From positions 1 through 42,716 of the forward strand of contig JADFXV010000019.1 of the NCBI GenBank assembly GCA_015233395.1: a DNA stretch of 42,716 bases. The letters run 5' to 3'. Made by a program: the position numbers and the translations under genes. The DNA is from Desulfovibrionaceae bacterium. GTDB lineage: Bacteria > Desulfobacterota > Desulfovibrionia > Desulfovibrionales > Desulfovibrionaceae. Positions 1 through 42,716 of this stretch are shown in pieces. Under the pieces are notes generated by a model that saw only the letters and a program-made list of their open reading frames with translations, did not search any database and was not told where the DNA came from. The first letter of the stretch is position 1. The number at the start of each line of letters is the position of its first letter.

Positions 1-33
1 GGCAACGCCGGGAATCTTCTTGCGCTCGTTCAT
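1..33 (-). CDS. 5' end of a leftward gene, cut by the window edge
   Basis: An ATG at 31-33 on the minus strand is preceded by a good ribosome binding site (GGAGG, 5 nt from the ATG). Eleven codons are visible (MNERKKIPGVA) before the window ends. The start is basic and hydrophilic, with no signal peptide. The product cannot be recognised from so little. It is divergent from hicAB, with about 90 bp of AT-rich DNA between them that must hold the promoters of both. Confidence 0.5.
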   Translation of the reverse strand, partial: MNERKKIPGVA

Positions 34-60
34 GACCGCCTCCATCGTTGAAGATGGAGA

Positions 61-77
61 TAAATTAACATAAATTA
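61..77. promoter_or_regulatory. Candidate hicAB operator: TAAATTA direct repeat
   Basis: Two copies of TAAATTA lie ten bases apart (61-67 and 71-77) in the only AT-rich stretch upstream of hicA. The ten-base period would put both on one face of the helix. HicB proteins with a ribbon-helix-helix domain usually bind repeats near their own promoter, so autoregulation is a reasonable inference. Nothing else supports it. Confidence 0.25.
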
Positions 78-126
78 CAGCAAGTTGAAAGACAAATTAT
101 GCTGTTTTGCCGTGCAGGGGTCTCGA

Positions 127-327
127 ATGTGTATTGTGCGGATCATGAACAGCGCGGAGCTCCTTGAAGTGCTCAAAGAGGCCGGATTCGAGGTGGTGAG
201 CATTCGTGGCAGCCACCACAAACTGCGCCATCCGGACGGTCGCACAACCGTCGTTCCGCACCCCAAGAAGGACTTGGGGGTTGGCCTGGTCAACAAGATT
301 TTGAAAAAGGACACACATCTGAAATAG
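127..327 (+). CDS. hicA: HicA-type mRNA interferase toxin
   Basis: Toxin of a type II HicAB system. HicA proteins are small double-stranded-RNA-binding-fold RNases that cleave mRNA. The core from the Met at 145 runs MNSAELLEVLKEAGFEVV, followed by RGSHHKLRHPDGR and VVPHPKKDLGVG. The catalytic His of the family is in the SHHK motif, and the VPxH(P/K) strand is typical. The open frame extends to 85, but the ATG at 127 is preferred because AGGGG lies 6 nt upstream; this gives 66 aa, a normal HicA length. The ATG at 145 is possible but has no clear ribosome binding site. It ends 10 nt before hicB and is surely co-transcribed with it. Toxin-first order is usual for hicAB. Confidence 0.88.
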   Translation: MCIVRIMNSAELLEVLKEAGFEVVSIRGSHHKLRHPDGRTTVVPHPKKDLGVGLVNKILKKDTHLK

Positions 328-337
328 GAGGGGCGGC

Positions 338-721
338 ATGTATTTTCCGGCTGCAATTTTCATTGAGAGTGGCAAGGCCTATGGAGTCACGCTCCCGGAC
401 ATTCCTGGCTGCAACACCGCTGGCGACACGCTCGAAGAGGCCATGGGCAACATCCAGGACGCCGTTGAATTGATTCTGGAAGATGCGACCGAGAAACCTG
501 TCGCGTCGAGCCTTGAGGCGTACAAGGACGACCCGGTTTATCACGACGCCGTTTGGGCTCTCGCCAAAATAGACTTGGGGTTTATGGACTTAAGGACGGT
601 CCGCGTGAACATCACGATGCCGGCGGGAACGCTGGAGGAGATTGATCGAACAGCAAAGGGGCGCGGATTGTCGCGGTCCGCATTCTTGGTGCGCGCGGCA
701 AGGCATGAAATGGCGACGTAA
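338..721 (+). CDS. hicB: HicB-type antitoxin with ribbon-helix-helix DNA-binding tail
   Basis: Antitoxin partner of the adjacent HicA. The N-terminal part has the degraded RNase H-like HicB fold: YFPAAIF, then YGVTLPDIPGCNTAGDTLEE, where PDIPGC-TxGDTLEEA is the family signature. The C-terminal 45 residues (VRVNITMPAGTLEEIDRTA then GLSRSAFLVRAAR) are a ribbon-helix-helix domain, so this is the RHH class of HicB rather than the HTH class. A very strong ribosome binding site (AGGAGGGG) overlaps the hicA stop codon. The 127 aa length is normal. The protein should neutralise HicA and repress the operon, perhaps through the repeat at 61-77. Confidence 0.9.
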   Translation: MYFPAAIFIESGKAYGVTLPDIPGCNTAGDTLEEAMGNIQDAVELILEDATEKPVASSLEAYKDDPVYHDAVWALAKIDLGFMDLRTVRVNITMPAGTLEEIDRTAKGRGLSRSAFLVRAARHEMAT

Positions 722-820
722 GGTGTAATTGCTCCCGGCCTTGACGATGCGCGTCGCCGTGTCCGGCCCCACCGCCGCCTCATAAGCCTTCCCCGTGGCG
801 TCCTCCCGTGCGTTCGACAA

Positions 821-850
821 AATCCCCGGGGCAGGCCCGGTCTGCCCCGG
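821..850 (-). terminator. Intrinsic terminator of the two-component operon
   Basis: Inverted repeat CCGGGGCAG (826-834) / CTGCCCCGG (842-850) with a 7-nt loop. Read leftward it is followed by GGATTTTG, a short T-run. It lies immediately beyond the stop codon of the response regulator gene. The remaining 722-820 gap holds no gene I can support. Confidence 0.6.
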
Positions 851-2293
851 TCAACTCCCTTCCAGCTTCACGCTCTGGCGCACGCTAAGCCCGAGCTTGT
901 CCATCTTGGCCAGCAGGTTGGGTCTGGAGATGCCGAGCAGCTTGGCCGCCCGGCTGCGGTTGCCGCCGCAGATGGTCAGGGCCTCGGCCACGATCAGGCC
1001 GTCGAAGCGGTCGGTGAGCCGGTGGAACACGCCGGTCGTGTCCTCGGCCAAAAGCGCCTGGCGGACGTATTCGCGCACCGCGTCTTCCACGGCCTGGACG
1101 TTGCCGATTGCTCCCCCGGCCGCGCCCCCGGTTTGGGCGCCGGCCAGGGCCCGGCCGATCTGGTCCGCGCCGATGGGTACGCCCCGGCCGAAAATCAGCG
1201 CCTTTTGCACCACGTTGGCCAGCTCGCGGACATTGCCTGGCCAGGCGTATTCCCCAAGCAGGCGTAGGCCCGAATCCAGCAGGCCCGGGCTTGGGACCCC
1301 CAGTTCGCGGGCGTGGCGAGCCAGAAAATGCTCGGCCAGAATCGGGATGTCCCCCGCGCGCTCGCGAAGCGGCGGCAGATTGATGGTCACGACCTTGAGC
1401 CGGTAAAACAGGTCCTCGCGGAATGTCCCGCCGGCGATGGCCGTTTCCAGATCGCGGTTGGTGGCCGCCAGGATGCGCGCGTCGACCGGCAGCGGCTTGC
1501 CGCCGCCCAGGCGTTCGATGCTTTTTTCCTCCAGGAGCCTGAGCATCTTGGCCTGGATGGAAAGCGGCATGTCGCCGATTTCGTCCAAAAAAATCGTCCC
1601 CCCGGCGGCCAGTTCGATGCGCCCGGCCCGGCGCGCGCCGGCTCCGGTGAAGGCCCCTTTCTCGTGGCCGAACAGTTCGCTCTCAAGCAGCGTCTCCGGA
1701 ATGGCCACGCAGTTGATGACCAGAAACGGCTTGGCGCTGCGCCGCGAATAGGCGTGGACGGCCCTGGCCACCAGTTCCTTGCCCGTGCCGGATTCGCCCC
1801 GGATGAGCACGGTGGCGGAGGTTCCCGCCACCCGGCCGATCATCTTGTAGACCTCCTGCATGGCCTGGCTTTGGCCGACCAGCGCCCCGGGGACCGCATG
1901 TTCCGCTTCGCTTTGCGGGGCCGCTCCGGCCCGGCCGGCCGCCAGGGCCTGCTCGATCAGGCGCAGCATGTGGGGAATCTCGAAGGGCTTGAGGACGTAG
2001 TCGAACGCCCCCTGGTTCACCGCCTCGATGGCCGTTTCCGTGGCCCCGTAAGCGGTCATGATGATCACCGGCAGGCCGGGGGCGAGAACGCGCAGCCGCT
2101 TGAGGATCTCGATGCCCGAGGCTCCGGGCATGCGCACGTCCATGACCGCCAGTTCGGGAACCCGTTCGGCGACGCGCGCAAGCGCCTCCTCGCCCGAGGC
2201 CGCGTCCGTCACTTCGTGGCCCTCCTGGCGGAGCAGCCGGGCGAAACTTTGGCGCAGCCCGGCCTCGTCGTCCACGATCAGAATTCTTGCCAT
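851..2293 (-). CDS. Sigma54-dependent response regulator, NtrC family
   Basis: A 480-aa activator of sigma54 RNA polymerase with the standard three domains. The receiver domain (1-120) begins ILIVDDE, has the phospho-acceptor Asp52 in VMDVRMPG and the conserved Lys in LKPFE. The AAA+ domain (about 145-375) has Walker A GESGTGKE, the sigma54-contacting GAFTGA loop and Walker B GGTIFLDEIGD. The C-terminal Fis-type helix-turn-helix (about 435-475) contains GGNRSRAAKLLGISRPNLL. Its start overlaps the end of the histidine kinase gene by 16 bp, so kinase and regulator are translationally coupled partners. The signal and target genes are not evident. The closest relatives by architecture are the AtoC/ZraR/HydG group. 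Confidence 0.93.
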   Translation of the reverse strand: MARILIVDDEAGLRQSFARLLRQEGHEVTDAASGEEALARVAERVPELAVMDVRMPGASGIEILKRLRVLAPGLPVIIMTAYGATETAIEAVNQGAFDYVLKPFEIPHMLRLIEQALAAGRAGAAPQSEAEHAVPGALVGQSQAMQEVYKMIGRVAGTSATVLIRGESGTGKELVARAVHAYSRRSAKPFLVINCVAIPETLLESELFGHEKGAFTGAGARRAGRIELAAGGTIFLDEIGDMPLSIQAKMLRLLEEKSIERLGGGKPLPVDARILAATNRDLETAIAGGTFREDLFYRLKVVTINLPPLRERAGDIPILAEHFLARHARELGVPSPGLLDSGLRLLGEYAWPGNVRELANVVQKALIFGRGVPIGADQIGRALAGAQTGGAAGGAIGNVQAVEDAVREYVRQALLAEDTTGVFHRLTDRFDGLIVAEALTICGGNRSRAAKLLGISRPNLLAKMDKLGLSVRQSVKLEGS

Positions 2294-3768
2294 CTGGCCC
2301 CTCCCTGGGCGTCCTTGTCGAAAGGCAGGGTGATGGTGAAGCGCGCGCCCCCGCCCTTGGCCTGGGTCAGACTCAGATTGCCCCCGTGCTCCTCGACGAT
2401 GCGCCGGGCGATGGACAGGCCAAGCCCGGTCCCCTCCTCCTTGGCGGAATAAAACGGCAAAAATACTGTCTCGCGCAGATCCTCGGCGACGCCGCCGCCG
2501 GAGTCGTCCACCCGGATGACCGCCACCCGGCCAAGCGGCTCGATGAAACCGCTCTCCTCCTGGATGCTGATCCGCCCGCCGCCGGGCATGGCCTCGATGG
2601 CGTTGACCACGAGATTGACCAGCACTTCCTTGATCTGTTCCGGATCGATCAGGATGCCGGCCAGCCGCTCCTGGCGGCTGATTTCCACTTCGATGCGGGC
2701 CGCCTCCAGACGGTGGGAGAGCAGGAGCAGGGCCTGGTCGACCGCGTCCGAGGGACTCGCCCGCTGCTTTTTGAGCTTGGGCGGCCGGGAAAACTCCAGA
2801 AAATTCTGGATGATGGTGTCGAGGTTGCGGATTTCCTCGGAGATGACGGTGAAGTCCTCTTCCTGCAGGCCGTTGAGAGCCAGGGAGCGTTGCAGCGAGA
2901 ACAGCCGCATCTTGACCGAGGTCAGCGGGTTGCGGATGGAATGGGCCACGCCCGCGGCCATCTTGCCGACCAGGGCCATCTTTTCGGTCTGGATCAGGTG
3001 CTCCTGGCTTTTTTTCAGCTTGATCCTGGCCTGGCCGACGTGCTCAACCAGGTACTGGATGCGATCATGCAAGGCTGCGACTTCATTGGGGAACAGGCCC
3101 TTGCCGTCTTCGCCGTCAAGCGCCATGCGCCGGATCGGCCCGAGCACCTGGCGGCTCAGGACGATCGCCAGGAACACGGCCAGCGCCAAAACCACCGGCA
3201 TCAGCGTCAGCGCCACCGCGCTCATCATGCGCACCTGGTCGAGACTGGCTCGTTCGGCGTCCTCCACGTCGCGCTGGTGCATGGAGCGGTATTCGCCGCA
3301 CTGGTCCAGGATGGCGTCGTACTGGGACCGGGCTTCGATGTGCAGCTTGCGGCCCACCTCCCGCTCGCCCGACTGATAGAGTTCGATGACGTTGTCCCTG
3401 GACTGGACGTAGCGCAGGTAGTTCGATTCGATGCGCGACAGGATGCGCGAGGCCTCAAGCGAGGTGGAGCGGGCCTTGGCCTCGATGATGTCGTGCTCGA
3501 ACTTCTCTTGATTCTTGGCCAGCAGGTCCAGCCATTTGGGGTCGCCGTCGAGGAAAAAGGCGGTGACGAAACCCTTTTGGGAAGCAAACGATATTTCCAG
3601 TTCCGAGGCCACGCTCACGGCCGCAAGGCCCTTGTCGATCATGGCCCCGAACAGCGTCTCCATCCTGGCGGCGTACCACAGGGTGATCGCCCCGCCGCAG
3701 AGCGTGGCCAGGGTCAGCGTTGCGAGCAAAAAGTAAATGCGAAACCGCAAACTCAAGATGCGACGCAT
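2278..3768 (-). CDS. Membrane sensor histidine kinase, partner of the NtrC-type regulator
   Basis: A 496-aa kinase. A transmembrane helix near residues 10-30 (FRIYFLLATLTLATLCGGAI) and a second near 180-205 enclose a mostly helical periplasmic sensor of about 150 aa. A HAMP-like linker follows, then the HisKA domain with H-box GVAHSIRNPLTSV. The ATPase domain has N-box NLVVNAIEAMPGG, G1 DDSGGGV and G2 GTGLGLSIARR. The open frame runs to 3927, but the first 53 codons are a Pro/Gly-rich readthrough of GC-rich repeats. The ATG at 3766-3768, with a G-run as ribosome binding site and MRRILSLRF before the first helix, is the likely start. The periplasmic domain resembles the four-helix-bundle type; its ligand is unknown. 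Confidence 0.9.
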   Translation of the reverse strand: MRRILSLRFRIYFLLATLTLATLCGGAITLWYAARMETLFGAMIDKGLAAVSVASELEISFASQKGFVTAFFLDGDPKWLDLLAKNQEKFEHDIIEAKARSTSLEASRILSRIESNYLRYVQSRDNVIELYQSGEREVGRKLHIEARSQYDAILDQCGEYRSMHQRDVEDAERASLDQVRMMSAVALTLMPVVLALAVFLAIVLSRQVLGPIRRMALDGEDGKGLFPNEVAALHDRIQYLVEHVGQARIKLKKSQEHLIQTEKMALVGKMAAGVAHSIRNPLTSVKMRLFSLQRSLALNGLQEEDFTVISEEIRNLDTIIQNFLEFSRPPKLKKQRASPSDAVDQALLLLSHRLEAARIEVEISRQERLAGILIDPEQIKEVLVNLVVNAIEAMPGGGRISIQEESGFIEPLGRVAVIRVDDSGGGVAEDLRETVFLPFYSAKEEGTGLGLSIARRIVEEHGGNLSLTQAKGGGARFTITLPFDKDAQGGARWQEF

Positions 3769-3962
3769 GGCGCCCCCCCCGCGTGGACTTTGGCCGCTCT
3801 CGCCAAGCCCCGCAACGTACCGGCGAAACAAGAAATATGCAACGCGCCCGGACGCGCGCCCGCAACGCATCGATTCCGCGCGCCCCCGGTGTCCCGGTTC
3901 CCCCGGCTCCCCCGGTTGACCGCACACCCCGGCGGCGATAAAAAAGGCTCAAGGGGCGAACC

Positions 3963-4850
3963 ATGGAAAAACATCTCCTGGTCACGATCAGCGACGATCC
4001 GCGCATGTTTTACGGGCTGAACTTCCTGACGCGATTTTTCACCGCCAAGGACACCCTGCGCCTGACCCTGCTGCATATCGCCGCCGGGGCCGCCGCCGTC
4101 TGGCCCGAGGAAATGAACTACGAAAGCATCGCCCGCCGCGACGGCCGCGCCAGGGACATCGAGGAAAAAGGCCGCGCGGCCCTTGAGGCGGCCGAAAAAA
4201 TGCTCCTCGCGGGCGGCTTCGACAAAAGCCGGCTGCACACAAAACTCGTCTTTGGCGGTTTTTCCAGGAATAAAATCATCCTGCACGAAGGCGAAGCCGG
4301 CCTGTACGACGCCGTGGTCCTGGGCCAACGCGGCTACGACACGCTGCGCGACCTGCTCGACCACAGCCTGTCCCTCGACCTGCTGCGCGGCGCCTTCCCC
4401 TTCCCGCTATGGATCTGCCGCCTGCCCAAGTTCGGACGCAAAAACGTCCTTGTCGCCGTGGACGGCTCCGAACCCTCCCTGCGCATCGCCGACCACGCCG
4501 GTTTCATCCTGTCGCGGGGACCGGGCCACGACATCGTCCTTTTTCACGTCGCCGGCCCCAAATCGGCCGCGCCCGGACCGGAATTCTTCGACGAATGCCG
4601 CGAACTGATCGCCAAGGCGGGTTTTCCCTTTGACCGCATCCGGACCAAGACCGTTGTCGCCGCCGGCGTCCCGGCGGCCATCCTGGCCGAAGCCGAGTCG
4701 GGCAGGTACGCCGCCGTGGCCCTCGGGCGCACCGGAATCGGCAAAAGCGGGGACAAAGACAAGGGCGCGGCCCCAAAAGCCTTCTTCGGCGCGGTCTCAA
4801 ACGACATCTTCCACAACCTCGCCGGAGCGGTGATGTGGGTGAGCCGGTAA
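3963..4850 (+). CDS. Tandem universal stress protein (UspA superfamily)
   Basis: A 295-aa cytoplasmic protein with two Usp folds. The first starts HLLVTISDDPRMFYG and the second KNVLVAVDGSEPSLRIADHA, the typical Usp beta1-alpha1 signature. The second half ends with YAAVALGRTGIGKSG and AFFGAVSNDIFHN, which resembles the ATP-binding G-x2-G-x9-G-(S/T/N) loop. The first half lacks an obvious ATP loop and may be degenerate. The ribosome binding site is AGGGG, 7 nt from the ATG. The gene is alone, divergent from the histidine kinase and convergent with rpiB. Tandem Usp proteins are common in sulfate reducers; the exact role here is unknown. Confidence 0.85.
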   Translation: MEKHLLVTISDDPRMFYGLNFLTRFFTAKDTLRLTLLHIAAGAAAVWPEEMNYESIARRDGRARDIEEKGRAALEAAEKMLLAGGFDKSRLHTKLVFGGFSRNKIILHEGEAGLYDAVVLGQRGYDTLRDLLDHSLSLDLLRGAFPFPLWICRLPKFGRKNVLVAVDGSEPSLRIADHAGFILSRGPGHDIVLFHVAGPKSAAPGPEFFDECRELIAKAGFPFDRIRTKTVVAAGVPAAILAEAESGRYAAVALGRTGIGKSGDKDKGAAPKAFFGAVSNDIFHNLAGAVMWVSR

Positions 4851-4855
4851 GGCGG

Positions 4856-4898
4856 AGAAGAGAATCAGGGGGAAAACCCCTTTCCCCAAAAAACTTTC
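4856..4898 (-). repeat. Element A, copy 1 (short form)
   Basis: Directly after the Usp stop codon. On the minus strand it reads AAAGTTTTTTGGGG, AAAGGGG, TTTTCCCCC, then TGATTCTC facing the gene. It matches the other element A copies but lacks the long central hairpin. It may act as the 3' end of the Usp transcript. Confidence 0.65.
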
Positions 4899-4962
4899 AC
4901 CGGGCAGCGCCCGGGAAATATTGTTTCGGGAACACTGTCAGGGCAACCCCTCATATTCAAAG

Positions 4963-4994
4963 AAGAAAATTTTTAGAAGAAAGGGGTTCCCCCC
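4963..4994 (+). repeat. Element A remnant next to rpiB
   Basis: Just beyond the rpiB stop, on the minus strand, GGGGGGAACCCCTTTCTTCT resembles the inner part of element A. It is degenerate, and membership in the family is uncertain. Confidence 0.35.
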
Positions 4995-5002
4995 GGTTGG
5001 CT

Positions 5003-5434
5003 TTATCGCTCGTCGAACAGATCCACCCGGCGCTGGTGGCGGCCGCCTTCGAATTCGGTGGCCAGGAAGGTGTCGGCGATGCTCGTGGCGTGCCCGGCGC
5101 CGGTGATGCGTTCGCCCAGGCACAAGACATTGGCGTCGTTGTGCTCCCGGCTTTTGAGGGCGTGGAATTCGCTGGTGCACAGGGCGGCGCGGATGCCGCG
5201 CACCCGGTTGGCGGCCATGGACATGCCGATCCCGGAGCCGCAGATGAGGATGCCCGGGCAGCCCCGCGCCAAAACCTCGTCGCAGACCTTGAAGGCGTAA
5301 ACCGGATAATCGCAACTGGCGCCCGAGTCCGTGCCCAGGTCCACGATTTCATATCCCTTGGCGCTCAGATGCGCGGCCAGGATTTTTTTGAGTTCCACGC
5401 CGCCGTGGTCCGCGCCGATAACGATGGTGGCCAT
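5003..5434 (-). CDS. rpiB: Ribose-5-phosphate isomerase B
   Basis: Interconverts ribose-5-phosphate and ribulose-5-phosphate in the non-oxidative pentose phosphate pathway (RpiB/LacAB family). The 143-aa product starts MATIVIGADHGGVELK, with the ADHGG phosphate/substrate motif. It continues with the catalytic-Cys motif ICGSGIGMSMAANR and the EHNDANVLCLG segment, all family hallmarks. The open frame extends upstream to 5539, but the ATG at 5432-5434 has GGGAG upstream and matches the family N-terminus. It is followed by an unlinked lipoprotein operon and converges on the Usp gene, so it is probably monocistronic. Confidence 0.95.
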   Translation of the reverse strand: MATIVIGADHGGVELKKILAAHLSAKGYEIVDLGTDSGASCDYPVYAFKVCDEVLARGCPGILICGSGIGMSMAANRVRGIRAALCTSEFHALKSREHNDANVLCLGERITGAGHATSIADTFLATEFEGGRHQRRVDLFDER

Positions 5435-5552
5435 AACACAACTCCCGGTTGGTCTAAGCGGTGGACGGCCGCCGCCGCATCGGCGGTTGCGCCAAAGACG
5501 AAACCGCTGTTTTCTTTCCGGGGGGCCGCGTCCCTTCACCCCGCCGGAAAAA

Positions 5553-5613
5553 TATCGGAAACGGGTTCCAAGGGGGCTTGCCCCCTTGGCCGCCGGAGGC
5601 TTTCTTCACCACC
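5553..5613. repeat. GC-rich intergenic repeat C (AAGGGGGC-TT-GCCCCCTT type)
   Basis: GGTTCCAAGGGGGCTTGC followed by CCCCTTGGCCGCCGGAGGC makes a tight hairpin between rpiB and the lipoprotein operon. A similar unit (CCAAAGGGGCAGGCCCCTTTGG) is at about 39998. Such sequences recur in the intergenic DNA of GC-rich bacteria. It may end transcription of the rpoH operon, which stops at 5645. Confidence 0.55.
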
Positions 5614-5644
5614 CCGGTCTTCCCGCCGGGGCCTTCCCCTCGGG

Positions 5645-6478
5645 CTACTCCCGCCCGCCGGAGACGTCCGGCCGTTTGAAGCCGGTCATGCGGTCCAGGG
5701 CATAGGTGTCGGTGTACTCGGGCAGGGGCAGCTCCAGCGCGCTTTGGGGCCAGGGTTCGCCGCGCAGCTCGAATTTTTTGATGCGCAGGACGCCTTTGAC
5801 GCCGCCCGCGCTGGTGACGACGATCGTTTGCGGCAGTTCGCGGCCGCCGCTGTCTTGGTAGTCGGAGAATTCCACGCGCCAGGGTTCGGCGCCCTTGCCG
5901 GCAAGCGCCACCGGCCGGCCGGCCGGGTCCAGCGTGAGCGAGGACAGTCTCGGATCGCCTTTGAGCGCGTACTCCAGGCCGCCGGGCTTGGCCTTGACCG
6001 ATTGATACTGCCCGGAAACGAGCTCGCTGAAGTGGCCGCAGATCACGGCCCCCAGTTCGCGCAGCGACAGCGGCAGCGGCACGCCGAGCACGGCGGCGCC
6101 CTTGCGGGTGTCGGGATGGGTGTAGGCGGCGTTGGACATGGGATAGTAGGCCAGCCAGCCGGAGGCGTCTTCGCGCCACATGGAAAAGATCTGGCCCATG
6201 CCGGTTGCGAAATCCAGGCGCAGGGGGCCGTCCGGTTCTCCCCAGAGTTTGAGCAGCGCCCGGTGGCTGTGGCCCGGCGCGGAGAAATTCAGGCTGGTCT
6301 GGACCGAGAACGGTTTGGCCGGGGCGCCGGTCTGGGCGCGAAATTGCGTCCAGGCCGCTCGGGCCTCGTTTTCGGTTCCGGTCGGGGTCTTGGCGGCGCA
6401 GCCGCAAAGGATGAACATCGCGGCCAGGGCGAGCGCGGCCAGGCGTGGCCGGAGGGTGATCGCGGCGCTGTCCGTCAT
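5645..6478 (-). CDS. LolB-like outer-membrane lipoprotein
   Basis: A 277-aa exported lipoprotein. The N-terminus is a signal peptide with lipobox-like FILCGC, so the mature protein begins at Cys27 (CAAKTPTG). The rest looks like beta strands with alternating hydrophobics (FSVQTSLNFSA, LKLWGEPDGPLRLDFATG). It resembles the open beta-barrel of LolB/DUF4292 proteins, which bind acyl chains and help place lipoproteins in the outer membrane. This family assignment is from pattern only. The start overlaps the TPR gene stop by 4 bp (ATGA), so the two are translationally coupled. From memory, the same order (rpoH, TPR protein, lipoprotein) occurs in Desulfovibrio, where ispE follows; here ispE is absent. 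Confidence 0.7.
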   Translation of the reverse strand: MTDSAAITLRPRLAALALAAMFILCGCAAKTPTGTENEARAAWTQFRAQTGAPAKPFSVQTSLNFSAPGHSHRALLKLWGEPDGPLRLDFATGMGQIFSMWREDASGWLAYYPMSNAAYTHPDTRKGAAVLGVPLPLSLRELGAVICGHFSELVSGQYQSVKAKPGGLEYALKGDPRLSSLTLDPAGRPVALAGKGAEPWRVEFSDYQDSGGRELPQTIVVTSAGGVKGVLRIKKFELRGEPWPQSALELPLPEYTDTYALDRMTGFKRPDVSGGRE

Positions 6479-8157
6479 AGCGAGTTGAGCTTGTCCTTGT
6501 ATTTGGCGGCGCCCGTCGTATCGAGTTCCATGGCCTTGCGGTAGCCCTTGGCCGCCTCGCGCTTGTCGCCCATGGCCCTGGCGATGTCGCCGTAATGGTC
6601 CCAGATGGTCGGATCGGGCGGCCCCAGGGTCGCGGCCTTGCGTATTTCCTCCCAGGCCTTGTCCTTTTTGCCCATCTTGAAATAGACCCAGGCCAGGGAA
6701 TCGATGTAGAAACTGTTGTTGGGATTTTGCTTGAGGGCGCTTTGCACCAGGGTCAGCGCCCGGTCCAGGCTCCGGCCCTCTTCGGCCAGCGTGTAGCCCA
6801 GGAAATTCTGGGCGTCGGCGTTGTCCTTGTCCAGGGCCAGGGTTTTTTCCATGGCCTCAAGCGCCTGCCCGCGCCTGCCCGCCCGCTCCAGGGCCACGCC
6901 CAGGCGGTAGAGGATCTCGGCTTCGTCCGGCCATTTGGCGGCGGCCTGCGTAAGCACGTCCACCGCCTTGGCCGGGTCGCCTTGCTGGTCGCGGACGGCC
7001 GCTTCCAGCAGCCAGAAGTCGACCTTGTCCGGATAGCGCTGCTTGCCTTGCGCGACCAGGTCCAGGGCCTCGTCGGGCCGGTTCATCTCCAGGGCGACCT
7101 GGGCGCGGAAGCTCAGGGCCTTATCGTAGCTCGGATGGGTGTCCGGGACCATTTCCAGGTAGCGTTTGGCCTTGGCCAGGTCGTGGTCGCCGCCGTAGGC
7201 CAGGATGGCCAGGTAGAAGGCCGCGTCGGGCGTGACGTCCCCCGATTTTTCCAGCGGCGTCAAAAGGGTCTTGGCCGCGTCGAAGAAGCCTTCTTCCATG
7301 AACACGGAGGCCGCCCCCAAAGCGAAGAGGTCGTCCTTGGGCGCCTGCTTGAGCACGGCCAGGGCCTTGGCGGGATTATTGAGCTTTAAGTCCAGCCGGA
7401 TCAGGCGCAGCCAGATCTCGCGGTTTTGTTCGCCCTGTTCGATGATGCGCTTGTAGGTCTCTTCGGCCGCGACGTAATCCTTTTCGACCTCGTAGAGATA
7501 GGCCAATTCCGCCCAGGCGGCCAGCAGGTCCGGATCTTCCTTGAGCGCGGCCTTGAGCGCCTCGATGGCTTTTTTGTTCTTGCCCTGGCCGGAATACACC
7601 CGCGACTGGTAGTATAAAAGCTGCGGCGTGAGCTGGTTTTTCGGGACCGCATTCAAGATGTCCAGCGCTTCGTCGTAGCGCTTGGCCTCGATCAGCACGC
7701 CCGCGAGCTCCTGGCGGCCGGCCGGATCGTTCGGGTTGGCCGCGGCGAACTCGCGCAGCACCTTGACGGCTTCGTCGCTTTGCTTCTGGGACAGGTAGGA
7801 ATAGGCCAGATAAAAGCTCAGGCGTTGGTCGGCCGGATACTTGCGGATGCCCTCGCCCAGCACTTCCCTGGCCTTGGCCGGGTTGCCGCGGTTCCAGTAG
7901 CCGTTGGCCAGATCGAGATAAATTTCGGGCTCGGGCCGCAGTTCGAGGAGCTTTTCCAGGACCGGCAGGGCCGCGTCGGTGTTCCCGGACCGCAGGAGAT
8001 CCTGGTAGATCAGGAAATAATAGTCCGCCTGGGATTCGCGCGGCAAGTCCCTGGCCGCGAAGTCGAGGCCCTTTTGCTTGCCGGCGCAGGCGCCGGCGAA
8101 CACCGTAAGGACGATCGCCGCGGCCGCGAACACTCTGGTCAACGCGTGTTTATTCAT
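6475..8157 (-). CDS. Exported TPR-repeat (lipo)protein
   Basis: A 560-aa protein with an N-terminal signal sequence (HALTRVFAAAAIVLTVFAGAC). The Cys in AGAC makes it a possible lipoprotein, although the lipobox is not canonical. The remainder is a solenoid of about a dozen tetratricopeptide repeats. Clear units include DPDLLAAWAELAYLYEVEKD, DKDNADAQNFLGYTLAEEGR and NPNNSFYIDSLAWVYFKMGK. TPR proteins act as scaffolds for protein complexes; the position between rpoH and a LolB-like lipoprotein suggests an envelope assembly role. It overlaps the rpoH stop by 8 bp and the lipoprotein start by 4 bp, so all three are one operon. Confidence 0.85.
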   Translation of the reverse strand: MNKHALTRVFAAAAIVLTVFAGACAGKQKGLDFAARDLPRESQADYYFLIYQDLLRSGNTDAALPVLEKLLELRPEPEIYLDLANGYWNRGNPAKAREVLGEGIRKYPADQRLSFYLAYSYLSQKQSDEAVKVLREFAAANPNDPAGRQELAGVLIEAKRYDEALDILNAVPKNQLTPQLLYYQSRVYSGQGKNKKAIEALKAALKEDPDLLAAWAELAYLYEVEKDYVAAEETYKRIIEQGEQNREIWLRLIRLDLKLNNPAKALAVLKQAPKDDLFALGAASVFMEEGFFDAAKTLLTPLEKSGDVTPDAAFYLAILAYGGDHDLAKAKRYLEMVPDTHPSYDKALSFRAQVALEMNRPDEALDLVAQGKQRYPDKVDFWLLEAAVRDQQGDPAKAVDVLTQAAAKWPDEAEILYRLGVALERAGRRGQALEAMEKTLALDKDNADAQNFLGYTLAEEGRSLDRALTLVQSALKQNPNNSFYIDSLAWVYFKMGKKDKAWEEIRKAATLGPPDPTIWDHYGDIARAMGDKREAAKGYRKAMELDTTGAAKYKDKLNSL

Positions 8158-9259
8158 CTGCTCGTATCCAGTCCGGGGAGAAGTCGGCGATTTTGTCGGT
8201 GAGGCGCTCCCTGAGCTTGTCCAAAAGGCGCGCCTCGATCTGCCGTACGCGTTCCCGGGTTATTCCGTATTTGTCGCCGATCTCGCGCAGGGTCGCCGGC
8301 GAGTCGGATAACAGCCTTTTTTCCAGGAGTTCGAGTTCCTTGTCGTTGAGCTCCGGGATAATGCCCTGGATATGCTTCTCAAGATGCGAGACGATCTCGT
8401 TTTGGGCCAGCATGTCCTCGATGCCCGGCCCGAGGGCCGGAATGAAATCCAGACGGGTCACCCCGGAATCCTCGCCCATGGTCATGTCCAGCGACAAGTC
8501 GGCGCCGGAGAGCCGCTGGTCCATCTCCAGCACGTCGGCCTCGCTGACATTGAGGCTTTCGGAGAGGTTGCGCGTCGAAGGGTCGTACCCTTGCGCGGTC
8601 AGGCGCTGGCGCTCCTTGTTCAGATTGTAGAACAGCTTGCGCTGGGCCTGGGTGGTGCCTATCTTGACCATCCTCCAGTTGTCCATGATGTACTTGAGGA
8701 TGTACGCCTTGATCCAGTAGGCGGCGTAATAGGAAAACTTGATGCCCTTTTCCGGATCGAATTTCTGCACCGCCCGCATCAGCCCTACGTTGCCTTCCTG
8801 GATCAGGTCCAGGACATTTTGCATCCAGCGCCGCTGGAAGTCCATGGCGATCCTGACCACCAGCCGCAGGTGCGAGGACACCAGCCTGAAGGCGGCCCGG
8901 TCGTCCTTGTTTTCCCGGACAAGGCGGGCCAGTTCGAACTCTTCCTCCGGAACCAGCATGGGGAACCGGCTGATCTCGCGGATATAAAGCTGCAACGGAT
9001 CGTAGGGCGCAAGCTGGCGCGACCCGGCGGGCACGGCCGGCAACCGGAACGCGCCCGGCTCGATCGGCTCGATCGGCTCCTCGGTCTCGTCCTGCTCGGA
9101 GGCGTCGAGAGAATCCTCGGGTTCGAGAAGTTCCGGCTCATCGCCCGGCATGGCCTCGCCTGCCAATTCGGCCCGTTCGTCCAATTCGGCGGGCTTGCGC
9201 GGCCCCCTGGGGGCTTTGGGTTTCTTGGGGGCTTCACCGCCCACGGTCGCATGCTTCAC
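8150..9259 (-). CDS. rpoH: Heat-shock sigma factor RpoH (sigma-32 family)
   Basis: A 369-aa group 3 sigma-70-like factor. After an acidic Pro/Glu-rich N-terminal extension of about 80 residues, region 1.2 starts DPLQLYIREISRFPML. Region 2 contains RVVRIA..FQRRWMQNVLDLIQEGNVGLMRAV and the -10-binding FSYYAAYWIKAYIL. The RpoH box region has TTQAQRKLFYNL. Region 4 ends with the -35 helix-turn-helix TLREIGDKYGITRERVRQIE. The QRKLFFNL-like box identifies it as RpoH rather than RpoD. It starts at GTG 9257-9259 with GGAG upstream, behind a strong sigma70-like promoter at 9315-9343. The acidic N-terminal extension is longer than in E. coli RpoH (284 aa). Confidence 0.92.
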   Translation of the reverse strand: MKHATVGGEAPKKPKAPRGPRKPAELDERAELAGEAMPGDEPELLEPEDSLDASEQDETEEPIEPIEPGAFRLPAVPAGSRQLAPYDPLQLYIREISRFPMLVPEEEFELARLVRENKDDRAAFRLVSSHLRLVVRIAMDFQRRWMQNVLDLIQEGNVGLMRAVQKFDPEKGIKFSYYAAYWIKAYILKYIMDNWRMVKIGTTQAQRKLFYNLNKERQRLTAQGYDPSTRNLSESLNVSEADVLEMDQRLSGADLSLDMTMGEDSGVTRLDFIPALGPGIEDMLAQNEIVSHLEKHIQGIIPELNDKELELLEKRLLSDSPATLREIGDKYGITRERVRQIEARLLDKLRERLTDKIADFSPDWIRADE

Positions 9260-9314
9260 GTCGGTCCGCTCCGGCGCGGCCCCGCCTTAATGGCGGGAAC
9301 AGCCGCAAATACTG

Positions 9315-9343
9315 ACTATAGAGTTTTTGTTTGTCCTTTTCAA
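9315..9343 (-). promoter_or_regulatory. Sigma70-type promoter of the rpoH operon
   Basis: On the minus strand, TTGAAA (9343-9338), a 17-nt spacer and TATAGT (9320-9315). Transcription would start near 9308, giving a leader of about 50 nt. It shares the metH-rpoH divergent gap. Confidence 0.65.
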
Positions 9344-9394
9344 TGATTTTCAGTATTGCATCCAATTTTACACACCCCCCTTTTCGGAGACCTT

Positions 9395-11830
9395 GTGCAA
9401 CGATTCCGCGACGCGCTTGAAAGCGACGAAATTCTTCTCTTCGACGGCGCCATGGGCACCCTGCTCCAGGCTCGGGGCCTGCCGCCCGGTCAAACGCCCG
9501 AGGAATACGGCGCCGCCCACCCCGAGGCGATCAAAGACTTCACCCGCCAATACCTCGCGGCCGGAGCCCGGGTGGTCACCACCAACACCTTCGGGGCGAC
9601 CCGCTACAAACTGCCCAAGGCCGAACCCGCGCGCGAATTCAACCGGCGCATGGCGACACTCGCCCGCGCGGCCGCGGGAGACGCAGCCTTCGTCGCCGGC
9701 AGCGTCGGCCCGACCGGCCGCTTCGCCGCGCCGCTTGGCGACGTGAGCCTGAGGGAACTCGCCGGCGCCTTCCGGGAACAGATCGAAGGCCTGGCCGAAG
9801 GCGGCGCGGACCTGATCGTCGCCGAAACCCATTTCGACCTGGCCGAGGCCAGGGCCGTGGTCCTGGCCGCGCGCGAGGCCGCTCCGGGATTGCCCGTGGC
9901 CGTGTCCATGACGTTTGAGTCCGCCACCAGCCTGACCGGCACGCCGCCGGAGGTCTTTTTCGAAACCATGGCCAACATGGGCGTGGACCTGATCGGAGTC
10001 AACTGCGGCACGGGCCCGGCCGAGATGGAGGCCGTGGTGCGCGCCTGGCTGCCGGTCGCCGGACTGCCCTTTCTGGTCAAACCCAACGCCGGCATCCCGG
10101 TCCTGCAAGACGGCCGCACCGTCTTCCCCATGGGGCCGGACGCCTTCGCCGAGGCCGCGAGCGCCTTCGCCGCTCTCGGCGCCAAGGCCGTCAGCGGCTG
10201 CTGCGGCACCACCCCGGCGCATATCGAGGCCTTGGCCGGACGCCTGCGCGGCAAAACCTGGCAACGCCCGGCCGGAGACGCGCGCCCGAGAATCGTGCTC
10301 ACCTCGCGCGCGCGCGCCGTGCCCATCGGCCCGGATTTCCCGGCCGTGCTCATCGGCGAGCGCATCAACCCGACCGGCAAAAAAGCCCTGACCGCCGCGC
10401 TGCAGGCCGGAAACCCCGCCGAGGCGCTGCGCCTGGCCGAGGAACAAATCCACATGGGCGCGCGCGTGCTGGACGTGAACGTGGGCGCGCCCATGGTCGA
10501 CGAAACCGCGCTTCTGCCCGACATCGCCATGCGCGTGGCCGCCCGCTTCGAAACCCCACTGTGCCTGGATTCGGCCGACGCCGCCGCCATCGAGCAAGCC
10601 CTGTGGGTCTACCCCGGCTCGCCGCTGGTCAATTCCGTCAGCGGCGAACCCGGCCGCATGGAAACGCTCGGCCCCCTGTGCGCCCGCTTCGGCGCGCCGT
10701 TCATCCTTTTGCCCCTGCGCGGCAAGACCCTGCCGGAATCGGCCGCCGACCGCATCAAAGCCATCGAAGCCCTGCTCGTAAAAGCCGAGTCGCTCGGTAT
10801 TCCACGACGCCTGATCATGGCCGACGTCCTGGCCCTGACCGTGTCCTCGCGGCCCGAGGCCGCGCGCCAATGCCTTGAAACCATCCGACATTGCCGCGAA
10901 AAATGGGGCCTGCCGACCGTGCTCGGCCTGTCCAACATCTCCTTTGGCCTGCCGGCCAGAGATCTGCTCAACGCCGGCTTCCTGTCCATGTGCCTCTGCG
11001 CGGGCCTGGCCGCCCATATCTCCAACCCGGGCTCGGCGCGCCTGCGCGAGGCCCAGGCCGCGGGCCTGGTCCTGACCGGCCGCGATCCCCAGGCGCGCGC
11101 CTTCATCGACGGCTACGCAGCCTGGAAACCGGGCGACGCCGGTTCGGCCGGTTCGGCCGCGTCCATGGGAGTTCCCGGTTCGGCCGGTTCCCCAATTACC
11201 GCCGAGGCCGCCACCCTGTTTAACGCCGTGGTGCTCGGCCGCGCCGAACGCCTGCCCGCCCTGCTGGACGCGGCGCTCTCCTCAGGCAAAACCGCCCGCG
11301 AAATCCTCGATGCCGAACTCATCCCGGCGATCATGGACGTCGGGGCCAAATACGAACGCCGGGAATACTTCCTGCCCCAACTGCTCCAAAGCGCCGAAAC
11401 CATGCAGGCCGGCTTTGAACGGCTAAAACCCCTGCTGGCCGCCTCGGAAACGGAAAACGCGGGCCCCACGGCGGTCATGGCCACCGTGGAAGGCGATATC
11501 CACGATATCGGCAAAAACATCGTCTGCCTCATACTGCGCAACCACGGCTTCACCGTCGTCGACCTGGGCAAAGACGTTCCGGCCGCCGCCATCGTCGAAA
11601 CCGCCAGGCGCGAAAACGCCGCCCTGATCGGCCTGTCGGCCCTGATGACCACCACCATGGTGCGCATGGCCGACACCGTCAAACTCGCGGCCGCACAATG
11701 CCCGAACACGAAAATCATTGTCGGCGGCGCCGTGGTCAGCGAAGCCTTCGCCAACTCCATCGGCGCCCACGGCTGCGCAAGCGACGCCGTGGCCGCAGCG
11801 CGACTGGCCACGGAGTTGACAAAAAAATAA
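9395..11830 (+). CDS. metH: Cobalamin-dependent methionine synthase lacking the reactivation domain
   Basis: Transfers the methyl group from methyltetrahydrofolate to homocysteine through a corrinoid. The homocysteine domain (about 1-295) starts LFDGAMGTLLQARG and carries the zinc cysteines in VNCGTGP and SGCCGTTP. The pterin-binding domain (about 310-590) starts IGERINPTGKKAL. The helical cap and B12 domain (about 620-811) contain EGDIHDIGKNIV, whose His is the lower axial cobalt ligand. The roughly 330-aa AdoMet reactivation domain of E. coli MetH is absent, so cob(II)alamin must be reduced by another protein. A TTG at 9356 extends the frame, but GTG 9395 has GGAG 5 nt upstream and is preferred. 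A Gly/Ser/Ala-rich linker (DNA about 11140-11195) joins the pterin and B12 modules. Confidence 0.93.
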   Translation: MQRFRDALESDEILLFDGAMGTLLQARGLPPGQTPEEYGAAHPEAIKDFTRQYLAAGARVVTTNTFGATRYKLPKAEPAREFNRRMATLARAAAGDAAFVAGSVGPTGRFAAPLGDVSLRELAGAFREQIEGLAEGGADLIVAETHFDLAEARAVVLAAREAAPGLPVAVSMTFESATSLTGTPPEVFFETMANMGVDLIGVNCGTGPAEMEAVVRAWLPVAGLPFLVKPNAGIPVLQDGRTVFPMGPDAFAEAASAFAALGAKAVSGCCGTTPAHIEALAGRLRGKTWQRPAGDARPRIVLTSRARAVPIGPDFPAVLIGERINPTGKKALTAALQAGNPAEALRLAEEQIHMGARVLDVNVGAPMVDETALLPDIAMRVAARFETPLCLDSADAAAIEQALWVYPGSPLVNSVSGEPGRMETLGPLCARFGAPFILLPLRGKTLPESAADRIKAIEALLVKAESLGIPRRLIMADVLALTVSSRPEAARQCLETIRHCREKWGLPTVLGLSNISFGLPARDLLNAGFLSMCLCAGLAAHISNPGSARLREAQAAGLVLTGRDPQARAFIDGYAAWKPGDAGSAGSAASMGVPGSAGSPITAEAATLFNAVVLGRAERLPALLDAALSSGKTAREILDAELIPAIMDVGAKYERREYFLPQLLQSAETMQAGFERLKPLLAASETENAGPTAVMATVEGDIHDIGKNIVCLILRNHGFTVVDLGKDVPAAAIVETARRENAALIGLSALMTTTMVRMADTVKLAAAQCPNTKIIVGGAVVSEAFANSIGAHGCASDAVAAARLATELTKK

Positions 11831-11837
11831 GATGCCT

Positions 11838-11925
11838 CCTGCGGCCAGGGGGCGTTGCCCCCTGGACCCCCACCGGGGGGGATGATCCCCCCGGACCCCC
11901 TCGACGGGGGGCCGGACAGACAAAA
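11838..11925. repeat. GC-rich intergenic repeat C downstream of metH
   Basis: Nested hairpins such as CCAGGGGGCGTTGCCCCCTGG and GGGGATGATCCCC, then GGACCCCCTCGACGGGGGGCC. The GGACCCCCTCGAC...GGGG core recurs at about 30043-30055, and related units occur at 24392-24510. It may serve as the metH terminator, but there is no T-run. Confidence 0.6.
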
Positions 11926-11957
11926 GGCGAATATCATTTATTTATTGGATAACTACT

Positions 11958-12060
11958 AAAGTTTTTTGGGGGAAGGGGGGCTCGGGGGAAACCCCCTTTT
12001 GTTCACAAAAGGGGGTTTCCCCCCGATTCCTCCCTCTGCTCTCCCCAAAAGGATTTCATT
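11958..12060 (+). repeat. Element A, copy 3 (full length), forming the ileS leader
   Basis: Starts AAAGTTTTTTGGGGG. It contains an 18-bp perfect hairpin (11984-12001 pairing with 12006-12023, loop TTCA), then CGATTCCTC and a pyrimidine-rich stretch, and ends CCAAAAGGATTTCATT directly at the ileS ATG. The AAGGA at its end is the ileS ribosome binding site. It aligns along its whole length with the copy before argH (30105-30207). Confidence 0.8.
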
Positions 12061-14910
12061 ATGTCCGATTACAAAAAGACTCTCCAGCTCCCTCAGACTT
12101 CCTTTCCGATGAAGGCCAATCTCCGGCAGAAGGAGCCCGAGCTGCTTGCGTTCTGGGAGGAGCTCGGCGCCTACCGTCTGATGGTCGAGGCGAGCGCGGG
12201 CCGGCCCCGGTACGTTTTGCACGACGGGCCGCCGTACGCCAACGGCAACCTGCACATGGGGCACGCGCTCAACAAGATTCTCAAGGACGTGATCGTCAAG
12301 CGCCGCAACATGACCGGTTTTTGCGCCCCGTACGCGCCGGGTTGGGACTGCCACGGCCTGCCCATCGAGCTTAAGGTCGAGCAGATGCTGGGGGGCAAGA
12401 AAGAGGGGATGCCGGTTTTGACCGTGCGCCGTTTGTGCCGCGAGTACGCCGCCAAGTTCGTGGACATCCAGCGCAAGGAGTTCAAGCGTCTTGGGGTGTT
12501 CGGCGACTGGGACAAGCCGTACCTGACCATGGACCCGGCCTACGAGGCGGCCACGGCCGGGGAGCTGGCCAAGTTCGCGGCTGCGGGGTCGCTCACGCGC
12601 GGCAAAAAGCCGATCCACTGGTGCATCTCGTGCAAGACCGCCCTGGCCGAGGCCGAGGTGGAGTACGCCGACCACGTCTCGGACTCGGTGTACGTGAAAT
12701 TTCCACTCGCCGATCCAAAGCTCAAGGACGTTTTTCCCCTGGCCGATCCGGCGCGCACCTACGCGATCATCTGGACGACCACGCCCTGGACCCTGCCCGC
12801 CAACATGGCCGTGGCCGCGCATCCGGAGTACGATTACGCGCTGGTCAAGGCCGGAGGGGATTTTTTCGTCGTCGCCAAGGAGCTTTTCGACAGCCTGTAC
12901 GGCAGGTTCGTCGCGGCCATGGGCCTGACCGAGGACACAATGGGAGACGCGGTGATCGAGGTCATGGCCGAGGTCAAGGGCGCGGCGCTCGAAGGCCTTA
13001 TCGCCCGCCATCCCTTGTACGACCGGGCCTCGCCGGTCGTGCTCGCCGACTACGTGACGCTCGAGGCGGGCACGGGGCTGGTGCACACCGCCCCGGGCCA
13101 CGGCCGCGAGGACTACGAGACCGGCCTGCGCTACGGCCTGGACGTGTATTCGCCGCTGGACGACTGCGGCCGTTATCTGGACGTGGTCGGCCATTTCGCC
13201 GGCCTGGACGTGTTCGAAGCCAACCCCCGGGTCGTGGCCAAGCTCGAAGAGCGCGGCATGCTGCTCGCCAAAGGCAAAATCGGCCATTCCTATCCGCATT
13301 GCTGGCGCTGCAAGAAGCCGGTGATTTTCCGGGCCACCACGCAGTGGTTCATCGCCATGGAGGCGAACGGCCTGCGCGCGAAGGCCCTGGCCGCGATCGA
13401 GTCCGACGTGTCCTGGATTCCCGCCTGGGGCCGCGAGCGCATCCACAACATGGTCGCGGGCCGCCCGGACTGGTGCATCTCGCGCCAGCGCATGTGGGGC
13501 GTGCCGATCGTCGCGCTTTTGTGCGAGGGCTGCGGCGAGGCCTACAACGACTCCGCCTGGATGGCGGCGATCGCCGGCAAATTCGCGGCCCATCCCACCG
13601 GCTGCGACTGGTGGTTCGAGGCCGCGCTTGAGGACGTCGTCCCGGCCGGGTTGACCTGCCCGCATTGCGGCGCATCCAAGTGGACCAAGGAAGACGATAT
13701 TTTGGACGTCTGGTTCGACTCGGGCACGAGTTACGCCGCCGTGTGCGAGCAGCGCGCCGAACTCGCCTATCCGGCCGACATGTATCTGGAGGGTTCGGAC
13801 CAGCACCGGGGCTGGTTCCACAGTTCGCTGCTCGCCTCGGTCGGCGCGCGAGGGATCGCCCCGTACAGGGAAGTGCTCACGCACGGCTACGTGGTCGACG
13901 GCGAGGGCCGCAAGATGAGCAAGTCCGTGGGCAACGTCGTGGCCCCGGGCGAGATCATCGGGAAATACGGCGCGGAGATCCTGCGGCTGTGGGTTTCCGC
14001 CGTGAACTACCAGGACGACATCCGCATCTCCGAAGAGATTTTGTCGCGCCTGGTCGAGGCGTACCGGCGCATCCGCAACACCTGCCGGTTCATTCTGGGC
14101 AACCTCGCCGACTTCGATCCGGAGCAGGACGCCGTCGCGCCGGAAAACATGCTGCCGCTGGACCGCTTTGCCGTGGAGCTGGCCGGCCGCACCCGTTCAA
14201 GCGTCGAGCGGGCCTATGCCGGCTACGAATTCCACCGGGTCTACCACGGCCTGTACAATCTGTGCGTGACCGACCTGTCGGCTTTTTATCTCGATATCTT
14301 AAAGGACCGTTTGTACGTCTCGGGCAAGCAGAGCCTGGAGCGCCGCTCCGGCCAGACCGCCTTGTGGCTGATCCTGCGCATGATGGTTTTCGACATGGCC
14401 CCGGTGATGTCGTTCACCGCCGAGGAGGTCTTCGCCAGCCTGACGCCCGCGCAGCGCGGGCCGGGGAAGACGGTCTTCACCATGGCGCCGGTCGCGCGGG
14501 AGAAGCTGCCGCGTTTGACGGACGCGGAAACCGCCGCCTGGGACCTGCTTTCGCGCATGCGCGCCGAAGCGGCCAAGGCGGCCGAACCCTTGCGCAAAGC
14601 CGGGACCATCGGGCACTCGCTGGACACGCAATTGACGTTTTACGCCAGGCCCGGCCTGCTTGGCGAGGTCTTGGCCCTGCCCGACCTCGACATGCGCGAG
14701 GTGTTCATCGTCTCCAAGGCGAGCGTCGATGCGCTTGAGAATGCTCCGGCGGACGCTCACGACGCGAGCGAGACGGTCGAGGGCCTCAAAATCCGCGTGG
14801 CCCAGGCCCCGGGCGCGAAATGCGCGCGCTGCTGGACGTATTCCGAGGAACTGGGAACGCTGGCCGAGCACCCTGAGATCTGCCCGAGGTGTTCGAAGGT
14901 GGTGGGCTAG
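12061..14910 (+). CDS. ileS: Isoleucyl-tRNA synthetase
   Basis: Charges tRNA-Ile with isoleucine; class I synthetase of 949 aa, normal bacterial length. The catalytic core has the HIGH-type motif [16 protein letters not shown] near residues 57-72 and KMSKS at 618-622 ([10 protein letters not shown]). Between them lies the CP1 editing domain ([13 protein letters not shown] and [17 protein letters not shown]). The C-terminal zinc finger has CARC and CPRC pairs (about 921-945), so this is the classic bacterial type rather than the mupirocin-resistant eukaryote-like form. The start and ribosome binding site lie at the end of an interspersed repeat (element A). No lspA follows, unlike in many Proteobacteria. 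Confidence 0.97.
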
Positions 14911-14935
14911 GCTGGCGTCTCGCGGAAATCGAGAA

Positions 14936-14970
14936 ATAAAAAAGGGGCCGGGGCTTTCATCCCGGCCCCC
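14936..14970 (-). terminator. Intrinsic terminator of the leftward small cysteine-rich gene
   Basis: GGGGCCGGG (14944-14952) pairs with CCCGGCCCC (14961-14969). Read leftward the stem is followed by TTTTTTATTTC, a good T-tract. It ends the leftward transcript from 15360 and sits between that gene and the convergent ileS. Confidence 0.8.
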
Positions 14971-15008
14971 TATCGCCGCGACACGTGGAGAAAGCGGCGT
15001 CCCCGGTC

Positions 15009-15360
15009 CTACCGCCCCTCCTTGCACTCGAAGAGAAAATTATTGCAGTTGGACACGCAGATGTAGCGATGCTCGCCTTCGCGCACCCGGTTGCAATCGT
15101 TGATGCAGGCGCCCCAGGAGGCGGTGCATTCCGTATCCCGGGTCCTGCGGTCGCCTCTGAACTCGGACCTACGGCGTTCTTCGCGTTCGCGTTCGCGTTC
15201 CTCCCGTTCGCGCTCCTCGCGGTCGCGTTCGCGCTCGCCTTCCCGGTATTGCCCCTCGCCGCCGTACTGGGCGTACGCCGGGGCGGCGATCGGTCCGGCC
15301 GTCAGGCCTGACGGCCGCGATAAGTATTGACAAGACAATGCGGATAGCGTGGACAGGCAT
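15009..15360 (-). pseudogene. Small exported six-cysteine protein with an apparent +1 frameshift in its signal peptide
   Basis: Two overlapping frames together make one protein. ATG 15360, with GAGG 6 nt upstream, starts MPVHAIRIVLSILIAAV, the n- and h-region of a signal peptide. That frame then loses sense. The frame one base on continues LTAGPIAAPAYAQYGGEG, a typical signal-peptidase c-region, then an Arg/Glu repeat tract coded by CGTTCG-like hexamers, and a cysteine module down to the stop at 15009. The cysteines are spaced C-X6-C-X3-C-X11-C-X3-C-X6-C, a mirror-symmetric twin CX3C pattern suggesting a disulfide-locked helical hairpin in the periplasm. The break coincides with a 22-bp perfect palindrome (15296-15317), so a sequencing or assembly error, a recent mutation or programmed shifting are all possible. 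The family is not recognised. Confidence 0.6.
15296..15317. repeat. Perfect 22-bp palindrome CGGCCGTCAGG/CCTGACGGCCG
   Basis: An uninterrupted palindrome centred between 15306 and 15307. It sits exactly where the reading frame of the small cysteine-rich exported protein breaks. It could be a protein-binding site, or a structure that caused a replication slip or base-calling error. Confidence 0.8.
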
Positions 15361-15495
15361 GGAGCACCTCGTTCGTCAAAGTTTTGATCCAGCCTTAATT
15401 TGTACCCGGCCTTGATCGATTTGTCCACAATCAACTCGCAAATGACGCCAAATCGGCTTTGGGCAGCTCTCGCCCGGCCGGACAGAAAACCTCCG

Positions 15496-15512
15496 TGGTG
15501 TATATCTTGCAT
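15496..15512 (+). promoter_or_regulatory. Candidate sigma54 (-24/-12) promoter for the 175-aa orphan
   Basis: TGGTGTATATCTTGCAT has GG and GC separated by exactly ten bases and a perfect TTGCAT -12 element; the -24 side matches only TGG of TGGCAC. It would start transcription near 15522, with a GGAGG ribosome binding site before the ATG at 15565. A single match of this kind can arise by chance. Confidence 0.4.
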
Positions 15513-15564
15513 CATCAACATGGGAATCCATCCGAAACACCAGATCATTTTTTGGAGGCCGCGT

Positions 15565-16092
15565 ATGAGCATTTCCGATCTGACCAGCGTCCAGGCCACG
15601 ACCCAGGGACTTGATCCCGGTCTGGGCGAAACCCCGCTCCAGCCCGTCGAGGGCGTCCTGGCTCAGGGCCGGGAGCAGACCCAGACGCTGGCTTCCCAGG
15701 TCGGCCAGGGCATGAGCCGGCTGCAGCAGCTCGCCGCCGGCGCCCCGGCCGCGTTTCAGACCGTGGCCGCAACCATCGCCGGCCAACTGACCGATGCCGC
15801 CAAGAACGCCCGGGATCCCCGGCAGACCGCCTTTCTCGAACACCTTGCGAAAAAATTCCTCGACGCGTCCCAAAGCGGCGACATGTCCTATCTCCAATTC
15901 AACGAGGACCATCCCCAGCCTTTCGGAACCAATGCCTCCGCCTTCGGCAAGTACAACGACCTGCACGATTCGGGGCTCTTTAGCCTGGTCGGCGGGATCG
16001 TCGCCAAGGCTTTGCCGGGCGCGGGCGGCGCGGCGGCCGACGTCTTTACGGCCACGGATTTCACCTTCGCCAACCCGGCCGCCGGGGGCTAA
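15565..16092 (+). CDS. Conserved-looking hypothetical protein, 175 aa
   Basis: I do not recognise this family. Translation from ATG 15565 has an excellent ribosome binding site (GGAGG, 6 nt). The product has no signal peptide, no membrane segment and no cysteine. Residues 1-90 are Gln/Ala-rich and predicted helical (SQVGQGMSRLQQLAAGAPAA). The middle has a charged helix (TAFLEHLAKKFLDASQSGD). The C-terminal third is Gly/Ala/Phe-rich (LVGGIVAKALPGAGGAAADV), ending FTFANPAAGG. The mild hydrophobicity and small residues would fit a secreted or surface-associated protein, but that is a guess. It has its own terminator (16111-16151) and a possible sigma54 promoter, so it is monocistronic. Confidence 0.75.
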   Translation: MSISDLTSVQATTQGLDPGLGETPLQPVEGVLAQGREQTQTLASQVGQGMSRLQQLAAGAPAAFQTVAATIAGQLTDAAKNARDPRQTAFLEHLAKKFLDASQSGDMSYLQFNEDHPQPFGTNASAFGKYNDLHDSGLFSLVGGIVAKALPGAGGAAADVFTATDFTFANPAAGG

Positions 16093-16110
16093 GCGCCCCG
16101 GGTCATCTCC

Positions 16111-16151
16111 AAAAAGAAAGGCTTACGCTTGCGGCGTAAGCCTTTCTTTTC
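16111..16151. terminator. Bidirectional intrinsic terminator
   Basis: AAAGAAAGGCTTACGC pairs with GCGTAAGCCTTTCTTT around a short loop. Both sides carry the A/T-tracts needed for termination in either direction. It separates the rightward 175-aa gene from the leftward DUF1571 gene. Confidence 0.88.
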
Positions 16152-16197
16152 ACCGGGGCCGGGCCTCGCCCGGTCCTGAGGTCGCCCGGACCGCCGC

Positions 16198-17019
16198 TCA
16201 AAACGGGCAGAACCGGTAGTCCTTGTTGCCCTTGGAAAAATCGTTCTCGCTTAGGCCCGCGTTGAGCTTCACGTCCTGGTAGCTGTACTGTTCCTGCATG
16301 ACCTCTCGCTCGTCGTAACAGGTCACCCCGACGGGCAGCAGATATTCCTTGTCCACATGAAAAATCGCGTGCGAGGTGTAATACCAGCGGCCGTCCTTGG
16401 GAGCGAAGCGCAGTTCGATGGTCGTGGCCGGGCGGCCGTTGAAAATCTCCTCGTCCATGCGCACGATCTCGATCTCGCCCTTGTCGAGGGCGACCGGGAT
16501 GTCCCGGCGCATCATCTCGATGATGAACCCGAAGCCCAGGTCGGTGATCGGGTGGCGATTGCGGTCCATGAGCGCGGAGTCGGTGGGGTTGAACGTCCAG
16601 GTCACCAGGCCGAGCAAGCCGTCGCACCGGGCCAGGACCTTGTTGTTGTACTCGCCGTTCACGTAGAGCGCTTCCTTGGCCGGACCGTCGAGCCATTTCA
16701 TGTAGACTTTCATCGGCTTCTGGAACTTGACCATGATCCGCTCTTCCGGAAGCGGTTTGTCGCGCCAGCGCTCCTTTTTCTGAAACACGGCGGTGTAATC
16801 CTGAATGCGGGCGTAGCTCGCCTCCATCTGCCCGAGCAGGGCGAGCAATTTTTCGTCCTGGCCGGCCATGGCGGGCGCGATAAAAAACATTGCGGAAAAA
16901 AACGCGGCCGCAGCAAGCGCGGCGGCGAAGCGCAAGCGGGCCGGAGCCCGGCGGGCAGGAGTGACGCGGCGAATGCCTTTGCCAGAGTCGATGGGGGCGC
17001 GACGGGACGATGCGGACAA
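16198..17019 (-). CDS. Exported DUF1571-family protein
   Basis: A periplasmic protein with a signal peptide (LRFAAALAAAAFFSAMFFIAP, cleavage after AMA). The mature part (GQDEKLLALLGQMEASYARI, YTAVFQKKERW, KVYMKWLDGPAKEALYVNG) matches my recollection of DUF1571, a LolA/RseB-like half-barrel fold whose members have an unknown, probably lipid-related envelope function. The frame is open to 17244. A promoter at 17081-17108 would start transcription near 17074. That leaves only about 13 nt before the ATG at 17061, which has no ribosome binding site, so the TTG at 17019 with AGGAG upstream is favoured (273 aa). The ATG at 17061 is the alternative. The gene ends next to a shared bidirectional terminator. 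Confidence 0.75.
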   Translation of the reverse strand: MSASSRRAPIDSGKGIRRVTPARRAPARLRFAAALAAAAFFSAMFFIAPAMAGQDEKLLALLGQMEASYARIQDYTAVFQKKERWRDKPLPEERIMVKFQKPMKVYMKWLDGPAKEALYVNGEYNNKVLARCDGLLGLVTWTFNPTDSALMDRNRHPITDLGFGFIIEMMRRDIPVALDKGEIEIVRMDEEIFNGRPATTIELRFAPKDGRWYYTSHAIFHVDKEYLLPVGVTCYDEREVMQEQYSYQDVKLNAGLSENDFSKGNKDYRFCPF

Positions 17020-17080
17020 GATGGCGAAACTCCTGACAGGGGGCAAACCCGGCGGCTCCATGAGCCCGGGCAATCTGTCT

Positions 17081-17108
17081 ACTATAACGACGCGCCCGCA
17101 AAGGTCAA
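17081..17108 (-). promoter_or_regulatory. Sigma70-type promoter of the DUF1571 gene
   Basis: On the minus strand TTGACC (17108-17103), a 16-nt spacer and TATAGT (17086-17081). Its position bears on the choice of start codon for the DUF1571 gene. Confidence 0.65.
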
Positions 17109-17182
17109 TGCGCGGGGGCCGATATCCGGCAGCGCTTTGCGGGGACTTGGCGTCCACGGCTTCGCGGCCGCGCCTCCTATTG

Positions 17183-17217
17183 CCTGGAGCAAAAAGTATC
17201 TTACTTTTTGCTCCAGG
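17183..17217. terminator. 16-bp perfect hairpin, one of three in tandem
   Basis: CCTGGAGCAAAAAGTA (17183-17198) pairs perfectly with TACTTTTTGCTCCAGG (17202-17217) around a TCT loop. It is the farthest of three hairpins (17183-17302) between the XRE gene end and the DUF1571 promoter. The group probably insulates the two leftward genes. The role is inferred from position. Confidence 0.6.
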
Positions 17218-17232
17218 CGGCGCACTCCGCTT

Positions 17233-17253
17233 GGCCCCGCCCAAAGCGGGGCC
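17233..17253. terminator. GC hairpin, second of three
   Basis: GGCCCCGC pairs with GCGGGGCC around CCAAA. Similar short GGCCCCG...CGGGGCC hairpins sit beside element B copies again at 37334-37354, which suggests the two travel together. Confidence 0.55.
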
Positions 17254-17262
17254 ATACTTATA

Positions 17263-17302
17263 AATGGGAGCACGAAAATGAAGACATTTTCTGCTCCCAT
17301 TA
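17263..17302. repeat. Element B, copy 1, at the 3' end of the XRE gene
   Basis: AATGGGAGCA-C-GAAAATG, loop AAGA, CATTTTC-TGCTCCCATT. It overlaps the stop codon of the XRE gene. The inner AAAATG(A/G)AGACATTTTC recurs at 42601-42633, and the outer GGGAGC/GCTCCC pair recurs at 37287-37322 and 37371-37403. Confidence 0.7.
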
Positions 17303-17629
17303 ATAATACTCGGCCAAGCCGGCTACAATGCGATACAATTGCTGCTTTTGCTCCGCTGAAGACGATTTGACAAAATCAAGGAGCCTGTTTTCGATTTCTT
17401 CGGGGCTGGGCGGAGCTTTTTCCAACCGGAAAAGCTCGGACAAGGATATTCCCAGCGCCTCGGCCAAGCGGTGGAGGCTTTCGAGGGTGGGATTGCCCCG
17501 CCCCCTTTCGATTTCGCCCAGATGCTTCAACGACAAACCGGCCCGTTCGGCAAGCTGCAACTGCGTCGCCTTGCGGCATTTTCTCAATACCGCCAGTCTC
17601 TTTCCCAACAATTTCGCGATATTATCCAT
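17300..17629 (-). CDS. XRE-family (Cro/C1-type HTH) transcriptional regulator
   Basis: A 109-aa DNA-binding protein. Residues 8-65 are a complete Cro/C1 helix-turn-helix: KRLAVLRKCRKATQLQLAER, AGLSLKHLGEIERGRGNPT and LESLHRLAEALGISLSELF. The remaining 40 residues are charged and helical and may mediate dimerisation. There is no metabolite-binding or peptidase domain. It is divergent from the PAS kinase gene across a 468-bp gap with an AT-rich repeat (17701-17715) that could be its operator. Codon use looks like the neighbouring genes, though slightly less GC-rich. Confidence 0.88.
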   Translation of the reverse strand: MDNIAKLLGKRLAVLRKCRKATQLQLAERAGLSLKHLGEIERGRGNPTLESLHRLAEALGISLSELFRLEKAPPSPEEIENRLLDFVKSSSAEQKQQLYRIVAGLAEYY

Positions 17630-17700
17630 CTCAATCCCCTGATTATGGATACGTTCTCTCCGGGCAGGGGCGAACCAGATAAATATCCTATTTTCGTTTG

Positions 17701-17715
17701 ACTATAGGTACTATA
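17701..17715. promoter_or_regulatory. Candidate operator: ACTATA direct repeat
   Basis: ACTATA at 17701-17706 and again at 17710-17715, in the AT-rich stretch upstream of the XRE gene. It could be the XRE binding site. On the plus strand a TTGACT (17697-17702) also lies here. Confidence 0.25.
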
Positions 17716-17860
17716 TGTGGCATATTATTGGCGGCGTTCGGGTTCTTTTCAAAAAAAGACCGGTCGCGATGGCGCCGGCGCGCGAAGGGGTCCGACGCCG
17801 GGACAAGGCGTACTCCCTGGCGCCCCCCGGCCGCCTCGAACGGCTGCGGGGAAGGAAACG

Positions 17861-17941
17861 ATGAATCGCGTCGCGATTTTCGCCCAGGGTATATTTGACT
17901 TTTTATCTCGCCGGGACTATTATTTCTTATTTTCCGGTTGA
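17861..17941 (+). CDS. Possible 26-aa small ORF
   Basis: AAGGAA lies 4 nt before an ATG, and the ORF encodes a short hydrophobic/aromatic peptide (MNRVAIFAQGIFDFLSRRD plus YYFLFSG). The promoter at 17895-17923 lies inside it, so it may be only chance. The rest of the 17630-18097 gap holds that promoter and the ACTATA repeat, and no other gene I can support. Confidence 0.15.
   Translation: MNRVAIFAQGIFDFLSRRDYYFLFSG
17895..17923 (+). promoter_or_regulatory. Sigma70-type promoter for the PAS histidine kinase
   Basis: TTGACT (17895-17900), a 17-nt spacer and TATTAT (17918-17923); ten of twelve consensus positions match. Transcription would begin near 17930, leaving a leader of about 165 nt before the kinase ATG. 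Confidence 0.65.
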
Positions 17942-18097
17942 GGGTTTGGAAACGCGGAATGGGAACGGGAATTCGCCGTTCGCGACACGGCCGCGCGGCA
18001 TACGTCCCGGAAACGCACCGCGAGAGCTTTGCGCTCCAGGCGTCAAGACAACGGCCGATTCTCGCCACGCCAATGGCCGGTCCGCAGTGGAGGTTTC

Positions 18098-19564
18098 ATG
18101 CCCTGTTCCGGGCAAACCCCGAAACCGGACTCCGCCGGAGTCCCCGGTATCGGCGCAAGCGGATTGCCGCGCTGGACGATATACCCGGTCGCCGTGTCGG
18201 TCACTCTGGCCACGCTTTGGCTGCGGCTGGCCCTTGAACAGCATTTCACCCCGCATGCGCTGACAACCCTGTCTGTCCTGCCGGTCATCGTCAGCGCCTA
18301 CTTGGGCGGGTGGTGGCCCGGGATCGTTTCCACCGTCGTCGCCGCCCTTGGGGTCGATTATTTATTCCTCCCCCCCTTGGGCAGCTTCCAAATTGCCCAT
18401 CCCCCCGATGCGGTCGATTTGGGCGTGCTGGCCGGCGCCGGCGCGCTCGTCAGCGCCCTGTGCGAAAAACTGCACCGCCACGCCGCCGCCCTGCGCAGCG
18501 GTCAAGAGGCCTTGCGCAAAAGCGAAGAGCGCGTCAGGGCATTGGTGGAAAACGCCGGAGACGCCATCTATCTGGTCGACGCGACCGGCCGTTTCCTGGA
18601 TGTGAACCGCGAGGCCGAACGCCAGACGGAATTTTCCCGCGAGCAACTCCTGCGCATGGGCGTGGCCGATCTCGACTGCAACTACACGAACGAATCGTTC
18701 GCCGCTTTCGGCGAGACCATGGCCAATGGCGCAAAAGTCTTGTTCGAGACCGCGCATCGCCGCAAAAACGGGGACTCTTTCCCGGTGGAACTGAAAGTGG
18801 TTCGCCTGGAGGGGGACGCCGGACCGGTATTTCTGGGCATCGCCCGCGACATCGCCGAACGCAAGCGCTCCGAGGAACTCCACGCCCAGATCGAAAGCAC
18901 CATCCGGCACAACCTCCGGATTCCGGCGGGCAACGCCGTCCAGGTGGCCAGGCTGCTGCGCGCGGGCGCCAACCTTGCGGACGAGGATCGCCGCCTTCTC
19001 GATCTTTTCGAACAGTCGGGCCAGCATATGCTCGACACCCTGGACATGTACCTGGTCCTGTACAAGATCGAAGCAGGGTTGCATCAGGGCGAGCCGGAAA
19101 CCTTCGACTGCCTTCCCGTCGTCACGGAAATGATCGAGACTCTGACGAAGAAGGTCCGGTTCGCGAGCGTCCGCCTGGAAGTCCTGATAAACGGCCGCCC
19201 CCCCGGGCCGGATTCCCGCTGTCTCTGCCGGGGTGAGCCCAAACTGCTGCGCATGGCCCTGCAAAACCTGTTGGTCAACGCCCTGGAGGCCTCGCCGCCC
19301 GACGCGGAAGTCGTCGTGGAATTGTCGTCGGCTTCGGATACGGGCTGCCGCATTGAGATCAAAAATCAGGGCGTGGTCGCGCGGGAAATCCGGGGCGGAT
19401 TTTTCGACAAGTACGTGACCCGGGGCAAGAAAAACGGAACCGGTCTCGGCGCCTATTCGGCCAAGAAGATCATCGAGGCCCAGGGCGGCGGCATCGCCAT
19501 GCGCACCTCGGACCAGGACAACGAAACCGTGGTGACGGTGTGGATGCCCCGGCAGCCGGCCTAG
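18098..19564 (+). CDS. Orphan sensor histidine kinase with KdpD-like membrane domain and PAS domain
   Basis: A 488-aa kinase. The start at ATG 18098 has GGAGG 6 nt upstream. Residues about 25-130 form the four-helix DUF4118 membrane domain seen in KdpD-type sensors (YLGGWWPGIVSTVVAALGVD then YLFLPPLGSF). A PAS domain follows (about 150-270: RVRALVENAGDAIYLVDATG, FLDVNREAE, GIARDIAERKRSE). The histidine motif is IRHNLRIPAGN, and the ATPase domain has NLLVNALEAS and GTGLGAYSAKKIIE. The usual DxGxG G1 box is replaced by KNQGVV, as in a subgroup with RH(D/N)L H-boxes. No response regulator is adjacent. The ligand is unknown; DUF4118 does not imply potassium sensing by itself. Confidence 0.88.
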   Translation: MPCSGQTPKPDSAGVPGIGASGLPRWTIYPVAVSVTLATLWLRLALEQHFTPHALTTLSVLPVIVSAYLGGWWPGIVSTVVAALGVDYLFLPPLGSFQIAHPPDAVDLGVLAGAGALVSALCEKLHRHAAALRSGQEALRKSEERVRALVENAGDAIYLVDATGRFLDVNREAERQTEFSREQLLRMGVADLDCNYTNESFAAFGETMANGAKVLFETAHRRKNGDSFPVELKVVRLEGDAGPVFLGIARDIAERKRSEELHAQIESTIRHNLRIPAGNAVQVARLLRAGANLADEDRRLLDLFEQSGQHMLDTLDMYLVLYKIEAGLHQGEPETFDCLPVVTEMIETLTKKVRFASVRLEVLINGRPPGPDSRCLCRGEPKLLRMALQNLLVNALEASPPDAEVVVELSSASDTGCRIEIKNQGVVAREIRGGFFDKYVTRGKKNGTGLGAYSAKKIIEAQGGGIAMRTSDQDNETVVTVWMPRQPA

Positions 19565-19613
19565 CAGCCCGTTGAAAAAGGGGCTGCTGCGCGCCAGGAC
19601 GGCATTTTTCAAC
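19563..19613. terminator. Overlapping hairpins between convergent genes
   Basis: AGCAGCCC (19563-19570) pairs with GGGCTGCT (19581-19588), and alternatively GTTGAAAAA (19571-19579) pairs with TTTTTCAAC (19605-19613). The two foldings exclude each other only partly. The site begins within the kinase stop codon and ends 7 bp before the uppP stop, so it can end transcription from both sides. Confidence 0.6.
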
Positions 19614-19619
19614 AGACCG

Positions 19620-20432
19620 CTAGGCGGCGCTCACGATCAGCACCGTCAGCCCGAGCAAGAGGCAGTAAATCGCGAACGGCAGCATGGCGCTCACTTCGTG
19701 TTTGCGAAACCAGCGCATCAGCGCCCAGACGCTCGCGAAGGCGGCGACCCCGGCGGCCGCGCCGCCGATCAGCGAGGTGGCGAACAGCCCGGTCATGTCG
19801 GCGCGGGCCAGTTTGGGAATCTCAAGGACGGCGGCCCCGACGATCACCGGCGTGGCCAGGAGCATGGAGAATTTGGCCGCGGCCTCGTGCTTGAGTCCCA
19901 TCCACAATCCGGCCACGATGCTCGCCCCGGAACGCGAAAACCCGGGAACCAGCGCCAGGGACTGGAAAACTCCCACCAGCAGCGCCTGGGTGTAGCTCAA
20001 ATCCGTCAACTCCTTGGCGCCGCCCTTGCGGATGCGCTCGCCCCAATAGAGCAGGGCCGCGTTGCAGATCAAAAAAATCGCCGCGCTGGTCACGTTGCTG
20101 AACAGATGGCGCAGCTGCTTCTCGAACAAAAGCCCGGCCAGCCCGGCCGGAATCGTGCCCACGACGATCAGCAGCAGGGTCTTTTTTTCCTTTCCCCGCA
20201 GCAGATGCCGGGCGATGTTCAGCCAGTCGTCCCTGAAGAAAAGGAGCAAGGCCACGGCCGTGCCCAGGTGGAGCATGACCATGAAGGGCAAAAAATGCTC
20301 CTTGAGAAAGGCGGGATCGAGATTCCAGCGCAATAAGAACGGGGTGAGCACGCCGTGGGCCACGCTGCTCACCGGGAAAAGTTCGGTCAGCCCCTGGATG
20401 AGGGCGAAAATCAGGGCTTGGAATATGCTCAT
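19620..20432 (-). CDS. uppP: Undecaprenyl-diphosphatase UppP/BacA
   Basis: An integral membrane phosphatase that recycles undecaprenyl pyrophosphate to the monophosphate carrier used for peptidoglycan and surface glycans; it confers bacitracin tolerance. The 270-aa product has about eight membrane helices. Signature motifs are present: IQGLTELFPVSSVAH near the N-terminus (the (E/Q)xxxE active-site region) and VPGFSRSGAS in the second half with the catalytic Arg/Ser. SVAH replaces the more frequent SSGH. The start at ATG 20432 has GGAG upstream; an upstream frame extension to 20459 has none. It follows a terminated leftward gene, so it needs its own promoter in 20433-20496. Confidence 0.95.
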   Translation of the reverse strand: MSIFQALIFALIQGLTELFPVSSVAHGVLTPFLLRWNLDPAFLKEHFLPFMVMLHLGTAVALLLFFRDDWLNIARHLLRGKEKKTLLLIVVGTIPAGLAGLLFEKQLRHLFSNVTSAAIFLICNAALLYWGERIRKGGAKELTDLSYTQALLVGVFQSLALVPGFSRSGASIVAGLWMGLKHEAAAKFSMLLATPVIVGAAVLEIPKLARADMTGLFATSLIGGAAAGVAAFASVWALMRWFRKHEVSAMLPFAIYCLLLGLTVLIVSAA

Positions 20433-20496
20433 GGAGGCTCCGTTGGTTGGGTTGCCCATGCCACCCGATCGCGGTCGCGGTCAAGGCGGCGGCCAT

Positions 20497-20532
20497 AAAA
20501 AAACCGCCGGAAGCGTCGCTTCCGGCGGTTTT
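20497..20532 (-). terminator. Intrinsic terminator of the 172-aa exported protein gene
   Basis: AAAACCGCCGGAAGC pairs with GCTTCCGGCGGTTTT around GTC. Read leftward the stem is followed by a run of seven Ts. It lies 18 bp beyond the stop codon at 20551. Confidence 0.9.
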
Positions 20533-20550
20533 CCCGGCTTCGGACCGAGA

Positions 20551-21069
20551 CTAGGGCGCGCCCTGCATTTTGACGTTTCTGAACATCACCGTCATGTTGT
20601 CCTGAATTTCGATCCGGCAGCCGGATTCGGCATTTTCGTACCGGTAGCCCTGGGTGAAATCCTTCTGCCCGCCGGTGGAATAAAACTGCTTCATGGTCAG
20701 ACCGGCCGTCTCGCCGAATTCCTTGGCGAAAGCGGTCGCGGACAAGAGCTTGCGTCCGTAGATCTTTTCCACTTCGCTGCGGGAAAAAGCCATCTCGATG
20801 ACGGGCCTTGAGCAGGCCGTGTCGTAATCCGCGGCCGCCTGCTGGGCGCTCACCCTCCCCTCGCGGCTGTTGATGAATTTTTGCTTGGTCTCGCAAGCGT
20901 ACCGGAGCGGATCGTTAAAGTCGTTGAGCCGCAATTTGACGTTGAGCTTGTCGTAATCGGCGCGCGGCATGCCCAGATAAAAATCGCCGATCTTGCATTC
21001 GTTCGATTGGGCGTAAGCGCCGGTCGAACTCAGGCACAAGAGCGCGGCGACGATGAAGGCTGTTTTCAT
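20551..21069 (-). CDS. Small exported protein of unknown function, 172 aa
   Basis: I do not recognise the family. The start at ATG 21069 has GGGAG 5 nt upstream. A clear signal peptide (MKTAFIVAALLCLSSTGAYA, cleaved before QSNE) sends it to the periplasm. The mature part starts CKIGDFYLGMPRADYDKL, a pattern like the small Gly-Met-x-x-x-(E/D) modules found in SmpA/BamE-like exported proteins. Four cysteines in the mature part could form two disulfides. It has its own terminator and is flanked by cheB and uppP, which give no functional hint. Confidence 0.8.
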   Translation of the reverse strand: MKTAFIVAALLCLSSTGAYAQSNECKIGDFYLGMPRADYDKLNVKLRLNDFNDPLRYACETKQKFINSREGRVSAQQAAADYDTACSRPVIEMAFSRSEVEKIYGRKLLSATAFAKEFGETAGLTMKQFYSTGGQKDFTQGYRYENAESGCRIEIQDNMTVMFRNVKMQGAP

Positions 21070-21163
21070 GGTCACTCCCTGTCAATTGAGATTGCACTGA
21101 AGACGCCCCGATGGCGTCAAAGGTTACGGGCGTGGCCGGCGGGCCGGAAATTCGGGCTTGCCC

Positions 21164-22243
21164 TCATTTTCCGGAACAAAGCCGCACGACCTCGAGGGCG
21201 ATGGCCGGAAGCGGCAGGACCCGGTCCACGCCGCCGAGCTTGATGGCCTCGTTCGGCATCCCGAAAACCACGCAGGTGGCCTCGTCCTGGGCGATGGTGT
21301 AGGCCCCGGCGTCCTGCATTTCCTTCATGCCGGCCGCGCCGTCGTCGCCCATGCCGGTCATGATTACGCCCACGGCGTTTTTCCCGGCGTAGCGCGCGGC
21401 CGAACGGAAAAGCACGTCCACGCTCGGACGATGGCGGCGCACCAGCGGCCCGTCCTTGACCTCGACGTGGTAGCGCGCGCCGCTGCGCTTGAGCAGCATG
21501 TGCTTGTTGCCCGGGGCGATCAGCGCCTGGCCGCGCAGCATGGTGTCGTTGTCCGCGGCTTCCTTGACGGTGATGCGGCAGATCGTGTTGAGCCTTTGCG
21601 CGAACGCGGCCGTAAATTTCTCCGGCATGTGCTGCACGATGGCCACGGCCGGGCAGTCCTGGGGCAAGGCTTCGAGAAATTCGCGCAAGGCCTCGGTCCC
21701 GCCGGTCGACGCGCCGACGATGACCACCTTTTCCGTAGTCTGGAGCATGGCCTTGGAAGCCGGGGCGGCCGCAATGACCGCGTCCGCCGACAATTTGGGC
21801 GAGACCTTCATCGGCGCGCCCCGCGTGGGCCGCAGCTTGGCCCGGGCGGCCGCCTTGACCGAATCGCAGATGCGGATGCGCGATTCTTCGAGAAACTGCT
21901 TGGCGCCGAGCTTGGGCTTGGTGATGATGTCCACCGCGCCGTATTCCAGCGCGCGCAGGGTGGTCTCCGAACCCTGGTCGGTGAGCGTGGAGCAGATGAC
22001 CACGGGCAGGGGATGCTGGGCCATGATTTTCTTGAGAAAGGTCAGCCCGTCCATGCGCGGCATTTCCACGTCGAGCGTAATGACGTCGGGCGCCACCTCT
22101 TCGAAAATCTTGGCGGCGGCGAAAGGATCCCCGGCCGCGCCCACGACCTCGATCTCGGGGTCCGAGGACAGGATGTCGGTCAGGGTCTGGCGCACGAGCG
22201 CCGAGTCGTCGACCACGATCACCTTGATTTTGGCTCCGGCCAT
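21164..22243 (-). CDS. cheB: Chemotaxis protein-glutamate methylesterase/deamidase CheB
   Basis: Removes methyl groups from chemoreceptor glutamates and deamidates glutamines; activated by phosphorylation by CheA. The 359-aa product has a receiver domain (1-125) with [15 protein letters not shown], phospho-acceptor Asp58 in [11 protein letters not shown] and a TKPK lysine. After a linker, the esterase domain carries the Ser-His-Asp triad in [20 protein letters not shown] and [12 protein letters not shown]. The start at ATG 22243 has GGGAG upstream. No other che genes are in the window, so it is an isolated cheB. It may serve a distant chemotaxis cluster. Confidence 0.95.
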
Positions 22244-22314
22244 GTCTCTCCCGTATTTGTCGCTGTTCGCCCCCTTTCCTAGATAAAACCGCCTTAAATC
22301 GCCAGCGTTATTCA

Positions 22315-22349
22315 CGGGAAGGAAAAATTTCCGCATTTTCGCGCTCCCG
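22315..22349. repeat. Element B, degenerate copy 2
   Basis: CGGGAAGGAAAAATTTCCGC then ATTTTCGCGCTCCCG. The right half matches the copy at 37287-37322 exactly (ATTTTCGCGCTCCCG) but the left arm is eroded. It lies in the divergent gap between cheB and purD. Confidence 0.5.
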
Positions 22350-22390
22350 GCGATATCCCGTCCGCCAGGCCTTGCCGGCGCCCGCGTCTG

Positions 22391-22419
22391 TTGACGGAGT
22401 TTTTTTGCGACCCTATACA
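22391..22419 (+). promoter_or_regulatory. Sigma70-type promoter of purDE
   Basis: TTGACG (22391-22396), a 17-nt spacer and TATACA (22414-22419). The start of transcription would be near 22426, about 48 nt before the purD ATG. I see no PurR-type palindrome. Confidence 0.65.
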
Positions 22420-22473
22420 GCCCTTGCGGCCGTCGCCGAGCACGGCCTGATCGCGTCCCCCAAGGAGTTTCCC

Positions 22474-23754
22474 ATGCGGATTTTAGTGGTCGGTTCCGGC
22501 GGCCGGGAGCACGCCCTGGCCTGGCGTCTGCGCCAAGGCGGCGCGGCAAACGAAATCTTCGCCGCGCCCGGCAACGGCGGCACGGCCATGGAGGGCGTCA
22601 ACTGCGCCGTGAGCGACTCCGACGTCGGAGGTCTGGTGCATCTGGCCCGGGACAAGCGCATCGACCTGGTGGCCGCCGGTCCCGAACTGCCGCTGGTCGA
22701 AGGGCTGACCGAGGCCCTGGCCAGGGAGGGCATACCCTGCTTCGGCCCGGACGCCTTTGCGGCCAGGCTTGAAGGCAGCAAGGCCTTCGCCAAGAACCTC
22801 ATGCGCGAAACCGGCGTTCCCACGGCCGATTTCGCGGTCTTCACCGACTACGCCAAGGCCCGGGAGCATGTCCTGGCCCGCGACGAACCCATGGTGGTCA
22901 AGGCCGACGGCCTGGCCGCGGGCAAGGGCGTGGTCGTGGCCCGGACCCGGGGCGAGGCCCTGGCCGCGCTCGAAGACATGATGGTCAAAAAAATCTACGG
23001 CCCGGCCGGGGACGCCGTGATCGTCGAAGACGCCCTGAGCGGCGAAGAAGCCTCGTTTCTGGCCTTCTGCGACGGCCAGACCATTGTCCCGCTGCCCGCC
23101 TGCCAGGACCACAAGCCCGTGGGCGAGGGCGACGCCGGCCCGAACACCGGCGGCATGGGCGCGTACTGCCCGGCCCCGGTGCTGCCCGAATCCGAATACG
23201 GCCGCATGGCCGAGCTCGCCATCCGCCCGATCGTCGCCAGCCTCGCGGCCAAGGGCCACCCGTTCAAGGGCGTGCTCTACGCCGGACTGATGATGACCAA
23301 GGACGGGCCGTACGTCCTGGAATACAACGTGCGCTTCGGCGACCCGGAGTGCCAGCCGCTGCTCATGCGCCTGCAAGGCGACCTGGCCGAGATCATGCTC
23401 GCCTGCGTTCAAGGCCGCCTGGACGCGACTCGCGTCGGCTGGAAACCGGAAACCGCCATCTGCGTGGTCATGGCCGCCAAGGGCTATCCGGGAAACTACC
23501 CCAAAGGCATGGAGATCTTCGGACTGGACGCGGCGGAAAAACTCGACGGAGTCAAAGTCTTCCAAGCCGGAACCAGACTCGCCGGCGGCAGGATCGTCAG
23601 CTCCGGCGGCCGCATCCTGGGCGTCACCGCGCTCGGCATGGGACTTGCCGCAGCCAAAAGCCGCGCCTACGCCGCCATCGAAAAAATCAGCTACGACAAC
23701 GCCTACTATCGTCGCGACATCGGCGACAAGGGACTTGTCAGGGAGGGCAAATGA
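22474..23754 (+). CDS. purD: Phosphoribosylamine--glycine ligase
   Basis: Second step of purine synthesis: ATP-dependent joining of phosphoribosylamine and glycine to GAR. The 426-aa product starts [19 protein letters not shown], the PurD signature. It has the ATP-grasp region with [16 protein letters not shown], the family motif [10 protein letters not shown] and the metal-binding [20 protein letters not shown] lies 6 nt before the ATG. The stop overlaps the purE start (ATGA), so the two genes are translationally coupled. It is transcribed from a good promoter at 22391-22419. Confidence 0.97.
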
Positions 23755-24257
23755 GCCAGGTCGCCATTTTCATGGGCTCGATCTCGGACGAGGACAAAAT
23801 GAAGCCCTGCGCCGAGGTGCTCGCTTCGCTGCACATCGGCTTCACCTTCACCGTCACCTCGGCCCACCGCTCGCCGGAACGCACGGAAAAACTGGTCGCG
23901 GATCTGGAGAAACAAGGCTGCCGGGTGTTCATCTGCGCCGCCGGCATGGCCGCCCACCTGGCCGGCGCCGTGGCCGCCCGGACCCGCAAACCGGTCATCG
24001 GCGTGCCCATCGACGCTTCGCCCTTGCACGGCATGGACGCCCTGCTCTCCACCGTGCAGATGCCCCCGGGATTCCCGGTGGCCACCATGGCCCTGGACAA
24101 GGCCGGAGCCCGGAACGCCGCCTGGCTCGCCGCCCAAATCCTGGCCCTGAGCGACCCGGACCTCGACGCCCGCCTGGCCAAGGCCCGCGAAGACGCCGCC
24201 GCCGCCGTGGACAAAGCCGCCAGGGATTTGCAAGCGCGGCTTGAAAAGAAAGAGTAA
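23751..24257 (+). CDS. purE: PurE, N5-CAIR mutase (or AIR carboxylase)
   Basis: Converts N5-CAIR (or AIR plus CO2) to CAIR in purine synthesis. The 168-aa product has the FMGSISDED phosphate loop, the conserved SAHRSPERT and CAAGMAAHLAGAVAARTRKP, then GVPIDASPLHGMDALLS and VQMPPGFPVAT. The canonical class I motif GGAAHLPG is AGMAAHLAG here, so whether it is a mutase or a direct carboxylase cannot be decided. No purK is visible next to it. It overlaps purD by 4 bp. A repeat and a strong hairpin follow its stop codon. Confidence 0.93.
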   Translation: MSQVAIFMGSISDEDKMKPCAEVLASLHIGFTFTVTSAHRSPERTEKLVADLEKQGCRVFICAAGMAAHLAGAVAARTRKPVIGVPIDASPLHGMDALLSTVQMPPGFPVATMALDKAGARNAAWLAAQILALSDPDLDARLAKAREDAAAAVDKAARDLQARLEKKE

Positions 24258-24294
24258 GAGAATCGGGGGAAAACCCCTTTCCTCAAAAAACTTC
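24258..24294 (-). repeat. Element A, copy 4 (short form)
   Basis: Begins immediately after the purE stop codon with GAGAATCGGGGGAAAACCCC and ends at CTCAAAAAACTTC. Same short form and same orientation relative to the gene as the copy after the Usp gene. Confidence 0.7.
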
Positions 24295-24295
24295 A

Positions 24296-24346
24296 TTTCG
24301 GCAGTGGGCCGGGTTTCGCTTCGCGAAACCCGGCCCACTGCCGAAA
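24296..24346 (+). terminator. 24-bp perfect hairpin after purDE
   Basis: The arms at 24296-24319 and 24323-24346 pair perfectly around a TTC loop. The right side is followed by ATGTTTTTGA, a short T-run. It is much longer than a typical terminator stem but is well placed to end the purDE transcript. Confidence 0.7.
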
Positions 24347-24433
24347 ATGTTTTTGAAGGGAATGGCGGTCGTGGTGAAACGTATCGAGTGGGAACCCCGC
24401 CCCCTGACGTGGGGGTCCGGGGGCGATCATCGC

Positions 24434-24510
24434 CCCCGGCGGGGTCTGGGGCGGAGCCCCAGCGGGATCCGGGGCGGCGCCCCCGGCGGGGTCCGGGGCG
24501 GTGCCCCGGG
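24434..24510. repeat. Tandem 23-24 bp GC-rich repeat (family C)
   Basis: Three head-to-tail units of the form CCCCGGCGGGGTCCGGGG plus CGGNG occupy 24434-24456, 24457-24479 and 24480-24503, with a partial fourth. The end abuts the stop codon of the leftward Amt-like gene. 24395-24433 adds related GGGGGCGATCATCGCCCCC hairpins. Confidence 0.75.
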
Positions 24511-24511
24511 T

Positions 24512-25834
24512 TCATTTGTCCGGCAGCGCCGCGAGCGCTCGTTGGGCGAGCATGAGTCCGCGCTGGAGCAGCCAGACCACGGCGATGGTCCAGGCGGCCG
24601 TCGCCGCCGCGCCGGTGAGTTCGATGCCGGCCAGGGTTACGCCTCCGGCCACGAACATGTCGTTGACCAGGAGCGACGGTTGCGCAAGCGCGACCAGGCC
24701 GGTCGCGGCGGCTCCGAGCGCTCCGCCAAGCCCGAGCGCCAGGACGCGGCGGGCCGCATTCGTCAAATCGAGCGCGGCGGCGAGACCGGCAAGGACCATC
24801 CGGACCAGGCTTCCGGCCAGCGCGCCGATGAGCGGGACCGCCCACCAGGGGGCTGCGGCCAGGGCGCTTGAGAGCGCCGCCACCCCGGCGGCCAGGCCGA
24901 GGGCCTCGTGTTCTCCCAGGTTTTCGCGCCACGCCGCCAGGGCCGGCCCCCCCGCGCGCAACAGGCTTGCAAGCCAGGACAATCCGGCTTTGGCTCCGTT
25001 CTCGGCGGCGACCGAGGCGGCCTTGGCCCCCAGAGCGCCGCACAAGCCGCCGAGAACCAGCGCGACCAGGGCGCCGAAAAAATATCCTCCGCTAGCCCGG
25101 GTCGCGAGCGCTGCGGCCAAAAGCCAGCAGCACAGCGCGATCCGCCAGCCCGGTCCGCCGCCTTCCGGAAACGCGGGCGGCGCGTTCGACCCCGGCATTC
25201 CCGGTTGCGGCGTTTTTGGCTGCGGCGCGCCGGACGGCGCGTCTCCGCCGAGCAGTCCGGCCAGGGCGGCGGCCGCGCCGCAAACGAGCGCGCAAACGCC
25301 TCCGGCGGCGTCGAAAAAGCCCCGCGTCGCGAGCCAGCCCGCGCCCGGCGGTCCGAGCCAGCGGGAGCCGATTGTCCAATGGCCGGCGACGGGAAAGATC
25401 AGGGCGCAGACGACCGCGCACATCAGGGCGTTGCCGGCCCGGGTCAGGCGCTCGCCGTTGACGGCGTAGAACATCCAGAACGGGACCAGGGCCAGCCCCA
25501 GGTGGTAGAGGAAAAACGAGGCCGCGCCCAAGCCCGGGGCTTCGCCAGCTCCCCCTGCTCCCGGGAGTCCGGCCTGGGCGGCGGGGTGGCTCGCGCCCGG
25601 GGGCAGGCCGAGAACTGCGCCCGCGTCGGCGCCGAAAAGCAGCCAGGAGCCGATCAAGAAATAGGCCGCCGCGCCGCAGGCCGCGCACACGGTCATGTCC
25701 CGAAAGACCCTCGCCCCGGATTTGCCTTGCCGCGCGGCGACGGCGAGCGCCGCGCCGGCGGGCAGGACCAGGCACAAAAGAGCGGCCGCCAGGGCGAGAG
25801 CGAAACCGCCTTGCGGCGCGGCCGGGCCGGTCAT
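24512..25834 (-). CDS. Divergent ammonium-transporter-like (Amt/Rh fold) membrane protein without the pore histidines
   Basis: A 440-aa Ala/Gly/Leu-rich protein with about ten to eleven membrane helices. Alignment by eye to AmtB runs along its length: FLIGSWLLFGADAGAVLG (cf. GYSLAFG), then FFLYHLGLALVPFWMFYAVN GERL as separate blocks, GHWTIG, GAGWLATRGFFDAAGG, and a final GVTLAGIELTGAAATAAW. AmtB Asp160 is kept (Asp175). The twin pore histidines appear as Leu183 (AGGVCALVCG) and Leu367 (VLALGLGG). The WFGWFGFN block is lost, and a Pro-rich linker (about 198-228) joins the halves. No glnK is adjacent. It is unlikely to conduct ammonium as AmtB does; a structural or sensor-like role is only a guess. 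GTG 25849 is an alternative start. Confidence 0.6.
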   Translation of the reverse strand: MTGPAAPQGGFALALAAALLCLVLPAGAALAVAARQGKSGARVFRDMTVCAACGAAAYFLIGSWLLFGADAGAVLGLPPGASHPAAQAGLPGAGGAGEAPGLGAASFFLYHLGLALVPFWMFYAVNGERLTRAGNALMCAVVCALIFPVAGHWTIGSRWLGPPGAGWLATRGFFDAAGGVCALVCGAAAALAGLLGGDAPSGAPQPKTPQPGMPGSNAPPAFPEGGGPGWRIALCCWLLAAALATRASGGYFFGALVALVLGGLCGALGAKAASVAAENGAKAGLSWLASLLRAGGPALAAWRENLGEHEALGLAAGVAALSSALAAAPWWAVPLIGALAGSLVRMVLAGLAAALDLTNAARRVLALGLGGALGAAATGLVALAQPSLLVNDMFVAGGVTLAGIELTGAAATAAWTIAVVWLLQRGLMLAQRALAALPDK

Positions 25835-25925
25835 GAACTTTTTTTCCACACTTGCATTGCCGCTCCATTGGACCTATAGGCGGCCTCGACCGCCGCGCGA
25901 CCCAACCCCAACAAAGTGACGCATC

Positions 25926-27029
25926 ATGGCCTTATCCGTCGGAATCGTGGGCCTGCCCAACGTCGGCAAATCCACCCTGTTCAACGCCCTGACCCGGGCG
26001 CAAAACGCCCAGGCCGCCAACTACCCGTTTTGCACCATCGAGCCCAACAAGGCCGTGGTCCCGGTGCCGGACGCGCGGCTTGACGCCCTGGCCGCGCTGG
26101 TCAAGCCTCAGAAGATCGTGCCCGCCACGGTCGATTTTTACGATATCGCCGGTCTCGTCAAGGGCGCAAGCCAGGGCGAGGGCCTGGGCAATAAATTTCT
26201 GGCCCATATCCGCGAAACCGGCGTGATTTTGCACGTCGTGCGCTGCTTCGACGATCCGGACGTGGTGCATGTGGACGGCAGCGTGGACCCGGTGCGCGAC
26301 GCCCAGATCATCGAGGCCGAACTGCTCATCGCCGACTCCCAGACCGTGGAGTCGCGCATCGAGCGCCTGCGCAAGATGGCCAAATTCGACAAGGACGCGA
26401 GCGCCAGGCTCAAGGCCGGCGAGGCGCTGCTCGCCCATCTGCTGGCCGGCAAGCCTGCTTCGACGGTCCCCGGCTCGGCGGACGAAGGCCCGATGGCCGA
26501 ACTCCTGGCCGAACTGCGCCCGCTGACCGCCAAAAAAATGATCTATTGCGCCAACGTGGACGAGGCGGGCCTGGCCTCCGGCAACGCTTACGTGACGGCT
26601 CTGCGAGGCCTGGCCGCGAGCGCCGGCGCCCAGGTGTTGACCGTCTCGGCCAAGGTGGAAGAGGAGCTCGGCGCGCTCGCCGACGACGAACGCGACGAAT
26701 TTCTGACCTCCTACGGCGTCGCGGAAAGCGGCCTGGGCCAGGTGATCCGCGCCGGCTACGCGGCCCTGGGACTGATCAGCTACTTCACCGCCGGCCCAAA
26801 GGAAGTCAAGGCCTGGACCATCGAACAAGGCTGGAAGGCGCCCAAGGCCGCAAGCGTCATCCACACCGACTTCGAACGCGGCTTCATCCGCGCCGAGGTC
26901 ATCGGCTACGCGGAGTACGTCCAGCACAAAACGGAAGCCAAATGCAAGGCCGCCGGCGTCATGCGCCTGGAAGGCAAGGACTACGTCGTGCGCGACGGCG
27001 ACGTCATGCACTTTTTGTTCAATGTGTAA
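25926..27029 (+). CDS. ychF: Redox-regulated ATPase YchF (Obg-family, OLA1 type)
   Basis: A universally conserved P-loop protein that prefers ATP over GTP and associates with ribosomes. The 367-aa product starts [20 protein letters not shown] (P-loop at residues 9-17). It has the switch regions [11 protein letters not shown] and [20 protein letters not shown], and the YchF-specific NVDE motif (CANVDEAGL) in place of NKxD. The C-terminal TGS-like domain ends [20 protein letters not shown] and [11 protein letters not shown]. It is divergent from the Amt-like gene with a 91-bp gap and is followed by element A. Confidence 0.97.
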
Positions 27030-27046
27030 GAGGCAGAGGGAGTGGA

Positions 27047-27119
27047 AAGAGGAATCGGGGGAGGAACCTTTTGTGGACAAAAGGTTCCTCCCCCGAACCC
27101 CCTCCCCCAAAAAACTTTA
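27047..27119 (-). repeat. Element A, copy 5 (full length), downstream of ychF
   Basis: Starts GAGGAATCGGGGG facing ychF and ends CCCAAAAAACTTTATC. The central hairpin is perfect for 17 bp (27057-27073 with 27078-27094, loop TGGA). The stem sequence (GGAGGAACCTTTTG) differs from those before ileS and argH, but pairing is complete. Confidence 0.8.
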
Positions 27120-27166
27120 TCGGTTATAAATCAAGACGATATACGCTGATTTATCCATAACTCCGT

Positions 27167-27216
27167 AAAGTTTTGGGGGAAGGGGTTTGGGGAAAGGGTT
27201 TTCCCCCGATTCTTCT
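27167..27216 (+). repeat. Element A, copy 6 (short form), at the 3' side of the DsbA-like gene
   Basis: AAAGTTTTGGGGGAAGGGG, then TTTGGGGAAAGGG and TTTTCCCCCGATTCTTCT. The GATTC edge faces the stop codon of the leftward gene at 27226. It lies head to head with copy 5, so two convergent genes each have their own copy. Confidence 0.75.
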
Positions 27217-27225
27217 GTCATTGCA

Positions 27226-27987
27226 TCACCGTTTGCCCGCGGTCAGCTTGATGATTTCCTCGAAATCGCTCAGCGGCTGCGCGCCCCGGATCGAGACGCC
27301 GTTGACCACGTACGACGGGGTGCCCTGGAAATCGAACTCCCGGGCCTCCTTGTCGTCGGCGAGCAGGCGCTCGGTCAGTTCCTTGCGCTTGATGTCGGCG
27401 GCCAGCCTTTGCGTGTCGGCCTTGGCCTCGGCGGCCATCCGCTTGAGCGCGTCTTCCTTGTTTTTAAAGATCTCTTCCTGACCGGCGAAGGCCAAATCAT
27501 GGAATTTTCTGGCCTTGTCCCGGTTCTGCATCAGGATCGCCTCGTAATACAGGGCCGCCTGCTTCGAGGTCTCGCTGCTTGGCATATGCTTGTAGATCAC
27601 CCGGACGCCGTCGGGATGGGCGGCGACGAGTTCGTCGATGATCCGCGCCCCTCGGGCGCAAAACGAACACAGAAAATCCGAATACTCGACCACGGTCGCC
27701 GGGGCGTCCGGCTTGCCCATGACGATCCGCGCCGGGTCGATGGCCGGCGTCAGGGGCCGGGCCAACTCGGCCGCGCGGCGCTTCACTTTTTCGTCTTCGC
27801 GCTTGGCCTTGATGCCCGAGTCCACGATGTCGAACAGCTCGACCTTGTGGTCGCGCAGGAAATCCAGGACGATGTCCGGATTGTCTTGGATCGTTTTCCG
27901 CAGTTCTTCCTTGCTGTCGGCGGCCGAAGCGGCGGCGGCGAGGGCCAGGGCGGCGGCGATGACGATGAGTCCGGCGAGCTTGCGCAT
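27226..27987 (-). CDS. Periplasmic DsbA-family thiol:disulfide oxidoreductase
   Basis: A 253-aa exported protein with a signal peptide (LAGLIVIAAALALAAAASA, cleaved before ADSKEE). A helical, charged segment (about 25-80) precedes the thioredoxin fold. The active site is CSFC (Cys97-Cys100) in VVEYSDFLCSFCARG, and the cis-Pro motif is FQGTPSYVVNG near residue 225. The pattern matches BdbD/DsbG-like or Com1-like DsbA proteins with an N-terminal helical extension, which oxidise or isomerise disulfides or act in stress survival. CSFC differs from the CPHC of E. coli DsbA and suggests a lower redox potential. It probably forms a leftward unit with tsaB, whose stop is 12 bp upstream. Confidence 0.9.
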   Translation of the reverse strand: MRKLAGLIVIAAALALAAAASAADSKEELRKTIQDNPDIVLDFLRDHKVELFDIVDSGIKAKREDEKVKRRAAELARPLTPAIDPARIVMGKPDAPATVVEYSDFLCSFCARGARIIDELVAAHPDGVRVIYKHMPSSETSKQAALYYEAILMQNRDKARKFHDLAFAGQEEIFKNKEDALKRMAAEAKADTQRLAADIKRKELTERLLADDKEAREFDFQGTPSYVVNGVSIRGAQPLSDFEEIIKLTAGKR

Positions 27988-27999
27988 AAGGGGTCCTTT

Positions 28000-28773
28000 T
28001 CAATTCGCTCCGGCGGCCAACGTCCGCCTGGCGTCTTCGGGGTTGATGCCGCGCGCGGCGGCGAACGTCTCCAGATTTTCCTCGGCGTCCGAACCACGCA
28101 GGTAGTGCGGCTCAAACGCCGTAAGGCTCCAGTCCGCCCTGGAGGCGGCGCGGATCAGCGCCTCCGGTCCGGGATTGTCGCAAAATTCCGGCAAAATCGA
28201 CACCCCGGACGCCGCCTCGCCGAGCGCGGCGCTCAACACCGCGAGATTGCGCCGCAAACCGCTGCCCAGCACGGCCACCGGCCCGGCCGCCGCGAACGCG
28301 CCCAGCCGCCGGGCCGCTTCGCCCAGGCTGTAGCCCGCCACCGGGGCGAGCGCGCGCATCTCGGCCTCGCCTGGGGCGAACTCCCTGTAATACACCTCGC
28401 GCCGCCGGGAATGGGTCAATACCGCGACCGGGCGCCCGAGCAGCTTCGCCGGGCCGTCGGCCAGGATCTCGAGATAATCCATTGCGGCCATGGGCAAACC
28501 GGACCCCAGGGCGATCCCCAGGGCCGTGGCCAAAACGAGCCTGAGCCCGGTGAAGCCGCCCGGGCCGCGCACGCAGGCCACGCCGCCCAGATCCGCCGGG
28601 GCCAGGCGCAGCTGGCCGAGCATCGCCGCCACCGCCGGCGCCAGAAACTGCATGGCCCGGCCCGGAGCGACCCATTCCTGATGCGCCAAAAGCGCCCCGT
28701 CGAGGCAGACCGTGATCTGCAACCTGAATTCGGCGCCGTTGAAGAGCAAAAGCGGCTTACCGCTTGGCGTCAC
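28000..28773 (-). CDS. tsaB: tRNA t6A modification protein TsaB
   Basis: Non-catalytic partner of TsaD in making N6-threonylcarbamoyl-adenosine 37 in ANN-decoding tRNAs. The 257-aa protein has the ASKHA-like fold with GRAMQFLAPAVAAML, the diagnostic RGPGGFTGLRLVLATALGIA and PMAAMDYLEILAD. It starts at GTG 28771-28773 with GGAAAT upstream; the first 17 bp overlap the 3' end of rseP, so translation is coupled. Some degeneration is possible: the usual N-terminal DT motif (ILaIDTS) is LLLFNGAEF. The C-terminal tail (PHYLRGSDAEENLETFAAAR) matches the YLR segment of the family. Confidence 0.9.
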   Translation of the reverse strand: MTPSGKPLLLFNGAEFRLQITVCLDGALLAHQEWVAPGRAMQFLAPAVAAMLGQLRLAPADLGGVACVRGPGGFTGLRLVLATALGIALGSGLPMAAMDYLEILADGPAKLLGRPVAVLTHSRRREVYYREFAPGEAEMRALAPVAGYSLGEAARRLGAFAAAGPVAVLGSGLRRNLAVLSAALGEAASGVSILPEFCDNPGPEALIRAASRADWSLTAFEPHYLRGSDAEENLETFAAARGINPEDARRTLAAGAN

Positions 28774-29848
28774 TGGTCATTTCCATGATGGTCCGGTGCA
28801 TGTCGTTGTAAACCGCCAAAGCCATGATGCTCAGCAAGAGCGCCAAGCCGAACCGGGTGGTGATCTGCTGCCAGCGCATGTTCACCGGCCGGCGGCGCAC
28901 GCCCTCCAGGATATAGAACAGGATGTGCCCGCCGTCGAGCACCGGGATCGGCAGCAGGTTCAAAAGCCCAAGGTTGACGCTCAAAAAGGCCGCCAGGCTG
29001 AGCACGTCGGCCGCGCCCTTGTCCACTTGCTGGCTGATCAGCTGCGCGATCATGATCGGGCCGCCGATGGTGTCCAGCGGCACCACGCCCACAATCAGCT
29101 TCCAGATGCCCTGGCCGGTCACGCGCACGACCTCCGCCGTCTTGTCCGCGCTCGCGCCCATGGCCTCGAAAGCGCTAAAGGGAATGACCACGATCTCGCC
29201 CGAAGGCGCCACCGCGATCATGGAGGTGGAGACGTCCTCGCCGAAAATGTTCTTGCGCGTCATGACCCGGGGCGTGACTTCAAGACGCACGGGCGCGCCC
29301 TCGCGCCGGATCGACATTGCAAGCGGACTGCCGCCGCTGGCCGCGATGGCGTCGCGCAGATCCTGCCAGGTCCGGGTGGGAACGCCGCCGATGGACTCGA
29401 TCCGGTCGCCGGGCAAAAATCCCGCCGCCTCGGCCGGGCCGCCGGCCTGCACCTGGCCGACCACGGGCGAAAGTTCGTAGCGCCCCTGAAACAGGAACAA
29501 ACCGAAAATGATCAGCCAGGCGATGAGAAAATTGAAGCTCGGACCGGCAGCCACCACCAAGGCCCGCTGCCAGGCCGGACGCAGGTCGAAACGATGCTCG
29601 GAGCGGAATCCCTCGGGAATCTCGTCGCCCGGGTCCTGGCCAACCAACTGCACGTAGCCGCCAAGCGGCACGGCCGACAGCCGGTATTCGGTCATGCCGC
29701 GCCGGAAACCGAGCAGCTTCGGACCGAAACCGAGCGAGAACGTCCTCACCCCGATCCTGAGCAGCCGGGCCAAAAGATAATGGCCGAGTTCGTGAATAAA
29801 AATCAGGCCGCCAAGCACGACGACGACCGTTACCATCTTTTCCGCCAT
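28757..29848 (-). CDS. rseP: RIP metalloprotease RseP (site-2 protease family)
   Basis: A membrane-embedded zinc protease that cuts anti-sigma factors or remnant signal peptides within the membrane. The 363-aa protein starts MAEKMVTVVVVLGGLIFIHE with the HELGH zinc motif (His19, His23). It has one PDZ domain (about 135-220: VVGQVQAGGPAEAAGFLPGD) and the second active-site motif LLPIPVLDGGH near residue 305. ATG 29848 has GGAGGG upstream; the frame is open to 29911 but without a ribosome binding site. E. coli RseP has two PDZ domains, so this is the shorter form. Neither dxr nor cdsA, the common neighbours, is present. Confidence 0.95.
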   Translation of the reverse strand: MAEKMVTVVVVLGGLIFIHELGHYLLARLLRIGVRTFSLGFGPKLLGFRRGMTEYRLSAVPLGGYVQLVGQDPGDEIPEGFRSEHRFDLRPAWQRALVVAAGPSFNFLIAWLIIFGLFLFQGRYELSPVVGQVQAGGPAEAAGFLPGDRIESIGGVPTRTWQDLRDAIAASGGSPLAMSIRREGAPVRLEVTPRVMTRKNIFGEDVSTSMIAVAPSGEIVVIPFSAFEAMGASADKTAEVVRVTGQGIWKLIVGVVPLDTIGGPIMIAQLISQQVDKGAADVLSLAAFLSVNLGLLNLLPIPVLDGGHILFYILEGVRRRPVNMRWQQITTRFGLALLLSIMALAVYNDMHRTIMEMTSDAKR

Positions 29849-29917
29849 GATCCCTCCGGCAGGCCCGCACTCGTATATCCGGAGCCACGCCGCGCGCCGC
29901 ACTCCCGACAAGAGCCC

Positions 29918-29945
29918 AGGATAATTCTTTGGCCCGGGTTGTCAA
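29918..29945 (-). promoter_or_regulatory. Promoter of the rseP-tsaB operon
   Basis: On the minus strand a perfect TTGACA (29945-29940), a 16-nt spacer and TATCCT (29923-29918). Transcription would start near 29911, giving a leader of about 60 nt. Confidence 0.6.
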
Positions 29946-30009
29946 TCGCAACCGGACCCCAACGCCCCCCTTGACGGCCGCCCATAAAAACGCCAACCCC
30001 GGCGGAAGC

Positions 30010-30058
30010 GCCCCTACGCTGGGGCTCCGCCCCGGACCCCCTCGACAGGGGATTCGCC
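30010..30058. repeat. GC-rich intergenic repeat C between rseP and argH
   Basis: GCCCCTACGCTGGGGC and GGGGCTCCGCCCC hairpins, followed by GGACCCCCTCGACAGGGG, which matches the metH copy at about 11892. The rest of the 29849-30207 gap holds the rseP promoter and element A. Confidence 0.6.
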
Positions 30059-30104
30059 GGGGTTGACGGCGTCATGGTCGTTTAAGGCTTCTCTCTGAAC
30101 TGAT

Positions 30105-30207
30105 AAAGTTTTTTTGAGGAAAGGGGGTCTGGGGGAAAACCCCTTTTTGTTCACAAAAAGGGGTTTTCCCCCAGATTCCTCTTCTCTCTCCCAAAAGGAT
30201 TCTTCTC
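30105..30207 (+). repeat. Element A, copy 7 (full length), forming the argH leader
   Basis: AAAGTTTTTTTGAGGAAAGG, then a 19-bp perfect hairpin (30131-30149 with 30154-30172, loop TTCA), then AGATTCCTC, a CT-rich stretch and CCAAAAGGATTCTTCTC directly before the argH ATG. The AAGGA is the ribosome binding site. It is clearly homologous, end to end, to the ileS copy, although the stem base composition differs. Confidence 0.8.
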
Positions 30208-31590
<1,383 letters not shown>

Positions 31591-31722
31591 GGCGACCCGA
31601 AGGAAGGCCGGCGGCCGGGAAACCCGAGCGCGCGTACGAGGCGGCTCAAACATCGCTTGAATTTGCCTCCGACACCGGCTAGTGCTGGCCCGCCCGGTTT
31701 GGTTATCCGGCAGGCGCACCCC

Positions 31723-32955
31723 ATGAAATCACTCTTCCCCTCCGCCCCCGGCTTTTGGGCCTATTGGCAAAGCCTGGTTTCCAGCTCGGCGGCGTACCAG
31801 ATGCTGACCGTGGCCATCGGCTGGCAGGTCTATGCGGTATCCGGCAGCGTCATGAACCTGGGGCTGGTCGGCCTGGCCCAGTTCGCGCCCCAATTGTTGC
31901 TCACCCTGATCGTCGGCGACGCGGCCGACCGTTTCGACCGGCGGCGCATCGCCATGGTCTGCCAGGCGCTGATGTGCGCCGGGGCGGCGTGGCTTTCGCT
32001 GGTCAGCTTCCTCGGCTGGCCGAGCCTAACCGCCGTTTTCTCCTGCGCCGTGCTTTTCGGCGCGGCCAGGGCTTTTGAGATGCCGGTCGTGCAGGCGATG
32101 CTGCCCGGCCTGGTCGAAGCCCCGGACCTGCCCCGATCGCTGTCGCTTTCGGCCTCGGCCAGGCAGGCGGCGATGATCGCCGGACCGGCCTTGGGCGGGG
32201 CGCTCTATCTGCCCGGCGCCTTCGTGGCCTACGGCGCGTGCGCGCTCCTGTTCGCCCTGGCCCTGCTGCGCATGGTCAAAACGCCCACGGTGAAGCTCGT
32301 GGCCAAGCGCGAACCGTTTTCCATCAAGACGCTGTTTGGCGGCATCGCCTACGCCAAAAGCCAGCCGGTCATCCTCGGGGCTCTGTCGCTGGACCTGTTC
32401 GCGGTGCTGCTCGGCGGGGCCACGGCCCTGTTGCCGGTCTACGCCCGCGACATCCTGCACACCGGCCCGGCCGGCCTGGGCGTGCTGCGGGCCGCGCCGT
32501 CCGTGGGCGCGCTGCTCATGTCCCTGGTTCTGGCCCGCTACCCCCTGAAAAACCGGGTCGGCCGCAAGATGTTCGCGTCCGTGGCCGTGTTCGGCGCGGG
32601 CACGGTCGTCTTCGGCCTGTCTGAGTCCTTCGCCCTGTCCTTGGCGGCGCTCTTCACGCTCGGGGCCAGCGACATGATCAGCGTGGTCATCCGCCACACC
32701 TTAGTCCAGATCGACACCCCCGACGCCATGCGCGGCAGGCTCTCCGCCGTCAACGCGGTGTTCATCGGCACCTCCAATCAGCTCGGCGAATTCGAGTCCG
32801 GCCTGACCGCGGCCTGGTTCGGAACCGTGCCGGCCGTGGTGCTCGGCGGCGTCGGCACGCTTGTGGTGGTGGCTTTGTGGATGCGCCTGTTTCCGTCGCT
32901 GCGTGGCCGCGACCAGCTGGTCGCGGCCGGCCCGGCCACGACCCAGTCCGAATAA
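31723..32955 (+). CDS. MFS transporter, EntS/MFS_3-like exporter
   Basis: A 410-aa integral membrane protein with about twelve helices. N-terminal FWAYWQSLVSSSAAYQMLTV and IGWQVYAVSGSVMNLGLVGL are typical of MFS_3 (enterobactin exporter-like) proteins. The loop 2-3 motif A-like GDAADRFDRRRIAMVCQ lies at about residues 65-82, and the second-half counterpart is weaker. The substrate cannot be told. The start ATG 31723 is chosen because the upstream codons to 31657 are Pro/Gly-rich and non-helical; the ribosome binding site is poor (AGGCG), so the start is uncertain. It follows argH after 132 bp and converges on the AT-rich SGNH gene. Confidence 0.85.
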   Translation: MKSLFPSAPGFWAYWQSLVSSSAAYQMLTVAIGWQVYAVSGSVMNLGLVGLAQFAPQLLLTLIVGDAADRFDRRRIAMVCQALMCAGAAWLSLVSFLGWPSLTAVFSCAVLFGAARAFEMPVVQAMLPGLVEAPDLPRSLSLSASARQAAMIAGPALGGALYLPGAFVAYGACALLFALALLRMVKTPTVKLVAKREPFSIKTLFGGIAYAKSQPVILGALSLDLFAVLLGGATALLPVYARDILHTGPAGLGVLRAAPSVGALLMSLVLARYPLKNRVGRKMFASVAVFGAGTVVFGLSESFALSLAALFTLGASDMISVVIRHTLVQIDTPDAMRGRLSAVNAVFIGTSNQLGEFESGLTAAWFGTVPAVVLGGVGTLVVVALWMRLFPSLRGRDQLVAAGPATTQSE

Positions 32956-33006
32956 ACCGGGCGGACTGGCCGTCTTTTCGCCAGCCGGCGCCTCGCCTGG
33001 GGAAAA

Positions 33007-34725
33007 TCACCATTGCGCGGCGCCTGGAGTCCAAAAACCATACGCAAAACAGTCTCGAACCGGATCAATGCGCTCCGGCTTGACCGGCTTGACCTTGTCG
33101 CAATCGTCCGGCTGGTGGCTCACAATCTTGTAATCGCGGCCATCGGACCTGTACATATACTGGTGAAACTTATTATTATCGTATCTGATGTCACGAGGAA
33201 GCGTATCGATGAATTCCGGACTCAATCCATCGATCCAGAAATATGACGATTCTCCGTTATCTTTTATGAATCCTGAAAAAGATGTACTCTTAGGGTATCC
33301 TCCATATTTATTTTTAAATGCATCTAGCGCAACTGTAATATTTTCAAGATCGGCCAATCTCAAGCTCGCATAGGGAACATCGTGCATAAGCCCTTCTTTG
33401 GGCTTTAATATTCCGGATTCAATCGCATAGTTTTGTTTAATGGAAAGAATTATCGCCTGAAGCAGGAGATCATAGCCATAGTCATTGAAATGGCAGCAGG
33501 AATCTTTGTATACGTGTTGCGTGATATTTTTAAAAATAAACGTCAAATCAGCACTATTTTTTAAATTGCTATCACTCTTTAATCGCCTTCGTAAATATCC
33601 ATATCCTTCTTTGGCAATGTCCGCGTAATTGGATTTAACGTCTATGGCTTGCGCCTTCTCGGCGTCGTCCATCGGCTTCGAATTCTCAACGTATTGATTG
33701 GGTTGGAGGAAGTGAAACAATTTTCCGCCTTGGCTTTCGATCAAATTATGCATCAAGACAATACAATTTGCCCAATGATTCGACGCTTCTTCAAAAAAGT
33801 CCTCTCTGGAATACGTCATGTGCGGACCCAGTGTCGCCATATTGTTGCTTGATGCGACAAAGCCGTTGTTCTTTGTACGATCGCCACTCGGCGCATTGGA
33901 TTCCATCATGCGGTAGCCGTTGCGAATCATCGCCAGATCAAATTGATTGTCGATTATTCTCCAAAGACAGCCTATCGTCCTCGAAAACAAGAAATCCTCT
34001 GCAAGGGCAGCCAGTCTTTGCTTCGCTGCCTGGAAAATCGAATTTTTAACGTAGTACTTCATGAAACCGGAAGAGGGAATTTTTTCGACCAAATTCGGCC
34101 ATCCTCGCGGGAAATAGGGGAAGGTGTCGAGCGGAATGTTGTCGGTCAGGGGCAGAACGATCTCATTGAATCCGTCAAGGGCGATCACGAGGTCGAATTT
34201 TGCCCCCATGGCGATGAGGTCATTCAGCAGCATGAGCTGTTGCGGCTGCTTATATCCTCCATTGGCCAGATTGAGAACGGATACTTTTTTCCCTTTATTG
34301 ATGCCGAGAGCCTCGATTTTTTCCCCGAGCCGGTCCTGTGCATAGGAACTAAATTCCCAGGCGACGGAGCCGCCTACAATTGCGACGACAAATACATTAT
34401 TGTAACTTTTGTGGAATATTTTATCATTCCCGGAAAACCCCCAACATTCAGGGCTGTATGCATCTTGGCAATCGACCTTTTTCTTTCTGAATTCATCGTC
34501 AAAAAGATACCCATAATACGGATGAATGAGTCGGGCGGCGCCAATCTCGGCACCGGGCGCGCCGCCTTTTTCACTCTTGTCCAAGATGTCATGTATTTTG
34601 TTCTTCAATGTTTCGGCATTGTACGATTCATGAAATATCAGTTTGTATGAAACAAGCGATATGCCTTCTATAAATAAATAAACGAATACGATGGATATGC
34701 TTGCGTAAATTATCTTCAATTTCAT
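33007..34725 (-). CDS. SGNH hydrolase-like protein with C-terminal pseudopilin-like domain, AT-rich
   Basis: A 572-aa membrane-anchored protein. One N-terminal hydrophobic helix (IIYASISIVFVYLFIEGISL) is followed by an SGNH/GDSL esterase domain facing the periplasm: nucleophile Ser120 in VAIVGGSVAWEF, LNLANGGYKQPQQ, ALDGFNE, and the Asp408/His412 motif KDSCCHFNDYGYDL. Residues about 455-572 look like a type II secretion/pilin globular domain without its helix: ENITVALDAFKNKYGGYP, YFWIDGLSPEFIDTLPRDI, YRSDGRDYKIVS and ending AYGFWTPGAAQW. The base composition is far more AT-rich than any neighbour, with AAA, ATT and TTT codons, which points to transfer. It lies just beyond the 3' end of selC. 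The substrate may be a surface glycan, by analogy with other SGNH proteins. Confidence 0.7.
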   Translation of the reverse strand: MKLKIIYASISIVFVYLFIEGISLVSYKLIFHESYNAETLKNKIHDILDKSEKGGAPGAEIGAARLIHPYYGYLFDDEFRKKKVDCQDAYSPECWGFSGNDKIFHKSYNNVFVVAIVGGSVAWEFSSYAQDRLGEKIEALGINKGKKVSVLNLANGGYKQPQQLMLLNDLIAMGAKFDLVIALDGFNEIVLPLTDNIPLDTFPYFPRGWPNLVEKIPSSGFMKYYVKNSIFQAAKQRLAALAEDFLFSRTIGCLWRIIDNQFDLAMIRNGYRMMESNAPSGDRTKNNGFVASSNNMATLGPHMTYSREDFFEEASNHWANCIVLMHNLIESQGGKLFHFLQPNQYVENSKPMDDAEKAQAIDVKSNYADIAKEGYGYLRRRLKSDSNLKNSADLTFIFKNITQHVYKDSCCHFNDYGYDLLLQAIILSIKQNYAIESGILKPKEGLMHDVPYASLRLADLENITVALDAFKNKYGGYPKSTSFSGFIKDNGESSYFWIDGLSPEFIDTLPRDIRYDNNKFHQYMYRSDGRDYKIVSHQPDDCDKVKPVKPERIDPVRDCFAYGFWTPGAAQW

Positions 34726-34848
34726 ATGCAGCCCGCCTTGGAGTAAACAGCCGCCGGTTCAACTTGGCGGACTTTGCAGCCGGGAGACACGATCGTGACC
34801 ATCGTTGGATTGGCGAATAAAGCGGGATTATCCGAAAATATTCAATAA

Positions 34849-34942
34849 TGGCGGAAGCGTAGTGGAGTCGAACCACCCGGCGCCCTCTCGAACGCCCACT
34901 GGATTTGAAGTCCAGGCGCCACACCGGTGACGATACGCTTCC
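34849..34942 (-). tRNA. selC: Selenocysteine tRNA, anticodon TCA
   Basis: A 94-nt tRNA on the minus strand with encoded CCA (34851-34849). The 8-bp acceptor stem GGAAGCGT/ACGCTTCC, anticodon loop CTTCAAA with TCA (34908-34906), long variable arm and TTCGACTCC T-loop follow the E. coli selC pattern closely. It reads UGA as selenocysteine and implies SelA, SelB and SelD elsewhere in the genome. I found no in-frame TGA suggesting a selenoprotein in this window. It is followed by the AT-rich SGNH gene and is divergent from ftsH. Confidence 0.97.
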
Positions 34943-34954
34943 CTGTCGCCGTGG

Positions 34955-34983
34955 TATCTAGCAAGATTGACAACCCGGTTCAA
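34955..34983 (-). promoter_or_regulatory. Candidate selC promoter, overlapping a possible ftsH -35 box
   Basis: On the minus strand TTGAAC (34983-34978), a 17-nt spacer and TAGATA (34960-34955) would start transcription about 6 nt before the tRNA. On the plus strand a perfect TTGACA (34967-34972) with a weak TACCTA 16 nt on could drive ftsH. The remaining gap to 35192 holds nothing else I can support. Confidence 0.4.
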
Positions 34984-35192
34984 GACATTACCTATCCTCC
35001 TTCAATCCGGCGGGGAATCGGCGCCGCGCCGCATGGACAGCCCGGCGCTCCCTGTGATACCGTTCAAGTTTGGGGCCGTTTTTCAGGCGGGCGGCCGCTT
35101 GAAATGCGCGGCGCCGCTCGGGGACTGCCGCCCATTGACCGCCGAGGGCTTCCCCAGCCCAAGGCATCTTGTCCCCCAGGAGGACACGCGAC

Positions 35193-37190
35193 TTGAACAG
35201 TTTCACCAAAAACTTTCTCCTGTGGGCGGCCATATCCCTCGTGATGGTCGTCTTGTTCAATCTTTTCAACCAGCCGCCCGCGCCCCAGTCCAAGCTGTCC
35301 TACACCGACTTTCTGCAGAAAGTGGACGCCGCCCAGGTGGTTTCGGTCAAAATCCAGGGCCAGCGCATCAGCGGCGTGGGCGCCGACGACAAGCGCTTTC
35401 TGACCTACGCTCCGGAAGACCCCTCGCTGGTTGCGAACCTGATCGCCCACAAGGTCCAGATCATGGCCGAGCCGGAGGAGGAAAATCCCTGGTACATGAA
35501 CCTGCTCGTATCCTGGTTCCCGATGCTTTTGCTCATCGGCGTGTGGATCTTCTTCATGCGCCAGATGCAGGGCGGCTCGGGCAAGGCCATGAGTTTCGGC
35601 CGCTCCCGGGCCAGGCTCGTGACCCAGGAGACCACCAAGGTGACTTTCGCCGACGTGGCCGGGGTGGACGAGGCCAAGGAAGAACTCTCGGAGATCGTCG
35701 ATTTTTTGAGCGAACCCAAGAAATTCACCCGCCTGGGCGGACGCATTCCCAAGGGCGTGTTGCTCATCGGTTCGCCCGGCACGGGCAAGACCCTGCTCGC
35801 CCGGGCCGTGGCCGGCGAGGCCGGGGTGCCATTTTTCTCCATCTCGGGCTCGGATTTCGTTGAAATGTTCGTGGGCGTGGGCGCGGCCCGCGTGCGCGAC
35901 CTCTTTGTCCAGGGCAAGAAAAACGCCCCCTGCCTGATATTTATCGACGAGATCGACGCCGTGGGCCGCCAGCGCGGCGCGGGCCTCGGCGGCGGACACG
36001 ACGAACGCGAACAGACCTTAAACCAGCTTTTGGTCGAGATGGACGGATTCGAGTCCAACGAGGGCGTCATCCTCATCGCCGCCACCAACCGGCCGGACGT
36101 TCTCGACCCGGCCTTGCTGCGCCCCGGCCGTTTCGACCGCCAGGTGGTGGTGCCGTCGCCCGACATGCGCGGCCGCCAAAGGATTCTCGAAGTCCACACC
36201 AAGCGCACCCCGCTCGACGCGAGCGTCAATCTGGACGTCCTGGCCAGGGGCACGCCTGGTTTTTCCGGAGCGGACCTGGAGAATCTGGTCAACGAAGCCG
36301 CCCTGCAGGCGGCCAAGCTCGGCCGCGACAAGGTGGCCATGGCCGATTTCGAGTTCGCCAAGGACAAGGTGCTCATGGGCAAGGAGCGCCGCAGCATCAT
36401 CATCTCCGACGAGGAGAAGAAGACCACCGCCTACCACGAGGCCGGCCACGCCCTGGTGGCCAAGAAACTGCCCGGCGCCGACCCGATCCACAAGGTTTCG
36501 ATCATTCCGCGCGGCATGGCGCTCGGCGTGACCCAGCAGCTGCCCGTGGACGACCGGCACAACTACTCCAAGACCTTTTTGCAGAACAACCTGGCCGTGT
36601 TCATGGGCGGACGGGTGGCCGAGGAGATGGTCCTGGACCAGGTCACCACCGGCGCCGGAAACGACATCGAACGGGCCACCGCCTTGGCCCACAAGATGGT
36701 CTGCAAATGGGGCATGAGCGAGACCATGGGGCCGCTCTCCTTCGGCGAAAAGGACGAAGAAATCTTCCTTGGCCGCGAACTGGTCCACCACAAGAACTTC
36801 TCCGACGACACCTCGCGCCAGATCGACGCCGAGGTGCGCCGCATCGTGGAAGAGGCCCACGGCAAGGCTAAGGAAATCATCGGCTCGAACCTGGAGCATC
36901 TCGAAAAAATCGCCCAGGCGCTGCTTGAGCGCGAAACCATTTCCGGGGCCGATATCGACATCCTGCTTGCCGGAGGCGTCTTGCCCGACCTGGAAGAACC
37001 CGCCGCGCCCGCCGGTTCGGCCGCACCCACGACCGGCCCCCCCGGCGAGCCCGGCGAGCCAGTCGCGCCAGCCGCGTCTTCCCCAGAGACGCCGCCGGCC
37101 GGCCCGAAGACCCAACCCGCGACTCCCCCGGCAGATCCCGCGGCAACGCCCGAAAAAGGTCCCGGCGGCGACGGCGAGAATATCAGGTAA
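35193..37190 (+). CDS. ftsH: ATP-dependent zinc metalloprotease FtsH
   Basis: A membrane-anchored AAA+ protease that degrades misfolded membrane proteins and regulators such as sigma-32. The 665-aa product has two membrane helices ([18 protein letters not shown] and [19 protein letters not shown]) around a periplasmic domain. Walker A is GSPGTGKT (193-200), Walker [17 protein letters not shown], the SRH is [18 protein letters not shown], and the zinc motif is HEAGH (415-419). TTG 35193 is chosen as start because AGGAGG lies 9 nt upstream and it gives the family N-terminus ([11 protein letters not shown]). A Pro/Ala/Gly-rich tail of about 65 residues follows the protease domain, longer than usual. 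RpoH, a classic FtsH substrate, is also in the window. Confidence 0.96.
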
Positions 37191-37286
37191 GCCGCTCGGG
37201 CAAGATCATCTCTTCCCGGCCGGGCGCGCGGGCCGCGAGGAAACAAGAACGGCGGGAGCGCACGGCGGAGCGCGCTTCATAAGCGA

Positions 37287-37322
37287 CGGGAGCGGAAAAT
37301 TTTCTTCATTTTCGCGCTCCCG
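37287..37322. repeat. Element B, copy 3
   Basis: CGGGAGCG-GAAAATTTTCTTC-ATTTTC-GCGCTCCCG. It lies in the ftsH-folP gap; with 37334-37354 (GGCCCCG/CGGGGCC) and the next copy it makes three hairpins in about 120 bp, a possible terminator or processing region inside the cluster. Confidence 0.7.
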
Positions 37323-37370
37323 GTTATCAGTCCGGCCCCGCGAAGAACGGGGCCGGGCGGCGTCCGCCGC

Positions 37371-37403
37371 CGGGAGCATGAAGTGAAAATCTTTATGCTC
37401 CCG
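37371..37403. repeat. Element B, copy 4
   Basis: CGGGAGCAT-GAAGTGAAAATCTTT-ATGCTCCCG. The GGGAGC/GCTCCC outer stem is shared with the other copies, but the inner part differs. Confidence 0.65.
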
Positions 37404-37464
37404 GAATTATCGGCGCGCGGTCCGGGGCGTTTGGCCAGCGAGACCGCGCGCCCCGGAGGCGATT

Positions 37465-38319
37465 TTGTCTCACCAGGCTCGGGCGATCTGGACGGTGCGC
37501 GGCGGCGCGGCCCTCGACGGGGGCCGGCGCGGCCTGATCGCCGGCATCGTAAACGTCACCCCGGATTCCTTTTTCGACGGCGGCCGCTTCGCCGCGCCGC
37601 AAGACGCCGTGGCCCACGGACTGACGCTTTTGGCCGCGGGCGCGGACCTGCTCGACGTGGGCGGCCAGTCCACCCGCCCAGGCGCCGCGCCGGTTGGCGC
37701 GGACGAGGAAATCGCCCGCGCCGTCCCGGTGGTCGCGCAGCTCTCGCCGCGCGCCCCGGTTTCGATCGACACCTTCCAGGCCGCAGTCGCCGCGGCCGCG
37801 CTTGACGCCGGAGCCGTGATCGTCAACGACGTCTCGGCCTGCCGCTTCGATCCCACCCTGGCGGACGTGCTGGCCCAATACAAACCAGGATACGTGCTCA
37901 TGCACAGCCAGGGCCGGCCGCAAACCATGCAGGCGGCCCCGCGCTACGACGACGTCGTGGGCGAAATCCTCGCATTTTTCGAAGAGCGCCTGGCCGCGCT
38001 GACGGCCGCCGGGCTGCCCGAGGAGCGCATCGTCCTTGATCCGGGCGTCGGCTTCGGCAAGACCCTGGCGCACAATCTGGCCATCATGCGCGGCGTCGAG
38101 CGCTTTTTCGTTCTTGGCCGGCCGCTGTGCCTCGGCGTGTCCAACAAGTCCTGGATCGGCGAGCTGTACGGCCCGGGCGCGGACCACCGCCCGGAGGCGA
38201 CCCAGGCGGCCAGCGCCCTGCTCGCCGCCAAGGGGGTGGCCGTCCACCGGGTCCACGACGTCGCCGGCGCAGCCCGGGCGCTCACGCTGGCTTGGGCCAT
38301 CGCCGGGGAGCGCCCATGA
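37465..38319 (+). CDS. folP: Dihydropteroate synthase
   Basis: Joins p-aminobenzoate to dihydropterin pyrophosphate in folate synthesis; target of sulfonamides. The 284-aa TIM barrel has GIVNVTPDSFFDGGRF, the DVGGQSTRPGA loop (the pterin/pABA loops), SIDTF and IVNDVSA. C-terminal motifs are DPGVGFGKTLAHN and GVSNKSWIG. The start is a TTG (37465-37467), with GGAGG 5 nt upstream. The stop overlaps the cdaA start (ATGA). ftsH-folP linkage is conserved in many bacteria. NKSWIG differs from the usual SRK(SR)(FM)(IL)G motif, so the pterin-contacting Arg-Lys may be altered. Confidence 0.95.
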   Translation: MSHQARAIWTVRGGAALDGGRRGLIAGIVNVTPDSFFDGGRFAAPQDAVAHGLTLLAAGADLLDVGGQSTRPGAAPVGADEEIARAVPVVAQLSPRAPVSIDTFQAAVAAAALDAGAVIVNDVSACRFDPTLADVLAQYKPGYVLMHSQGRPQTMQAAPRYDDVVGEILAFFEERLAALTAAGLPEERIVLDPGVGFGKTLAHNLAIMRGVERFFVLGRPLCLGVSNKSWIGELYGPGADHRPEATQAASALLAAKGVAVHRVHDVAGAARALTLAWAIAGERP

Positions 38320-39077
38320 TTTCCCTGGCGATGGTCCAGGTCTCCTGGCGCGACCTGCTGGACATGGCCCTGGTGGCCTACGTCTTTTACCGAGCGATCA
38401 TGCTGGTCAAGGGCACCCGGGCCGTGGCCGTGATCCACGGCATGATCCTGGTGGCCGTGGTCTATTATCTGGCCGGCGAACTCGGCCTGTCCACCCTGTA
38501 CTGGCTTTTGACCAACTTCATCGGTTCTTTTTTCCTGGTCATCATCGTGCTTTTCCAGACCGACATCCGCAAGGCGCTGGCCCGGATGGGCACGGGCGCC
38601 CTGTGGCGGGGGGCGCGCAAGGCCCACGCCGAGGAAACCGTCGAGGAACTGGTCGTCTCGGCCATGCGCCTGGCCAAGACCAAGACCGGGGCCTTGATCG
38701 TGCTGCAAAAACACATCCCGCTCGGCGACGTGATCGCCCGGGGCATGGAGCTTTCGGCCAAGGTCAGCCGCGAACTGCTGCTGACGGTCTTCAACACCTC
38801 CACCCCCCTGCACGACGGGGCGGTGGTGGTCCAGGGCGACAAGGTGGTGGCCGTGGCCTGCATTCTGCCGCTGTCCACCGCCGTGCGCGACGACCCCTCC
38901 ATGGGCACCCGCCACCGGGCCGCCATCGGCGTCACCGAGGAAACCGACGCCGTGGCCGTGGTGGTGAGCGAGGAGCGCGGCCAGGTGTCCATCGCCTGCG
39001 GCGGCAAGCTCGAAGGGCCGCTGGGCGAGGACGCCTTGCGGCAGTCGTTGCTTGAGCTGTGGGGGCGCAGACTGTGA
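38316..39077 (+). CDS. cdaA: Diadenylate cyclase CdaA (DisA_N family)
   Basis: Makes the second messenger c-di-AMP from two ATP. The 253-aa protein has three N-terminal membrane helices (LLDMALVAYVFYRAIML, AVIHGMILVAVVYYLAGEL, LLTNFIGSFFLVIIVLF). The DAC domain follows, with the catalytic DGA (Asp167 in PLHDGAVVV) and RHR (Arg199 in GTRHRAAIG) motifs. It starts at ATG 38316, overlapping the folP stop, and its stop overlaps the cdaR start by 4 bp (GTGA). With cdaR and glmM it reproduces the module known from Firmicutes, in which GlmM binds and inhibits CdaA and CdaR tunes it. Confidence 0.95.
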   Translation: MISLAMVQVSWRDLLDMALVAYVFYRAIMLVKGTRAVAVIHGMILVAVVYYLAGELGLSTLYWLLTNFIGSFFLVIIVLFQTDIRKALARMGTGALWRGARKAHAEETVEELVVSAMRLAKTKTGALIVLQKHIPLGDVIARGMELSAKVSRELLLTVFNTSTPLHDGAVVVQGDKVVAVACILPLSTAVRDDPSMGTRHRAAIGVTEETDAVAVVVSEERGQVSIACGGKLEGPLGEDALRQSLLELWGRRL

Positions 39078-39967
39078 AGGCCAAACTCCCTTACGCCATG
39101 CTGGCCATCGGCCTGTCGGTCTTTTGCTGGTTTTTGGTCACCGGCCGCGAACGGGTGGAAACCTGGATCAAGGTCAGGGTGGAGACCAGCGGCACGCCCG
39201 ATCGCCTGGACATCTCGGGCTTGGTCCCATCCATCGAGGCCAGGGTGCGCGGCCCCAGGGGCGCCATCCAAAACGCCGATCGCGGGCAGCTCAGCTATTC
39301 CCTCGATCTGCGCGCCGTCAAACCGGGCCTGAACGAACTGGTTTTTTCGCCGCGGGCCATCGCCCTGCCCCCGACACTGGAAGTCCTGGAACTGCGCCCG
39401 GCCCGGGTGGAAATCTCCGCCGAGCGGCGAGTCAGCCGCAAGTTCCCGGTCGAGGCCGTCTTCAGCGCGCCGGAAATCTCCGATTACAAACTAGTGGAAA
39501 AAAAGACCGAACCGGATATGGTCGAGGTCACCGGCCCGGAAGGCGCCCTGGCCGAACTGGGCAGCCTGCGCACAAGGCCGCTTACTTGGCCGGCCGACCC
39601 GTCGGCGCGCTTTGAAGCCCAGGTCAAGCTCGAACTGCCCGGCGGGCTGGAAGCCCAGCCCGCTTCCGTTCTGGCCACGGCCCAATTCGCCCCGGTGATG
39701 CGCGAGGTGGCGCTTGAGGCGCCGCTTATGGTCACGGGCCTCGCCAAAAACAAATTCGCGGTTTCTCCGGACCAGGTGCGCATCGTGCTTTCGGCGCCGG
39801 CCCCGCTCGTCCGCCAGGGAGGCCTGACGAACCGCGTCGAGGCCGTGCTCGCGGCCCCGGCCGGGATGGCCCGGGGAACATACGATCTGTCGTACAAAGT
39901 CAAAATGCCGCCCGGCTGCCGCCTGATCGAAGCCAAGCCGGAAAAGGCGAGAGTTACGGTGCGATGA
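39074..39967 (+). CDS. cdaR: CdaR/YbbR-domain protein, regulator of CdaA
   Basis: A 297-aa protein with one N-terminal membrane helix (AMLAIGLSVFCWFLVTG) and a long extracytoplasmic part of YbbR repeats, about three of 80-90 residues: GTPDRLDISGLVPSIEARV, FPVEAVFSAPEISDYKLVEK, and VALEAPLMVTGLAKNKF. The Tyr-Lys-Leu/Val and VTGP motifs of YbbR are visible (DMVEVTGPEGALAEL). The start is GTG 39074, within the cdaA stop; an upstream GTG at 39059 is possible. YbbR proteins interact with CdaA in the membrane and modulate c-di-AMP synthesis. It has fewer repeats than B. subtilis CdaR (four). Confidence 0.9.
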   Translation: MKAKLPYAMLAIGLSVFCWFLVTGRERVETWIKVRVETSGTPDRLDISGLVPSIEARVRGPRGAIQNADRGQLSYSLDLRAVKPGLNELVFSPRAIALPPTLEVLELRPARVEISAERRVSRKFPVEAVFSAPEISDYKLVEKKTEPDMVEVTGPEGALAELGSLRTRPLTWPADPSARFEAQVKLELPGGLEAQPASVLATAQFAPVMREVALEAPLMVTGLAKNKFAVSPDQVRIVLSAPAPLVRQGGLTNRVEAVLAAPAGMARGTYDLSYKVKMPPGCRLIEAKPEKARVTVR

Positions 39968-39989
39968 CGAGGATGTGGTGAAAAGCCCG

Positions 39990-40022
39990 CGGCGGCCAAA
40001 GGGGCAGGCCCCTTTGGAAATT
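39990..40022. repeat. GC-rich intergenic repeat C between cdaR and glmM
   Basis: GCGGCGGCCAAAGGGGC followed by AGGCCCCTTTGG forms a hairpin. It resembles the unit at 5553-5613 in inverse orientation. It sits in the 145-bp gap, so glmM may be transcribed separately from cdaR. Confidence 0.55.
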
Positions 40023-40112
40023 CTGTCCTGAAGACTGACCGTTTGGTTGTGCGCGCGGGCCGGGCTAGTCCCTTGAAATATTGACTGAAGTCGAATGCGG
40101 AGAAATACTCTT

Positions 40113-41483
40113 ATGCGCGAACGTTTTTTCGGAACCGACGGCCTGCGCGGCCGGGCCAACACCTTCCCCATGACCGCCGAGGTGGCCCTGCGCTTGGGCC
40201 TGGCCGCCGGACAGTATTTCCGCAACGGAGGCCTGCGCCACCGGGTGGTCATCGGCAAGGACACGAGGCTGTCCGGCTACATCTTCGAATACGCCCTGAG
40301 TTCGGGCTTTTGCGCCTCGGGCATGGACGTGTTTCTGGTCGGCCCCATGCCCACTCCGGCCATTTCCTTCCTCACGCGCAGCATGCGCGCCGACGTCGGG
40401 GTGGTCATTTCCGCCTCGCACAACCCGCACATGGACAACGGCATCAAATTCTTCGACCGCCACGGCTTTAAGCTGCCCGACAACGCCGAAGCCGAAATCG
40501 CCGCCCTGGTCTTGGAAGAATCGAGGCAATGGGAATATCCCGAACCGGAAAAGGTCGGCCGGGCGTTCAAGATCCAGGACAGCCCGGGCCGCTACAACGT
40601 CTACCTGAAAAATTCCATCCCCGCGGACATGAAACTCGACGGGCTGAAAATCGTCATGGATTGCGCCCACGGCGCGGCCTACCGCGTCGCCCCGCTGGTC
40701 TTCGAGGAGCTCGGGGCCAAGGTCATCAAAATCGGCAGCGACCCCGACGGCTTGAACATCAACCAGGGCTGCGGCTCGCTCTACCCAGAGGTGGCCGCGG
40801 AAATGGTGCGCGCCACCGGCGCGGACATCGGCATCGCGCTCGATGGCGACGCCGACCGGCTGATCGTGGTCGACGAGCGCGGCGTCATCCTCGACGGCGA
40901 TCAGATCATGGCCCTGTGCGCCCACGACTTCATGAAACGCGGCATTCTGACCGGCAACACCCTGGTGGCCACGGTCATGAGCAACATGGCCTTGGAGGTG
41001 TTCATGCGCGAACGCGGCGGCAGGCTTTTGCGCACCCCGGTGGGCGACCGCTACGTGGTCGAGGCCATGCGCCGCGAGGGCGCCGCGCTCGGCGGCGAGC
41101 AGAGCGGCCACCTGATCTTTCTCAATTACGCCACCACCGGCGACGGCACCCTGGCCGCCCTGCAGATCATCCGCATCATGCTGGAGACGGGCAAGCCGCT
41201 CTCGGAACTCTCGGGACTGCTCCGCCCTTTCCCGCAAAAGCTGATCAACGTGCCGGTCAAGCGCAAACCGCCCTTCGCCGAGGTCGGCGCGATCACCACG
41301 GCGCTGCGCGAGGCCGAGGCCGCGCTCGGCGACTCGGGCCGGGTGCTGCTGCGCTATTCCGGCACCGAGCCCCTGGTCCGGGTCATGGTCGAAAGCCGCG
41401 ATCCGGACGCGGTCGAGCGCCAGGCGGAAATCTTGGCCGACGTCGTGCGCCGGCGCCTGGGCGAGAATGCGCCCGACGCCTGA
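40113..41483 (+). CDS. glmM: Phosphoglucosamine mutase
   Basis: Interconverts glucosamine-6-phosphate and glucosamine-1-phosphate on the way to UDP-GlcNAc for peptidoglycan and LPS. The 456-aa protein starts [20 protein letters not shown]. It has the phosphoserine active site [20 protein letters not shown] with Ser102, the metal loop [13 protein letters not shown], the sugar loop [10 protein letters not shown] and the phosphate loop [14 protein letters not shown]. All are GlmM signatures. The start at ATG 40113 has GGAG 10 nt upstream; an ATG at 40095 is in frame too. Downstream of cdaA-cdaR, it is both a precursor enzyme and a likely inhibitor of CdaA. Confidence 0.97.
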
Positions 41484-41666
41484 AAAAACGCCCCTCCCGG
41501 CGGCCCGGCCGGCGCCGGATAACAGCGCCGGATAACGGGCGAGCGAAAAAACCGGAACCGGGCATTTAGGGGTTTTCCCCGGCATTGTTTTTTGGTAGCC
41601 TCATATTTGCTTCAAAACGCCGCAAATCGAGTTCTCGGCCGCCTCACGCACCCAAAGGAGTGGGAG

Positions 41667-42536
41667 ATGGACATCAAAAAAGTAGTCATTCCGGTCGCCG
41701 GCTGGGGAACCCGTTCCCTGCCCGCCACCAAGAACGTACCCAAGGAAATGCTGCCCATCTACAACAAACCGGTGGTTCAGTACGTGGTCGAAGAGGCCCA
41801 GGCCGCCGGGCTGACCGATGTGGTCCTGGTCACCAACCGCAACAAAACCATCATCGAGGACCATTTCGACTACAACCTGGCCCTTGAAGACGTCCTCACC
41901 CGCACCGGCAAGCTCGACATGCTCAAGACCGTGCGCGACGTGGCCGAGATGGTCAACATCATCACCGTGCGCCAGAAAAAACAGCTCGGCCTCGGCCACG
42001 CCGTGCTTTGCGCCCGCGAGGCGGTCAAGAACGACCCCTTCGCGGTCATGGTCGGCGACGACCTGATGTTCGGCATGGAGCCGGGCATCAAGCAGCTGCT
42101 CAACGTTGCCCATTCCGAACACATGCCCGTGGTCGGAGTCATGGAAGTGCCGGCCGACAAGGTCTCCTCCTACGGCATCATCTCGGGCGAAGAATTCGCC
42201 CCGGGTCTGTACCGGGTGCGCGACCTCATGGAAAAGCCCAAGGCCAGCGAAACCTCCTCGCGCCTGGCCATGGTCGGCCGCTACGTCCTGTACCCTGACA
42301 TTTTCGACCACCTGGAAAACCTGGGGCCGGGCCAGGGCGGCGAGATCCAGCTCACCGACGCGCTCAAAGCGCTGACCAAGTCCAACCGCCTGCTGGCGGT
42401 GAAGATCAGGGGCCAACGCTACGACGCCGGCGACTGGGCCGAATACCTGGCGGCCAACATCTACTTCGCCCTGCACGACGAAGACCTGCGCTACCCCCTG
42501 GTGCAGAGGCTCAAGGAACTCCTGCCGATCAACTGA
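41667..42536 (+). CDS. galU: UTP--glucose-1-phosphate uridylyltransferase
   Basis: Makes UDP-glucose for surface polysaccharides. The 289-aa protein has the N-terminal nucleotide-binding motif VIPVAGWGTRSLPATKNVPK, EMLPIYNKPVVQYVVEEAQA, the UDP-glucose contacts GLGHAVLCA and MVGDDLMF, and LMEKPKA. The usual AGLGTR(L/F)LP is AGWGTRSLP, as in several GalU proteins. The ATG at 41667 has AAAGGAG upstream; the frame is open to 41592 but without a start signal. It follows glmM after 183 bp that includes a direct repeat (GCGCCGGATAAC twice), and it ends the envelope cluster. Confidence 0.96.
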   Translation: MDIKKVVIPVAGWGTRSLPATKNVPKEMLPIYNKPVVQYVVEEAQAAGLTDVVLVTNRNKTIIEDHFDYNLALEDVLTRTGKLDMLKTVRDVAEMVNIITVRQKKQLGLGHAVLCAREAVKNDPFAVMVGDDLMFGMEPGIKQLLNVAHSEHMPVVGVMEVPADKVSSYGIISGEEFAPGLYRVRDLMEKPKASETSSRLAMVGRYVLYPDIFDHLENLGPGQGGEIQLTDALKALTKSNRLLAVKIRGQRYDAGDWAEYLAANIYFALHDEDLRYPLVQRLKELLPIN

Positions 42537-42600
42537 ACCGGTTTCGGGGATCATCCGGGGGAAAACTTTTTTTTCAGCGCGGGGCGACGGCGACGCAAGA

Positions 42601-42633
42601 CGAGAGGAAAAATGGAGACATTTTCGACTCTCG
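42601..42633. repeat. Element B, copy 5, downstream of galU
   Basis: CGAGAG-GAAAAATG, GAGA, CATTTTC-GA-CTCTCG. The inner part matches the copy at 17263-17302, while the outer stem has changed on both arms (GGGAGC to CGAGAG with CTCTCG), keeping the pairing. Confidence 0.65.
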
Positions 42634-42667
42634 CCTTGCCCCGGTCCCCCTTTCCCCAAAAACGCGA

Positions 42668-42716
42668 CAGTTTTTTGGAGGCGGGGGTTCGGGGGAGGAA
42701 CCTTTTTTCTAAAAAA
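42668..42716 (+). repeat. Element A, copy cut by the window end
   Basis: ACAGTTTTTTGGAGGCGGGG, then GTTCGGGGGAGGAACCTTTT and TTCTAAAAAA to the edge. It has the left half of the full-length form and the same stem sequence as the copy after ychF. The right half should lie just beyond the window, next to a gene. Confidence 0.65.

Follow-up and report, generated by a model that had tools for sequence, protein, structure and literature searches.

The twin histidines, the outer site and the Phe gate of Amt proteins have hitherto been dissected singly, by means of engineered mutants. In E. coli AmtB, as reported in PMC7447429, the double mutant H168A/H318A interacts with NH4+ without transporting it, the triple mutant S219A/H168A/H318A carries no current at all, and the single alanine mutants of the twin histidines are permeable to K+, a current that is absent from H168A/H318A. 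Yeast that depends on H168A/H318A does not grow on ammonium, whereas the single H168A and H318A mutants each sustain such growth, and simulations of the double mutant give few pore waters and a tighter constriction, according to the account in PMC3647058. The acidic pair H168D/H318E is described as hydrating the pore and admitting K+ (PMC9040831). In the open-access literature we found no report of a natural prokaryotic Amt in which both histidines are aliphatic.

Within the wider family, the Rh30 blood-group proteins RhCE and RhD lack the twin histidines, are not known to transport and assemble with RhAG. They are described as fast-evolving duplicates (PMC5209957). KsAmt5, one of the Amt-histidine kinase sensors, likewise contains a prokaryotic Amt domain and is non-transporting, but by the description in PMC10433425 it keeps the twin histidines, the gate and the binding site and carries a kinase.

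Here we describe a gene from a Desulfovibrionaceae bacterium (GCA_015233395.1; 3.37 Mb, 98.9% complete, dsrA present), located on contig JADFXV010000019.1 in a 42,716-nt stretch of DNA that we refer to as the window. Its predicted product has in common with Amt/Mep/Rh proteins such as AmtB and the sensor Amts 6eu6 and Sd-Amt1 (8qj3) the fold, its 11 helices and inner/outer charge pattern, Asp160, GHW, Trp212 and many conserved glycines. It differs from them in lacking the C-terminal tail, the twin histidines, the outer site, the Phe gate and almost the whole of the WFGWFGFN block; the features that KsAmt5 retains, the kinase included, are among those that it is without.

The gene and its homology to Amts

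The gene is solitary: purE, on the plus strand, is convergent on one side, and ychF is divergent on the other, 91 bases away (Table 1). A GTG at 25849, 15 bases upstream of the ATG, offers an alternative start that would add five residues (445 aa). Immediately 3' of the stop, at 24431-24507, lie three GC-rich direct repeats of 30 nt each at a spacing of 23-24 nt. A promoter scan found 0 against 0.0 expected.

Table 1. Positions in the window of the Amt-like gene, its aligned residues and a neighbouring repeat.
Feature	Position	Strand	Remarks
Divergent Amt-fold gene	24512..25834	minus	ATG start, 440 aa
Leu114, at AmtB Phe107 (outer site and Phe gate)	25493..25495	minus	top-class posterior; TM3 poorly conserved
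Ile155, at AmtB Trp148 (outer site)	25370..25372	minus	top-class posterior; best-conserved stretch of the protein
Asp175, at AmtB Asp160 (retained)	25310..25312	minus	codon GAC; 4/4 aligners; top-class posterior
Leu183, at AmtB His168 (TM5)	25286..25288	minus	codon CTC; 4/4 aligners; top-class posterior
Pro-rich linker joining the halves, residues 197-229	25148..25246	minus	10 Pro in 33 residues
Ala240, at AmtB Phe215 (Phe gate)	25115..25117	minus	TM6 alignment weak; posterior about 0.6
Ala244, at AmtB Ser219 (outer site)	25103..25105	minus	TM6 alignment weak; posterior about 0.6
Leu367, at AmtB His318 (TM10)	24734..24736	minus	codon CTC; 4/4 aligners; top-class posterior
Perfect 24-nt inverted repeat, 3-nt spacing/loop	24296..24346	.	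between convergent purE and the Amt-like gene; terminator-like

The possibility of a non-coding frame is ruled out by the six-frame coding score, which is 0.335 for this frame and at most 0.051 for the next best, stops being ignored in the other frames. GC3 is 0.83, and the synonymous codon score of 0.476 falls within the range of the neighbours (0.424-0.747). The whole-codon score of 0.335 is the lowest among 17 genes (the others span 0.388-0.738), a comparison in which 15 of the other genes also trained the model. Ala, Gly and Leu make up 56% of the residues. Judged by its codons, the frame is open and carries the codon bias of the window.

No Pfam match to PF00909 was obtained at E values up to 10, at which the HMMER filters drop weak matches, and the curated cut-off was not reached. 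TIGR03644, the 'marine subtype' Amt of Desulfovibrio-like genomes, is the sole NCBIfam match (E 2.5e-10, residues 20-224); it scores 39.7 bits against a curated cut-off of 514, a value that is weak as a test, since none of the 287 family genomes has a match that attains it. A PDB sequence search matched three Amt chains, 6eu6 at E 1.4e-5 and two at about 1e-4. Comparison with a profile of 28 Amts (AmtB and 27 sequences from the source genome and its relatives) gave 62.8 bits for the whole protein, 65.9 for the N-terminal half and 12.6 for the C-terminal half. None of 300 full and 300 block shuffles reached the real score for the whole or for either half (best shuffle scores 5.3, 7.2 and 5.3 bits, respectively), the reversed protein scored -3.4 and the MFS protein of the window -4.3. 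Spurious homology arising from the Ala/Leu-rich composition is ruled out by the shuffles and the MFS protein. Since the C-terminal half outscores every shuffle, the second half is Amt-related too, although its PDB and NCBIfam matches are not significant. The initial annotation's assignment of the gene to the Amt family is upheld for both halves.

Among columns conserved in the 28 Amts, the protein keeps 54 of 139, against a mean of 12.3 and a maximum of 20 in a shifted control. Conserved glycines are kept at 25 of 38 positions; the protein's own richness in Gly, Ala and Leu favours the retention of such columns, and the glycine count still exceeds the shifted control (mean 6.1, maximum 13). 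Retention in the remaining classes is 4/6 for Pro, 10/26 for aliphatic residues, 4/9 for Ala, 4/17 for charged, 5/24 for aromatic, 1/5 for His and 1/14 for polar residues. By this alignment the Amt scaffold is kept and most of the machinery lost, Asp160 and Trp212 being the exceptions.

Predicted fold and pore residues

AlphaFold2 supplied with 48 Amts as alignment returned a model with pTM 0.86 and mean pLDDT 81.7, in which we count eleven membrane helices and two additional helices at 281-304; run on the protein alone, without homologues, the prediction fails (pTM 0.27). The model thus depends on the canonical Amts fed in, and its match to the fold is not independent of them. With that reservation, it predicts an 11-helix, N-out architecture and so the Amt fold that the first reading of the gene had proposed. 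The 50 Foldseek matches listed are all Amt/Mep/Rh proteins (best E 1.4e-12), as are all 48 at E 0.001 or better. VIA-align superposes the model on AmtB (1u77) with Z 40.9 and rmsd 2.9 over 363 residues, and gives Z 30.8 for 7uzq, by its entry title the solved RhAG-RhCE complex, whereas the best row outside Amt/Mep/Rh is a urea transporter at Z 12.0. A non-Amt fold is ruled out by these Foldseek and VIA-align matches, read as those of a model built on an Amt alignment. Counting Lys and Arg provides a partly separate check on the fold: with loops cut at the helix borders of the model, 14 fall on inner and 3 on outer loops, which is the charge pattern of an Amt.

The Pro-rich linker between the halves, also part of the initial annotation, is confirmed, and confidence in the model drops there (mean pLDDT 58-66 in blocks 201-230). 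At the C-terminal end, the regulatory tail of ordinary Amts aligns as gaps and mismatches, and the protein stops soon after TM11.

Pore residues were assigned with four aligners: the three MAFFT modes L-INS-i, G-INS-i and E-INS-i, and hmmalign. All agree on leucine in place of both pore histidines and on the retained Asp160, as first proposed by eye; two further alignments repeat all three assignments, and another once more puts the histidine columns on residues 183 and 367. The protein has four histidines, at 83, 111, 152 and 309. A search of the pore helices TM5 and TM10 found none, and hence no register shift within either helix can supply one; a misregister concealing a pore histidine is ruled out on this ground. 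His111 lies in TM3, at the column of a conserved Gln. The four aligners also place N359 at AmtB D310 (hmmalign posterior in the top class) and W237 at Trp212 of the inner S2 site, where the Trp is retained.

How exceptional this is can be gauged from the other Amts: of 167 rows that have a letter at each of the two positions, all 167 carry both histidines, a count biased upward in that AmtB is entered twice, as perhaps are a few genes, and the rows were partly fetched by a pattern for the first histidine. A further eight rows were left out for a gap at one or both positions; seven of them have His at the first. The near-universality of the twin histidines in ammonium channels is borne out within that set.

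The loss is wider than the initial annotation had recognized: the C-terminal tail, the Phe gate and most of the outer site have gone too. Neither the outer S1 site (F107, W148, S219) nor the Phe gate (F107, F215) is found in the alignment, and Phe107, Trp148, Phe215 and Ser219 are on that showing all lost, with less assurance for the two TM6 residues, whose posterior is about 0.6. The WFGWFGFN block, reported as gone, is nearly so: it reads LCCWLLAA, and the second Trp alone is kept. Taken together, we regard Amt homology with loss of both pore histidines as close to certain.

Relatives and possible roles

No orthologue was found in 288 family genomes (E 1e-14), 348 class genomes (E 1e-12) or 395 sampled phylum genomes (E 1e-12), overlapping sets in which the four to five best first-look candidates were scored per genome; nor in 59 relatives (E 0.001), nor among the plasmids and phages searched, nor in GTDB or viral contigs queried with six 8-letter words of the protein. 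The genus-level set consists of one genome, the source itself. Besides itself, the best matches of the protein reach at most 58.6 bits and belong to ordinary Amts from its order and family; every match that was retrieved as a locus and had sufficient length for alignment is a twin-His Amt, and identity to Amts is about 28%. In a tree of 61 rows the protein has no supported placement, and its branch is 10 changes per column long, which we take to be the ceiling of the tree program. An AU test of three placements rejected none (p 0.312, 0.467 and 0.32). The suggestion of a separate clade in sulfate reducers finds no support in these genomes or in the tree.

Several of the best tblastn relatives are high scorers of TIGR03644, to which the tree does not assign the protein. 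In other genomes of the family this model gives scores as high as 415 bits, against a best of 327 in the source genome, on contig C55, where the match belongs to a different tree clade. Perhaps the orphan is what rewriting has left of a missing marine-type gene, a point that the tree does not decide.

The source genome encodes three ordinary Amts above the Pfam cut-off, two of them adjoining a PII gene, and none on the contig of the Amt-like gene. Its four PII matches lie on contigs C55, C92 and C83, in agreement with the initial remark that the gene is not beside glnK. Synteny gave no counterpart: in 28 relatives, the flanks of ychF, covered for at most 1.5 kb each, contain no frame of at least 60 aa that beats E 0.48 against the Amt profile, and the six longer ychF stretches do not share the purE-ychF order; one of them (L073) has an ordinary Amt about 2.4 kb downstream.

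On these data the protein very probably does not conduct ammonium. Its leucine pair should act opposite to the acidic pair of PMC9040831 and seal the pore, an analogy that we infer from mutants described as carrying alanine or acidic residues rather than Leu-Leu. Loss of conduction is a firmer conclusion than the 'another activity' at first envisaged.

The explanation that we consider best, at about even confidence, is that the gene descends from a twin-His ammonium transporter and that its product, a membrane protein, has the Amt fold and has lost the conduction of ammonium. Without the outer site, ammonium would not be captured; with leucine for the twin histidines, a proton-carrying water wire could not form, and the pore would become a sealed oily plug. 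The least certain steps are that the fold is still useful, so that the protein would be kept, and that its most likely role would be that of a non-conducting subunit, joined to further copies of itself or to any of the genome's three ordinary Amts, much as the Rh blood-group proteins join RhAG. Retention for a role based on the fold seems to us an evenly balanced proposition, with a partner subunit, by analogy, as the first form to test. Putting a name to a new role is more tentative: a dead partner subunit tuning the cell's ordinary Amts, or a hydrophobic pore through which a small neutral molecule passes. Such a protein would be a prokaryotic counterpart of the Rh blood-group proteins. Those proteins differ in being vertebrate and of the Rh branch, and the protein described here is a putative partner.

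Several observations count against our preferred explanation: no orthologue anywhere searched, the lowest whole-codon score, and an Ala/Gly/Leu content such as is expected when GC pressure rewrites a relaxed gene. So do the persistence of Asp160 and Trp212, growth of the single-His mutants on ammonium as reported in PMC3647058, the failed model of the protein alone, the drift runs described below that stay open at 80-85% GC, and the location of the genome's own Amts on other contigs.

Some of these observations bear on a rather unlikely but serious alternative, that the gene is a recently relaxed Amt paralogue in decay, redundant beside three intact Amts, open by chance and GC-rich composition and now functionless. 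The extreme branch, the Ala/Gly/Leu enrichment, the whole-codon score and the missing orthologues all fit decay, and in a relative (G097) the sole TIGR03644 match is a scrap with a stop. We simulated drift by substitutions only, without selection, from one ordinary Amt down to 28% identity. No frame stayed open in 400 runs at 66% GC or 400 at 72%, while 9/400 did at 80% and 25/400 at 85%; GC is 64% in the window and 65% in the local intergenic DNA. With all divergence put on this branch, drift is somewhat overstated. The 0/800 open frames at 66-72% GC, set against 440 open codons at about 28% identity, speak against prolonged neutral drift but say nothing against a release from selection in recent times. 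Decay also sits poorly with the normal synonymous codon bias and with the retention of glycines and charge topology while functional residues are lost, which is unlike uniform drift.

Improbable, in our estimate, though likewise a serious alternative, is a repurposed pore that passes a small neutral or apolar molecule, such as a gas, instead of ammonium. The kept fold and Asp160 and the now hydrophobic pore residues would suit such a path, and changes at the twin histidines do alter AmtB selectivity, the single alanine and acidic double mutants passing K+ (PMC7447429, PMC9040831). However, H168A/H318A is reported to carry no K+ current (PMC7447429), its simulated pore holds few waters and is more tightly constricted (PMC3647058), and the neighbours, convergent purE and divergent ychF, suggest no substrate. 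It is most improbable that the protein still conducts or senses ammonium via other residues, for example His111, Asp175 and Trp237, for although the latter two are kept, His111 stands at a conserved Gln and KsAmt5 is reported as a non-transporting Amt able to sense ammonium, the outer site, gate and both histidines are absent by alignment, the protein ends without a signalling domain and KsAmt5 itself retains site, gate and twin histidines (PMC10433425).

If a non-conducting Amt-fold protein is indeed what the gene encodes, a natural Amt fold that lacks nearly all of the features dissected in the engineered mutants would show what remains of the scaffold absent selection for transport, namely the glycines, Asp160 and the charge pattern. 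Provided that the protein is made, the folding and catalytic roles of Asp160 would become separable, and the question arises whether bacteria keep dead Amt-fold subunits as vertebrates do.

Other Amt and PII genes in the family

Two adjacent PII matches of the source genome lie at G000:C83:16949-17635, on a contig that has none of the three ordinary Amts, an arrangement that we take to resemble a nifI1-nifI2 pair. The scrap in G097, a 1.6 Mb genome, covers 46 positions with an internal TAG (L211, G097:C14:386-523) and is an Amt remnant. At another locus (L033, G009:C1:387679-388860) the Amt domain continues, within a single open frame of 1394 aa, into repeats that by eye resemble PAS sensors, and in four genomes (G013, G242, G243 and G244) Amt matches lie inside frames of 739-1150 aa; these long frames are possible Amt sensors. 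Four further loci (L007, L011, L013 and L020) have a second, more distant Amt-like frame, scoring about 130 bits, near an ordinary Amt.
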